Shown here piece by piece: positions 1 to 46,482 of a DNA stretch of 46,482 nt. Origin of the DNA: a virus; IMG/VR virus record IMGVR_UViG_3300020171_000049, positions 1 through 46,482 of that record. One strand, given 5' to 3'. Below the pieces are notes generated by a model that did not search any database, had not been told where the DNA came from, and was given only the letters and a program-made list of their open reading frames with translations. The translations under genes and the position numbers were made by a program. The stretch's first letter is position 1, and each line of letters begins with the position of its first letter.

Positions 1-259
1 CGGTACGACCCGAAGCAGGGTCCGGTGCTTCCTCCGCCTGAGTCGGTCACCAGGAACGTACCTGTCTCCCCGCTGGCCGCGCTTCAGAAAAGAACGTCTC
101 TGGCTCTGCAGCAGGGAGACACCGAGGGCGCTCAGCGCATTGTCGACGTATCAGACAAGATCCGCGGCACCGAGAACGAGATCAAGTCCAGAGAGTTCTT
201 CGAAGCGGCCTCGCAGGGCCGGGGCGAGCAGTATCTGGCCGCCAACGGCAAAGACCCGG
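1..259. repeat. Left copy of the terminal overlap
   Basis: This segment aligns without gaps to 46224-46482 at the other end, in the same reading frame of the same ejection-protein gene. Positions 134-259 are identical in both copies, while positions 1-133 differ at about 25 sites, many of them synonymous. The simplest reading is a circular or circularly permuted genome whose ends were assembled from two closely related variants. It is not a conventional exact direct terminal repeat. Confidence 0.9.
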
Positions 260-1281
260 CCATGATGAAGGGTGTGACGCTTACGCCTGACGGGTTTATC
301 ACCGACGCAGGTGAGCAGGGCAAGATCATCACGACCTTCGGACGCGACGGAATCAACGTCAAGCACGTTCAGGGTGGGACTCCTGCAGCGCCGCCCAAGA
401 AGTCCTGGATCGACGTGAACGGGCAGAAGATGCAGCTGGACGAGCGCGGCGAGCCGACCGGCAAGTCTCTCGGATCTGTTCGGGAGACAGGCGGCGGGGG
501 CGGTCACGGCGCGGTTGGAAATTACCCAAGAGTTGCGCAACTCATGGCCGACGGGTGGTATCCGTCCTCTGGACGTGTTACCGAACCACTCCTCAAAATC
601 ATGGAAGCTGCTGCGGAAGTGGCGGAGCAGCGCGGCACGCCGTTCGGGCCGGACGAAGCCCGCGCCGCAGAGTTCAATTCGGTGAAGAACCGGGCCACTG
701 GCTCCTCTGGGGGTAGTCGCCTGGTTATCGCCAGAAAGCAGAACATTGAAGCCGCCAACGGGCTGCTGGCAGACCTCGATAAGACGGCCCAGAAGCTCGA
801 CTACTCGGACATTAAACTCGCCGGGATGCTGGAGAAATTCAAGAACGGGCAGCTCAACGATCCGGTCTACACCGAGTACATGACCCAGCGGGCCGACGCA
901 CTGTTCGTGCTAGCCAACGCCTTGAAGCAGAACGGCGTCACTGACAAGTCCATCGAAGTCGAAGAAGAAGCCTTTACCCCGACGCTTTCCGGGACGGCGT
1001 TTAAGGGCTGGCTGAATACGCAGCGGCGCGCACTCAACCGCAGCGCCGCAGAGATGCAAAAAGATTACAAGTTCAACATGGAGCAGCAGCCGGTGTTTGA
1101 CGCGGGCCAGGGCGGGGCACCGACCGGGGCGCAGCCTGTACCCGGCGTGCAGGACGACCTTCGACCCAAGCCTTCCGCCGCTCCGAAGGGGCAACTGATC
1201 AGAAACCCAAAGACTGGGGCGACCGGGTATCTCCAACCTGACGGCTCTATTCTCAGCGAAACCGGCGAGAGGATTCAGTAA
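1..1281 (+). CDS. Putative DNA-ejection (internal virion) protein, 3' part
   Basis: The frame is open from base 1 and is the continuation of the gene that starts at 45966; joined through the terminal overlap the protein is about 512 aa. It is hydrophilic, rich in Gln, Ala and Glu, with helical N-terminal and middle parts, a Gly-rich linker near residues 155-165 of this part and a Pro/Gly-rich C-terminus. No enzymatic motif is visible. It lies between a small P22 gp7-like protein and a large Ala/Gly-rich protein, the usual position of podovirus ejection proteins that leave the head with the DNA. The role is inferred from position and composition. Its stop overlaps the next start (TAATG). Confidence 0.65.
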   Translation, partial: RYDPKQGPVLPPPESVTRNVPVSPLAALQKRTSLALQQGDTEGAQRIVDVSDKIRGTENEIKSREFFEAASQGRGEQYLAANGKDPAMMKGVTLTPDGFITDAGEQGKIITTFGRDGINVKHVQGGTPAAPPKKSWIDVNGQKMQLDERGEPTGKSLGSVRETGGGGGHGAVGNYPRVAQLMADGWYPSSGRVTEPLLKIMEAAAEVAEQRGTPFGPDEARAAEFNSVKNRATGSSGGSRLVIARKQNIEAANGLLADLDKTAQKLDYSDIKLAGMLEKFKNGQLNDPVYTEYMTQRADALFVLANALKQNGVTDKSIEVEEEAFTPTLSGTAFKGWLNTQRRALNRSAAEMQKDYKFNMEQQPVFDAGQGGAPTGAQPVPGVQDDLRPKPSAAPKGQLIRNPKTGATGYLQPDGSILSETGERIQ

Positions 1282-3191
1282 TGGCCAATATTCCTGAAGG
1301 GTGGGAAGTTGTTTCAGACAGTTGGCCGCAAATCCCTGACGGGTGGGAAGTGGTGGGACCTGCACCAATTTCAACCGTCCCCTCGCACGCAACTGCCAGG
1401 CCGGGGGTCATGCAGTCCTCGCGCACGCCGGCTGCGCCGGTAGAACCCGCACCTCCTGCCGAGGATACGCTCAACCAGGACTATTTGGCCGGGTTCGGTG
1501 GAAGCCTGTACGGCGCAGGCATCGGCGCGGCGCAGCTCGGGGTCGAGGGTCTGAAGGTCCTCACGCCGAAGTCGCTGGAGGGGCCACTGGATCGCGCCTC
1601 TGTAAAGCTGCAGACCGAAGAAGCTGAGCGGCGCAGGGTTATGGATGAACTCAAGGCCAAGTACGGAGCCAAGGGTATCACCAACCCCATCTCTCGCGCT
1701 GACTTTCTCGGGGAGGTCTACCCCTACGCCGTCGCTGGAGCTGTGAGTGCCGGCAGAGCCGTTGCCAGCCAGCTTCCAGTCAGCTATCTCAAGACAGCAG
1801 GCCAAGGGGCGATGATTGGCGGGACGGCTGGGGCGGCGGCGCCCTTGGTTGAAGGCGAGAGTCGTGGGCTGGCTACTGGCGTCGGCGCCCTCGGTGGCGC
1901 GGTGCTGACTCCTGCGGTGCGGCTCGGGGCGGAGCTGACTCAGGTTGCCGGGAAAAAGGCCGGAGAAGGTGTCATGTCGTGGGTGGAGCGGCGGGCGCTG
2001 CGCAAGGCAGACCCGGAAGTTGGGAATCTGCTGGACGGCCCCGGCAAGATCATCGAGAACAACCTGCGCAAGATTGCCCCCAGAACCTCGGCAGACATCA
2101 AGACTCCTGCGGCTCTGGCCAGGGAGATCAAGAACGACAACGCTGCGGTGCAGACGGTGGCCAAGATGCGCGACCAGATCTCATTCACCAGAAACGGTCG
2201 AGAGGTCACTGGGAAAACTCCTGAGACTCTGGGGGAAGCACTTGAGGCAACCACGCAGAGCATTGGTAAGACTGCCGGTTGGATTGACCAAATCAGCGAG
2301 AACGCAGGTCTTCAAGGTGTGAGGATTCCGGTCAATGAGGTCGCTGGGGAGTTGTCCAAGGTCAGCGTCAAGAGCGGGTATCTGCCCAACCAGGAAGCTC
2401 TGGCCAAGAAGTGGCTGGCCCAGCTTGAACCACTGTCGCAGGAAGGCGGTATGTCGGTTCCGGCCTCGATCCGGCTGATGACCAATCTGAACAATGACAT
2501 CAAGTCCATCTTCACCGGCAAGAACGTCTCCGGGGATTCTCCTGAGCTACTGGGGATGATCGCCGGCAAGTTGCGCGAGTCGCTGAACAAGACTCTCAAC
2601 GCCACCGAGGGTGGTGCGCAGTTTGGTGAGTTCCGGGCGACTCTGGGCCAGCTCATGAACCTTGAGAAGCGGCTACTGAAGACTGCCGAGAAAGAAGCAA
2701 ACAAAAACGCCAAGGCCAGCATGTCGATCTTCGATATTATCGCCGCTGAGCAGTTGATCCGCAGCGCAGCAAGAGGGTCGGCAACCGGCTTGATCGAGGC
2801 TCCGGCGTCGTGGCTGACCGGCAAAGCAATGAAGATTCTCAACTCACCAGACCGCGCCGTCAGGCAGGTCTTCAGGACTGCTGACTATATGTCCAAGAAC
2901 AGCCGGATGGCCGCGCCAGTCATCCCCCCGGCAACGCCTCCAACAACGTACTTCGACCCGACCATCGGGGCGAGAGTTCCGATCAAGCCCGGTGGCGGTG
3001 GTCTGACTCCGACAGGGACTTCTGCTGGACTGCCCTCGCAGCCCTCGGTTTACTTCGATAAGACCGTAGGGGCTTGGTTGCCCGTCAAGCCCGGTGGCGG
3101 TGGTCTGACTCCGACAGGGACTTCTACTGGGGGTGCCCCGACAACGTACTTCGACCCGACCATCGGGGCGAGAACTTCGGTGAAGCCATGA
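1281..3191 (+). CDS. Large DNA-ejection protein with C-terminal repeats
   Basis: This 636-aa protein opens with two copies of a P(E/D)GWEVV motif, then has Ala/Gly-rich, potentially membrane-active stretches around residues 145-225 and a long helical region. The C-terminus carries three copies of a YFD(P/K)T(I/V)GA unit separated by a Gly-rich linker. The size, the amphipathic Ala/Gly segments and the place directly before the lysis genes fit a P22 gp16/gp20-like or T7 gp16-like protein that helps DNA cross the cell envelope. No lytic transglycosylase or peptidase motif was recognised. The start overlaps the previous stop, and the stop overlaps the endolysin start by ATGA. Confidence 0.6.
   Translation: MANIPEGWEVVSDSWPQIPDGWEVVGPAPISTVPSHATARPGVMQSSRTPAAPVEPAPPAEDTLNQDYLAGFGGSLYGAGIGAAQLGVEGLKVLTPKSLEGPLDRASVKLQTEEAERRRVMDELKAKYGAKGITNPISRADFLGEVYPYAVAGAVSAGRAVASQLPVSYLKTAGQGAMIGGTAGAAAPLVEGESRGLATGVGALGGAVLTPAVRLGAELTQVAGKKAGEGVMSWVERRALRKADPEVGNLLDGPGKIIENNLRKIAPRTSADIKTPAALAREIKNDNAAVQTVAKMRDQISFTRNGREVTGKTPETLGEALEATTQSIGKTAGWIDQISENAGLQGVRIPVNEVAGELSKVSVKSGYLPNQEALAKKWLAQLEPLSQEGGMSVPASIRLMTNLNNDIKSIFTGKNVSGDSPELLGMIAGKLRESLNKTLNATEGGAQFGEFRATLGQLMNLEKRLLKTAEKEANKNAKASMSIFDIIAAEQLIRSAARGSATGLIEAPASWLTGKAMKILNSPDRAVRQVFRTADYMSKNSRMAAPVIPPATPPTTYFDPTIGARVPIKPGGGGLTPTGTSAGLPSQPSVYFDKTVGAWLPVKPGGGGLTPTGTSTGGAPTTYFDPTIGARTSVKP
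2943..3173 (+). repeat. Interleaved direct repeats in the 3' end of the ejection gene
   Basis: A 33-base sequence occurs identically at 2943-2975 and 3141-3173, and a 40-base sequence at 2984-3023 and 3086-3125. Together they encode the repeated YFDxTxGA and Gly-rich units at the protein's C-terminus. The near-perfect DNA identity indicates a recent internal duplication. Confidence 0.9.
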
Positions 3192-3694
3192 GCGACTTTC
3201 TACCGGCCTTTGAGGCGATGATCATTGACGAGGGCGGCTACAAGCTGCACACCGTCAAAGGGGACCGCGGAGGTGCGACCTACGCCGGCATTGCCCGCAA
3301 CTACCACCGGGGCTGGGCAGGGTGGGCTTTTGTTGACCGGGGCGAGATCCCCCCATCCCAACTGGTGCGCGATTTTTACAAGCGGGAGTTCTGGGATGCG
3401 CTGCGCTGTGGCGAGATCAACCAGCAACCGATCGCTTCGAGCCTGTTCAACTTTGCTGTCAACGCAGGGACCAAGACTGCGGCCAAGCTGGCTCAGGTGG
3501 TGGTCGGCGTCACGCCTGACGGGGCGATTGGCCCCAAGAGCCTCGAGGCGCTGAACAAGATCCACCCGGAGCGATTCGTTTCGGCGTTCGCCTTGGCCAA
3601 GATCAGCCGGTATGCTGCGATCTGCAACCGGGACCCTAGCCAGGTCAAATTTCTCCTTGGCTGGATCAATCGCACTTTGAAGGGGCTGTCATGA
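3188..3694 (+). CDS. Endolysin, GH108-type muramidase
   Basis: This 168-aa protein starts at the ATG overlapping the stop of the previous gene (ATGA). The N-terminal half has the GH108 pattern: a Glu in DEGGY followed by DRGGATYAGI, with the Glu the likely catalytic residue. The C-terminal half (from about residue 95) looks like the small peptidoglycan-binding domain usual in this family (VGVTPDGAIGPKSLEAL). It should hydrolyse the glycan strands of peptidoglycan at the end of infection. No signal peptide is visible, so it probably depends on the holin encoded directly downstream. An open frame extends upstream to 3074, but that part only re-reads the preceding gene. Confidence 0.9.
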   Translation: MSDFLPAFEAMIIDEGGYKLHTVKGDRGGATYAGIARNYHRGWAGWAFVDRGEIPPSQLVRDFYKREFWDALRCGEINQQPIASSLFNFAVNAGTKTAAKLAQVVVGVTPDGAIGPKSLEALNKIHPERFVSAFALAKISRYAAICNRDPSQVKFLLGWINRTLKGLS

Positions 3695-4128
3695 ACTTAC
3701 TGTCTATGGGCATCGGCAGCATCGTCGACACGGTGGGCAAGATCGCCGGGGAGTTGATCACCACCGACAAGGAGCGCATCGAACTGGCGCTGGAAGAGAA
3801 GCGCATCGACCAGGCGACCGACCTTGCCCAGATGGAGGTTAACAAGGTCGAAGCTGCTCACCCCTCCCTTTTCGTTGCCGGCTGGCGCCCGGCGATTGGT
3901 TGGATTGGCGCAACGGCGATGGCCTACCAGTTCGTTCTCTACCCGCTGCTGCTCTGGACTCTCGCCCTGGCAAAAGGTCTTGAGATCGCCCCGGTGTGGG
4001 TTGAGCCGCCGCCGATCCTGCCCACGGACGCGCTCTGGGTCATTATCTCCGGGATGCTCGGCATTGCCGGGATGCGCAGCATCGACAAAGCGAAGGGTGT
4101 GGTAACGGTCAGCACCAAAAAGACATAA
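3691..4128 (+). CDS. Holin of the three-transmembrane, gene-transfer-agent type
   Basis: This 145-aa protein has a charged amphipathic N-terminus (about residues 20-50, rich in Glu, Lys, Asp), then the conserved segment SLFVAGWRPAIGWIGATAMA, a second hydrophobic helix over FVLYPLLLWTLALA and a third near residues 110-130 (ALWVIISGMLGIAGMR). This matches the layout of the 3-TM holins described for gene transfer agents and many phages. It should form lesions in the inner membrane that release the endolysin. The start overlaps the endolysin stop by ATGA, and the gene ends just before a strong hairpin where the rightward and leftward transcripts meet. Confidence 0.85.
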   Translation: MNLLSMGIGSIVDTVGKIAGELITTDKERIELALEEKRIDQATDLAQMEVNKVEAAHPSLFVAGWRPAIGWIGATAMAYQFVLYPLLLWTLALAKGLEIAPVWVEPPPILPTDALWVIISGMLGIAGMRSIDKAKGVVTVSTKKT

Positions 4129-4132
4129 AAAA

Positions 4133-4188
4133 GCCCGCTTCGCTCAGGAGGGCCGGGCGGCCAGCGAAACGGGCAAGTGACTCGCCCG
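4133..4188. terminator. Bidirectional terminator between converging gene blocks
   Basis: A 12-base arm at 4133-4144 pairs (11/12) with 4163-4174, and an alternative stem CGGGC/GCCCG lies at 4170-4174 and 4184-4188. On the minus strand the long hairpin is followed by TTTTTT, the signature of an intrinsic terminator for leftward transcripts. On the plus strand the second stem is followed by a T-rich run. The element sits exactly between the rightward holin gene and the leftward small membrane gene. Confidence 0.8.
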
Positions 4189-4212
4189 GTAATTATTTCT
4201 TGTCTTAGGCGG

Positions 4213-4410
4213 CTATCTCCCTCGCTTTGATTCGAGTATTGAAAAAATAGCGACCCACAATATGCCCCCGACCGCACCGACTGGCACCCACATGATATTT
4301 AATCCGTTTGCGAACATCCAATCAAAAAGCCAGGTTAAACCTGAGATCAGCCCCCACATTGCAAGGGAGCCGAGTAAAAGAATAAATGTTGCGAGAATTG
4401 CCGACCTCAT
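4213..4410 (-). CDS. Small two-helix membrane protein
   Basis: This 65-aa protein consists almost entirely of two hydrophobic segments (about residues 4-29 and 38-58) and ends in a basic tail (ESKRGR). A GGAGG ribosome-binding site lies 6 bases before the ATG. It is the last gene of the leftward block, directly before the terminator. Two TM segments and a charged C-terminus would suit an accessory holin or antiholin, or a superinfection-exclusion factor, but no family was recognised. Confidence 0.7.
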   Translation of the reverse strand: MRSAILATFILLLGSLAMWGLISGLTWLFDWMFANGLNIMWVPVGAVGGILWVAIFSILESKRGR

Positions 4411-4423
4411 CTTCTACCTCCAT

Positions 4424-5305
4424 TTATCTATTGTCGCCTGAGCCGTTCAAAGTACCCTTCGAGGCTCTTTCCGTGAGCTTGCGAACGTTCTCGGTGGCGA
4501 CCTCGGACAGACTTAAACCTGCCTGTCGAGCGACCTCGGAAACATACCACAGGACGTCGCCGAGTTCTTTTTTAAGAGCCTGCTGGCGCTCCTCGGTCAG
4601 CTCCAGGCCGTCGTCCCGGCACATCTTTTTGACCTTCTCGGCAACCTCCCCTGCTTCTCCAGCCAGTCCGAGCGCCGGGTAGACGATGGGATGGCCCAGG
4701 GTCGGGTAGACCGCCGTGTCAGCAGCCATGCCCTGGTAGTCGTCCAGGTCGCTGTAACGCTTCTTTGGAACCTGGTCGTACTCGATCTCCAGCAACAGGT
4801 CCAGAAAGTGCGCGGCCTTGGCGATGTCCTCCTTGCCGTTCTTGCCGCGGTGCCGGCAGACGTACTTGATGACCGCCGCTTCGCAGTAGGGTAGCTGGTT
4901 CTTCTGGATAAACTCAACCGGCTGGATGACCATGTTCTTGTAATGCTGCCCGCCGACCTGAACGTCGAGAGCCTTCTCAGCCTCTTTCTTTTGGTACGCC
5001 GCGAGTTCCTTGACGCTGGCGTTGAACCGTTCCTCGACTTTCTTCCTGTAGGCTTTAGACCTTTCCTCAATCTCTCCAAGCCCCAACAGCTCCGCAATCT
5101 CTTCCTCGGCCTCCTGCGCCTCGATCAGATCCTCATGCCGGCGCTTGGCCACCCCCGCCGCAGTCGCCTCGGTCCAGAAGTTTTTGGGGATCTTTGGAAT
5201 GCCTTTAGCTTTTGCATCGAGATCCGCAGCGTATCGCTGGTCGAAGTCGTATGCTGGGGATTTGCCCCAGTTCTTGCTGTCACACTTACACCCGCTGTCA
5301 CTCAT
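4424..5305 (-). CDS. DUF3310 and MazG-like pyrophosphohydrolase fusion
   Basis: In this 293-aa protein residues 1-110 are charged and helical. Residues about 115-180 match DUF3310 (VGGQHYKNM, then CEAAVIKYVCRHRGKNGKEDI). Residues about 190-285 form an all-alpha NTP pyrophosphohydrolase domain of the MazG type, with GLAGEAGEVAEKV and KKELGDVLWYVSEVA supplying the acidic Mg-binding residues. MazG enzymes cleave NTPs or dNTPs to monophosphates; in phages they are thought to adjust nucleotide or alarmone pools during replication. The two domains are often separate small phage proteins. The start overlaps the stop of the small CxxC gene upstream. Confidence 0.85.
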   Translation of the reverse strand: MSDSGCKCDSKNWGKSPAYDFDQRYAADLDAKAKGIPKIPKNFWTEATAAGVAKRRHEDLIEAQEAEEEIAELLGLGEIEERSKAYRKKVEERFNASVKELAAYQKKEAEKALDVQVGGQHYKNMVIQPVEFIQKNQLPYCEAAVIKYVCRHRGKNGKEDIAKAAHFLDLLLEIEYDQVPKKRYSDLDDYQGMAADTAVYPTLGHPIVYPALGLAGEAGEVAEKVKKMCRDDGLELTEERQQALKKELGDVLWYVSEVARQAGLSLSEVATENVRKLTERASKGTLNGSGDNR

Positions 5306-5423
5306 CGTTTGCCTCCTCCTTGTCCTCTTCGGACTTTACTCTCCACTTCGGGCACATCCCGCAGTGGTCTTCCGGGTCGCAGATATACTGGTTCTGCACT
5401 CGACAAAAATCACAGGTTTTCAT
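5298..5423 (-). CDS. Small cysteine-rich protein, probable zinc binder
   Basis: This is a 41-aa ORF with Cys at residues 4, 7, 15, 21 and 24 (CxxC plus a second CxxC-type pair) and an acidic Lys/Glu-rich C-terminus. It begins at an ATGA overlapping the primase-helicase stop, and its own stop overlaps the start of the MazG-like gene, so it is embedded in a translationally coupled chain. The cysteine spacing suggests a single zinc site. The function is unknown. Confidence 0.7.
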   Translation of the reverse strand: MKTCDFCRVQNQYICDPEDHCGMCPKWRVKSEEDKEEANDE

Positions 5424-8287
5424 CCCCTCAACTCCCTAATGATGGGTTCCGTAGCTGCGGCCTTGGCCACCAGTTGGATGCCGACGGCGCCGAGTTTCCG
5501 GCACTTCAGGTCGATCTCCCAGCAGGCTTGAACCGCCCCGGAGAACTGCGTGCCGCCGCCGAGTGACTTCTGCCGGTTGGCGTTCTTCAGCGCGTCCATG
5601 TTTTGCAGGTCGGTGCGTATCCGGTTGTAGGACCCGAACCGCTTGGCCACCCACGCCTTGAACACGGTGCGGCTGATGTAGAGGCGGTCGGTGTCAAGTT
5701 CATGCCGCATGACGAGGGCGCCCCGCGGTGCTTCGATGGTCAGGCAGTCCTTGCCGCCGATGGCGCTGCCGCGCACGATCAGACGGTTGGTGACGTGGGC
5801 GTCGATGAATTGAGCCAGAATCCCCACGGCGTCCTCGGCCAAGTCTTCCTTGTCGTTGCGCATTCCGCTGACCTGCTTCTCGGCCCAGGCCATGACCCGG
5901 CTGACTTCGAACTTCACCAGGCCGAGCTTCTGGGCAACGATGCCGCCGTAGACTGCGGTTGCGATGATGGCCGACCAGAACCGCTCATCCCCACGCATGG
6001 AAGTTGCTGCGTTGATTTTCTTCTGAACCTTTTCCAGTGCCGGAGTGATGGTGTGGATGTTGGTCGCGATCCACTGGATGTAACGCTCCCCGGCCCCTCC
6101 GAAGTTATTGTGAATTGTCCAGTACAGTTCTGCAGTCGTCTCGCCGCTGAACTCCTCAACCCGCGGCACGTAATACTCGAAGACCCGGTTGAGTTCCGCC
6201 GAGGCGTCGTGCTTGACCCCCGAGAGCTTGTCGGCCAAGGAGGAGTTGGTTGTGACCAGTGCTAAGGTGTTCCAAGCGTTGACAACCTTGCGCTCCTCGG
6301 CGTTCTTGGTCAGGCGGGCTTTGTCCCGGCCTTGAGTGACGCGATAGACCAGGTCTGAGAGTTCCTGCCCGTCGATGTTGGTGATCTCATCCACGGTGAG
6401 GGGCAAATTGCCGTAGACTCCGAGCCGGCTGACCAGGGCGTTGCGGGTGTCGTCGCGCAGCATCATCAGCTCGTTGTGCTGGCCGTAGATCGACTGGACC
6501 CAACGCAGCATGAGAGTCTTGCCAACGCCGGAGTCACCGACCAGGGAGACGAGAGCGCCGTCGAAGCCGGTGAACTTCATCAGCGGGGCAGCGAAGCCGC
6601 AGAGCAGGGCGAAGGCGTAAGGCTCCATCCCCGGCTTGTTCAGCAGGGCGGTGGCCTCGACCCATTTGTTGACATCGCCCTGAGAGCGATACCCCTGCGC
6701 CGAGGACGGAACGTGACGGGCGAGGCTTGCTTCTTCGATGGAGCCGTCCTCCTGAAACATTTTCTTGCCCAGGACGAACATATTGGAGCCGTCGTTGTTG
6801 GTCTTCCAGCCCATCTGCCCGCAGAGCACTGTCATTTTCTGCTGCCTTTGCAGCTTGGCCAGATGCCCCTCAATGTAGAATGACATGACCTTTTTCTCCT
6901 TTTGGCCGATGACATGGACGTGGTTGTCGGACATCGCAATCATCAGAGCCTTGTGGTCGTGGATCAGGCTGGAGCGAATCATGAACTCCATGCAGCCCTC
7001 GAACGGCAGGCAGTGCTTAATGACGGCGACTTGGTAGCCCAGGGAGGAGTCGTAGGCCACGCGGTCCACGTACAAGTCCTGGTCATAGAACCGAGTCCAG
7101 CGCCCGTCCTCCTCGTAATAGAGACCCGTCTCGGAGCGCCTGAAGCCGGGGGCGCTCTCCAGGTTCTTCTCAGTGATCTCCAGCGAGACCGGCTCCGGGC
7201 GCCCGAGGGCGATGGGACTTTTGATCTTGCCGTTGTGGATGCAGCCGATGCACAACTCGCTGTGAGTCTCACTGAGTTTGACGCAGGTCGACGGGCCCGC
7301 TGCTGAGTCCTGGTAGTGCTGGGCCTTGGCGGTGGTGACGCTTGGCGAGTAGTCGGGATGCCCCGAGGACCACTCCTGGATCAGGTCCCAGCCGTCGGTG
7401 CAGTGAATCATGACCCCGAGGACCGCATACCACAGAGGCTCGGAGACGTTGCCTTTTTTATCGCGAACCAGCTTGACCTGCTGACACCGCTCGGCCACCT
7501 GAACGATCGAGGAGGGGGTGTCTCCGATGCCCGAGGCGAAGTCCTGGTTGAGATCCTTGCTCGGCTTCGGGGCGCTGGTCTTGGTTGTGTCCAGGTGGAG
7601 CTTGCCCCCGGCCTTGTTCAGGGCGGATGAGAACAGCGCGTAGGGTGAGGCTGGCTGGAGCTTGAGCAGTCGAACGGGCTTGGCTTCTTTTCCGGGTTTG
7701 CGGTTGGTGGTTCCAGGGGGTCTGAGTACCGAGGCCGAGTCTGCGGTGCGCGAGGGGTCGGCCTTGAAGCCAAGGCCAGCAGCGACCTGCTTGAGCAGAT
7801 AGGCCGTGGTGCGCCAGTTCTCAGCCGGGATCATCTCCTCGATCAGCCAGTGAGCGTAGAGGCCGTTGCCGGAGGAGGAGACGGTCGGCATAGGCAGCTT
7901 GGTCTGGGCGACGAACTCCTTGAGCGCCGCCACGGCGGTTTTCTGGTCCGGGTAGTCCTTGTCCGGGCCACAGTCGATGTCAAAGAAAAAACTGCGCAGA
8001 AGCAGAGCATTTTCCTGAGACCTTAATTTCTTGCGGAGGCTTGTGTACTCTGCCTTTGGCAGCCCTCTCGGAATGGCTGCGTTGTGTGTCTGGGCTTCGT
8101 CAATTTTTTCTCTGTCAAAGGTTGCTTGAGCCAAATAGACGGTATGGCCAGCGTTCTCAAGGGCGTCGATCTGCGCCTGAGCGTGGTCATGCGTCTCGCA
8201 GAAGTAGTGCCGGAACCCGCCTTGAGGCAGGAGCATTGCGACACAGATGTAGCCTTCGTCAGGCAATAATGCCTCAAGGAATGTCAC
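5420..8287 (-). CDS. Replicative primase-helicase
   Basis: This 955-aa protein has an N-terminal archaeo-eukaryotic-type primase signature: FFDIDCG at 101-107 with the paired acidic residues, then SSGNGLYAHW at 138-147. A cysteine cluster follows (C335, C346, C349 before GKIKSPI), as in other phage primases of this type. The C-terminal half is a DUF927-like helicase ATPase with Walker A GDSGVGKT at 584-591 and Walker B LPLTVDEI near 628-635. It probably primes and unwinds DNA for the phage polymerase. The start is a GTG with GGAG 7 bases upstream; a promoter lies at 8322-8350. Confidence 0.88.
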   Translation of the reverse strand: MTFLEALLPDEGYICVAMLLPQGGFRHYFCETHDHAQAQIDALENAGHTVYLAQATFDREKIDEAQTHNAAIPRGLPKAEYTSLRKKLRSQENALLLRSFFFDIDCGPDKDYPDQKTAVAALKEFVAQTKLPMPTVSSSGNGLYAHWLIEEMIPAENWRTTAYLLKQVAAGLGFKADPSRTADSASVLRPPGTTNRKPGKEAKPVRLLKLQPASPYALFSSALNKAGGKLHLDTTKTSAPKPSKDLNQDFASGIGDTPSSIVQVAERCQQVKLVRDKKGNVSEPLWYAVLGVMIHCTDGWDLIQEWSSGHPDYSPSVTTAKAQHYQDSAAGPSTCVKLSETHSELCIGCIHNGKIKSPIALGRPEPVSLEITEKNLESAPGFRRSETGLYYEEDGRWTRFYDQDLYVDRVAYDSSLGYQVAVIKHCLPFEGCMEFMIRSSLIHDHKALMIAMSDNHVHVIGQKEKKVMSFYIEGHLAKLQRQQKMTVLCGQMGWKTNNDGSNMFVLGKKMFQEDGSIEEASLARHVPSSAQGYRSQGDVNKWVEATALLNKPGMEPYAFALLCGFAAPLMKFTGFDGALVSLVGDSGVGKTLMLRWVQSIYGQHNELMMLRDDTRNALVSRLGVYGNLPLTVDEITNIDGQELSDLVYRVTQGRDKARLTKNAEERKVVNAWNTLALVTTNSSLADKLSGVKHDASAELNRVFEYYVPRVEEFSGETTAELYWTIHNNFGGAGERYIQWIATNIHTITPALEKVQKKINAATSMRGDERFWSAIIATAVYGGIVAQKLGLVKFEVSRVMAWAEKQVSGMRNDKEDLAEDAVGILAQFIDAHVTNRLIVRGSAIGGKDCLTIEAPRGALVMRHELDTDRLYISRTVFKAWVAKRFGSYNRIRTDLQNMDALKNANRQKSLGGGTQFSGAVQACWEIDLKCRKLGAVGIQLVAKAAATEPIIRELRG

Positions 8288-8321
8288 GACTTGGCTCCGT
8301 TGTTTAGGGGGGTGGGCTCTG

Positions 8322-8350
8322 AGTAAACCAGAGAAGATCGATCAAGTCAA
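8322..8350 (-). promoter_or_regulatory. Sigma70-like promoter of the primase-helicase gene
   Basis: On the minus strand TTGACT (8350-8345) is separated by 17 bases from TTTACT (8327-8322), upstream of the GTG at 8287. The -10 region lies in a GGTTTACT half-site flanked by the inverted repeat CTCTG/CAGAG. The same half-site occurs in the operator-like elements at 24979 and 11252. Confidence 0.55.
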
Positions 8351-8406
8351 CGACCGAGGGCGCAGGCCACAAGAAAGATGAGGGCAGCGATGATTAACGC
8401 TGCCAC
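8347..8406 (-). CDS. Possible 19-residue membrane peptide
   Basis: A GTG-initiated frame overlaps the end of the HTH gene and encodes an almost purely hydrophobic peptide (AALIIAALIFLVACALG) ending in Arg. GGAG lies 7 bases before the GTG. It could be a genuine micro-protein or chance; its stop overlaps the -35 of the primase promoter. Only the composition and ribosome-binding site support it. Confidence 0.25.
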   Translation of the reverse strand: MAALIIAALIFLVACALGR

Positions 8407-8615
8407 GCGCTGCTCTCCAACAGCTTGCCTTCCAGCAGGCGCTTGGCCTCTGCGTAGGCGATGTCAAGGCGCAGATGGTCGTTGACGTTGGCCCCTTTTT
8501 TCCAACGGTGCAAGGTAATACGGGAGATCCGGGTGGCCTTGGAGAAGGCAACGATGGTCGTTTTGCTCTCCTCCAAGGCTTTGAAGATCAGGTTGATTTT
8601 CTGCTGGTCAGTCAT
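8394..8615 (-). CDS. Small helix-turn-helix DNA-binding protein
   Basis: This 73-aa protein contains a helix-turn-helix-like core around residues 18-42 (VAFSKATRISRITLHRWKKG) followed by a basic helical tail. The pattern resembles small phage Cro-like or transposase-type HTH proteins. It lies between the putative ssDNA-binding protein and the primase-helicase, so it may act in replication-gene control, including the promoter just downstream. The start has AAGGA about 10 bases upstream. No specific family can be named. Confidence 0.6.
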   Translation of the reverse strand: MTDQQKINLIFKALEESKTTIVAFSKATRISRITLHRWKKGANVNDHLRLDIAYAEAKRLLEGKLLESSAWQR

Positions 8616-8632
8616 GTTGGGTTCCTTCTAAG

Positions 8633-8656
8633 TGCGGGGTCCCGGAGGACCCCGCA
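8633..8656 (-). terminator. Perfect 10-bp GC-rich hairpin
   Basis: The arms TGCGGGGTCC and GGACCCCGCA are perfect complements around a CGGA tetraloop. The hairpin lies between the stop of the putative ssDNA-binding gene and the HTH gene on the leftward transcript. No U-tract follows, so it may be a weak attenuator, RNA-processing site or mRNA stabiliser that sets expression of the upstream gene apart from those downstream. Confidence 0.6.
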
Positions 8657-8666
8657 GTCTCACTGA

Positions 8667-9611
8667 TTAAAGGCCGAGTTCTGCAGCCAGTTCGTCGTCG
8701 GAGGGGGTGGAGGCGCTTTGCTGGACCTCCTCTTCAACTTCAATATCCAGCCCGAGGCCGAGATCATCAGCCACAACAACCGGCTCAGGCTTCTTCTCGA
8801 CCGCCTTGGGCTTGGCCGCTGCCGCAGGCTTCTGGACCGGGGCAGGAGCGGCTGCGGGGGCGTGGGTGGAGTTGATGATCTTCTCGTTGACGATCTCCTC
8901 GGCTTCCAGGGACTGCGCCATTTCGGCCAGTTTGGGGATCAGGTTCTCAGGCACGAACCCGCCGAACTGAAAGGTGACGACCGGGAAGGTTGCGGCCAGG
9001 TCGAAACCGAGCAGGGTTTTGACATTGCCGACCGGGATACCGCGGGCGGTCAGATTCTTGACATAGATGCCCCAGTTCTTCAGGGACGCCGGGGGCAGCT
9101 TGAACTTGTGGACGCCGGCCTTGGGCACGAACACGGCCAGGATCTTATTGTCGGAGCAGGCTTTGCCAGCGGTCGGGTTGCCGTTCTGGTCCTTGCCGCT
9201 GCCGAAGGCGTTCATCGGGCAGTTGGCGCAGGAGTCACACTGGATCGCTCGGCAGGAGGCGTCAGGGCGCACGCCGTCGTTGCTGAAGCAGTCCGGGGCC
9301 TCGCGGTTCTCGTCGTTCGGGTTGAACTTCTTGGCGTACCAGGCTTTCTGGATCTCCTTCTTGGCCCGCAGGACGATGACCGGCATGTAAAGGTTCTTGT
9401 CCGGGCCGGCGAACATATCACCAGGCTTGACCGGAATCTCGTTGCCGCTGCCGTCGACCAGGGTGAACTGCTTGCCGGCGAGCTTGATGCGCGGCGGGGC
9501 GCCGGTGGAGATGCCTGCGGCGGCTTCTTCGTTGGCGAGTTTGGCCAGCTCGGGGTTGAGGATGTAGGCCGGGACTTCTGCTGCTTCGGGGATCATGAGA
9601 TCGTTTGCCAT
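8667..9611 (-). CDS. Putative single-stranded DNA-binding protein
   Basis: This 314-aa protein has a central cysteine-rich segment (about residues 105-150: CFSNDG, CRAIQCDSCANCPMN, CSDN) that could bind zinc, set in a mostly beta-type domain. A Pro/Ala-rich linker follows (about 245-275), then a strongly acidic C-terminus ending DDELAAELGL. Acidic disordered tails are typical of phage ssDNA-binding proteins such as T7 gp2.5 and T4 gp32. The position, within the replication block near the primase-helicase, fits. The assignment rests on this layout and on a vague family resemblance, not on a diagnostic motif. Confidence 0.55.
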   Translation of the reverse strand: MANDLMIPEAAEVPAYILNPELAKLANEEAAAGISTGAPPRIKLAGKQFTLVDGSGNEIPVKPGDMFAGPDKNLYMPVIVLRAKKEIQKAWYAKKFNPNDENREAPDCFSNDGVRPDASCRAIQCDSCANCPMNAFGSGKDQNGNPTAGKACSDNKILAVFVPKAGVHKFKLPPASLKNWGIYVKNLTARGIPVGNVKTLLGFDLAATFPVVTFQFGGFVPENLIPKLAEMAQSLEAEEIVNEKIINSTHAPAAAPAPVQKPAAAAKPKAVEKKPEPVVVADDLGLGLDIEVEEEVQQSASTPSDDELAAELGL

Positions 9612-9654
9612 TGTGGTGCTCCTTTGTGGTGAGTGCCCGTCTTGCGGGCGGGGA

Positions 9655-9834
9655 TTATTGTTTGTCCCAAATGCCTGATAGAACTTTTTGCTGCGCTTGG
9701 CTGAGGTCTTTTCCCTGCTTTTCTTGCCTGACTATTGAAGCAACAAACTCTTTTTCCTAGTCCGACAAAGTGTAATGGTGCAGAGTAAGTTGGTCCAAGA
9801 TAAATGCTGTCTCTTTTCTGCTGTAACTCGTCAT
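9655..9834 (-). pseudogene. Small early gene interrupted by an in-frame amber codon
   Basis: An ATG overlapping the HNH stop (ATGA) opens a frame of 25 codons, then TAG at 9759-9757, then 33 further in-frame sense codons to a TAA at 9657-9655. The downstream half (EKEFVASIVRQEKQGKDLSQ...IWDKQ) looks like a normal small helical phage protein, and LSD-x-EKEFV reads naturally if the TAG were Tyr or Trp. TAG ends several other genes here (terminase small subunit, GroES, capsid), so general reassignment is unlikely. A point nonsense mutation, an assembly error, or suppression remain possible. Confidence 0.65.
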
Positions 9835-10349
9835 GCTCGCCTCACTTTCACATCCTTGATCTTGGTGTAACTCACGCCCGGCGGCAGCGATACGCCAGCG
9901 TCCAGGTCCTGCTTCTGTTCCGCAGATTTACGCAGGCAGCAGGCTTCGAAAAAGTCTTTTGAGCTTCCTAGGGATCTAGTCCCGAAAGATACTTGCCAAG
10001 AGTTTCGTAAAGCCCTCCACTGAACCCCAGAGATTCCTGTTTTGTTTGTTTTGTATATTTTGCAAGTTCTTGTGTTTGCTTGCTGTGTTTCTAGTGTGGC
10101 CCATCTACAATTTTCTGGAGAATATCCTTTGCTGTTGTCTACCCTGTCAAGGGTCATGTTTTCTGGGCGTTCGCCCATGTCTTCGTAAAAAGCTACGAAA
10201 CTATTCCGCCACCTGTCACATACTGTTATACCTCTTCCGCCATAGTATGGGTAGTCTGGGCGATTCTCGTAATAGCAGCGACTCACCATACTTCTCCAGA
10301 GGTAGTAAATTTTTGATCTGGAGAGTCCGTGTTTAACTACTCCTCCCAT
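9831..10349 (-). CDS. HNH homing endonuclease with AP2 domain and a captured C-terminal tail
   Basis: In this 172-aa protein residues about 10-95 form an HNH nuclease (ending YSPENCRWATLETQQANT). Residues about 100-148 form an AP2-like DNA-binding domain (GISGVQWRALRNSWQVSF...). The last ~25 residues (LPPGVSYTKIKDVKVRRA) resemble neither domain; they match the C-terminus of the 201-aa protein encoded just upstream (PPPGANYVTMRKVRVVRN). The body is AT-richer than its neighbours while the tail is GC-richer. An AGGAGG site precedes the ATG. It is probably a mobile endonuclease that inserted behind its target gene and kept the displaced 3' end. Confidence 0.88.
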   Translation of the reverse strand: MGGVVKHGLSRSKIYYLWRSMVSRCYYENRPDYPYYGGRGITVCDRWRNSFVAFYEDMGERPENMTLDRVDNSKGYSPENCRWATLETQQANTRTCKIYKTNKTGISGVQWRALRNSWQVSFGTRSLGSSKDFFEACCLRKSAEQKQDLDAGVSLPPGVSYTKIKDVKVRRA

Positions 10350-10360
10350 AGCCTACCTCC

Positions 10361-10966
10361 TCAGTTGCGGACGACACGCACTTTGCGCATGGTCACATAG
10401 TTAGCTCCGGGCGGCGGGGTGTTGCCGTCATCCACCCACTGCGTAACCGCCTCTTTGCTGGCGGCGTTGGCCAGGAAGTGTTTGCGGTTCTCCCAATCCT
10501 CGTGAATCCAGGCTTTGTACTCTTCCGGGTCGGCCACAGTCACGGAGACGAATTTGTAGAAGTGACACGAACCCTCCAAAGTTTTCTTGCCAATTTCCTT
10601 GGTCTGGTCCATGTTGCCGGCCAGCCACAGCTCGCGTTTTTCTTGGATGGCTTTGAGCCGCTTTTCTTCTTTGCTGAGTTCCGCGATCTCGTCCCGAGTT
10701 TTGATGTACGCCGCGATGACGCGATCAGCGGTTACTGTTCCTGGGCTTGTTCCCGCGCTTGCTGCCGGAGCCGGCTTGGCCTTCGGTTCACACTTATGCG
10801 CCCAGGCACCGCCGTCAGCCTTTCGTTTCACATCCTTGCCACATTCTGGGCATTCCATCCGGTCGTCCACTTGGCTACCTCCTCCGTTGTCTCTTAGGTG
10901 CATAGCTACAAAACTACTCATTCCGTCTTCTGGGGAGTCGTCAAACGACGACGGGTTATATCCCAT
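10361..10966 (-). CDS. Conserved phage early protein with LPPGV-type C-terminus
   Basis: In this 201-aa protein the N-terminus includes a zinc-ribbon-like pair (CPECG near residue 39, then H and C near 56-58). A Pro/Ala linker follows, then a helical, likely coiled-coil region (about 85-115, EIAELSKEEKRLKAIQEKRE). The C-terminal domain ends TPPPGANYVTMRKVRVVRN. This helical plus 'LPPGvnv...vrR' layout is recurrent among uncharacterised phage early proteins. It is the apparent target of the HNH insertion, since the downstream HNH protein carries a second version of its C-terminus. The function is unknown. Confidence 0.7.
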   Translation of the reverse strand: MGYNPSSFDDSPEDGMSSFVAMHLRDNGGGSQVDDRMECPECGKDVKRKADGGAWAHKCEPKAKPAPAASAGTSPGTVTADRVIAAYIKTRDEIAELSKEEKRLKAIQEKRELWLAGNMDQTKEIGKKTLEGSCHFYKFVSVTVADPEEYKAWIHEDWENRKHFLANAASKEAVTQWVDDGNTPPPGANYVTMRKVRVVRN

Positions 10967-10975
10967 GACTCCCTC

Positions 10976-11182
10976 CTACACAGCCAAAAATTTTATTCTG
11001 TCGGCCCTTACAACATCGACTGAGCCGTCAGCATATTCTACGATTGCTGCGCTGAAGTTTCCTGGGCCACCTTCAAGCTCTTCGTAGTCAACCCCCCACT
11101 GGTGGAATACGGCTTCGCCTTTTTCGAGTGTTGTCCAGACGCCGGCGACTATCTTGATTTCGTGAACCATCACCTTTTTCAT
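10976..11182 (-). CDS. Small hypothetical early protein
   Basis: The 68-aa reading starts at MKKVMVHEIK, chosen because AAAGGAGG lies just before this ATG; an open frame extends 10 codons further but has no ribosome-binding site. The protein is compact, beta-rich and acidic, with no recognised motif. A promoter candidate at 11222-11250 precedes it. It is the first gene of the sub-operon leading into the HNH target gene. Confidence 0.6.
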   Translation of the reverse strand: MKKVMVHEIKIVAGVWTTLEKGEAVFHQWGVDYEELEGGPGNFSAAIVEYADGSVDVVRADRIKFLAV

Positions 11183-11221
11183 CTTGTTCCTCCTTTGAGG
11201 TTTGTGTCTCACTGTGTAAGT

Positions 11222-11260
11222 AGCTTATCAGGTACTTTTGAGACTGTCAAGGGGTTTACT
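11222..11260 (-). promoter_or_regulatory. Sigma70-like promoter with adjacent operator half-site
   Basis: On the minus strand TTGACA (11250-11245) is followed after 17 bases by TAAGCT (11227-11222). Immediately upstream of the -35, plus-strand GGGTTTACT (11252-11260) is identical to the right half of the palindromic operator at 24979-24994. The promoter lies at the very end of the GIY-YIG gene and serves the gene at 10976-11182. Confidence 0.5.
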
Positions 11261-12047
11261 AACTATTTTTTGCAAGATCCAAAACTATATCCTGCAGCTT
11301 CTTTTTCTCGGCCAGGGCCTTGTAGATCCTTTTGGTGGGGCGAGACGGAGTAAAAATAGCATCGTACGCACTCCAAGTCTTCTTCCCGAGCCTGGCACTT
11401 ATTGTTCCGTACGGTACCCCGCTTAAATCAGACCACTCACGTATGTATTTTTCGTCGGCCCCAATTCGTATTTTTCTAGCGTTGGGAGGCATGACGCCCT
11501 TGCGCTTGGCCGACCATTTTTGTTTTGTTTCGTCTGAGTGTTCCTTGCCGTAGAATGGGTTTAAATCGCCTGTCTGAGCTTTTCCCATTGCACCTACTCG
11601 ATCTTTAGCTGCCTTGGACATATTTACGCGAGCTTTTCCGGTGAGGGCCTTCCGTATCTTTTTTACGGTTTCAGGGTCTCGCGGTTTGCCATAAGATGGG
11701 TGGTCCTCTCCTTTGCGCCCGTACATAGCATTTTGTTTGCCTAGAAGCCTGCACCCGTCCCCGCCGCTAGTTCCGTTCGTTAGGTCGGCTCCTATGTATC
11801 TGAAGTATGCAATCCACCATTTTTCATGGGCCTCCCATTCTGACTTGAGGACTTTGTCAAAAATGACCAGTTCTGGTTTCAACCCCGCCGAAACAAGGGT
11901 CTTTAGCCAACTGTTTTTGTGGGTGCTGGATAGCAGTTGTTTTGGCTGCATGTGCCTGTTAAATCGTATTTGTACATTATCCGCTTTGCCAACATACCGG
12001 CACTCGCCAGTCAAAGGGTCGATTAGCCCATAAATAAAAGTGAGCAT
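11259..12047 (-). CDS. GIY-YIG homing endonuclease with NUMOD3-like repeats and a captured tail
   Basis: The 262-aa reading starts at the ATG of MLTFIYGLIDP, preceded by AAAGGTGG in the end of the helicase gene. Residues about 3-95 form the GIY-YIG domain (FIYGLI...CRYVGKADN...R). Residues about 115-195 contain NUMOD3-type motifs (HPSYGKPRDPETVKKI; NPFYGKEHSDETKQK). The last ~25 residues (KRIYKALAEKKKLQDIVLDLAKNS) duplicate the C-terminus of the upstream SNF2 helicase (RKIYSALKEKTKMQDLVLDLMKGG). The body is AT-rich but the tail is GC-rich, like native phage genes. It is probably a mobile gene that inserted at the helicase 3' end. Confidence 0.88.
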   Translation of the reverse strand: MLTFIYGLIDPLTGECRYVGKADNVQIRFNRHMQPKQLLSSTHKNSWLKTLVSAGLKPELVIFDKVLKSEWEAHEKWWIAYFRYIGADLTNGTSGGDGCRLLGKQNAMYGRKGEDHPSYGKPRDPETVKKIRKALTGKARVNMSKAAKDRVGAMGKAQTGDLNPFYGKEHSDETKQKWSAKRKGVMPPNARKIRIGADEKYIREWSDLSGVPYGTISARLGKKTWSAYDAIFTPSRPTKRIYKALAEKKKLQDIVLDLAKNS

Positions 12048-12048
12048 G

Positions 12049-13602
12049 TCAGCCACCTTTCATCAAGTCTAGTACGAGATCCTGCATTTTAGTTTTTTCT
12101 TTAAGGGCTGAATATATCTTCCTTTCTTCGGGGGTCGAGTACAAGTGAATTATGTTTGTTGGGTATTTTTGCCCTGGGCGCACAATCCTAGCGTTTGCCT
12201 GGTTGTATACATCGTTGCTTGTTGTTGGGGCGTACCACACGATTGTTGAAGCCTCTGTCAGCGTTAGTCCGTGACTCATTGTTCCGGCATTGGCTACAAT
12301 TATGTGGGGTTCTTTAGTTCTTTGGAAATCGGCAAAAATTCTATTTCGTTTTTGCACTGGCGTACTTCCGTCGATAACTTCAACCGCCCATGTTGATTTT
12401 AGTTCTTGCGCTACGGCGTTTAATGCACCTGTAAGGGGTACAAAAACTATTACTTTCTGGTCGCACTCTTCGATTAGCTCTTTCAGTAGGTTTATTCTGG
12501 GGGAGAAGTCTATTTTTAAAGTCTCCCCCGAGCCGTCGTACAAACATCCAAGTGCGGCTTGAATAATCTTTCCTATCAGGACGGCTGCGTTTACGGCTGT
12601 CACCTGGTTGCCTTGGACTTCTGTGACTGCTTGGTGCAGAAGGTCTCTATAGTGTTTTTGTTGTTCTTTGGATAGCGCAACATACCTGTCGCTGTAGATT
12701 GTTGGAGGGAGATCCACGCAATCTCTAAGGGCAAACCGAATTGAGGGTTTCAGTATTCGGTTGACAGTGTCCTCCGCTCCCTTTCTTGGAGCCCACTTAA
12801 ATTGTGTTATCTGGATCATGGTTTCGTTCTTAAACGATGTGAAGTGCCCTTTATAGTTTTCTGGGCAGATAAGCTTGCTTTGCCCAAAAGCATCTGTGGG
12901 GTCGTTGGGGGTTGGTGCGCCTGTGAGCCCCCACGCTGACCGTGTGAACCCGCATTTATTCAGGACAGAGTTCATTACCTTCCAGCGATCCGTCCGGCTG
13001 TTCCTATACATTGCTTGTTCGTCTATGATGAAATGGTCTATGTCCGGGCGCTGCATTAAATCTTCTTGAAGTATTTTCACCCCGTCGTGATTTATTATGT
13101 AGATGTCGTGCAATTTGGCTAAAAGGTCTCGTCTTTTTTCTCTAGTTCCGTGGAGTATGGCAAAAGTCTTCAGTGGGAAGTTTGCAAAAATTTCATCAGC
13201 CCATGTTGGGTCTAGGGTTGAAAGCGGGGCCACGATCAAGATCCTTCTTATTTTTTTGGTTGTTTGTAGATAGTCCGCCGCCCACAGAGAGCTTATTGTT
13301 TTGCCGCTGCCCATCCCGTTAAGGCAGAAAGCTCTTTGGTTTAGAGTGAGAAACTCCGCTGTGTCCTTCTGGTGGGTCTTTGGTTTGTACTTGCCCGGCC
13401 ACTCGTACTGGTCGCGGATCGGGCTCGGAGTCTTGAACCCGAGGTTATTTAAGATCCTTGCCGAGTCCAGCGACAGAGGGACTGCGCACCAGGTCTGCCC
13501 GCCGACCACCGCCTCCTTGACCTTGGGGAAGACCGCCCGGAGCTGTCCTGGGTTGCGGGTCGGGACGACATAGTGGTTGTTGAGGATTTTGGTGGTTGTC
13601 AT
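12049..13602 (-). CDS. SNF2-type superfamily 2 helicase
   Basis: The 517-aa reading starts at MTTTKILNNH; the ATG overlaps the stop of the upstream membrane peptide (ATGA) and the open frame beyond it only re-reads other genes. Walker A is GMGSGKT (96-102), the DEAH-like box is IIDEQAMYR, and motif VI is YNQANARIVRPGQ. Proteins of this type translocate on duplex DNA and are common in phage replication or recombination modules. From about 13380 downwards (residue ~75 on) the DNA becomes clearly AT-richer than the first 75 codons, consistent with replacement of most of the gene together with the GIY-YIG insertion. Confidence 0.88.
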   Translation of the reverse strand: MTTTKILNNHYVVPTRNPGQLRAVFPKVKEAVVGGQTWCAVPLSLDSARILNNLGFKTPSPIRDQYEWPGKYKPKTHQKDTAEFLTLNQRAFCLNGMGSGKTISSLWAADYLQTTKKIRRILIVAPLSTLDPTWADEIFANFPLKTFAILHGTREKRRDLLAKLHDIYIINHDGVKILQEDLMQRPDIDHFIIDEQAMYRNSRTDRWKVMNSVLNKCGFTRSAWGLTGAPTPNDPTDAFGQSKLICPENYKGHFTSFKNETMIQITQFKWAPRKGAEDTVNRILKPSIRFALRDCVDLPPTIYSDRYVALSKEQQKHYRDLLHQAVTEVQGNQVTAVNAAVLIGKIIQAALGCLYDGSGETLKIDFSPRINLLKELIEECDQKVIVFVPLTGALNAVAQELKSTWAVEVIDGSTPVQKRNRIFADFQRTKEPHIIVANAGTMSHGLTLTEASTIVWYAPTTSNDVYNQANARIVRPGQKYPTNIIHLYSTPEERKIYSALKEKTKMQDLVLDLMKGG

Positions 13603-13718
13603 GCGAAAAGTGCTCCGATGCAGAAAACTCCGATGCCGGCCCAAGCGCCGAACGCAGCGCCGACGGCGAAAGCCCCGGCGAACAAAAGCCCCAGTCTCAA
13701 AAAGTCTTCTCCAGTCAT
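13599..13718 (-). CDS. Small single-pass membrane peptide
   Basis: This 39-aa peptide has a short charged N-terminus (MTGEDFLRL) followed by an Ala/Gly/Phe-rich hydrophobic stretch to the end. GGAG lies 7 bases before the ATG, which overlaps the stop of the zinc-ribbon gene, and its stop overlaps the helicase start by ATGA. Coupling on both sides supports a real gene. The function is unknown. Confidence 0.65.
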   Translation of the reverse strand: MTGEDFLRLGLLFAGAFAVGAAFGAWAGIGVFCIGALFA

Positions 13719-13891
13719 AGGTTCTCCTTTGGTTCCACCCACTTGATTTTCTTTCCACAACAGCCGCAGTAGTTGGCGTTCTCGTCGATGAACGCATCAC
13801 AGTTTGGGCACTCGAAAAACTCCATGCCGTAGTCGTCAAGCCCGCCTGAGTGCTTTGGGCCAATTATGACTTTTGACCATGGCCACCTCAT
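13715..13891 (-). CDS. Small zinc-ribbon protein
   Basis: The 58-aa reading starts at MRWPWSKV, chosen because GGAGGAG lies 2-8 bases before it and the ATG overlaps the DUF551 stop. The second half holds a four-cysteine zinc ribbon (CPNCDAF...YCGCCGKKI). Such double CxxC proteins are frequent among phage early genes, where they often bind nucleic acid or host factors. The specific role is unknown. Confidence 0.7.
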   Translation of the reverse strand: MRWPWSKVIIGPKHSGGLDDYGMEFFECPNCDAFIDENANYCGCCGKKIKWVEPKENL

Positions 13892-14115
13892 AACTCCTCC
13901 GGTGGGTTTGGCAGCGGCATCCAGTGAGTAACTGCCCAACCCATATCAGCCAAAAAATCTCCTCCCCAGCTTTCCATAAACTCAAAAGCTCCATCTGAAG
14001 GCTCCAGAGATGCGACAACTTGGTCGTTCCTATCTCCTGGATCTTTGTGGATTTTGCACAGCACCTCAATAGTCGGATCTGGCAGTCTTTGGTTCACACT
14101 TATCCACGCAGTCAT
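13888..14115 (-). CDS. DUF551-family protein
   Basis: This 75-aa protein shows the family's opening pattern (WISVNQRLPDP) and its closing one (VTHWMPLPNPPEEL). DUF551 proteins are common in phages and prophages and have no established biochemical role. A GGAGG site precedes the ATG, and the start overlaps the stop of the VRR-NUC gene by ATGA. The stop in turn overlaps the next start. Confidence 0.85.
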   Translation of the reverse strand: MTAWISVNQRLPDPTIEVLCKIHKDPGDRNDQVVASLEPSDGAFEFMESWGGDFLADMGWAVTHWMPLPNPPEEL

Positions 14116-14420
14116 AATTCCTCCAGTTCTCGTCTCACGGCGTTGATACTTTCCTGGTCATCGACTTTGAAAAACAGTCCTCCGGCCTTGGTCACGCAGT
14201 TGCCGAACCGAACCTGCAGCCCGCTCAGGCCCTGATTCTTCTCGCCCCGTCGCCCTGGCTTCTTGGCTTCGATCGCGACGAAATGTCCTTTATAACAGGC
14301 TAGGCGGTCGCTGACCCCGCCGATGGAGAAGGCACCGGCAGAGGCCGGGAAGTGGAACGCGTCGATCTGGTCGAGCATCTCCTTGAGGGCTGACTTGACA
14401 TCGTTCTCGGTCCGCATCAT
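14112..14420 (-). CDS. VRR-NUC endonuclease
   Basis: In this 102-aa protein the core GGVSDRLACYKGHFVAIEAKKPG...LSGLQ gives the PD-(D/E)XK active site: Asp in SDR, then Glu and Lys in EAK, followed by the conserved Gln. Stand-alone VRR-NUC domains of about 100 aa are common in phages and are proposed to act as Holliday-junction or flap nucleases in recombination and DNA maturation. It lies between the RecB-like nuclease and DUF551, with overlaps on both sides. Confidence 0.85.
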   Translation of the reverse strand: MMRTENDVKSALKEMLDQIDAFHFPASAGAFSIGGVSDRLACYKGHFVAIEAKKPGRRGEKNQGLSGLQVRFGNCVTKAGGLFFKVDDQESINAVRRELEEL

Positions 14421-15379
14421 CGCCTCCCATTATGCGCGCAGCTCAAAACTTCACAGTACTTGCCGCAGAGCGGGTTCTTGCGGGCCGGGAAGTTGTCCGC
14501 CTTCCAGGCGTCCTCCATGCGCTTGACTCGCGGCAGAACGTTCTCCCAGACCTTGTTGACTCCGGCCCGGTCGAGGTCCGGGCAGCCGCTGGTCTGCTGG
14601 TGCTGGGTCCAGATAAGTTTTCCTTTGAACTCCTCCAGTTCCTTGCGGATCAGGCCGAGGGAAGCAAGGCACAGGTGCAACTGCTCGTAGTCCTCTTTGA
14701 TCTTGGCCCCGGTTTTGTAGTCGAACACCGAGGCTTTGGTCCCCTGGATGATCGGAACGTCGATCTTGCAGCGAAACCAGGCAGTCTTGGCAAACCAGGC
14801 TTTGCTCCCGGTGATCGGCACCATGTTCTGATCGAGAACGATCTCCATCTCGGGGAGGACTTCCGCGCCTTTTTCCTTCATGCTCAGGAACAGCCGAGCG
14901 TACTTCTCGACCGGCTTGAAGCCCTCCGGGTCTTGAACCTCTCCGGTGCCGACGAAGATCTCGGCGGCCTTGTGCACCCGGTTGCCCCAGGCCATTGCCT
15001 CGGACTCAACCGTCTGGGTGGTGCAGTAGAAGCGGTTGTGGGCGTACTTCAGCGGGCATCCGAGTGCGCCGTCGAAGTCGTTCAGGGCGGAGAAGGACCA
15101 GGAAAAGGTCTTGCCTTTGGCGTTGACCGGGCGGGAATCTTTCATCGGCTTGATGTTCTCCGGGGCGCTCGTGCCCTTGGGGTTGTCGGCAGGGTCCAGC
15201 TTGCCGGCATAGATTGCATTGTCCACGTCTGCCGACCAGATATAGTAGGCATACTTCTCGTCAAACTTGCGATCCCTGGTGCACAGCGGGTAGCCCTGGA
15301 CCGAGAGGATATTCTCCCCTCGTGATGCCATCGCACAGACCTCAGCGAACGGCAGGGTGTAGATCGGTGGGTGGTTCAT
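14417..15379 (-). CDS. RecB/AddB-like PD-(D/E)XK nuclease with probable Fe-S cluster
   Basis: The 320-aa reading starts at MNHPPIY, with AAGGAGG 8 bases upstream. Motifs are GNRVHKAAE near residue 130, an Asp in CKIDVPI, then VFDYKTG, then QLHLCLASLG. A Cys in GALGCPLKYAH together with a C-terminal CGKYCEVLSC triplet matches the four-cysteine iron-sulphur arrangement of AddB and Cas4-type nucleases. It is probably a recombination exonuclease working near the polymerase and SNF2 helicase. The same frame stays open upstream for about 380 codons across the methyltransferase gene; see the separate finding. Confidence 0.85.
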   Translation of the reverse strand: MNHPPIYTLPFAEVCAMASRGENILSVQGYPLCTRDRKFDEKYAYYIWSADVDNAIYAGKLDPADNPKGTSAPENIKPMKDSRPVNAKGKTFSWSFSALNDFDGALGCPLKYAHNRFYCTTQTVESEAMAWGNRVHKAAEIFVGTGEVQDPEGFKPVEKYARLFLSMKEKGAEVLPEMEIVLDQNMVPITGSKAWFAKTAWFRCKIDVPIIQGTKASVFDYKTGAKIKEDYEQLHLCLASLGLIRKELEEFKGKLIWTQHQQTSGCPDLDRAGVNKVWENVLPRVKRMEDAWKADNFPARKNPLCGKYCEVLSCAHNGRR

Positions 15380-15467
15380 CGGCAGTGCCTCCTTGAGAAC
15401 TTGAGCGGGCAGCGGGATGGTACTCCCGTTTCGCATGTTAGGGCCGGCATGTTGTGGGTCGGATTCT

Positions 15468-16529
15468 TTAGGCGTCGACCAGCCTCGCATAGAGGGTTCT
15501 CCAGGCTCGTTCGGCTGTGGCTGGGACCACTCCGTTGCCGAGGAGTCTGAGTTCGTCAACACGATTGTCACTGGAGCAGTACAGCTCGGCATCGTCCAAC
15601 CAACCGGCAGGCCCATCAGAGTCTCGACCCATCGGGGGTTGAGTTTTCCCCCTACTTGATTCGCCACCGTCTTCGTCCCACCTGTCTGTCGCCCCTCTTC
15701 CCTCAACCGGACCATTCGTTTGTCTGCTGTCTCCTTCGACTCTGAGATAGCTGATGCTCTGGGCGTCATCCAATCCTCTTGTGACTCTCGGCGGCTCCCA
15801 TTCGTGCTGGTCTTCGCCTGGTCGGGAGGGCCATGCAAATGCACCGCTGTTCCCAGCGGTGGCGAGTTGCGCTCCGCTTGGCTGCCCATCTCCGAGTTCT
15901 TTGACTCGTTGACCGAGATTGTAGGCCAGTTCTTGACTTCCTCTCCTAGAATTTTCCCCCCCGTACCCGGTTTTCTGCTCCCTGGATTCCCAGCTCTCAT
16001 CGTGGGCCAAGATAAACACTCGCTTCCGCTGGTGAGGTGCGCCGACTTCAGCCGCGCTGAATACTCCCCACGTTGTTCTGTAACCGTCTTCTTCCAGATC
16101 GCTGAGGACTGTGGAGAGTCCAAGCGAGATATGTCCCTCGACGTTCTCGAAGAAGCAGAAGGTTGGCCGCATGGCTCGGACGGTTTCTCGGATGAATGGC
16201 CAGAGGTGGCGAGGGTCGTCGGTCCCTGCCCGTTTTCCTGCGGCACTGAAGGGCTGGCAGGGGTATCCGGCCACAAGGAGGTCCACTTTGCCGTGAAACT
16301 CTTTTGCAGGGAAGGTTTTAAGATCCGTCCAGACAGGTGCTGCGTCCAGGAGTCCCGCTTCCATTTTAGCAACCAGGTTCGCTGTTGCGAAGGCTTCGAT
16401 CTCACAAAGAGCGAGGAGGCGCAGATCTCGGATTGCTCGGTCAAGTCCGAGATGTATGCCCGCATATCCTGCACAAAATTCAACGGCTGTGAAGGGTCTG
16501 GGCTGGTCAAGTTCTTCGGGATTATCCAC
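15468..16529 (-). CDS. C5-cytosine DNA methyltransferase
   Basis: This 353-aa protein has motif I FCAGYAGIHLGLD (18-30), motif IV GYPCQPFSAAGKR with catalytic Cys91, motif VI FENVEG (127-132), motif VIII QRKRVFILA (167-175) and motif X LLGNGVVP near residue 331. The target-recognition part lies between VIII and X. It transfers methyl groups to cytosine in a specific DNA sequence, probably protecting phage DNA from host restriction; no cognate endonuclease is nearby. The start is a GTG with AAGGAGG 7 bases upstream. A second GTG two bases earlier opens the alternative frame that covers this gene. Confidence 0.93.
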   Translation of the reverse strand: MDNPEELDQPRPFTAVEFCAGYAGIHLGLDRAIRDLRLLALCEIEAFATANLVAKMEAGLLDAAPVWTDLKTFPAKEFHGKVDLLVAGYPCQPFSAAGKRAGTDDPRHLWPFIRETVRAMRPTFCFFENVEGHISLGLSTVLSDLEEDGYRTTWGVFSAAEVGAPHQRKRVFILAHDESWESREQKTGYGGENSRRGSQELAYNLGQRVKELGDGQPSGAQLATAGNSGAFAWPSRPGEDQHEWEPPRVTRGLDDAQSISYLRVEGDSRQTNGPVEGRGATDRWDEDGGESSRGKTQPPMGRDSDGPAGWLDDAELYCSSDNRVDELRLLGNGVVPATAERAWRTLYARLVDA

Positions 16530-16543
16530 ACTCTGTTTCCTCC

Positions 16544-18619
16544 TTATTTCACGTATCTCTTGTCGGTCCCGCCCTCGGACGCCAGGGGCAGCGACGGAGC
16601 CCAGGCAGGGGCTTGAGCCATGAGTTTCTGCATCAGGGCAAAGTCAGCTTCGGAGCGCGACTCATCGGAGCAGGCGACTACTTCGTCGTGGACCTGAAGG
16701 GCGAGCTTGAGTCCTGCGCGGGTGATCTTGTTCATGGCGTCGGTAATAACGATCCGGGCCAAACTCTGAGTCAAATTCTCGCAAATCAAACCGCCGTACA
16801 GCTTGCTGCGCTCGATCCTGCGCCCTTTGCGCTTGGTCAGGGACCACTCACCCCCGTCGTGCTGCTTGAGTCCGTTGTACTGCATCGTCAGGCCGTTGGG
16901 CATAACGATACCGCCAGGGACAACCTTCAGCGACGGCTCGATGCCGACCGTATAGTTCCAGTCCTCATCTGCTGCCAGAGCGGGGATGATGCCGTGGCAG
17001 GCTCTCCACAACCGCACAATGGCTTGGTTGGTGCTGCGGTAGCGGTCGATGATCTCTTTGGCGCAGGCGCAGTGGATCAGGTGCTCATCTTCGGTCAGGT
17101 TCGACGGTTTCGAGTCCAGGGCTTTAGCATAGTGCCGGCTGGTGAAACTGTCAAGGGATATACACAATGCGTTTGCGACTTCTTGATCGAAGAGCACTCC
17201 CTCGTTGCCGAGCATGCCGATGCGCACCATCTGGGAAAACTTCGACCAGCCGAGCCCGTATCCTGCCCCGAGTACGACGGCCTTGCCCAAGAACCGCTTC
17301 TCCTTGTCTCGCTTTGTGACCGGCGCCCCGAAGATCTGGGCGGCCATCTCGCAGTAGACATCCTTGCCCTGAGCAAACTGCTCGACCAGCCGGGTTTCTC
17401 CGGCCAGCACCGCCAGCACTCGCGCCTCGATCTGGGACAAGTCGCTGATGACCAGGTCCTTGCCGGGAGGGGCCATGATCGCGGTGCGCAGCCGGGAGCC
17501 GCGGGTGAAGTTCTGCGGGTTGACTTTGTCCCCGCCGCCGTAGCGGAAGGTCGTTGCGGCACAGTAGGTCAGGTAGACCGGCCAGGCGCCGCGCCCGGAG
17601 ATGCCGAGCATCCGCCCTGCCCTGGTTTCGTTGATGGTGCTCTTGACCCCCATGCGAGCCTCGACAACCGCCTGCACTGCCGGGTCGAAGTGGTCGAGCA
17701 GCAGCTTAAACTCCTCGTCAGACTTGCCCATTGCGTAGGTCCACGGGTAGAGGTCTTTCTCCTGCTTGAAGGCAATCTTTTGCTCCGGCGTGTGCAGCCG
17801 GTTGGCCCGGAACGAAGGCAAGATGCCGGCGGGGGGATCTCCGACCAGGTCAGGGTTGACGCGCCCGTCCTTGACTTTGGAGGGGCTGAGTTTCTTCGGC
17901 GGGTCGATGCCGAGGGACATCAGCAGCTCTGCGAACTTATCGTTGCTCATCAGGGTGTCTTTGTCGTGGGCGATCTTCTCCAGCAGTTCGGCCTTGCGCA
18001 GCTTCTCCGCCTCGATCTCTTCGACCAGCAGGGGAGCGTCCAACAGCAGTTCAGGTTCGGTAAACATGCGGATGGTGGTGTCGATCAGCCGCAGCTCGGA
18101 GGCAGGCACCAGGGGGAGCATTTTGGCGAAGGCACCGGCCAGGATATCAACGTCGTTGATGCAGTAGGCTCCCAGACTTCTCTGCTGCGCCTCGGTCAGT
18201 TCCCAGAGGTCCTTGACGCTTTCGAGTTCAAAACCTTTCGCCGGTAGCCCGAGATGCTTCGCCATATTGCCGAGGCTTGCCGACTCGTGCGGGTAGAGGG
18301 CTCTGGCCATGCTCAGGGTGCAGCCCCAGAACTTAGGCCGAATGCCGGCTCTCCAAGCCAGGATCGCTCCGTCGAAGTGGGTATGGTGGCAGACAACCCA
18401 TGAGTCGTGCCAAGGGTGGGTCTTGATGAAATTGAGAATATCGGCCCGCTTATGCAGGTAGACCGTCGGACCCGCGCCGATCTTCACCCCCAGACCGTGG
18501 ATCTTGAACAGAGGGTGGCGGATATACTCCTCGGTTGTCAGCTTCGAAAGAGTGATACTCTCCCCGGTGGCCGGGTGCTTGCCGTAAGCTGTTTCGAAGT
18601 CCAGCAGGGTCAAAATCAT
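16544..18619 (-). CDS. DNA polymerase, family A
   Basis: In this 691-aa protein the N-terminal 3'-5' exonuclease has DFET (7-10), HTHFD (79-83) and YCINDVD (152-158). The polymerase domain has motif A LVISDLSQIEAR (389-400), motif B KRFLGKAVVLGAGYG (441-455) and motif C VHDEV (643-647). No 5'-3' exonuclease domain is present, as in T7-type replicative enzymes. It should replicate the phage genome with the primase-helicase encoded further along the same operon. AGGAG lies about 11 bases before the ATG. The cassette array ends just upstream of this gene. Confidence 0.95.
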   Translation of the reverse strand: MILTLLDFETAYGKHPATGESITLSKLTTEEYIRHPLFKIHGLGVKIGAGPTVYLHKRADILNFIKTHPWHDSWVVCHHTHFDGAILAWRAGIRPKFWGCTLSMARALYPHESASLGNMAKHLGLPAKGFELESVKDLWELTEAQQRSLGAYCINDVDILAGAFAKMLPLVPASELRLIDTTIRMFTEPELLLDAPLLVEEIEAEKLRKAELLEKIAHDKDTLMSNDKFAELLMSLGIDPPKKLSPSKVKDGRVNPDLVGDPPAGILPSFRANRLHTPEQKIAFKQEKDLYPWTYAMGKSDEEFKLLLDHFDPAVQAVVEARMGVKSTINETRAGRMLGISGRGAWPVYLTYCAATTFRYGGGDKVNPQNFTRGSRLRTAIMAPPGKDLVISDLSQIEARVLAVLAGETRLVEQFAQGKDVYCEMAAQIFGAPVTKRDKEKRFLGKAVVLGAGYGLGWSKFSQMVRIGMLGNEGVLFDQEVANALCISLDSFTSRHYAKALDSKPSNLTEDEHLIHCACAKEIIDRYRSTNQAIVRLWRACHGIIPALAADEDWNYTVGIEPSLKVVPGGIVMPNGLTMQYNGLKQHDGGEWSLTKRKGRRIERSKLYGGLICENLTQSLARIVITDAMNKITRAGLKLALQVHDEVVACSDESRSEADFALMQKLMAQAPAWAPSLPLASEGGTDKRYVK

Positions 18620-18642
18620 TGGTTTTTAGTCTCCTGGGATAG

Positions 18643-18686
18643 ATGGAATTAGCAGATATGCCAATTCCATATAATACCTGTTATAT
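18643..18686 (-). repeat. Terminal, incomplete attC (attC0)
   Basis: Downstream of cassette A the R'' core ATATAAC (18686-18680, minus strand, containing the TAA stop) is followed by the inverted pair ATGGAATT/AATTCCAT (18663-18670 and 18643-18650). The expected closing GTTRRRY core is missing; the sequence runs into the polymerase leader. This looks like the last attC of the array with its R' lost at the junction with phage DNA. Confidence 0.55.
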
Positions 18687-18965
18687 TGCTTGTGCGTTTA
18701 TACAGGCATTATGGGCCTGATCTAAACAAATAGCATCAACACACTCGCCGTCTTCATTGTAGATAGCGTTTTCGTTGGCGGTACTACACCGCGCTAGCGA
18801 TATAACTGCTTCCGCGCAAGCATGGCGTGTATCTCGATCTTGGTATTTAAGCAACAGAACAATTTGCTGCTTTATTTTGTCGGCGTCTCTTGCGTCAAGC
18901 CGAACACCTTTGGTTATTGATAATGTCTTGATAAATTCTTCCGCCTTCTGTTCTGCTGTTTTCAT
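18681..18965 (-). CDS. Cassette A: small hypothetical protein
   Basis: The 94-aa reading starts at MKTAEQKAEEF, because GAAGGAGAT lies just before this ATG; a longer frame without a ribosome-binding site runs 12 codons into attC1. The protein is helical with repeated Ala and Cys (DRDTRHACAEAVISLARC), a pattern often seen in uncharacterised phage and bacterial small proteins. Its stop lies inside the R'' core of attC0 and its leader begins with the matching R' core. The function is unknown. Confidence 0.65.
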   Translation of the reverse strand: MKTAEQKAEEFIKTLSITKGVRLDARDADKIKQQIVLLLKYQDRDTRHACAEAVISLARCSTANENAIYNEDGECVDAICLDQAHNACINAQAI

Positions 18966-18992
18966 CCATATCTCCTTCGCGTGGGGGGGGCA

Positions 18993-19093
18993 ATATAACA
19001 ATTAGCCAAGCGGAAAGTTCACCTCATCAGCGCCCCGTATGGCTCTCAGCGTCTCGACCGCTAGCCTGCTTCCGCATGGCATGGCCGTTAGGG
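18993..19093 (-). repeat. attC-like site 1
   Basis: On the coding strand this has R'' CCCTAAC, then GGCCATG, L'' ATGCGGAAG, a 55-bp centre, L' CTTTCCGCTTG and R' GTTATAT. The GCGGAA/TTCCGC pair provides the inner stem. It separates cassette B (upstream) from cassette A. Confidence 0.8.
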
Positions 19094-19095
19094 CG

Positions 19096-19311
19096 CTAAA
19101 CTCGCACTATGCTAGGGTGAGACTCCAAAATAAGACAGGGCACTTGTACCGGCTCATTGCCATGCACATCAAGTGGAAGTAGTTCGTATGTCCCCTCTTG
19201 TTTCGTGCCCCCCAAGTGTTCACCAATAACCTTCCAACAGCGGAACCCTCCGCAGGTAGGATAATGATGCATCCGAATAACGTCACCAATCGCAAATCGT
19301 TGAATTTCCAT
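19096..19311 (-). CDS. Cassette B: small hypothetical protein
   Basis: This 71-aa protein starts FAIGDVIRMHHYPTCGGFRCWKV after a short lead, a pattern reminiscent of small beta-barrel proteins that begin 'F.vGD.V.l' (such as YodC-like proteins), but I cannot assign it firmly. GGGAGG lies 6 bases before the ATG. Its stop abuts the R'' core of attC1 (CCCTAAC), and its leading core GTTAGGG is the exact complement, so gene plus site form one complete cassette. Confidence 0.6.
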   Translation of the reverse strand: MEIQRFAIGDVIRMHHYPTCGGFRCWKVIGEHLGGTKQEGTYELLPLDVHGNEPVQVPCLILESHPSIVRV

Positions 19312-19327
19312 CCTTCTACCTCCCGCA

Positions 19328-19431
19328 CCCTAACCACTAAATGAGCCGGAAGGGTCAAGTGTGGGTGGTGCGCTGAAAAGTGTTTTAGTTCTCGGTCAGT
19401 CTACGCCTCCGGCTATCATGGGCCGTTATAA
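19328..19431 (-). repeat. attC-like site 2
   Basis: On the coding strand this has R'' TTATAAC, then GGCCCATG, L'' TAGCCGGAGG, L' CCTTCCGGCTC and R' GTTAGGG. AGCCGGA/TCCGGCT forms a 7-bp inner stem. It separates cassettes C and B. Confidence 0.8.
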
Positions 19432-19433
19432 CG

Positions 19434-19637
19434 CTACCCAAAGAAGGCGAAGACAAGCCGCTCAAAGAAATTCATTCCTTGCGGTTTCTGTGGCTTCCTG
19501 GCTCTCCTGCCTTCGCGATAACCTTCCATGTAATACTTCATCTTGGGGTGTGCATACCACCGCACATCCAGGCCGAGAAGCCCATCATCAATCCCCATCT
19601 GGTATGCAGAAAACTTCTTCTGGCTTGTCTTGCTCAT
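19434..19637 (-). CDS. Cassette C: small basic hypothetical protein
   Basis: The 67-aa reading starts at MSKTSQKKF, with GGAGGCTC upstream just after the R' core; the open frame continues further upstream only through the attC site. It is basic, with YMEGYREGRRARKPQKP followed by a hydrophobic end (FFERLVFAFFG). No family was recognised. Its leading core GTTATAACGC and trailing core GCGTTATAAC are perfectly complementary over 10 bases. Confidence 0.6.
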   Translation of the reverse strand: MSKTSQKKFSAYQMGIDDGLLGLDVRWYAHPKMKYYMEGYREGRRARKPQKPQGMNFFERLVFAFFG

Positions 19638-19654
19638 ATCTTTGAGCCTCCGCG

Positions 19655-19756
19655 TTATAACAATCGGGTTAGCGGAAGGGCGACTCAGCCCAGGTCCGCG
19701 AGAAATGTGTGCAGTTTGCAGTGGTATCGGCCTCCGCAAACCCTTGGCCGTTAGCC
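19655..19756 (-). repeat. attC-like site 3
   Basis: On the coding strand this has R'' GGCTAAC (stop codon TAA inside), then GGCCAAG, L'' GTTTGCGGAGG, L' CCTTCCGCTAAC and R' GTTATAA. The last ~55 bp, including L' and R', are nearly identical to the same part of attC site 6, showing that the two sites share recent ancestry. Confidence 0.85.
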
Positions 19757-19939
19757 TGCAAAAATTAAGTCGGCTTCGGTGCGATCATTTACCGACAATT
19801 CTGTGTAGTGCGACCAACCGGAGTACGTGTTGAACCAGTCGCACATTCTTGTTTTTCCGTAGCAGCGCATACATGATTTCGGGTCAACTCCGTTACAATT
19901 CGGGCACCCGCGCTTTTTTGATCGTTTCAGTATTTCCAT
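19751..19939 (-). CDS. Cassette D: small zinc-finger-like protein
   Basis: The 62-aa reading starts at MEILKRSKKRG. It contains CPNCNG...CMRCYG followed by a further Cys, a DnaJ-type zinc-ribbon-like pattern, and a short aromatic segment (WFNTYSGWSHY). The ribosome-binding site is weak (GGGGG 6 bases upstream). The TAA stop is part of the R'' core of attC3; the leading core GTTAGCC complements it exactly. Confidence 0.6.
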   Translation of the reverse strand: MEILKRSKKRGCPNCNGVDPKSCMRCYGKTRMCDWFNTYSGWSHYTELSVNDRTEADLIFAG

Positions 19940-19954
19940 AAAACCCCCAAAACC

Positions 19955-20059
19955 GGCTAACAATAAGTTGCAGTGGACTGGTTGACTCGTCTGCTTGTTC
20001 TTACGGGTCGGTGCTGTTTGGTTCTTCCCAGCACAGCCACTGACCCCAGGTCGTTAGCC
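19955..20059 (-). repeat. attC-like site 4
   Basis: On the coding strand this has R'' CGGCTAAC (stop codon inside), L'' GTCAGTGGC, L' GTCCACTGC and R' GTTAGCCG. Outer cores are complementary over 8 bases and the inner stem is CAGTGG/CCACTG. It separates cassettes E and D. Confidence 0.8.
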
Positions 20060-20293
20060 GCCGCATTCCTTGAGCCTACGTTGCCATACCTCCACCTGTT
20101 CCAATAACACCTCCGGCAGGTTGCCTCGTTCAATGTTCACGAAAAGGGTCGCTATAATTTCACCGGCCAGCCGCCTGCCTTCTTCCGCTTTTGAAACTTC
20201 GGCGGCTAACCCAGCGCTCAACTCGGAATTGCTCCGCAATTCGCGAATGTTCGCGGCCTGCATCGCATCCCAGTGGTAATCCAAAAATGGCAT
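20054..20293 (-). CDS. Cassette E: small helical hypothetical protein
   Basis: This 79-aa protein is acidic and helical, with a likely coiled-coil (about residues 15-70, SELSAGLAAEVSKAEEGRRL...VWQRRLKE). GGAGGTGA lies 5 bases before the ATG. No family was recognised. The stop TAA is inside the R'' core of attC4. On its upstream side only a degenerate attC remnant remains, so the leading core cannot be checked. Confidence 0.65.
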   Translation of the reverse strand: MPFLDYHWDAMQAANIRELRSNSELSAGLAAEVSKAEEGRRLAGEIIATLFVNIERGNLPEVLLEQVEVWQRRLKECGG

Positions 20294-20302
20294 CTCTTAT
20301 CA

Positions 20303-20335
20303 CCTCCGCAATCCGGTTAGCTTAATCCGTTATAC
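20303..20335 (-). repeat. Degenerate attC-like site 5
   Basis: On the coding strand R'' GTATAAC (with the stop of cassette F) is followed by GGATTAAGCTAACCGGATTG, which resembles the L'-to-R' end of sites 3 and 6 (CGCTAACCTGATTG). The centre and the final R' core are missing. It is best explained as an attC that suffered an internal deletion. Confidence 0.55.
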
Positions 20336-20566
20336 GTCTTCTGCGGCGTTGAACGCTTCAAGCCATTCCTCACAGCGACCGCCTCTTTCAAGGGATTCCC
20401 AAAACGCGACATCTCCGTTCGCGTGAAGGCCAGCCACGCCGGAACTTTCATTGATAAGAGATCTGACTGCCGCTATCCCTTTTTTGATTATTGCGTTTTC
20501 TGCTTGTAATTTCTTGACTTCATCAAAAAGAGAAATATTTATTTCACCTTGCGTCATTGTTCCCAT
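20330..20566 (-). CDS. Cassette F: conserved small phage protein
   Basis: In this 78-aa protein the first half is a coiled-coil (LFDEVKKLQAENAIIKKGIAAVRSLI). The second half has the pattern LI-x-ES-x-GVAGLHxNGDVAxWexLxxGGRxExWLxxF, which I recognise as common among uncharacterised phage and prophage proteins. Finding it with an attC on each side indicates that a phage gene travels as a cassette. GGAG lies 9 bases before the ATG. The function is unknown. Confidence 0.7.
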   Translation of the reverse strand: MGTMTQGEINISLFDEVKKLQAENAIIKKGIAAVRSLINESSGVAGLHANGDVAFWESLERGGRCEEWLEAFNAAEDV

Positions 20567-20582
20567 TTTATAAATCTCCGCG

Positions 20583-20664
20583 TTATAACAATCAGGTTAG
20601 CGGAAGGGCGACTCAGCCCAGGTCCGCGAGCTTTATCTGGTTCCGCTTGTCATGGCTGTTAAGC
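20583..20664 (-). repeat. attC-like site 6 (first of the array)
   Basis: On the coding strand this has R'' GCTTAAC (containing the stop of the gene at 20659), L'' CAAGCGGAAC, L' CTTCCGCTAAC and R' GTTATAA. The inner stem is AGCGGAA/TTCCGCT. The upstream gene has no complementary leading core, so this site may mark where the array joined resident phage DNA. Confidence 0.8.
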
Positions 20665-20877
20665 CCCTCGCATCAGTTGATTATTATGCTTGTGAAATGT
20701 GTCAAACATCGGGTGTACGTCGTTCGCTCTGGCTTTGCACTCCCGGCAGTATTTGACCGGCATCCGCATCAGGCGGTCGTCAACCTCGGTCTGCACAGGA
20801 GTCCTGCAGAGCTTGCATGGGATCATGACGCGAATCAGTTTCCAGCCTGGGTCGTAGTCAGCTTCGATCTCTTGCAT
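20659..20877 (-). CDS. Small zinc-ribbon-like protein at the array boundary
   Basis: This 72-aa protein has CKLCRTPV and YCRECKARA, giving a four-cysteine zinc site, followed by a His/Asn-rich C-terminus. AAGGAGG precedes the ATG. Its TAA stop lies in the R'' core of attC site 6, but no matching core is found upstream, so it may be a resident phage gene whose end was joined to the array rather than a complete cassette. Confidence 0.65.
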   Translation of the reverse strand: MQEIEADYDPGWKLIRVMIPCKLCRTPVQTEVDDRLMRMPVKYCRECKARANDVHPMFDTFHKHNNQLMRGA

Positions 20878-20887
20878 CGGTTCCTCC

Positions 20888-21193
20888 TTAGTTCCAACCT
20901 CTTCGCCGTTTCAGAAAGTTGTACAGCAGTGGGGTAAATTCCTCTGGGCCCAGAACCTTCTCCAGTTTTTTGTGGTTGTAGGAGACGAATGGGCGCCAAA
21001 ACTCTTGGCGCTTGGCCCAGGTGATAAGGTTCCCCATGCCGTCCCAGGTGAAGAAATCTTCTGGGGCTTTGAATGACCGGCACTTGATGCATTGCATGGA
21101 CCCAAAGCCTTGCTGATAAGGGTAGTACTCATGCCAGCACTGCCCTTTTTTCTGAGTCAGGTATTTGTTGATCTCTTCTTTGGTCGGGCCCAT
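20888..21193 (-). CDS. Small phage protein with zinc-binding N-terminus
   Basis: This 101-aa protein has CWH and CIKC in its first half, a possible zinc site. It then has FFTWDGMGNLITWAKRQEFW, a Trp-rich segment I associate with small uncharacterised phage proteins. It ends in a basic RRRGWN. It starts two bases after the stop of the previous gene with a G-rich ribosome-binding site. The function is unknown. Confidence 0.65.
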   Translation of the reverse strand: MGPTKEEINKYLTQKKGQCWHEYYPYQQGFGSMQCIKCRSFKAPEDFFTWDGMGNLITWAKRQEFWRPFVSYNHKKLEKVLGPEEFTPLLYNFLKRRRGWN

Positions 21194-21194
21194 C

Positions 21195-21419
21195 TCATCC
21201 CCCCATCAGCTTCGTTTCGATTGCTTCCACGGTCTTCGGGCAAAGTACGTCCATCAGGTCGACTCTGGCGCCGGAGTGCTCATTGAGGAAGATCCCCGAG
21301 ATGTCAACGCCTGCGGGCTCCTCCGGGGTCTCCAGCGTGCCGGGATAGTGCCGGGTGGTTGAGTAGACGACCAGAAATTCAACGCCTTTGATGTCAATTT
21401 CAGCGGTTCGGACTCTCAT
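21195..21419 (-). CDS. Small conserved hypothetical protein
   Basis: The 74-aa reading starts at MRVRTAEIDI, with AGGAGG 10 bases upstream; an in-frame extension upstream lacks a ribosome-binding site. The sequence is a compact alpha/beta protein (IDIKGVEFLVVYSTTRHYPGT...VDLMDVLCPKTVEAIE). Similar short proteins are frequent in phage early regions, but their role is not known to me. Confidence 0.65.
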   Translation of the reverse strand: MRVRTAEIDIKGVEFLVVYSTTRHYPGTLETPEEPAGVDISGIFLNEHSGARVDLMDVLCPKTVEAIETKLMGG

Positions 21420-21436
21420 GGTCCTGGCCCTCCTTT

Positions 21437-21652
21437 TTAGTCGTTGAACTTCTCCCAAGCGTCGAGCAGCGGCAGTGCCTTCTGGCAGGTCGCCGCGCAG
21501 CTCAGAGACTCCTGGCACTTCTGGCAGGGGTTCTTTGCGTCTGCTGTGGCTCTTGTGTAGCTGCAGGAGCCGCAAACGTCCCAGAGGACAGGGGTCTCAT
21601 GCAGTATAGAGCGTTCGGAGCCCAGAGGGGCTTTACAGTGTGGGCAGGTCAT
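21437..21652 (-). CDS. Cysteine-rich zinc-ribbon protein
   Basis: The 71-aa reading starts at the ATG overlapping the upstream stop (TAATG). Cysteine pairs CPHC, CGSC, CQKC and two further Cys suggest two zinc sites. It lies between the pentapeptide protein and a small hypothetical protein in the leftward operon. The function is unknown. Confidence 0.65.
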   Translation of the reverse strand: MTCPHCKAPLGSERSILHETPVLWDVCGSCSYTRATADAKNPCQKCQESLSCAATCQKALPLLDAWEKFND

Positions 21653-22356
21653 TAGGCCCACTCCTTTGCTTCTTGCTCGGTCATAAAAAAATGAATCCCG
21701 TGGGAGCACTCAACCCGAATGTCAGGATCAAAACTGTCTGCGTGAATTGTTTCTCCTGCAGTGTAGACCAGACCAGAATAGTTTGGTCCGGTCCCGCCGC
21801 AGCCAGGCCCACCAAGAACAGTTATATGGCTGGCTCTGCATTTTCGGCCAACGAGCGAGCTGGTTCGCTGTGCGTCTTCAGGAACTAATATCTTGATAAC
21901 TCCGAGTGTTGTTTTTTTCCAAGCAATAAAAGATCCTTCGGCGGGAACAATTTGAAAATGTGGTAGGTATGCCCCACTGAGATTTGCCCTGCGGAGGTCT
22001 GCCCCGCGGAGGTTTGCCTCACTGAGGTCTGCCGCACTGAGGTCTGCCCTGCGGAGGTTTGCCCCGTGGAGGTCTGCCCTGCGGAGGTCTGCCTCACTGA
22101 GGTCTGCCGCACTGAGGTCTGCCCCGCGGAGGTTTGCCCCGTGGAGGTCTGCCCTGCGGAGGTCTGCCTCACTGAGGTTTGCCCCGCGGAGGTTTGCCCC
22201 GCGGAGGTCTGCCGCACTGAGGTCTGCCCTGCGGAGGTCTGCCCCGCGGAGGTCTGCCCTGCGGAGGTCTGCCCCGCTGAGGTCTGCCCTGCGGAGGTCT
22301 GCCTTTTCTTCTGCTTTACGGCTCTTCAGATAGTCTTTAACCTCTTGCGTTGTCAT
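21652..22356 (-). CDS. Pentapeptide-repeat protein with DUF5758-like C-terminal domain
   Basis: The 234-aa reading starts at [10 protein letters not shown], with CAGGAG upstream; the frame is open 93 codons further but only overlaps other genes there. Residues about 16-135 consist of over 20 A(D/N)L-x-x repeats that should form a right-handed quadrilateral beta helix. Residues about 140-234 match the DUF5758 pattern ([14 protein letters not shown][12 protein letters not shown], C-x-GIHFFMT). Long pentapeptide helices can mimic duplex DNA, as in gyrase inhibitors, but here the role is unknown. Confidence 0.88.
21979..22309 (-). repeat. 15-bp tandem DNA repeats coding the pentapeptide helix
   Basis: About 22 consecutive 15-base units of the type GCGGAGGTCTGCCCC/ACTGAGGTCTGCCTC. 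Several blocks of three to six units recur identically, showing recent expansion by unequal exchange or slippage. They are coding and have no unique spacers, so they are not a CRISPR array. Confidence 0.9.
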
Positions 22357-22568
22357 AGCGGTAGTCTCCTGAATATCTCTTTCTCCTCCGGGTGAGTCGC
22401 TGCCCAATGGGCTTCGCAGCAGGTGTCGCAGAAGCAGGGGTGCTGCGGCGCTGCGGCCTCGAGCATGGACAGTCGGTAACTGGCTTCTGCGGTTTTGTGG
22501 AGCGTAAAGCCGGCAAGGGCCAAAAGGATTAACAGGGCGACTCCGAGTGCTTGCATGGTGGTTTTCAT
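22353..22568 (-). CDS. Small membrane-anchored protein with cysteine-rich tail
   Basis: In this 71-aa protein the N-terminal hydrophobic segment at about residues 6-23 ([17 protein letters not shown]) is followed by a periplasmic or cytoplasmic part containing [10 protein letters not shown]. It might be a signal-anchored or lipoprotein-like protein; no lipobox is clear. The stop overlaps the pentapeptide gene start. The function is unknown. Confidence 0.6.
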
Positions 22569-22571
22569 GGT

Positions 22572-22706
22572 TTAGTACCCCCTTAAGAATCTCATTGACG
22601 CTTCTCTCCAACGCTTCAGGCATTGCCCAGAACACAAAACCTCTTTTCCGTGTCGGCTTACATGTTCAGCAAACTTCCCGCACCAAGCACAGGGCTTTTT
22701 GCTCAT
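22572..22706 (-). CDS. Small zinc-finger-like protein
   Basis: This 44-aa protein has CAWC and, 15 residues later, CSGQC, giving a four-cysteine zinc site, plus a basic C-terminal helix ([14 protein letters not shown]). A run of six G precedes the ATG as ribosome-binding site. The stop lies 3 bases before the next ATG. It is similar in layout to other small zinc proteins of phage early regions. Confidence 0.6.
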
Positions 22707-23104
22707 CGTTTCCCCCCAATAAGTGAGCTTGCCTTGATCATGAGACCGAGCAGGGCCAGGCCGGCGAGGTTGAGCCAGGGGAACAGGTCCCCATCATGTG
22801 TCAGCAGGGCGAAGGATACAAGCCCGGCGATGATAAGAAAGCACGTAAAGCAAATTGAATAAGCGGTCTCGTTTTGGTCTTGCCGGCGTCCTTGGTTCAT
22901 CGGTTTTCCTCCTTTAAGTTCGCGGTCGATGGTTCCCCAGTAGCTGCGACCTTGCGGGGTCTCATGCCACAAAAAGCACTCTGCCAGGTCTCCTGAGACG
23001 GGGCCAAAGCTCTTGAGCTTGGGAGCCTCGGTGCTCAGGTAATGGGCGGCCTCTGGGTCAATCTCACGGGTGCGCCTGATAAGGTCGGAGTATGCGGGGT
23101 TCAT
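22703..23104 (-). CDS. Hypothetical protein with internal in-frame start (soluble and membrane parts)
   Basis: The 133-aa frame starts at the ATGA overlapping the clamp-like gene. Residues 1-68 are soluble (ending near LAECFLWHETPQGRSYWGTIDRELKGG) and resemble a stand-alone small phage protein. Residues 69-133, beginning at MNQGRRQ, hold two TM segments. AAAGGAGG directly before that internal Met indicates a second start, so the frame may give a fusion and a separate 65-aa membrane protein. The missing stop between the halves may be recent. Confidence 0.6.
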   Translation of the reverse strand: MNPAYSDLIRRTREIDPEAAHYLSTEAPKLKSFGPVSGDLAECFLWHETPQGRSYWGTIDRELKGGKPMNQGRRQDQNETAYSICFTCFLIIAGLVSFALLTHDGDLFPWLNLAGLALLGLMIKASSLIGGKR

Positions 23105-23625
23105 GGTCTGCACTCCTTCGGCGCTTTGACCTTCAGCGGCATGACCAGTGCGTAAGTTCCAGGGCCAGTCAGTACGACCGGGGACCTTCCGTCGCGGATC
23201 TCCACGGCGGTCGCCTGGGCGAACGCTGTATCAAACAGGTCGCGGGCGAGTCCGTAGCCTTCCGACATGGCCCGAGTGATGCCGATATAGGCGCCTTTGC
23301 ACTCCAGCTCTGAACAGTCCAGCGTGCGCTCTGCGGGGTTCTTCGGCATGACTCGCGTGTAGTCGGGATAGTCTGGCGCGTTCTCGTTCAGGGCCAGGAT
23401 CAGGTCAGTCCTGGTACTCTTGAGCACTTGATACAGGCCGGCAGGCGCCTGCAGGTCGATCTCGGCTTTGTGCAGCCGGTGGCCGTCGGTGGCAACGAGC
23501 TCGCTGCCGGTGTACTTGACGTGCTGCAGATATTCCTTGGTCGGGTCCTTGCTGATTGCTGCGGCAACCCACGCTGCCAGGGTGAAGGCCTCGCCGTGGG
23601 TTTTCTTGTTCAGGGTGATTAGCAT
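23101..23625 (-). CDS. Mini DNA sliding-clamp-like protein
   Basis: This 174-aa protein contains ATDGHRLHKAEI (about residues 45-56), YPDYTRVMPKNP (about 86-97) and a C-terminal SPVVLTGPGTYALVMPLKV. These are three signature segments of the bacterial beta clamp (DnaN), in the same order. Full-length DnaN has about 366 aa and three domains; here only about half is present, so an oligomer with more subunits or a decoy that binds clamp-interacting proteins is conceivable. It could act as processivity factor for the phage polymerase. The identification is by motif only. Confidence 0.7.
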   Translation of the reverse strand: MLITLNKKTHGEAFTLAAWVAAAISKDPTKEYLQHVKYTGSELVATDGHRLHKAEIDLQAPAGLYQVLKSTRTDLILALNENAPDYPDYTRVMPKNPAERTLDCSELECKGAYIGITRAMSEGYGLARDLFDTAFAQATAVEIRDGRSPVVLTGPGTYALVMPLKVKAPKECRP

Positions 23626-23628
23626 TGT

Positions 23629-23892
23629 CTAGTTCTCCTCTTCGTCGTGGTAGTCTTCGTCGCCGTCCTCAAGCTGTTCAAAGTCGAGTCCGAAGTCTGG
23701 ATCAATTCCAGGTCCTTCAGCGTCTACCACGCTCCAAGACGCTCCGCACTGGCAGAGAACAAACCACTGCCCATGTTCAAAAGCGGTGTCAAATGGGCCA
23801 TGCCCGCCTTCGATTGATCCCTTCGCTTTTGCCAGGATCTCTGCGCCGATGTGCGGAAAATTTTGTGTGCTTTTCAGTCTTAGTCTTGGCAT
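23629..23892 (-). CDS. Hypothetical acidic protein
   Basis: In this 87-aa protein a beta-type N-terminal part with CQCGASWSVVDAEG is followed by a very acidic tail (LEDGDEDYHDEEEN). AAAGGAG lies 10 bases before the ATG. The acidic tail may mimic DNA or contact another protein. No family was recognised. Confidence 0.6.
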   Translation of the reverse strand: MPRLRLKSTQNFPHIGAEILAKAKGSIEGGHGPFDTAFEHGQWFVLCQCGASWSVVDAEGPGIDPDFGLDFEQLEDGDEDYHDEEEN

Positions 23893-23895
23893 GGC

Positions 23896-24060
23896 TCAGA
23901 TCTCCTTTGTCTGGATCGTCGCAACGATCTTTAGCTCTGCGAATTTCGCCGGCCCAAGGCGCAGGGCCAGGCGCTTGAGTGCTTGCTTTTTGTCTGGGGC
24001 CTGTACCGTGGCCGAGTGCTGGCCGGTGGTGTTTTTGTAAAATATCCTGAAGGAGTGCAT
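23896..24060 (-). CDS. Small basic hypothetical protein
   Basis: This 54-aa protein (FRIFYKNTTGQHSATVQAPD, then KKQALKRLALRLGP) is basic and has a beta-hairpin plus helix look. The start is the only ATG in an open frame ending 3 bases before the next gene. The upstream ribosome-binding site is weak, so coupling with the upstream gene is likely. The function is unknown. Confidence 0.5.
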   Translation of the reverse strand: MHSFRIFYKNTTGQHSATVQAPDKKQALKRLALRLGPAKFAELKIVATIQTKEI

Positions 24061-24070
24061 GGGCTAGTCT

Positions 24071-24925
24071 CTATTTTTTGAAGTCAATTTTATACGTGGT
24101 CCCAGTCTGGCGCAGCGGTCCGAGTTTGCGCCAGATATCCGCTTGCTCTTTGTCCGTCAACTTCTCACGCCAGCCAAAGCAAAAGGTGTCAGAGTGTTTG
24201 TAATAAATCACGTTATCAACCGGCACTTGCAGCTTGTTGCAGTCCAGCAAAAACTCAATTTCCTTCTGTGCGTTGGTCTTGTCTTGTTCGAGGCTCTTTA
24301 TCTTTTTGGCAAACTGTGCTTTTAAGTCTGCCTCTTGCTTCACTTTGGCAAGGTGCAAGTACTCTTGATAAAGTTCGTTGTCTTCCATGCCGTCAACGTC
24401 CGGCCACAAGTCGCCGATTATGGCGGCCAGTTTTTTAGCACTTTTATTCAGTGTAGACTCCCCAAAAGGCAGGCCGCAGGTTTTAAAGACTTCAAGATTT
24501 TCCTCGGTAGCAAGCCCGAACTCGTCCCACAACCAGCAATATTTATTTGAGAAAGTAGCGCGAAATTTACCTTCGTGAATCTGGATATTGTGCGGGGTTT
24601 CGATCCTGGCCCGCAATACTTGGTCAATGCAGTTCGAGACTTTCCAACTCTCGCCTTTCCCCGTGGCGTATAACTGCGGCAATAACGAGGGGTGCCAGTG
24701 GCCTACAAAGTAGGATGCGCGGGCCAGCTCCGCCAACTCCTTGTTTGTGAGGGGTTCGAGGATTGCCCGCATTTCATCGCTGAGCGGGATAGCAAGACCT
24801 TTTCCCTGGGCCAGGTCAGCCACCAGGGGAAGCATTTTAGCGCGAGCCTGCTTGACGTGGGCGGGGAGTGCGTTAAATGCTGGGACGGCTTGCACACAAT
24901 AGGCTTTTTGGTAGTTAAAGTTCAT
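24071..24925 (-). CDS. Hypothetical protein with coiled-coil
   Basis: This 284-aa protein has a helical N-terminal half including ELARASYFVGHWHPSLLPQ. A long coiled-coil spans about residues 188-232 (LHLAKVKQEADLKAQFAKKIKS...), and a C-terminal part carries CFGWREKLTDKEQADIW. AAAGGAG precedes the ATG. It is the first gene behind the promoter at 24977-25005, so it should be expressed early and be repressible. No family was recognised. Confidence 0.7.
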   Translation of the reverse strand: MNFNYQKAYCVQAVPAFNALPAHVKQARAKMLPLVADLAQGKGLAIPLSDEMRAILEPLTNKELAELARASYFVGHWHPSLLPQLYATGKGESWKVSNCIDQVLRARIETPHNIQIHEGKFRATFSNKYCWLWDEFGLATEENLEVFKTCGLPFGESTLNKSAKKLAAIIGDLWPDVDGMEDNELYQEYLHLAKVKQEADLKAQFAKKIKSLEQDKTNAQKEIEFLLDCNKLQVPVDNVIYYKHSDTFCFGWREKLTDKEQADIWRKLGPLRQTGTTYKIDFKK

Positions 24926-24976
24926 GGCTGCGTTCTCCTTTGTCTGGGTTCGGTTGTTCCTGCCTTCTTGATTTAA

Positions 24977-25005
24977 ATAGTAAACGGGTTTACTTCGCTT
25001 GTCAA
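24977..25005 (-). promoter_or_regulatory. Sigma70-like promoter with palindromic operator in its spacer
   Basis: On the minus strand TTGACA (25005-25000) is followed after 17 bases by TACTAT (24982-24977). The spacer contains the palindrome AGTAAAC-GG-GTTTACT (24979-24994), placed where a bound repressor would exclude RNA polymerase. It drives the long leftward operon from 24925. Confidence 0.7.
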
Positions 25006-25430
25006 CTGATTATTTTACTTTTCTTGCGTTTTTCTTTCTGCAGGATCTTTTCTGCGCGATCGAGGCGAAGACAGCTGAGGTATGACGGGCTTGTGCCTTG
25101 CGTCCAGAGCTTGACGGCGGGCTGTGTGACGCCACACAACTTGGCCAGGTGGTTGAGGCTCAGGTGGTGTAGGTCGATGAGCTGTTGGACCGTGGAGGGG
25201 GTCCAGCGTGCCGGCATCGAGTTGACGTCCAGGCCGGCAGTTTTCAGGGCTTCGTGTATGCTGAGCGTGAGCTGGTACGGCGTCTTTTCTTTTCCGGCCT
25301 CGTACCGGGTCCATTTATACTCGGAGGGCCCAAACTGATTAGCGGCGCCGGCGACGGTTACGCCTAGAAGCTCTCTCGCCTCTTTCAGAGTGCAGCCGAT
25401 CTGCAGCCAGTAGGCTTCATGCTTTATCAT
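25002..25430 (-). CDS. Double helix-turn-helix regulator 1
   Basis: This 142-aa protein has an N-terminal XRE-like HTH (LKEARELLGVTVAGAANQF...WTRYEAG) and a second HTH (LNHLAKLCGVTQPAVKLWTQG) after a WTP linker. The basic tail ends KEKRKKSKIIS. It is one of three adjacent genes with the same two-HTH plan and overlaps the previous one by 14 bases. It lies directly upstream of an operator-containing promoter, so autoregulation or control of early genes is likely. Which operator each paralogue binds cannot be read from the sequence. Confidence 0.8.
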   Translation of the reverse strand: MIKHEAYWLQIGCTLKEARELLGVTVAGAANQFGPSEYKWTRYEAGKEKTPYQLTLSIHEALKTAGLDVNSMPARWTPSTVQQLIDLHHLSLNHLAKLCGVTQPAVKLWTQGTSPSYLSCLRLDRAEKILQKEKRKKSKIIS

Positions 25431-25782
25431 GGCATGCCTTTATTTGCTTCAGGATCTTGCGTTGTTTGTACGTGGGCTGGGATTTTCCTCTCAGCCAGGC
25501 GTCAACGAGCTGGCGAGTAACGCGGCAGCGCGCAGCGAAGGCCGAGATTTTAAGACCGCTCAGCATATAAACTTCGTGGATCTGCTCTTGTGTCCAGTCA
25601 AGGTGCGCGGTCTCCAGGTCGATACCTTCGCCTGCCAGGTCTATTTTTAACATAGGCTCCAGCCAGTGCGGCGCCAGCGTTGTCCCGGACTCCCAGCGTT
25701 GCCAGGTGCGCGGGTGGGTTTTATATCTGACGGCCATCTGTGCTTGAGTCAGTCCAAGGGCTTTTCTTGCGTTTTTTAACAT
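25417..25782 (-). CDS. Double helix-turn-helix regulator 2
   Basis: This 121-aa protein has an N-terminal HTH (ARKALGLTQAQMAVRYKTHPRTWQRWESG), a linker, then LDWTQEQIHEVYMLSGLKIS and a second HTH (AFAARCRVTRQLVDAWLRGK). It aligns in plan with its two neighbours, including the W(T/A)-x-x-QI lead into the second HTH. It starts one base after the stop of regulator 3, with GGAG upstream. It is probably a repressor or anti-repressor in an early switch. Confidence 0.8.
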   Translation of the reverse strand: MLKNARKALGLTQAQMAVRYKTHPRTWQRWESGTTLAPHWLEPMLKIDLAGEGIDLETAHLDWTQEQIHEVYMLSGLKISAFAARCRVTRQLVDAWLRGKSQPTYKQRKILKQIKACHDKA

Positions 25783-25783
25783 G

Positions 25784-26179
25784 CTATTTCTCCAGGTCTG
25801 TTTGGGCTTTTAAAATGTAATCGAGATATTGACGGCGAAGGAATGAGGGTTTTCTTGTGCCGTTTATCCAGCGCTCCAAAGTGCGCGGCGTCACTTCGCA
25901 AATCTGAGCAACCTTTTCCAGTGTGAGACCTGGACTATCCACAAGGTGCTTTATTTGGCCAGGTGCCCAGACGTTAGGCGCCGGTACGGGAGCATCCAGA
26001 AGGTGCTCAATCGGCGCGCAGTAACGCGCCTCTAAACGGCCCTCAAGTTCGCGGCGCCGGTACGTGCTTGCCGACTTCATTTGAAAATGTTTTGCGGCCT
26101 CTTCCATTGTCCAGCCTCTGGAAAGTCTGTATGTTTTCAGGTCAAACTTTCTACAACGTAACTTTTCCTCGAAGTTCAT
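25784..26179 (-). CDS. Double helix-turn-helix regulator 3
   Basis: The 131-aa reading starts at MNFEEKLRC, with AGGGGGGTGA upstream; the frame is open 25 codons further but runs over the promoter. It has an N-terminal HTH (YRLSRGWTMEEAAKHFQMKSASTYRRRE) and a second HTH (LEKVAQICEVTPRTLERWINGT). It is the first gene of the three-regulator operon behind the promoter at 26207-26235, close to the repeat-rich intergenic region. Confidence 0.8.
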   Translation of the reverse strand: MNFEEKLRCRKFDLKTYRLSRGWTMEEAAKHFQMKSASTYRRRELEGRLEARYCAPIEHLLDAPVPAPNVWAPGQIKHLVDSPGLTLEKVAQICEVTPRTLERWINGTRKPSFLRRQYLDYILKAQTDLEK

Positions 26180-26206
26180 AAAATCACCCCCCTTTCCATA
26201 AAACAA

Positions 26207-26235
26207 AGTATGGACGTGCCGTTGTTTTTTGTCAA
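26207..26235 (-). promoter_or_regulatory. Sigma70-like promoter of the regulator operon
   Basis: On the minus strand TTGACA (26235-26230) is followed after 17 bases by CATACT (26212-26207), 28 bases before the ATG of regulator 3. It lacks the AGTAAAC-type operator found in the other leftward promoters. TTTTAACGTTTAAAA repeats lie about 30 and 95 bp upstream. Confidence 0.6.
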
Positions 26236-26266
26236 GTGGATTCTGTTTGGTCAAATATTTCGAGTT

Positions 26267-26344
26267 TTTTAACGTTTAAAACTGTTCAAGTTCTTGTAAT
26301 TGTTAGGGAATTGCGTTTTGGGTTGTTCATTTTAAACGTTAAAA
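26267..26344. repeat. TTTTAACGTTTAAAA inverted pair
   Basis: TTTTAACGTTTAAAA at 26267-26281 recurs as its exact complement at 26330-26344. A partial copy AAACGTTAAAA lies at 26553-26563, and related ACGTTT motifs occur near 26610-26630. They flank the AT-rich stretch upstream of the regulator promoter and are candidate regulator or initiator binding sites. Confidence 0.7.
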
Positions 26345-26369
26345 TAAAAGTAAAGAGCTGGATCTGATG

Positions 26370-26437
26370 CCATTTTGAATATCCAGGTCGGAAGAAATGA
26401 GGGGGGTGCGGGGTTGCGACCTGGATATTCAAAATGG
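26370..26437. repeat. Perfect 21-bp inverted repeat containing GAATATCCAGGTCG
   Basis: The arm at 26370-26390 is perfectly complementary to 26417-26437, with a 26-base G-rich loop. Outer bases TGATGCC (26365-26371) and GGCATCA (26451-26457) extend the symmetry imperfectly. The core GAATATCCAGGTCG reappears in the second hairpin about 270 bp away. No gene is present here; candidates are replication origin, operator or packaging structure. Confidence 0.85.
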
Positions 26438-26585
26438 CCAAAATATAGCCGGCATCACCCCAAAATTCAACAAACTTTGAATACCCTTTATTTATTACTT
26501 TCTAAGTAAATATATAATAATAGGGCCTTTTTTCTCTTTTCACACCGTGGGGAAACGTTAAAAACTCATTTATTTTGACGGGATA

Positions 26586-26602
26586 TACGGCGCAGCGCCG
26601 TA
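26586..26602 (+). terminator. Short GC-rich hairpin TACGGCG-CAG-CGCCGTA
   Basis: A perfect 7-bp stem with a 3-base loop is followed on the plus strand by CTTTTCTG. It may stop any rightward transcript in this otherwise non-coding segment, or be part of the origin-like repeat cluster. It shares GCGCCGTA with the terminator at 26811-26847. Confidence 0.45.
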
Positions 26603-26644
26603 CTTTTCTGACGTTTTTAGACGTTTAAGGCTTAAAAACTTGAA

Positions 26645-26722
26645 AAAATGAATATCCAGGTCGGAAAATGAATATTCAGGTCGGAGTGTTTTTCGGTGTT
26701 TTGCGACCTGGATATTCATTTT
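26645..26722. repeat. Second GAATATCCAGGTCG inverted repeat with an extra direct copy
   Basis: The arm at 26645-26663 pairs perfectly over 19 bases with 26704-26722. A third, direct copy with one change (GAATATTCAGGTCG) lies at 26670-26683. Together with 26370-26437 this gives five copies of the element within 360 bp, three in one direction and two in the other. The stretch 26438-26810 holds no convincing gene. Confidence 0.85.
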
Positions 26723-26810
26723 GGAAAAGTTTACACCTTTCCGGTCCGGATTATTTCTCCTTTGTTACATATATGGTCGTTTTTTACGTTTATCTACCAG
26801 ACAAAGAAAA

Positions 26811-26847
26811 GGCAGTTTTATAAGGCATTGCGCCGTATAAAACTGCC
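26811..26847 (-). terminator. Intrinsic terminator of the first leftward transcript
   Basis: GGCAGTTTTATA (26811-26822) pairs perfectly with TATAAAACTGCC (26836-26847). On the minus strand the 12-bp stem is followed by TTTTCTTTG. It lies 20 bp beyond the stop of the gene at 26868-27002, so it should end the short immediate-early transcript. Confidence 0.75.
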
Positions 26848-26867
26848 GATTGAAGGGGAAACTGCTT

Positions 26868-27002
26868 TTACTTCTTGAGGTTCCTGCCCTGCCATTTCCA
26901 AAGATCTCGAACTTTTCGGAACGCCGGCCCTATCAATTCGCCGGTGGTTTTGTTCATTGTCTGCCATCCAGCTAGGACCGATTTACAACAATAGTTTTCC
27001 AT
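26868..27002 (-). CDS. Small basic early protein
   Basis: This 44-aa protein (MENYCCKSVLAGWQTMNKTT, later FRKVRDLWKWQGRNLKK) is basic and Trp-rich. GAGGAGG lies 7 bases before the ATG. It is the last gene of the short transcript that starts at 27558-27586 and ends at the terminator just downstream. Small basic proteins encoded first by phages often inhibit host functions; that role is only a guess here. Confidence 0.6.
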   Translation of the reverse strand: MENYCCKSVLAGWQTMNKTTGELIGPAFRKVRDLWKWQGRNLKK

Positions 27003-27004
27003 TT

Positions 27005-27370
27005 TTAGACCTCCTCTTTAATGTGGATATAAAAAGCATTCAGCCTAAGACCTGCAGGAACCAAGGCGTTATACACGGCCAAGGCGTCGGCCTTGCTCAG
27101 TCCTGCAGGAGCCTCAAAAAAGATCGGCGGCTTGTTCGCTGGTTGCCTACCATTTGCATGGTTTGGAGTGATTTTATATTTTGCCATCGCTTGTTTCTCC
27201 TTTGCCTGTGAAAGTTTAGACTCTAAGATGTCTATTTTCCTCTGTTGTTCATTCCATGCGGCCGAGAAAGCGCCCCAACAGATTCTAGCGCACATTTCAG
27301 GAACTGTGTTGCGGGCCTTGAACAGATCGAAGGATTTTCTTATTGGATCATTTCCAGTCAAAGTCAACAT
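27005..27370 (-). CDS. Hypothetical early protein with internal in-frame start
   Basis: The 121-aa reading starts at MLTLTGNDPIRK, with GGGGAG upstream and a 23-base overlap with the preceding gene; the longer frame above it is that gene read out of phase. Residues 1-61 are helical (WNEQQRKIDILESKLSQAKEKQ). Met62 (MAKYKITPNH) is preceded by AAAGGAG and may start a separate 60-aa product ending with a possible nucleic-acid-binding fold. The two products share one frame with no stop between. Confidence 0.6.
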   Translation of the reverse strand: MLTLTGNDPIRKSFDLFKARNTVPEMCARICWGAFSAAWNEQQRKIDILESKLSQAKEKQAMAKYKITPNHANGRQPANKPPIFFEAPAGLSKADALAVYNALVPAGLRLNAFYIHIKEEV

Positions 27371-27527
27371 TGAATATCTCCCCTTTGTTGGCGTTGCGCG
27401 TATAGTGGGCCTGTAGGCTGTTAGCCTGGGCAAGCGTTGGGATGTTTTCAACGACGCGTTTAATGATCGTGGGCGCCCCAAAACATCCCGCGGACCCGCA
27501 CACAACATAATATATTTTCTTTGTCAT
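27348..27527 (-). CDS. First leftward early gene, small hypothetical protein
   Basis: This 59-aa protein (MTKKIYYVVCGSAGCFGAPT, later LAQANSLQAHYTRNANKGEIFNVDFDW) has a GGGAGG site 7 bases before the ATG. It lies directly behind the promoter at 27558-27586, so it is probably among the first phage proteins made. No family was recognised. Confidence 0.65.
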   Translation of the reverse strand: MTKKIYYVVCGSAGCFGAPTIIKRVVENIPTLAQANSLQAHYTRNANKGEIFNVDFDWK

Positions 27528-27557
27528 CTTGTTTCCTCCCTCATTTAAGTTGACCCA

Positions 27558-27586
27558 ACAATAGCAAACCGGTTAACATATGTCAA
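27558..27586 (-). promoter_or_regulatory. Main leftward early promoter with operator
   Basis: On the minus strand TTGACA (27586-27581) is followed after 17 bases by TATTGT (27563-27558). The spacer holds AGCAAACCGGTTAACA (27563-27578, plus strand), which matches the palindrome at 24979-24994 in 12 of 16 positions. The expected transcript start is about 25 bases before the ATG at 27527. Confidence 0.7.
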
Positions 27587-27654
27587 GCGATGTTTCCCAA
27601 AAAACTTCAAGCGCATATAATAAGTAGTGAGGGGCTCAGGTGTGCCAGGCTGCA

Positions 27655-27731
27655 GGGGGCTCGATCATGCAGGGGGGAGGGGGCTCAGGGGCTCAGCTCC
27701 AGGGGGGCTCGATCATGCAGGGGGGAGGGGG
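27655..27731 (+). repeat. G-rich 29-bp direct repeats
   Basis: An identical 29-base sequence occurs at 27655-27683 and 27703-27731, consisting of runs of 5-6 G around CTCGATCATGCA. The whole stretch 27650-27775 is very G-rich on the plus strand and could form G-quadruplexes. It is non-coding and lies between the divergent promoters, upstream of the terminase genes, where a packaging or replication signal would be expected. Confidence 0.8.
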
Positions 27732-27863
27732 TCGGAGTGTCGAGGGGAGGGGGTGGGGTCCCCCCTGCGGGGGATCGTCGCGTTTCCGTCACCTGCCTCG
27801 CCGTGAATTTTTTCTATTTTTCACACCCCCTGTAAACCCGGCAACTTTAGGCCAAAGCCCCCG

Positions 27864-27935
27864 CAGCCCCTCAGTTTTGGTGGCCACCAGCCCCTCAGTT
27901 TTGGTGGTCACCAGCCCCTCAGTTTCAAAGTTCTC
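27864..27935 (+). repeat. 24-bp tandem repeats (CAGCCCCTCAGTTTTGGTGG)
   Basis: Units start at 27864, 27888 and 27912 with an exact period of 24; the first two differ at one base and the third is truncated. They form a C-rich counterpart to the G-rich block upstream, whose GAGGGGCT at 27629 is the complement of AGCCCCTC. They are non-coding and are candidate pac-type or protein-binding iterons. Nothing else was seen between 27587 and 27980. Confidence 0.8.
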
Positions 27936-27980
27936 AGCCTGGAGCCCCCAAACTTCCTGAGTACCTGAACAACTCTCCTG

Positions 27981-28009
27981 TTGACACTCAAGTTACTCTC
28001 TGGTAGAAA
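27981..28009 (+). promoter_or_regulatory. Rightward promoter before the terminase genes
   Basis: TTGACA (27981-27986), 17 bases, then TAGAAA (28004-28009). The predicted transcript start falls at or just before the ATG at 28016, implying a leaderless or nearly leaderless message. No ribosome-binding site precedes that ATG, in agreement. Confidence 0.5.
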
Positions 28010-28015
28010 TATGCT

Positions 28016-28561
28016 ATGAATGCACTCTTCGACCCGCTCAATGAATCTTTTTCTGTGGACGACGAGTCCTACGACACCCCTGCGCCCTTAACTCCCACCC
28101 CCTCCCTTCCCAACCGCTGGCCGCCTCAGTTGGTCTTCGATCTGGCCCTCGGGCTTGATGGTTACGAAGAACTTGAGGCGCGCTACGCCCTGAACAAGCA
28201 CCAGCTGGACCGGCTGTTCGAACTGCCGACCTTCCGCCAGGAAGTGGCCCTGCTCACGCGGGAGCTGCGCGACAGCAACGAGATCTTTAAGAATAAGGCC
28301 AAGGTTCAAGCCGAGGCTTACCTGGACGATATGCACGAACTAATGAAGGACCGGAACACTCCGGCGAGTACCAAGCTCTCCATTTTCCAGACCCTGACCA
28401 AGCTAGGCAGCCTGGAACCCAAGGAAGAACCGGCCACACCTGCCGCCATGTTCCAGCCCGCCGCAGGCCAAGCGATGCGCATGGTAGTTGAGTGGATTGG
28501 CGGACCCAAGGATCACTCACCGATCGCAGCCAAGAATAAAACAATAGAACTGGTCAAATAG
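28016..28561 (+). CDS. Putative terminase small subunit
   Basis: In this 181-aa protein a Pro-rich disordered N-terminus (about residues 1-38) is followed by a helical region with an HTH-like segment (LEARYALNKHQLDRLFELPTFRQEVA). A further helical part carries STKLSIFQTLTKLG, as in other small terminase-like proteins. It lies immediately before the large subunit and behind the repeat-rich non-coding region. It should recognise packaging DNA. No Shine-Dalgarno sequence is visible; see the promoter entry. Confidence 0.65.
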   Translation: MNALFDPLNESFSVDDESYDTPAPLTPTPSLPNRWPPQLVFDLALGLDGYEELEARYALNKHQLDRLFELPTFRQEVALLTRELRDSNEIFKNKAKVQAEAYLDDMHELMKDRNTPASTKLSIFQTLTKLGSLEPKEEPATPAAMFQPAAGQAMRMVVEWIGGPKDHSPIAAKNKTIELVK

Positions 28562-28579
28562 CCGACCAAAGGACCGCCG

Positions 28580-29962
28580 ATGGCCGACCTCCACATAAAA
28601 ATACCCTACACGCCGAGGCCTGGGCAGCTGGTGCTCCACGGGCATCTGGACGAGCATCGTTGGGCAGTGCTGGTCATTCACCGGCGCTACGGCAAGACCG
28701 TACTTCTCTTGAACCAGCTGATCAAGCGGGCGCTGACCTGTGAAAAAGAGCACCCGCGCTATGCTTACGTGGCACCCTACCTCAAGCAGGCCAAGAAGGT
28801 TGCGTGGGAGTACCTGAAGCAATACTGTGACCCGATCCCTGGGCGCAAGTTCAGCGAGTCAGAACTCAAAGTGACGTTTCCTCAGAACGACGCTCAGATC
28901 ACTCTGTTCGGGGCGGATAACCCGGACTCGATCCGCGGTGTGTATTTCGACGGCGCCGTGATGGACGAGTACGCAACCACCAACCCGCGCATTTTCTCGT
29001 CCATCATCCGTCCTGCACTCTCTGACCGGCTGGGCTGGTGCATTTTCTCCGGCACCTGCAACGGGCGCAACCACTTCCACGACATCCTCCAGAGCGCCAA
29101 GCAGGACCCGTCGTGGTACTGGGCGGACCTGAAAGCCTCCGAGACTGGCGTCATTCCTGAGGAAGAGTTGGCCGAGGCACGCAAGATCATGACCGAGGAG
29201 GAATATGCTCGGGAGTATGAGAACAGTTTTGATTCGATCATCGGCAAGAAGATCTACCCGGAGTTCAACGCGCACCTGCATGTAGCCAACCGCAGCCTGA
29301 AGCCTGAGAACGCGACCAAGATCTACCGCGGCTGGGATAATACCGGCCTGCACCCGGCAGTTGTCCTGACCCATCTGTCCTCGACCGGCCAATGGCAACT
29401 CTTCAAGGAGTTCTGGTGGGAAGATACCGGGTCGATGGAGGCGGCGGAGGCAGTCATCACCTGGTGCAATTTGAACCTGCCGCCCGGCTGCACGTTCCTG
29501 GACTACAGCGACCCGGCAGGGCGCAACCGGGACAGCAACAAGATGAGCCCCCACCACTACATCGCCTTGAAGTCAAACGAGATGGGTTGTTACATCCACC
29601 TGATTGATGGTATACAGACCTGGAAGATTCGCCGGGAGTCGGTGGCGTACAAGCTCAGATCGCTGCGCAACGGCGAGCCGGCAATGCTAATCGACCCGAG
29701 CTGCAGCCTGACTATCGAGGGATTTAGCGGCGGCTACGCTTACCGGGAACTCGCCGGGCTGCCCGGCCACTACGCAGAAGAGGCAATCAAGAACAAACAT
29801 GCGGATGTCCATGATGCGATTCAATATGCCGCGACCAGGATGTTCACCACCGGTGAGGCGGTTCGGCACTCCGATAAGTTTGGCGACCACTACGACGAGG
29901 ACGAAGACGAGATGTTCGATAACTATAAACCCTGTGGTAAAAGTGCGATAGGTGGGTACTGA
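28580..29962 (+). CDS. Terminase large subunit
   Basis: In this 460-aa protein the ATPase domain has an atypical Walker A HRRYGKT (34-40) and Walker B GAVMDEY (125-131, D129/E130). The RNase H-like nuclease domain has GWDNTG (D253), DYSDPAG (D308, D311) and a late HADVHDAIQYA. It should power DNA translocation into the prohead and cut the concatemer. The stop overlaps the next ATG (TGATG). Confidence 0.93.
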   Translation: MADLHIKIPYTPRPGQLVLHGHLDEHRWAVLVIHRRYGKTVLLLNQLIKRALTCEKEHPRYAYVAPYLKQAKKVAWEYLKQYCDPIPGRKFSESELKVTFPQNDAQITLFGADNPDSIRGVYFDGAVMDEYATTNPRIFSSIIRPALSDRLGWCIFSGTCNGRNHFHDILQSAKQDPSWYWADLKASETGVIPEEELAEARKIMTEEEYAREYENSFDSIIGKKIYPEFNAHLHVANRSLKPENATKIYRGWDNTGLHPAVVLTHLSSTGQWQLFKEFWWEDTGSMEAAEAVITWCNLNLPPGCTFLDYSDPAGRNRDSNKMSPHHYIALKSNEMGCYIHLIDGIQTWKIRRESVAYKLRSLRNGEPAMLIDPSCSLTIEGFSGGYAYRELAGLPGHYAEEAIKNKHADVHDAIQYAATRMFTTGEAVRHSDKFGDHYDEDEDEMFDNYKPCGKSAIGGY

Positions 29963-30462
29963 TGAGGCACATAAACTATTTGAAATACCTTGTGTGCCAC
30001 AAGTGGTTTGTCTTTGTGGCAGGCACAAAAATCAGGGGGTGTTCTTGGTATCGTTTAGCTATTCACGACCTTAGCAAGTTCCTGCCTTGTGAGTGGTATC
30101 CTTATGCTTACTGCTTTTACGCTGAGGATGGGTCGAAGAGATATATAGAAACCGCCGACTTCAACTATGCTTGGAACCACCACCAACACTGTAACAAACA
30201 CCACTGGCAACACTGGATGTTAAAAGAAGACTCCGGGAAAATTCAACTGTTGGATATGCCTGAGAAATACATCAAAGAAATGGTCGCTGACTGGGCAGGT
30301 GCCGGCAAAGCGATTACAGGCAAGTGGGAAGTAGCGGAGTGGTATTTGAAGAACGCTACGAAGATTCTAATTTCGAGAGACACTAGGCGCGAGGTAGAAA
30401 ACATCCTGTCAGATACCTTTGGACTCAGCATTAAAACAACAGCCACAATCCAAGAACTGTAG
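29962..30462 (+). CDS. DUF5662-family protein, probable metal binder
   Basis: This 166-aa protein has HDLSKFLPCEW near residue 34, then NYAWNHHQHCNKHHWQHWM and a helical C-terminal half (YIKEMVADWAGAGKAI...). The HD and HH-x(3)-N-x-HH clusters resemble a metal-dependent HD-type hydrolase core. The gene is AT-richer than the flanking terminase and portal genes, suggesting later insertion. The substrate is unknown; DUF5662 proteins are common in phages. Confidence 0.75.
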   Translation: MRHINYLKYLVCHKWFVFVAGTKIRGCSWYRLAIHDLSKFLPCEWYPYAYCFYAEDGSKRYIETADFNYAWNHHQHCNKHHWQHWMLKEDSGKIQLLDMPEKYIKEMVADWAGAGKAITGKWEVAEWYLKNATKILISRDTRREVENILSDTFGLSIKTTATIQEL

Positions 30463-30473
30463 AAGGAAAACTG

Positions 30474-30803
30474 ATGAAGATTCCGAGTCGTTTTAAGCTC
30501 TTGGGGGCAACCATCGAAGTTGTGGATAACCCGAGACTCGTCGCAGAAGAAAACTGGGCAGGCGCGGCCAAATACAGAGACCACAGAATCGAACTCGTCC
30601 CAATCAGTGACGCCTACGTCGTGCCACAGGCAAAGCTGGAGCAGACTTTTTGCCATGAAATGGCCCACTTTCTCTGTTATCATGCAGGCGGCGCGATCAA
30701 CCACGAACTCAAAAACTACCTGCATAAAAACGAAGAATTTGTGGATCTTCTTGGGTGTCTGCTTCACCAAGCCCTCTCGACCATGGAGTATGACGACCGA
30801 TGA
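30474..30803 (+). CDS. Small HExxH metalloprotease-like protein
   Basis: In this 109-aa protein CHEMAHFLCYHAG (HExxH at about residues 60-64) follows a beta-sheet N-terminal half, as in ImmA/IrrE-like or minimal zincin domains. It could cleave a host or phage regulator or a capsid protein. Its position between terminase and portal would also fit a prohead role, though it lacks the size of known prohead proteases. The stop overlaps the portal start (ATGA). Confidence 0.7.
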   Translation: MKIPSRFKLLGATIEVVDNPRLVAEENWAGAAKYRDHRIELVPISDAYVVPQAKLEQTFCHEMAHFLCYHAGGAINHELKNYLHKNEEFVDLLGCLLHQALSTMEYDDR

Positions 30804-32968
30804 AAAATCCCGGCTGGCTCCTCGACAATATTGACTCTGTGAACATCGCGGAGAAACTGGACGACAACACCATCGGCAAGATCGCCCGCAGGGTCGTCAC
30901 AGGCTACAACATTGACGAAGTCTCGCGCATCGAGTGGCGCCAGAAGGCTGAGGCCGGCATCAAGGTGGCCAAACAGATCGCGGAGACGAAATCCTACCCG
31001 TGGGATGGGGCGGCGAACGTCAAGTTTCCGATGATCGCCACCGCGGCGATTCAGTTCGCAGCGCGGTCCTACCCGAACATCGTCAAGGGTCCTGACATCG
31101 TCAAGGCGATGGTGGTGGGCAAAGACCTCGACGGGCAGAAGGCGGCGAGAGCCAAACGCGTCAGCCGACATATGAGCTACCAGCTTCTTGAAGGGATGCC
31201 GGAGTGGGACGAGGACACGGACAAGCTGCTCCACGGTCTGCCGGTGTTCGGGACCTATTTCAGGAAGTCCTTTTTTGACACGCTGCTGCAGTCAACCCGC
31301 TCCCCGAGCATCAACCCGCTGAACTTGGTTGTGAACCAGGGGGTGAAGAGCCTCGATACCTGCCGACGCATCAGCGAGAAGGTCATGCTCTACCGCAACG
31401 ACGTCATCGAGCGCGAACGGGCCGGAGTGTTCCTCGACAAGGGTGCAGAGTATATGCAGACCCACGAGGACGAGGACGCTGATGAGCTGTTTCTGGAGCA
31501 GCACTGCTGGCTGGATTTGGACGAAGACGGCTACGAGGAGCCTTACATCGTCATGGTGCACGAGTCCACCCAGACTCTGGTGCGCATCACCGCCCGCTAC
31601 GATCACGACAGCGTGGAGCTGACCGAGAAGAACAAGATCAAGCGCATCAGCCCGGTGCAATATTACACCAAGTACGATTTTATTCCCGACCCGGAGGGGA
31701 TGTTCTACTCCCTCGGCTTCGCTCACCTTCTTGGACCCATCAACGAGTCGATCAACACCCTGATCAACCAGCTTCTTGATGCAGGCTCCATGAGCAATCT
31801 GCAGGGCGGATTTCTGGGCAAGGGAGTACGCTTCCAGGGTGGCGCCATGCGCTTCAAGCCGGGCGAGTGGAAGCCAGTGGAAGTGACCGGGGGCATTCTG
31901 CGCGACAACATCTTCCCGCTGCCGGTGAAAGACCCCTCGGCGGTTTTGTTCCAGCTTCTGGGTTTACTCAATGACACCGGCATGAAGCTGGCATCTGTCT
32001 CTGACACCATGGCCGGCGAAACCCCGAGCCAGAACACCCCGGCGACAACCACCCTCGCTGTCATCGAGCAGGGCCTGAAGGTTTTCACCGCGATCTACAA
32101 GCGGGTCTTCCGCTCCCTCAAGAGCGAGTTCAAGAAGATCTACCGGCTCAACAGTCTGTATCTGGAGGAAGCGGAGTATTTCCGCATCCAGGACGAAGAA
32201 AACATCATCGGCAGCAAGGACTACGCGCTGGATGATCTGGACATCGTGCCTGTGGCCGACCCGAACCTCTCGACCGAAGCGCAGCGCATGGCCAGAGCGC
32301 AGGCCCTTTATGGGACAATCGAGGTAAATCCTGTTCCTGAGGGACGACTGGCCCTGCTGACCGAATTCTACGAGTCTCTGGGTGTCGACGCAGTGGAGAA
32401 GTATCTGCCGCCCGAGGCGTTGAAGAAACTCTTCGCCCCGCAGGAGCCACCGCCCGATCCACAACTGATCGAGATGCAGCTAAAGGCCGTCAAACAGCAG
32501 CACGACTTTGGGATGGAGAGCGCGCTCAATGACGCAATGGTCCAGAAGGTTGTGGCAGAAATTGCCCAGCTCAAGGCGAACACTGAGAAACTTCTGGCCG
32601 AGGCTGCAGCGATTCCGGTGGCAACTCAGCTCGGAGTCCTGAAGGACGCCGTGGCACAGCTTCACGCAGAGACCAAGATGGAAATAGAGCTACTCAAAGC
32701 CCAAGGAGGCAGCAATGCAAAAGGAAATAGTGGAGGAAGTCCTGCTGGAGGAAATGCAGGAATGGCTGCTGCACCCAACAACGCACAAGGTGCTGAGCTT
32801 CCTGGGGCATCTCCAGTCGGACCTGAAGGAATGCCTGGTGGTGGGGCAGACCTTGCGAACGACCTCGGTGGAGCAGACGGCACTGGAGACGAGCTTTTTG
32901 CTCGGGAAGATATGGGGGATCGGCCAGTTCCTGGAGCTGCCGAGCCAAGTCAAGAGCAACCAGTCTAA
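30800..32968 (+). CDS. Portal protein, P22-like
   Basis: At 722 aa this is close to the 725 of P22 portal. The body includes YPWDGAANVKFPMI, GLPVFGTYFRK, ESTQTLVRITARYD and IPDPEGMFYSLGFAHLLGPIN, typical of podovirus portals. A helical barrel-like C-terminal part (QLIEMQLKAVKQQHDFGMES...) follows. The last ~85 residues are Gly/Ala/Pro-rich low complexity and are overprinted by another plausible gene at 32715-32984. It should form the dodecameric DNA channel. Confidence 0.9.
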   Translation: MKNPGWLLDNIDSVNIAEKLDDNTIGKIARRVVTGYNIDEVSRIEWRQKAEAGIKVAKQIAETKSYPWDGAANVKFPMIATAAIQFAARSYPNIVKGPDIVKAMVVGKDLDGQKAARAKRVSRHMSYQLLEGMPEWDEDTDKLLHGLPVFGTYFRKSFFDTLLQSTRSPSINPLNLVVNQGVKSLDTCRRISEKVMLYRNDVIERERAGVFLDKGAEYMQTHEDEDADELFLEQHCWLDLDEDGYEEPYIVMVHESTQTLVRITARYDHDSVELTEKNKIKRISPVQYYTKYDFIPDPEGMFYSLGFAHLLGPINESINTLINQLLDAGSMSNLQGGFLGKGVRFQGGAMRFKPGEWKPVEVTGGILRDNIFPLPVKDPSAVLFQLLGLLNDTGMKLASVSDTMAGETPSQNTPATTTLAVIEQGLKVFTAIYKRVFRSLKSEFKKIYRLNSLYLEEAEYFRIQDEENIIGSKDYALDDLDIVPVADPNLSTEAQRMARAQALYGTIEVNPVPEGRLALLTEFYESLGVDAVEKYLPPEALKKLFAPQEPPPDPQLIEMQLKAVKQQHDFGMESALNDAMVQKVVAEIAQLKANTEKLLAEAAAIPVATQLGVLKDAVAQLHAETKMEIELLKAQGGSNAKGNSGGSPAGGNAGMAAAPNNAQGAELPGASPVGPEGMPGGGADLANDLGGADGTGDELFAREDMGDRPVPGAAEPSQEQPV

Positions 32969-32984
32969 CAAGGAGATCAACTAA
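32715..32984 (+). CDS. Helical protein overprinting the portal C-terminus
   Basis: This 89-aa protein lies in a different frame from the portal tail. AAGGAGG lies 5 bases before the ATG and the stop overlaps the GroES start (TAATG), so it sits exactly like a real cistron. The product (VEEVLLEEMQEWLLHPTTHKV...LGKIWGIGQFLEL) is a well-formed amphipathic helical protein of a kind I associate with small proteins encoded next to phage portals. Over the same DNA the portal frame is low complexity. Confidence 0.65.
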   Translation: MQKEIVEEVLLEEMQEWLLHPTTHKVLSFLGHLQSDLKECLVVGQTLRTTSVEQTALETSFLLGKIWGIGQFLELPSQVKSNQSNKEIN

Positions 32985-33286
32985 TGGCCATCAAGCCCGC
33001 TGGACACAGAGTCCTGGTAAAACCCGACGAGATTGACGAGAAGACCGGCTCGCTGTTCCTGCCGCCCGAGGTTCGTAAGAACATGGGGGATGCCCAGATC
33101 TTTGGAACAGTCGTGTCTGTTGGACCCACCGCTTGGAAAGCCTTCGATGCCGGCGAGCCTTGGTGCTCCGTGGGGAACAGGGTAGCTTTCTCAAAATACG
33201 GAGGCTTCATCATCCAGGACCCGGAGACAAAAACGCTGTTCAGGTTGCTCAACGACGAGGACATTTGCGCCGTCGTCACAGACTAG
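32984..33286 (+). CDS. GroES-like co-chaperonin
   Basis: In this 100-aa protein HRVLVKPDEIDEKTGSLFLPPEV opens a Cpn10 beta-barrel with its mobile loop region, followed by GTVVSVGP and a VGNRVAFSKYGG-type strand. Phage co-chaperonins such as T4 gp31 replace host GroES to fold the capsid protein; here the gene lies between portal and scaffold, upstream of the capsid gene, which fits. The start is coupled to the overprinted gene. Confidence 0.85.
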   Translation: MAIKPAGHRVLVKPDEIDEKTGSLFLPPEVRKNMGDAQIFGTVVSVGPTAWKAFDAGEPWCSVGNRVAFSKYGGFIIQDPETKTLFRLLNDEDICAVVTD

Positions 33287-33296
33287 GAGGCCTATC

Positions 33297-33434
33297 GTGG
33301 GGATGAGTCGTTACTATAAACGCATTTTTGAAGGAGAAGAGTCATGTCTGAAGCAGACGCCGCAGCAGAAAGCACCGGAAGCGAAACCATCAACTACGAA
33401 GAAACTGCGAAAGTCAAAGGCTGGAAACCGTTAG
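33297..33434 (+). CDS. Possible small basic protein overlapping the scaffold start
   Basis: A GTG with AGGAGG 6 bases upstream (33285-33290) opens 45 codons (GMSRYYKRIFEGEES..., then Lys/Pro/Gln-rich) reading into the scaffold gene in another frame. Only the strong ribosome-binding site and the otherwise unexplained 57-bp gap support it. It may instead be a leader. Confidence 0.3.
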   Translation: MGMSRYYKRIFEGEESCLKQTPQQKAPEAKPSTTKKLRKSKAGNR

Positions 33435-34123
33435 CCGAGTACGACGGTGACAAGAGCGGCTGGGTCAGTGCGGAGGAGTTCGTCAAGCGCGAACCTCTCT
33501 TCGACCGGATCAAGCACCAGTCAAAAGAATTGAAGGAATTGCGAAAAACTATTGACAGTATGGCACAATTCCATCATAAATCAGTAGAAGCTCAAGTCAC
33601 TCAAGCGATTTCGGCCCTCAAGGCCCAACGCAAAGAGGCGATTGAACTCGGAGACGCGGACAAAGTCGACGCCCTGGACGAAGAACTCCAGAAGGCGAAG
33701 CAGGAAAAAGATTCCATCAAAGCACCGACTGCCGCGATCCCTGCCGAGATCGAAACTTGGCTCTCTGAGAATACCTGGTTCGAGAAGAACGACGATATGG
33801 CGACATTCGCCAGAGCGTGGAACGAAGCCTACCTGAGAAAAAACCCAGGCGAGCTTGAAGAATCCCTCAAAAAGACCACAGAGGCGGTCAAAAAAGCATT
33901 TCCTGAGGAGTTCGGCAAGCCCGCAGCACCTTCCAAAAAAGATTCCCCTGGAGCCGTAGAGGCCCCGTCCGGCAGTACCAGCCCCAGCAGCGCCAAGAAC
34001 TATTCGGTCAGCAGACTGACCAGTGAGCAGAAATTGGTCTATGACCAGTACGTCAACCGCCACAAAATCATGAAGCACGAAGAATACTTTAAATCCTTAG
34101 AGGACATCGGAGAACTGAAATGA
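33344..34123 (+). CDS. Putative scaffolding protein
   Basis: This 259-aa protein is highly charged and helical, with a coiled-coil around residues 48-125 (KHQSKELKELRKTIDSMAQ..., EELQKAKQEKDSI). A low-complexity Pro/Ser/Ala segment lies near 195-225, followed by a short basic C-terminal end. The composition and the place just upstream of the capsid genes are typical of podovirus scaffolds that line the prohead and leave before maturation. The stop overlaps the next ATG (ATGA). Confidence 0.75.
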   Translation: MSEADAAAESTGSETINYEETAKVKGWKPLAEYDGDKSGWVSAEEFVKREPLFDRIKHQSKELKELRKTIDSMAQFHHKSVEAQVTQAISALKAQRKEAIELGDADKVDALDEELQKAKQEKDSIKAPTAAIPAEIETWLSENTWFEKNDDMATFARAWNEAYLRKNPGELEESLKKTTEAVKKAFPEEFGKPAAPSKKDSPGAVEAPSGSTSPSSAKNYSVSRLTSEQKLVYDQYVNRHKIMKHEEYFKSLEDIGELK

Positions 34124-34503
34124 GCCGACCAAACCGCAGCGAAAAGCAACGCACTCCCCTCGGGGCCCGGAACACTCTGACGTTCTCGGACATGGAGCCT
34201 GGGTATTCCTACCGCGTCATTAACGACGTTGACGACCGCCTGACTCGCGCAGAAGCCGCCGGGTATGAATTTGTCGAGGCCAAAAAGGGTCTTGGCGATG
34301 TTCGAGCTGCCGAGGCAACCAAGATGGGGTCGAAAGTCTCCAAGCCCGTTGGCGGAGGCAAAGTCGGCTACCTCATGCGCATCAAGGAAGAATGGTATCA
34401 AGAGGACCAGGCCGAGAAAGCCCGCAAAATCAGCGAATCTGAAGCAACCATGAAAGCATCTGCAGCCAAGGGCGAATACGGCCCTGGGCTCACTAACGAC
34501 TAA
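34120..34503 (+). CDS. Head-associated hypothetical protein
   Basis: This 127-aa protein carries DMEPGYSYRVINDVDDRLTRAEAAGYEFVEA, a pattern seen in small proteins encoded between scaffold and capsid in other podoviruses. The C-terminus is charged and helical. It is probably an assembly or minor head component. No enzymatic motif is present. Confidence 0.6.
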   Translation: MSRPNRSEKQRTPLGARNTLTFSDMEPGYSYRVINDVDDRLTRAEAAGYEFVEAKKGLGDVRAAEATKMGSKVSKPVGGGKVGYLMRIKEEWYQEDQAEKARKISESEATMKASAAKGEYGPGLTND

Positions 34504-34514
34504 GGAGCCAAATT

Positions 34515-35102
34515 ATGGCTAACGCAAACACCCCTTTCGGGCTTCGGCCCGTCGGAACGATCGGCTCTGCCGGGTACACTGGCCGAATCGAGCGATTCTA
34601 TGTTCCCGCCACGGACTCCGCCGCTATCGGCATGGGCGACCCTGTCACCCTGACCGGCGCCGGTGGTCTCCACACTGACGGCACCCCCATCGTCAAGCGC
34701 GGCACCGTCGGCGGCATCGCCCTCGGCGTCATGGTCGGCGTTCTTCCGACCCCGACCGACCTGAGCCTGACCTACCGCAAAGCCTCGACCGCCATGTATA
34801 TCTACGTGGACACCGACCCCAACACTGTCTACGCAGTGCAGGAAGACGGCGACGGCGGCGCAGTGGCTCTGGCCAACGGCACCAAGAACGCTTCCCTCAT
34901 CCTGGGCACCGTCGACACCGTCACCGGCAACAGCAAGACGATGCTCGACTCCAGCACCGCTGCCGCCACCGCCACCCTCGATCTGTTGCTCCTTCGCCCG
35001 GTCCTGGCTCCCGACAACGAAGTCCCTGCGGCCTACGCCAAGTGGCTCGTTAAACTCAACCTGCACCAGTATGCGGCGGGCATCGTCCGCGTCGGCGTCT
35101 AA
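34515..35102 (+). CDS. Capsid-associated structural protein
   Basis: This 195-aa protein begins ANANTPFGLRPVGT, a start shared by many phage capsid or decoration proteins, and is rich in Gly, Thr, Ala and beta structure. GGAGC lies about 8 bases before the ATG. Its place immediately before the major capsid gene suggests a decoration (head-stabilising) protein or second capsid component. Confidence 0.65.
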   Translation: MANANTPFGLRPVGTIGSAGYTGRIERFYVPATDSAAIGMGDPVTLTGAGGLHTDGTPIVKRGTVGGIALGVMVGVLPTPTDLSLTYRKASTAMYIYVDTDPNTVYAVQEDGDGGAVALANGTKNASLILGTVDTVTGNSKTMLDSSTAAATATLDLLLLRPVLAPDNEVPAAYAKWLVKLNLHQYAAGIVRVGV

Positions 35103-35113
35103 GGAGATCGACT

Positions 35114-36037
35114 ATGGGCATCATCAATACCGGCAGTTTTGCCAAGGCTCTTTGGCCCGGAATTTCTAAGTGGTACGGAGAAACCTACAACGAGTGGCCT
35201 GAGGAGTACACCGCTCTCTTCGATCATGCGACCTCGAACAAGGCGTATGAGGAAGAAGTCGGCGTCAGCGGCTTCGGTCTGGCCCAGGAGAAAACCCAGG
35301 GCGCAGGCGTTGCGTTTGACGAAGCCTCGCAGGCATTCATCACCCGCTACATCAACAAAACCTACGCTCTCGGGTTCATCGTGACCCAGGAGGCGATGGA
35401 GGACAATCAGTACGACCTTAGCGTTCTCGGCAAAGCCAAGGCCAAGGCTCTCGCGTTCTCCATGCGTCAGACCAAGGAGATCATCGCCGCCAACATCTAC
35501 AACCGCGCCTTCACCGGCTCCGGCAACCCGACCTACGGCGACGGCAAAGTTCTCTGCGCCTCGGATCACCCGCTCAAAGCGGGCGGCTCCTTCAGCAACG
35601 TTCTGGCGGTTGCAGCGGATCTCTCCGAAGCGGCTCTGGAGCAGGCCTGCATCGACATCGGCGGGTTTGTCAACGACCGCGGCCTGAAGATCTCGATCAT
35701 GCCTGAGTCTCTGCACATTCCCAAGGAGCTGATGTTCGAAGCCGAGCGAATTCTGAAATCGACTCTGCAGAACGACACCGCCAACAACGCCGTGAACGCC
35801 CTGCGCTCGACCGGCATGTTCAAAAAAGGTGTCAAGGTCAACCACTACTTCACCGACGCAGACGCCTGGTTCATTCGGACCAACTGCCCGGAAGGCATGA
35901 AGTATTTCGAGCGCGTTGCCACCGAGTTCGGCATGGACAACGACTTCGACACTTATAACGCCCGCTTTAAAGCGCGGTTCCGCTGCGCCTTCGGAAACAC
36001 AGATCCTCGGGGCATATTCGGCTCAGCCGGGGCCTAG
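35114..36037 (+). CDS. Major capsid protein
   Basis: In this 307-aa protein INTGSFAKALWPGISKWYG, then ALGFIVTQEAMEDNQYDL and CASDHPLKAGGSFSNVL are consistent with an HK97-fold capsid of the Mu gpT-related kind. A strong GGAG precedes the ATG and codon use is GC-rich and even, as expected of a highly expressed gene. It follows scaffold and decoration genes and is followed by a strong hairpin. The assignment rests on synteny and pattern. Confidence 0.85.
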   Translation: MGIINTGSFAKALWPGISKWYGETYNEWPEEYTALFDHATSNKAYEEEVGVSGFGLAQEKTQGAGVAFDEASQAFITRYINKTYALGFIVTQEAMEDNQYDLSVLGKAKAKALAFSMRQTKEIIAANIYNRAFTGSGNPTYGDGKVLCASDHPLKAGGSFSNVLAVAADLSEAALEQACIDIGGFVNDRGLKISIMPESLHIPKELMFEAERILKSTLQNDTANNAVNALRSTGMFKKGVKVNHYFTDADAWFIRTNCPEGMKYFERVATEFGMDNDFDTYNARFKARFRCAFGNTDPRGIFGSAGA

Positions 36038-36073
36038 CACTAGGATCAGTAGTGTCAAACAAACACTGACGAA

Positions 36074-36097
36074 GCCGGGGAGCTAACCCTCCCCGGC
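36074..36097 (+). terminator. 9-bp GC-rich hairpin behind the capsid gene
   Basis: GCCGGGGAG (36074-36082) pairs perfectly with CTCCCCGGC (36089-36097) around a 6-base loop. No U-run follows, so it is more likely an mRNA-stabilising or partially terminating element that raises capsid expression relative to downstream genes. Confidence 0.65.
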
Positions 36098-36120
36098 ACA
36101 ATCCACTGAGGAGATAAGTC

Positions 36121-36492
36121 ATGGGAATCAAAGTCGGCAACGTCACGCAAACCAAGGCCGCATCTGCAGCCTACACCGACACCGCAGCAAAAACCCTATT
36201 CACTGTTCCTGCTAACGCAATGATCATCGACGCCAGGATCATCGGCATCGCCTCCAACGCTGCCACGACCGGAGTTCTGACCCTCTACAGCCGCCCGGTT
36301 GACGGCAGTTCTGCGGCTGCAGCCTTCGCAGTTCTGGACGCCAAAACCACTACCGGCACCTTCACCAACGGCGTTCTCTCCGGCATCGCGTTCAACCGCC
36401 AGGACAAGGCCCAGCACATCACCGCGATCTATACCGAGACCGGCATCGCTGCTTCTGCCGGGGCATGGACCGTCCTCGTTGACTTCCTGTAA
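36121..36492 (+). CDS. Small virion-associated protein
   Basis: This 123-aa protein is Ala/Thr-rich and beta-type (LFTVPANAMIIDARIIGIAS, later ITAIYTETGIAASAGAWTVLVDF). The ATG follows a GAGGAG site. It lies between capsid and tail-fibre genes together with a second similar-sized beta protein. It is probably a structural protein (head fibre or decoration). Confidence 0.55.
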   Translation: MGIKVGNVTQTKAASAAYTDTAAKTLFTVPANAMIIDARIIGIASNAATTGVLTLYSRPVDGSSAAAAFAVLDAKTTTGTFTNGVLSGIAFNRQDKAQHITAIYTETGIAASAGAWTVLVDFL

Positions 36493-36503
36493 GGAGGGCG
36501 ATC

Positions 36504-36827
36504 ATGGGAACTCCAAACGTCAAAGGGCAGATGGTCCGGCCCGTCGCGCAGTTTAAGAACGCCCCGACCCCGAAAACCCTGGCCATCAGCGGAACGGCTG
36601 CAGCCACGGCTGCGCTCGGCGCCAACGAGATTCTGGTGCAGACCACGACCAGTTGTTTCTTCTTAGTGGGCTCGAGTGCGGAACGCACCGCAACTCCTGT
36701 CACCGTCAGTATCGGGCACTTCATTCCCGCAGGCGTGGCGTGGCCCATGCTGGTCGATCCTGAGCACGTCTTCCAGGCGATCACCTCAGGTGCAGCCGGG
36801 TCGGTTTATATCAGCGCCATCAGTTAA
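36504..36827 (+). CDS. Small virion-associated protein
   Basis: This 107-aa protein is Ala/Thr/Val-rich and beta-type (ISGTAAATAALGANEILVQT, later HVFQAITSGAAGSVYISAIS). AGGAGGG precedes the ATG. It resembles its upstream neighbour in style, and both may derive from a decoration-type fold. A small terminator follows. Confidence 0.55.
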   Translation: MGTPNVKGQMVRPVAQFKNAPTPKTLAISGTAAATAALGANEILVQTTTSCFFLVGSSAERTATPVTVSIGHFIPAGVAWPMLVDPEHVFQAITSGAAGSVYISAIS

Positions 36828-36831
36828 ATTC

Positions 36832-36851
36832 AGGCCCCAGCAATGGGGCCT
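36832..36851 (+). terminator. Hairpin terminator before the tail-fibre gene
   Basis: AGGCCCC (36832-36838) pairs with GGGGCCT (36845-36851), followed by TTTAAC. The short T-run makes it a weak intrinsic terminator that could reduce transcription into the fibre gene. Confidence 0.6.
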
Positions 36852-36871
36852 TTAACTAAGGATGCAAACTC

Positions 36872-39133
36872 ATGGCTTTTGGATATGGGTTTATAAATAG
36901 CGGAATCGGCATAATTTCAGAAGCACTTTTCCCCGGCAAGAAAATCGCCTCCACCCTCGGCGTCCCTGTCGGTGGCACCTTCACCCGCGCCTCTGGTGCC
37001 ACGGTTCCCGACTACCTCGGAGTGTACCAGACCGTTGGGGTTGATGTTCCTGCTGTACCGGGGGCGAGATACGAAGCGGCTATTCTGCAACAATCTGGGA
37101 TGGCTAACTACACCACGGCAGGGGGGGCGACCATTTCAGCAGGAACAGCTACTCTTCCAACCAATGCCGCATATGTGAAACTATTAGCCGCTAATTTCAA
37201 TGGAGTTGCTGGGGATGTTATCGAAGTATCCATCAGCGCAACGGTTATGGGAAGTTTCCGGCTATACGCTCAGAAAAATGATGGGGCTTTTGATCAGACG
37301 TTCACGGTGCATAGAGGGTTTGGTGTGCCTCAAGTATATGTGACAAGAATGACTCTAACCAGCGCACACGTAGGTATGGCGCTATGGGTGTATGCGGAAG
37401 AAGCCGTTAGTGCAACTATCCATTTTTCCCGAATTACAAAAAATCCAGGGGCCCGACCGGGCTTTCCTCAAGAGTCTGGGTGGTACGACACGGAGAGACT
37501 TTATACCATCACGACTAATGGCGCGTATGCAGACAGGCCCAAAAGTCCCTACTCAAAAGTTAGTTGTATTGGGGATTCCTTTACAGCACATCAACACTAT
37601 CTGAGTGCAATAAATTCTGGGAGTATTCTCGCAGCAACGGTTGGGGCAGGTATCGGGGGAAACACACTCACGGCAATCGAAGCGCGTTTTGCCGCCGATG
37701 TTGTCGCAGTATCTCCTGGGGTTGTGGTAGTTCAGGGCGGTATAAACGACATTGTTGGAGATACTCCTATCACAACGATGTTGGCCGCAGTAACATCTAG
37801 CATCAACCAAGCTATTGCTGCTGGGATAAAGGTCGCTCTTGTCAATGTTGCCCCTTGGAAAAACCACACCTCATGGACATCCAATAGACAGGCCTTAACA
37901 CTTGCCTATAATACAGGTTTGTCTTCTCTTGCTGCCTCTTACGGGTTGACTGTTGTGGACATCTACACGATGTTTTCCGTAGCCGATGCGTTAAGCCCAA
38001 CTTATGATTCCGGGGATGGTTTACATCTTAACGTGTATGGAGATTGGGCGCTCGGTCTTGCGGTAGCCTCAGCCATTGAGCCACTTGTTCTAGCTACCAG
38101 TTCTGAGTTTCTACCCCTGCACCCCTTCACCGACAACCGGGGAGTGCGCGAGTACACGACCTTGCCCGCTAGAGAGAATAGCACCGCCCGCGCCACCGGC
38201 TACCAGATGTTCGTGAACAAAAGGTACTACACCTGCACGACTGCCGGGACAACTGCCGGGACTGCTCCCACCTTCAGCACCACCACAGTCGGCCAAACGG
38301 TTGTCGATGGGACGGTCACTTGGACGGATGCTGGGCATTACACCGGACCTTTTGGGGTGCTTCTGGAAGAAGCGCGGACGAACTATTTCCTGAACTCTGC
38401 CGTACCTGTTACTCAAAATATCACGACATCGGCGCAAGCATACACGGTTTCTGTTGTCGGTAGTGGCAGCGTCACCCTGTCAGGAACCGCGACGGGTGTT
38501 GTTACCTCGGCCAGCCCCCTCACGGTAACAGCAACTGTAGGAACTCTGACTTGCACAGTTGCAGGAACGCTGACTCATGTTGATGTCCAGGCCGGAGCCT
38601 TCGCCACCTCCAACATCATCACCGCAGGGGCCACCGCAACCCGCGCAGCAACGAACTTGAGTGTCCCGAACCCGCTACCCGCGAATGACTTTACGGTGTA
38701 TGTGGAGTGGGTGCCGATTGGCCTTAATCCAATAGCACAGCACATGATGTTTGATTCGGGCGATTCCTTAGCTGTTCGTGAATTTTATTTATCCTATTCT
38801 ACAGCCGCCCCAGGTGACTTTTTTGTTCGTCGGGATGGTGTATTTAGCCAACTTCGTATAGCCGACCCAGTGGTTGGGGTTAGAAACAGAGTCTTAGTAC
38901 GAAGCTCCAGTAGTGTCGGCCTACACGCAGGTATCAACGGAATATTCTCACAGCTAAGTGCTGTGGTGTTACCGTGGACACCATCTGGGGATATGCGTAT
39001 TGGTGCGCGTATAGATGGATCAGGACGGATCAATGGAACCATCCCCACAGTCATCGTCTTCAAGAAACCCTTAACTGACGCCCAGTGCCTCGGTCTTTCT
39101 AACGGCACCATCAAGTGGTGGGAGGTTCGCTAA
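36872..39133 (+). CDS. Tail fibre or tailspike with SGNH-hydrolase domain
   Basis: In this 753-aa protein the N-terminal ~220 residues are probably virion attachment and linker. Residues about 230-410 form an SGNH/GDSL esterase with block I CIGDSFT, block III GGIND and block V DGLHLN (Ser, Asp and His catalytic residues). A Thr/Ala-rich stretch and a C-terminal beta-sandwich (LamG-like) follow. Such fibres usually remove acetyl groups from surface polysaccharide. The esterase and C-terminal coding DNA is AT-richer than the flanking parts, indicating modular exchange. Confidence 0.8.
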   Translation: MAFGYGFINSGIGIISEALFPGKKIASTLGVPVGGTFTRASGATVPDYLGVYQTVGVDVPAVPGARYEAAILQQSGMANYTTAGGATISAGTATLPTNAAYVKLLAANFNGVAGDVIEVSISATVMGSFRLYAQKNDGAFDQTFTVHRGFGVPQVYVTRMTLTSAHVGMALWVYAEEAVSATIHFSRITKNPGARPGFPQESGWYDTERLYTITTNGAYADRPKSPYSKVSCIGDSFTAHQHYLSAINSGSILAATVGAGIGGNTLTAIEARFAADVVAVSPGVVVVQGGINDIVGDTPITTMLAAVTSSINQAIAAGIKVALVNVAPWKNHTSWTSNRQALTLAYNTGLSSLAASYGLTVVDIYTMFSVADALSPTYDSGDGLHLNVYGDWALGLAVASAIEPLVLATSSEFLPLHPFTDNRGVREYTTLPARENSTARATGYQMFVNKRYYTCTTAGTTAGTAPTFSTTTVGQTVVDGTVTWTDAGHYTGPFGVLLEEARTNYFLNSAVPVTQNITTSAQAYTVSVVGSGSVTLSGTATGVVTSASPLTVTATVGTLTCTVAGTLTHVDVQAGAFATSNIITAGATATRAATNLSVPNPLPANDFTVYVEWVPIGLNPIAQHMMFDSGDSLAVREFYLSYSTAAPGDFFVRRDGVFSQLRIADPVVGVRNRVLVRSSSSVGLHAGINGIFSQLSAVVLPWTPSGDMRIGARIDGSGRINGTIPTVIVFKKPLTDAQCLGLSNGTIKWWEVR

Positions 39134-39330
39134 TGGCCAAGGCAGATACAACCAAAAACGCCCAACTCAAGACCGACCTCACCGCTTTCCTCGCCGCTAC
39201 GGTAGACAGCAAGGGTGATGTCCAACCCCTGACCGCCGCACAACTGGAAGCAATCGGCGCGATGCCGGTGAAGAGGGTCAAGGTGATCGACCAGACCACC
39301 CCGAAGAAAGCCAAGGCGGTGAAGAAATGA
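39133..39330 (+). CDS. Small basic protein behind the fibre gene
   Basis: This 65-aa protein has a helical N-terminal part (TKNAQLKTDLTAFLAATVD) and ends with a Lys-rich tail (KKAKAVKK). It starts at a TAATG overlapping the fibre stop and its stop overlaps the next start. It could be a fibre chaperone or minor structural protein. No family was recognised. Confidence 0.6.
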   Translation: MAKADTTKNAQLKTDLTAFLAATVDSKGDVQPLTAAQLEAIGAMPVKRVKVIDQTTPKKAKAVKK

Positions 39331-39770
39331 GACTGACCATCGAACTCAATAAAGCCGACGCCATTGCGGTCACTCCCGACTATCCGACCGCGGGGCTTGC
39401 CTACATCACCGGTGACGAGGGGAGCCAAGTTGACTGGGTTCCCGCCCTTCGTAAGGCCGCGGTCTTCCTGCGCGATACCTTCAACATCGTTGCAGCCCCT
39501 GCGCTCACCAACGGCCCGTTACCGAGCAATCCAGACGCAACACAGGTCGAGGGATTTCTGGGCAACTGTAACACCCCGCCGACCGAGTTTGGCCAAGTGC
39601 ATGTCGAGCTGACCGCCTACGCACAACTTCGACTCGCACCACAACTGCTGATGATGTGCCCCTTTCTGGTGATCGCTGGAGAAGCTGCCGGGGAGCGGGT
39701 GGAGACGATTACCACGGACGAGGGGACGGCGGAAGTGAGTACATCGGTGCCGGTGGGGAGGTTCGCATGA
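39327..39770 (+). CDS. Hypothetical structural-region protein
   Basis: This 147-aa protein has an alpha/beta composition (LAYITGDEGSQVDWVPALRKAAVFL, later VHVELTAYAQLRLAPQLLMM) and no recognised motif. It overlaps both neighbours by ATGA, so it is translated as part of the fibre-to-neck block. Confidence 0.55.
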   Translation: MRLTIELNKADAIAVTPDYPTAGLAYITGDEGSQVDWVPALRKAAVFLRDTFNIVAAPALTNGPLPSNPDATQVEGFLGNCNTPPTEFGQVHVELTAYAQLRLAPQLLMMCPFLVIAGEAAGERVETITTDEGTAEVSTSVPVGRFA

Positions 39771-40054
39771 GTCTATTTCGCAGTTGGTTTTATCTGGCTT
39801 TTCGCACTGTCTGGCGCATCCAGGAACGCATCTTCGGTAAAGGCGTGGTCAATGTTTGGCTCCTGCGAATGGATCGCCTTGCCCAAGACAAGTGGTTTGG
39901 CGGCAAGTTCGAGACCATCAGCGGCCACCTGGGGCGAGTGCAGCTTCGCTACGGCGGCAAGATCCCCTGGAGCAAGCGGCCACTTCAGGCCTTCGTCTCT
40001 CGCTTTCTGGATTGGCTCGACCCAGGTCACTGCAAGAAAAGCATAGGTTACTAA
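39767..40054 (+). CDS. Small hypothetical basic protein
   Basis: The 95-aa reading starts at MSLFRSWFYLAFRT; the ATG overlaps the previous stop, and a longer open frame upstream is the previous gene out of phase. It is basic and aromatic throughout (VWRIQERIFGKGVVNVW, FVSRFLDWLDPGHC), possibly peripheral to the membrane. It is coupled by TAATG to the next small membrane gene. The function is unknown. Confidence 0.55.
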   Translation: MSLFRSWFYLAFRTVWRIQERIFGKGVVNVWLLRMDRLAQDKWFGGKFETISGHLGRVQLRYGGKIPWSKRPLQAFVSRFLDWLDPGHCKKSIGY

Positions 40055-40281
40055 TGACCGTCCCGAGAGACAAAAAACTGCATTTTCTGGTTGGGCTTGG
40101 CATCGGCTCCTTAGCGATGATCCACCCTAGCCTCTGGGTATGTGTGCCCGTCACAGCTATCGCCAAAGAATTGCGTGACCTCAGAGGTCATGGAACCCCA
40201 GAAGTTTTGGATGCTGTTGCTACTATTCTAGGAGGTTGCCCGTGGCTTATTGCCGTGTACTTTTTTGGAAGTCTGCTGTAA
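40054..40281 (+). CDS. Small membrane protein
   Basis: This 75-aa protein has two hydrophobic segments (about residues 10-34 and 56-74) around a short charged loop (KELRDLRGHGTPE). This Lys-His-x-x-VG plus KE-x-RD layout resembles small phage membrane proteins sometimes called putative holins or lipoproteins. The start overlaps the previous stop. The role is uncertain. Confidence 0.6.
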   Translation: MTVPRDKKLHFLVGLGIGSLAMIHPSLWVCVPVTAIAKELRDLRGHGTPEVLDAVATILGGCPWLIAVYFFGSLL

Positions 40282-40634
40282 CTCTCGCTTTTCTGCTGCC
40301 AACGCTGGCTTACGCCGCGTCGATTTCAGCACCGCCCGCTGAGTTCTTCACCGCTTTTCCCCTCACCTCAGCATGGATTTTCGGTGCAATTCTCATGGCT
40401 TTTATCGGAGCAGTTGGTATTATAGCAAAACTCGTCAAGGATTCGATCAGTAGGAGCATCGCATCCAGCGAGAAAGTCAACGAGGCGCAGTGGCTGGAGA
40501 TAAAGTCCTTGGCGAAGTATGCGGGCAAACTTGACCGGCGCCTAATCTCCGTAGAGATACACTGCGACCGAAACCACCCAGGCGGGCGCAGGGAATATGA
40601 TCCAGAACGCAGGCTCGGAGCCGACGATGAGTGA
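40242..40634 (+). CDS. Signal-anchored small protein with coiled-coil
   Basis: The 130-aa reading starts at the GTG 6 bases after AGGAGG. An N-terminal signal-like segment (AVTLAFLLPTLAYAAS) is followed by a TM segment (FGAILMAFIGAVGIIAKL), a helical stretch (SEKVNEAQWLEIKSLAKYAG) and a basic, His-containing end. It could be a tail-associated or lysis-accessory (spanin-like) protein. It overlaps the small membrane gene upstream by 40 bases. Confidence 0.55.
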   Translation: MAYCRVLFWKSAVTLAFLLPTLAYAASISAPPAEFFTAFPLTSAWIFGAILMAFIGAVGIIAKLVKDSISRSIASSEKVNEAQWLEIKSLAKYAGKLDRRLISVEIHCDRNHPGGRREYDPERRLGADDE

Positions 40635-40917
40635 TTCCACTACCTTTGTTCCCGGCGATTACAACGCAGTCTGCGACGAGTGCGGCTTTGAGTTCAAGGC
40701 TTCGCAGTTGCGCAAACGCTGGGATGGATATAGAGTGTGCCCCAAGGACTGGGAACCACGTCACCCCCAGGAGTTCCTGAGAGCCAAACCGGAAACAACC
40801 CGAGTGCCGTGGGCAAGACCAGAGGGAGCAGATGCGTTCGTCGCCAGCCCCTACGATCTTTATACAGAAGACGGCGAGACAATGACCACAGAAGATGGTG
40901 CACCAATTACAGTTTAG
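40627..40917 (+). CDS. Small zinc-ribbon-like protein
   Basis: In this 96-aa protein CDECGFEFKASQLRKRWDGYRVCPKDW gives three cysteines plus a likely fourth ligand, then an acidic region (YTEDGETMTTEDG). The pattern is frequent in podovirus genomes near fibre genes. GGAG precedes the ATG at 40627. The function is unknown. Confidence 0.6.
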   Translation: MSDSTTFVPGDYNAVCDECGFEFKASQLRKRWDGYRVCPKDWEPRHPQEFLRAKPETTRVPWARPEGADAFVASPYDLYTEDGETMTTEDGAPITV

Positions 40918-40927
40918 GAGCTAACCA

Positions 40928-41545
40928 ATGCCGAAGATGTCCGATCTACCAAATGCTACACCAATGGCTGGGGACGAACTAATCCCAGTCGTCCAGAACG
41001 GAATAACCAAAAAGGCGTTGTCTGCTGATTTTGTAGGTCCCCAAGGTGCAACTGGTGCAACTGGTGCGACTGGTGCCCAGGGAATACCTGGTTCGCCAAA
41101 CACCCATTTGGGCTGTAGCGCCCGCCCATCTGGTTCGGCCAATTCGGTGCTGAATACCACTGTGAAGGTGATAAATTTCGCCACAACTACGCATGATACG
41201 TCGGGTATCTTCAGCGTCGGCCTACCGACCAGACTCACAGTTCCTGCGGGTGTTTCCTATGTACGATTGACAGCACAGGTTGATATTCAATCCAACGCCA
41301 CAGGGCAGCGTATAGCGTGGGTGCGTAAAAATGGGGCCGACCCAGGATCAAACGACTGGCCGTATACCAGCGCGAATGCAGTTGGTGGCTCGTTACAGAC
41401 AGTGTTGAACATGGTATCCCCACCGCTCCCAGTTGTTCCTGGGGACTATTTTGAACTTGTATGTTACCAAAACAGCGGTTCAAGACTTATTGCTGGGCTC
41501 ACCGGTTCTAATATCACGTTCTTTTCTATGGATGTCCTCCAGTAA
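40928..41545 (+). CDS. Collagen-like fibre protein with C1q-like head
   Basis: In this 205-aa protein residues about 1-35 are an attachment segment (MSDLPNATPMAGDELIPVVQ), followed by a short collagen-like run of G-x-y triplets (GPQGATGATGATGAQGIPG). A beta-rich C-terminal domain of about 140 residues ends FFSMDVLQ, resembling C1q/TNF-type trimeric heads. It is probably a trimeric virion fibre. TAGGAG precedes the ATG. Confidence 0.75.
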   Translation: MPKMSDLPNATPMAGDELIPVVQNGITKKALSADFVGPQGATGATGATGAQGIPGSPNTHLGCSARPSGSANSVLNTTVKVINFATTTHDTSGIFSVGLPTRLTVPAGVSYVRLTAQVDIQSNATGQRIAWVRKNGADPGSNDWPYTSANAVGGSLQTVLNMVSPPLPVVPGDYFELVCYQNSGSRLIAGLTGSNITFFSMDVLQ

Positions 41546-41554
41546 GGAGTTACC

Positions 41555-42247
41555 ATGACCACGTCAGGCGTGTTCAGTCCAACATCGACCCGCGATATTA
41601 TCGTCTACGGGGCTCTGCGCCTGGTGGGGGCTTACGCCTCCGAGGACACCCCGAGAACGCAGCAGGTCACGGACGCAACCATCGCCCTGAATCTGATGCT
41701 GAAATCATGGCAGACCAGCGGCTTTATCTGGCTGCGGGAGTTCAAGAGTTTTGCTCTCGCCGCGGCGACCCCTTCTTACAACCTGCCCGACGCCGGCACC
41801 TTCGCCTACAGGCCGACCAGAATCTACGCTGCCACCATCAAGGACGCGCAAGGCCAGGAGATCCTGCAGATGGCGCTGAGTCGGGCCGACTACATGGGCC
41901 TGCCCAACAAAGCCCAGACCGGCAGGCCAAACAGCTTCTACTACGACCCCCAGCACACCACCGGCAAGATCTACCTTTGGCCTGTGCCCTCGGACGCGAC
42001 ACTGACACTGGTTCTGGACGTGGACAAGCCCTTCGAGATCCTGAACGCTTCTGGGGACACCTTCGATTGCCCTGACGAGTGGATCGAGCCGATCAAGTAC
42101 GGTCTTGCTGCCCGGCTGGCGCCGGAGTACGGCATACCCCTAGCCGAGCGGCAACTGCTGACCGCAGAGTATATGTCGCTGCGCCAGGGCATCCTCGATT
42201 ACAACTTCGACTACACCTCGACGTTCCTCGGGAGGGATGATGGCTAA
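41555..42247 (+). CDS. Head-to-tail adaptor, P22 gp4-like
   Basis: This 230-aa protein is helical with TTSGVFSPTSTRDIIVYGALRLVGA, then ALNLMLKSWQTSGFIWL and DEWIEPIKYGLAARLAPEYG, a pattern of podovirus gp4-like packaged-DNA stabilisation proteins. It should bind the portal ring and start the tail. It overlaps the next gene by 11 bases, as is usual for this adjacent pair. Confidence 0.8.
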   Translation: MTTSGVFSPTSTRDIIVYGALRLVGAYASEDTPRTQQVTDATIALNLMLKSWQTSGFIWLREFKSFALAAATPSYNLPDAGTFAYRPTRIYAATIKDAQGQEILQMALSRADYMGLPNKAQTGRPNSFYYDPQHTTGKIYLWPVPSDATLTLVLDVDKPFEILNASGDTFDCPDEWIEPIKYGLAARLAPEYGIPLAERQLLTAEYMSLRQGILDYNFDYTSTFLGRDDG

Positions 42248-43730
42248 GGAACTGCTGGAGAAGCCCTACTACAGTGCAGACCAGACGACTGAAGGGGCGG
42301 TCGGCTTTGATGACGTGCTGAACTGCTACTTCGAGCCCATCGCCGGAGGAAAGCTGACCCTTCGCCGCAGGCCGGTGCTCGATTCAGTGTTTTGTACGCT
42401 CAGCGGGACTAGCTCGTTCGGTGTCGCCGGCATTTACTGGTGGGAGCGGGCGAACGTATTTCTGGCGGTGTACGGAACGAATTTGTTTGTTGTCAGTCAG
42501 GCGGGGGTAGTTACGGACCAAGGTGTATGGTTTAGCGGCAACGTGTCCAGGGCTGTGTTCTCCGAAGGCGAAACTGCGGGGGGTGTCACGTGGGTTTATA
42601 TTGTCGGGGGCGCAGGCTACCCCACAAGGATCACTCACACAACATCGGGGGGGTTTTCCATTTTCTCCGTGGCTACTGTCACCCCAGGCGGTGGACAGCT
42701 ATTCGACGCCTTAACTATCGCCTACATCAACAGGCGCTTTGTCGCGCCCCAGCCAAACTCTGCTCGGTTCTACTTCACCGACACGAATCCGTCCACAGGG
42801 ATTCTTGAGAACGACTACTGGGACAGCAGCGACAACCCTCTGGTTGCAGAATCCGACGGAGACCGTATCATTGCTATTACGACGCACCTCAACGAGATTT
42901 ATGTGTGGGGCACAAAGTCTGTGGAAATCTGGCAGGACGACGGGGTCACTCCGTTCGTCCCGGTGCAGGGCGCATCCATAAACTTTGGCATACAAAACAG
43001 AGAAGCTATCACCATTATCGGGGATCGTGTGTTCGCCGCTGGTGTCCTGAATGGTGTCTTCTGTGTTGCTGAACTGACCGGGAGACAAGCTCGGGTCATC
43101 TCCGACGACATCAAGACGCTTATCGGGACACCGTTCACAGTACCGTACCTGCTCAGTCTGCAGATCGGCAAGCAAACTTTTCTGCTGGTGCAGTTCGGCT
43201 ACGGCAGCGCGACTATCGAAACCTGGGCTTTCGACATAAATACTGGCTACTGGTCGAAGTGGACCGATTTTAACGACCCAACCCACTCACCCTTCATCGG
43301 CAAATCCTCGGCGATCAATAGTGTTGCTGGAATCTCTCTTGTTGGAGCGAACACTGACGGGCGCATTTTTCGAGTGCGTTTTGGCCCCACGTACCATCGA
43401 GAACTCGGACACTCTCTGGAAGTTCTTCGGCGCACTCCCTGGATTCAGCACGGAACCTGGAAGCGCAAACGCTGCAATGCGGTCTACCTGAGGCTCAAAC
43501 GAGGGCATACTGCAGACGGTCGAGTTTTCTTGAGGTGGGCTGACGATGGCCGGGACACCTGGTCGCCTTCCTACCAGCTCAACCTGTTTCCAACGAGCAA
43601 CAAGGACTTTATTTCCAGAAACCGTCGCATGGGGATATACCACAGTCGGCGCTACGAGTTTACCATGAGCGACAATGCTGACTTCGTGCTTTCTGGATCT
43701 GAAGAAGATGTCACAGTGCTGAGGGACTGA
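42237..43730 (+). CDS. Tail hub / packaged-DNA stabilisation protein, P22 gp10-like
   Basis: This 497-aa protein is beta-propeller-like with YSADQTTEGAVGFDDVLNCYFEP near the N-terminus, ITTHLNEIYVWGTKSVEIWQDDG in the middle and a C-terminal SDNADFVLSGSEEDVT. In P22 gp10 follows gp4 and extends the tail tube; length and gene order agree (P22 gp10 is about 470 aa). GGAG precedes the start. Confidence 0.85.
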   Translation: MMAKELLEKPYYSADQTTEGAVGFDDVLNCYFEPIAGGKLTLRRRPVLDSVFCTLSGTSSFGVAGIYWWERANVFLAVYGTNLFVVSQAGVVTDQGVWFSGNVSRAVFSEGETAGGVTWVYIVGGAGYPTRITHTTSGGFSIFSVATVTPGGGQLFDALTIAYINRRFVAPQPNSARFYFTDTNPSTGILENDYWDSSDNPLVAESDGDRIIAITTHLNEIYVWGTKSVEIWQDDGVTPFVPVQGASINFGIQNREAITIIGDRVFAAGVLNGVFCVAELTGRQARVISDDIKTLIGTPFTVPYLLSLQIGKQTFLLVQFGYGSATIETWAFDINTGYWSKWTDFNDPTHSPFIGKSSAINSVAGISLVGANTDGRIFRVRFGPTYHRELGHSLEVLRRTPWIQHGTWKRKRCNAVYLRLKRGHTADGRVFLRWADDGRDTWSPSYQLNLFPTSNKDFISRNRRMGIYHSRRYEFTMSDNADFVLSGSEEDVTVLRD

Positions 43731-43731
43731 C

Positions 43732-44559
43732 ATGGCGAATTTTGAGAAACTTCCGAATCACCCAATCCGCGGCGAGAACTGGGTCAAGTCATGGTTCGAG
43801 TTCTCGCGCTGGCTCGACATCGTCCAGAGAACCTTGCGCAAACTGGAGATCGACTCGCTGCTGCAGTATTTCCACCTCGCAGGGCGCACCGGGGGGCAGG
43901 TTGCTGCTGGAGGTTCTGGGGCTTCGGACGACCTCACACTTCTATCGACCGCCAGCGCCACCAAGGGTGAAGTCCATATCGGCGGCGACGGCGTAACCGA
44001 CACTTCGACGTTTGAGGATGATGGTACGCTGCGCTTCGACGGAGACGCCGTCGTCTGGGACGACATCCACTTCCCGCAGTCGCCGCCGAAGACGGTCGGA
44101 GCCGGCAACCCGACCCTTGTGACCTTTCTCGGCAACCTGCGCGGGTACGCCTACGCTGTGGGGGACGCTCACGACTTCGACCCGCAGGAGTACAAGCACA
44201 ACGGCAAGCAGGGGGCACAGGCAGTTATTCACATTCACTTCGTCACCCGCTCAACCGTCGGCACCGACACAGCGATCAAATGGGAGGTCGAGTTCTCGAC
44301 AGCGAACGTCAACACCGTTTTTCCCACGCCAACCGTGGCTTCTGCGGAAGTCGTTATCCCTGGAGGGACGCCGGCCTTAACCCACGTCATTGCTGACATT
44401 ACGACCTTCACCGCGGGGAATATCGCCAGCCAGATGTTCATGCGTGTCAAGAGGGTCGCAGCGGCGGGGGTAGCCCCAGCAACAGACCCGGTGATCGTCG
44501 GAGTTCATTACCACTACCAGATCGACACTGCGGGAAGTCGGCAGATCTTCTCCAAGTAA
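43732..44559 (+). CDS. Tail-associated structural protein
   Basis: In this 275-aa protein a short helical N-terminus (FEFSRWLDIVQRTLRKLEIDSLL) is followed by a Gly-rich linker and a beta-rich body (FHPQEYKHNG-like segment near 150; HYHYQIDTAGSR at the end). It starts one base after the gp10-like stop, the position of the tail needle or closure protein in P22, but the sequence lacks the long coiled-coil of gp26. The role is assigned by position only. Confidence 0.6.
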   Translation: MANFEKLPNHPIRGENWVKSWFEFSRWLDIVQRTLRKLEIDSLLQYFHLAGRTGGQVAAGGSGASDDLTLLSTASATKGEVHIGGDGVTDTSTFEDDGTLRFDGDAVVWDDIHFPQSPPKTVGAGNPTLVTFLGNLRGYAYAVGDAHDFDPQEYKHNGKQGAQAVIHIHFVTRSTVGTDTAIKWEVEFSTANVNTVFPTPTVASAEVVIPGGTPALTHVIADITTFTAGNIASQMFMRVKRVAAAGVAPATDPVIVGVHYHYQIDTAGSRQIFSK

Positions 44560-44616
44560 AAGGTTTACACTCCGGCAAGCATAAGCTACATTTAGGAAAA
44601 TCTTTTGGGAGGCTGA

Positions 44617-45114
44617 ATGACCGAACCAAACGTGCTGGCCAAAATCATCCCTGCTGGCGAGTTGACCGCCCCGGAGTACCGGGAGTGGATATTCTCCATT
44701 GAGGAGAAGATGCAGCAGTGTGAACAGTCTGTTGACAGGCACGCCGAGGACAACCCCCTCCCGACAAAGCACACGTTCACGCCGGGCTTGTACACGCGCC
44801 AAATCACCATGCCGGCAACGTCTCTCGTAATATCCAGAATCCACCTGCATGAGCACCCCTTTGTTATTTCAAAAGGCCGAGTGTCTGTGTACGACGGCAA
44901 AGAGATAGTCGTTTTGGAGGCTCCGCACCAAGGGGTGACGCCAGCTGGCACAAAAAGAATTTTATATGTCCACGAAGACACAGTATGGACGACATTTCAT
45001 GTTACAGATAAGAGTTCCTTTGACGAGATTGATATAAATGGCGTGATAACGTGCGACACGTTTGAGGAATTTGAGCAAATCGCGCATAAGGAGATACCTA
45101 TATGGCATGGGTAG
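44617..45114 (+). CDS. Cupin-like virion protein
   Basis: In this 165-aa protein a helical N-terminus is followed by a beta-barrel with SRIHLHEHPFVISKGRVSVYDG and VTPAGTKRILYVHEDTVWTTFHV. This is the layout of cupin-type proteins encoded in the tail regions of several podoviruses. Codon use turns AT-richer in the second half. GGGAGG precedes the ATG. It may be an enzyme-derived structural protein. Confidence 0.65.
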   Translation: MTEPNVLAKIIPAGELTAPEYREWIFSIEEKMQQCEQSVDRHAEDNPLPTKHTFTPGLYTRQITMPATSLVISRIHLHEHPFVISKGRVSVYDGKEIVVLEAPHQGVTPAGTKRILYVHEDTVWTTFHVTDKSSFDEIDINGVITCDTFEEFEQIAHKEIPIWHG

Positions 45115-45953
45115 CCACAGCAATCGTCGGCAGCGCGGTAATCGGCGGTGTCGCCTCGAACGTCGCAGCATCTAAAGGCGCCAAGGCAGCGACCAACGCC
45201 AACCAAGCCACACTCGACACCCAGACCCAGCTTGCCAACCAGCAACGGGACGACTTCGAACCGTTCCGGCAGCTTGGTCTCGGTGCCTTGCCCCAATACC
45301 GGGCGATGCTTGGTCTGCCGCGAACGGATGCATCCAATGTACGTGATTCTGTAACAGGTAATCTTGACAGAGTCACCAGTGGCGGGATTGACGGCATGAC
45401 GCGCACCCGCGGCGTTGTCAGCATTCCGCAGGACCCGACTCAGGGCCTCGGGCGCACTCAAGATGCTCGGGCTGGTCAGCCGTTTGAGATGGACCTCTCC
45501 CCCATCGGCCAGTGGACTCTGCAGGAGTCTCTGAAAATGCAGAACCGCCAGGACGCCGCCCGCGGTCTTTCTGGCTCCGGTGGGGCTTCGGCCAGAGCTG
45601 GTGAGTTGGGAATGCAGGTCCGGGCCAACGACTACCAGCAGCAGTACGGGCGCATTCTGGATGCCCTGAAGATCGGCACCGGTGCTGCTTCCTCCGCTGG
45701 GGCAGCTTCACAGCAACTCTCGAACCAGGTCGGACAGTCTGGGCAGAACCAGCAGAACATCATTGCTGGGCAGTCGCAGGCTAACCAGCAGCTCTGGCAA
45801 GGCCTCGGATCGCTGCCGATGGATTATATGAACTACCAGCAGAAGGTTCAGATGCCGGGTGGAGGATCTGGTGGATCATCCAGCTACGATTCGATGCTTA
45901 CAACCCCCCAAGGAACTCGGGTCGATTCCAGCAGATACAGTCTTCTCAACTAA
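45102..45953 (+). CDS. DNA-ejection protein, P22 gp7-like
   Basis: This 283-aa protein has an N-terminal hydrophobic Ala/Gly/Val segment (ATAIVGSAVIGGVASNVAAS), then a Gln/Asn-rich body (NQATLDTQTQLANQQRDDFEPFRQLG) and SSGGASARAGELG-type central part. It is a typical small ejection protein that is released first through the tail. AAGGAG precedes the ATG. It is followed by two larger putative ejection proteins. Confidence 0.75.
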   Translation: MAWVATAIVGSAVIGGVASNVAASKGAKAATNANQATLDTQTQLANQQRDDFEPFRQLGLGALPQYRAMLGLPRTDASNVRDSVTGNLDRVTSGGIDGMTRTRGVVSIPQDPTQGLGRTQDARAGQPFEMDLSPIGQWTLQESLKMQNRQDAARGLSGSGGASARAGELGMQVRANDYQQQYGRILDALKIGTGAASSAGAASQQLSNQVGQSGQNQQNIIAGQSQANQQLWQGLGSLPMDYMNYQQKVQMPGGGSGGSSSYDSMLTTPQGTRVDSSRYSLLN

Positions 45954-45965
45954 GGGGCTTTTGAT

Positions 45966-46482
45966 ATGACCGATATGTGGGCCAACTATCGCAGCAGCCG
46001 GGACAGTCTGTTCAACACCCTCGACCAGAAGCGTCAAGAGAAGCGCCAGGCTGAGATCGACGCACTCAACCGCCAGGCAGCGGAGCAACAGCTCGGCCTC
46101 GGCCAGCTTAAAATGGGTCAGTTGCAGCAGCAGGTCCAGGACCAGTCAGCCCGCAGGGCGCTGGAAACCCGGCTTGCCGAAGGCACTCCTGAGACTGTGA
46201 CCAATCCTGACCGAGTGGCTTTTGAATATGACCCTGCGCAGGGGCCGGTGCTGCCCCCGCCTGAGTCGATTACCAGGAACGTACCCGTTTCGCCCTTGGC
46301 CGCGCTTCAAGCCCGCACTTCTCTGGCTCTGCAGCAGGGAGACACCGAGGGCGCTAAGCGCATTGTCGACGTATCAGACAAGATCCGCGGCACCGAGAAC
46401 GAGATCAAGTCCAGAGAGTTCTTCGAAGCGGCCTCGCAGGGCCGGGGCGAGCAGTATCTGGCCGCCAACGGCAAAGACCCGG
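45966..46482 (+). CDS. Putative DNA-ejection protein, 5' part (runs off the window)
   Basis: The first 172 codons begin MTDMWANYRSSRDSLFNTL and are rich in Gln and Arg (QRQEKRQAEIDALNRQAAEQ), suggesting a coiled-coil. The frame is open to the last base and continues exactly in register at position 260 of this window through the terminal overlap. The combined protein is about 512 aa. A GGGGC site lies upstream of the ATG. Confidence 0.7.
   Translation, partial: MTDMWANYRSSRDSLFNTLDQKRQEKRQAEIDALNRQAAEQQLGLGQLKMGQLQQQVQDQSARRALETRLAEGTPETVTNPDRVAFEYDPAQGPVLPPPESITRNVPVSPLAALQARTSLALQQGDTEGAKRIVDVSDKIRGTENEIKSREFFEAASQGRGEQYLAANGKDP
46224..46482. repeat. Right copy of the terminal overlap
   Basis: This corresponds base for base to 1-259 without gaps. 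Its last 126 bases are identical to 134-259 and its first 133 bases are about 81 percent identical to 1-133. See the left copy for interpretation. Confidence 0.9.

Follow-up and report, generated by a model that had tools for sequence, protein, structure and literature searches.

Six gene cassettes in the replication operon of a podophage-like virus

The DNA analysed here, called the window, is the whole of IMG/VR record IMGVR_UViG_3300020171_000049, a virus record of 46,482 nt (46.5 kb). Annotation with PHROG and Pfam identified a plus-strand block with portal, terminase, head, head-closure and DNA-ejection genes and a minus-strand replication block with primase, helicase, nuclease and family A DNA polymerase; the window is a podophage-like virus. 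No close relatives of this virus were found among the phage records searched, and Rfam gave no match in the window. The replication operon also carries a homing-endonuclease-like gene immediately after the helicase gene (11259-12056), and 14417-16531 encodes a protein of 704 aa that combines a methyltransferase-like part with a PD-(D/E)XK nuclease at its C-terminus. Between the leftward and rightward gene blocks sits a 78-bp AT-rich near-perfect inverted repeat (26267-26344, TTTTAACGTTTAAAA ... TTTTAAACGTTAAAA), which mimicked attC in a naive scan.

Six small minus-strand genes, each with a clear ribosome-binding site (RBS), lie between the DNA polymerase gene (16544-18619) and an early gene (20659-20877), and they alternate with attC-like elements, as the preliminary description of this DNA had claimed. 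The G|TT boundaries divide the region into six cassettes of 276-407 bp (18681-19087, 19088-19425, 19426-19750, 19751-20053, 20054-20329 and 20330-20658), and its GC content is 0.50 compared with 0.56-0.60 in the flanks. The features are as follows:

16544-18619, minus strand: family A DNA polymerase, left flank of the array and downstream gene of the operon
18674-18686, plus strand: left junction ACCTG|TTATAT, placed by the cores and the GC step at the array edge
18681-20658, plus strand (attC polarity): 1978-bp cassette array, cassettes F, E, D, C, B and A in this order from the left, delimited by G|TT boundaries, core complementarity and GC
18681-18965, minus strand: gene of cassette F (94 aa), whose stop TAA falls within the leading core; ORF with RBS, no family match
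18993-19093, plus strand: attC of cassette F (cores, polarity classifier)
19096-19311, minus strand: cassette E gene, 71 aa, with an 86% identical relative in contig L271
19328-19431, plus strand: attC of cassette E; its L'' arm has an extrahelical A (cores, polarity classifier)
19434-19637, minus strand: cassette D gene, 67 aa; ORF with RBS
19655-19756, plus strand: attC of cassette D; its L'' arm has an extrahelical A (cores, polarity classifier; expected hairpin in the predicted fold)
19751-19939, minus strand: cassette C gene, 62 aa, zinc-finger-like, with relatives in L135/L272 (79%) and L156 (65%)
19955-20059, plus strand: attC of cassette C (cores, polarity classifier, predicted fold)
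20054-20293, minus strand: gene of cassette B (79 aa), whose stop TAA falls within the leading core; ORF with RBS, cores
20294-20335, plus strand: eroded attC site of cassette B, which retains R' GTTATAC but no hairpin or R'' (sequence)
20330-20566, minus strand: gene of cassette A (78 aa), weakly related to HK97 Gp37 and to a Microcystis phage protein
20583-20664, plus strand: attC of cassette A, R' GTTAAGC apparently phage-derived (cores, polarity classifier)
20659-20877, minus strand: phage early gene (72 aa), right flank; stop TAA abuts the predicted insertion point

The spacers have the anatomy of attC sites, with R boxes containing AAC/GTT and pairing L'' and L' arms, and in several the L'' arm has an additional base (GTGG-A-CTG versus CAG-CCAC). 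An inner pair and a length of 80-105 bp had been attributed to every element; this holds for the five intact sites (82-105 bp) but not for the sixth, at 20294-20335, which has lost its hairpin and R''. The leading core of a cassette must equal its own R'' core, because both derive from one circle. Indeed, in each of the five testable cassettes the leading core was the reverse complement of the R'' of the same cassette (over 10, 7, 10, 7 and 6 nt), in agreement with the earlier claim. Only 2 of 120 permutations matched equally well, one of them owing to a core common to cassettes A and D. In cassettes F, C, B and A, four of the six, the leading core contains the stop codon TAA. At both edges phage sequence reaches G|TT, enclosing six cassettes and six attC sites. 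The first element (20583-20664) is part of cassette A; the neighbouring phage gene at 20659-20877 is not a cassette.

An integron integrase was not detected by a TIGR02249 search of the whole record, which may be a fragment; the previously noted absence was thus upheld. With neither intI nor attI, the window does not form a complete integron. All sites, five intact and one eroded, are in one orientation (plus) at cassette-like spacing. Judged from its sequence, the region 18681-20658 is a CALIN, an array of six cassettes with no integrase, in a phage replication operon, located between the DNA polymerase and an early gene as originally described, and its recombination is a prediction.

Polarity of the attC sites

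As references we used attC sites of bacterial arrays adjoining intI (loci L008-L087), which in array direction run from AACAA... to ...CGTTRRRY with extra bases in the L'' arm. By three polarity marks (AACAA after R'', CGTT at R' and the extra base in the L'' arm) the window sites face plus. A classifier built from 41 of the bacterial attC sites assigned 41 of 41 correctly in leave-one-locus-out tests, and called plus for all five intact sites of the window. Since the attC sites face plus and the genes lie on minus, all six genes are antisense to their attC sites, in contrast to a typical bacterial array, where genes are sense. The R'' and R' boxes had been swapped in the preliminary description.

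As a substitute for the IntegronFinder and HattCI models, we built covariance model R1 from 32 IntI-adjacent attC sites. It matched attC sites of class 1 and Vibrio integrons and of the phages TJE1, PH101 and MW202573, and gave no score for the window sites, in which the 3' spacer is 10-12 nt long versus 8 nt in the reference type. A second model, R2, built from the window sites, recovered a true attC beside a bacterial intI in array direction (L066, 33 bits, E 3e-5), with further matches in L078 (30 bits) and several in L021. In the covariance search, a check proposed earlier, R1 thus missed the window sites, while R2, used the other way round, reached true attC sites. At full length, R2 missed most of the sites it had been built from, probably because long loops and unmatched R boxes are penalised. 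A first position matrix for attC had been dropped for its drift to false sites. Folding, another proposed check, predicted the expected hairpin (cassette D attC), but the z-scores of the window sites were modest.

Antisense cassettes in phage integrons

Integrons are regarded as bacterial devices, in which cassette genes follow the attC polarity and the Pc promoter. We compared 80 IntI-bearing bacterial loci with IntI-bearing IMG/VR contigs (the best 80 of 260), using our own rules for site finding and gene direction, the latter based on ORF length and Shine-Dalgarno signals, and applying them alike to both sets. The bacterial loci had 50 sense and 7 antisense cassettes with Shine-Dalgarno support, whereas the best 80 of the 260 viral contigs had 11 sense and 79 antisense (Fisher 8e-21). 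Counting each non-redundant locus once, bacteria gave 25 sense and 2 antisense, and the viral contigs (again the best 80 of 260) 4 and 32 (p 4e-11). Viral cassettes from these best 80 of 260 that were bounded by covariance-model attC only were 6 sense and 36 antisense, and 62 of 63 covariance-model matches in the same best 80 of 260 lay on the expected strand. Most of the viral sense cassettes fall in three contigs that look host-type (L123, L136 and L154).

The antisense viral ORFs are real genes. Domains were found in ORFs for an N6/N4 methylase (L098), a C5 methylase (L095) and PAPS reductases (L137, L151, L152 and L109); PAPS-reductase-like genes recur as phage-integron cassettes in these four contigs, with DNA methylases in others.

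The IMG/VR intI contigs tested are phages. They encode TerL, capsid/protease and primase (L135), TerL, portal, protease and capsid (L156), TerL, portal and capsid (L145), TerL and portal (L093), TerL (L097), portal (L138), tail proteins (L119, L139 and L167) or primase (L104 and L137). The intI gene is directly upstream of terL, ending within 3 bp, in L097, L135, L145 and L156, and a terminase-sized ORF (626-664 aa) lies at most 20 bp from intI in six further contigs (L100, L117, L118, L121, L130 and L132). All nine phage IntI proteins tested passed the cut-off of TIGR02249, a family common to bacterial integrons and the related phage integrons. In a quick tree of 142 rows, most phage IntI fell into two clades, one of 28 rows, all viral (SH-aLRT 100), and one of 28 rows with one planctomycete (95). 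Both clades are mostly antisense, so this arrangement arose or persisted in separate lineages. A deposited phage record, Virus Rctr41k, also has an integron-type integrase, annotated as xerD (L004, 4680-5678), whose surroundings gave no attC match.

We searched for relatives of the window cassettes with the six cassette proteins. Cassette E has an 86% identical relative in L271, a 57-kb phage contig. There too it is a cassette; its attC lies on the opposite strand and its cores match. Cassette C has a 79% relative directly beside intI in L272 (the same contig as L135, IMGVR_UViG_3300037705_000202) and a 65% relative beside intI in L156 (IMGVR_UViG_3300045918_000492), the latter with the core GTTATGCC at each end; in both contigs this is the first cassette by intI, and the cassettes there are antisense. 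Cassette C is thereby shared with intI-bearing phage arrays, as expected of the proposed phage pool of antisense cassettes. These two contigs carry intI directly upstream of terL, whereas the window has no intI and its array lies in the replication operon. Apart from the cassette gene, the window has nothing in common with L272, and only two distant proteins (about 30% identity) with L271; homology to the cassette C and E relatives ends within the cassette. Plasmid relatives of the window cassettes were not found. By its similarity to phage early proteins, HK97 Gp37 among them, cassette A is of the phage early-gene type. The array DNA had no match in phage records, and searches for exact attC patterns in IMG/VR and GTDB gave nothing or chance matches only. 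Variation in array content among related phages, which had been suggested as a further check, was not seen: the closest DNA polymerase in IMG/VR has 39% identity, none of the polymerase relatives found has attC sites, and a relative with an empty or altered array was not found.

Like bacterial chromosomal and class 1 integrons, the array has attC anatomy, the G|TT cut and cassette cores; unlike them, it has no intI or attI, and its genes, instead of being mostly sense and read from Pc, are antisense and aligned with the phage operon. Phage arrays of this kind are not new: 17 phage CALINs were described by Qi et al. 2023 (PMC9892861), who reported recombination with attI1, and activity with IntI1, for attC sites from virulent phages. 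The window array resembles these (TJE1, PH101, P12002L and MW202573; PMC9892861) in having attC sites and cassettes without an integrase inside a phage genome. Some of the published arrays recombine with attI1 by the published assay (PMC9892861); the window array is known from sequence. It also differs from the published phage CALINs in its six cassettes, all antisense to attC. Our scan of the published arrays showed that PH101 (mostly) and MW202573 are antisense as well; the MW202573 CALIN (L172, 1850-4130) has attC on minus and its annotated genes on plus. The TJE1 cassette is sense, one PH101 cassette has ORFs in both directions, and P12002L, with one weak match only, was not used. The antisense layout is not mentioned in the accessible part of Qi et al. 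2023 (PMC9892861). A literature search that left preprints and most subscription journals outside found no publication on antisense cassettes as a phage rule or on intI beside terL. Phage CALINs and their IntI1 activity were already known, and the window array is a further member of the group; against what is accessible of that literature, the antisense phage integron is the new form.

Two cassettes of PH101 (L268, 31977-32065 and 33385-33470) share their opening leader, and their ends have similar leaders on the opposite strand, so these two may carry expression signals of their own.

Origin of the array

We consider it likely that an integron integrase working in trans, most probably that of another phage, inserted the cassettes, and that the array is part of a phage-resident integron system. 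Insertion would have proceeded one cassette at a time, with entry at an attG-like core, G|TTAAGC (ACCTG|TTAAGC), overlapping the stop codon of the small early gene, where GTTAA would be the complement of the neighbouring gene's stop codon together with the following C. Since the cut falls just after TAA, no phage gene would be broken. The left and right junctions together predict an empty attG-like site, ACCTG|TTAAGCCCC. Cassettes are known to insert at attG sites, which are non-classical (Loot et al. 2024, Nat Microbiol 9:228, as cited in PMC11389934 and PMC12901181). The entry predicted here, at a single G|TT core away from any integron, is like the attG insertion outlined there, whereas the target, the end of a phage gene at its stop codon, is unlike it and is a prediction for the window. 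A general rule of stop-codon entry for phage arrays was considered and rejected, as PH101 does not fit; because the rule failed there, stop-codon entry is proposed for the window only.

With attC sites facing plus and genes on minus, the genes would be read by the leftward operon of the phage and not by an integron promoter. Cassettes with antisense genes may have been kept because this operon transcribes them, and the cargo may have fitness value. Phages with intI, some with intI directly upstream of terL, likewise keep cassettes whose genes are antisense to attC and run along the operon.

Alternatively, an ordinary CALIN or single cassettes could have been taken from a bacterial host integron at infection, the backward genes being a matter of coincidence or of selection on a host pool. 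Temperate phages with host-derived integrons are documented (PMC9892861), about 12-16% of bacterial cassettes are antisense, and three IMG/VR contigs (L123, L136 and L154) look host-type. However, six of six antisense cassettes have p of about 3e-6 at the bacterial rate, the relatives of C and E are in phage contigs with none found in plasmids, and cassette A is of phage early-gene type; we regard this origin as improbable. The preliminary description had envisaged phages exchanging small genes as cassettes while infecting integron-bearing hosts. Exchange fits the C and E relatives in other phages, but as the array is antisense and these relatives were found in phages and not in plasmids, capture from integron-bearing hosts appears less likely, on these sequence comparisons, than exchange within a phage-borne pool.

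It is very unlikely that the polarity marks of the window sites are reversed, so that the genes are truly sense and the integrase reads the other strand. The longer 3' spacer and the silence of R1 would fit a reversal, but the marks agree in five of five sites, R2 matches bacterial sites in array direction, and phage intI arrays with classic attC sites share the layout. Moreover, plus polarity gives each cassette one attC, whereas minus polarity would leave the first attC without a cassette and the last cassette without an attC. That these are ordinary small phage genes whose hairpin spacers resemble attC by chance is hardly credible, for although the fold z-scores are modest and the generic R1 is silent, it runs against the core identity within cassettes, the cut points, the extrahelical bases and the shared cassettes beside intI in other phages.

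Beyond the window, the trans-insertion reading extends to a broader one that we consider likely: phages have an integron system of their own, with at least two IntI lineages in phage operons and antisense cassettes moving between unrelated phages, including those without integrase. This suggests that viruses run their own version of the cassette gene-swapping system. If true, the dominance of the antisense layout in phage integrons across two IntI clades would mean that integrons were rebuilt for phage operons, and unrelated phages would have a site-specific path for exchanging small early genes and DNA methylases. Gene strand relative to attC polarity would then be a simple signature that separates phage from bacterial cassette pools and can be checked in existing data.
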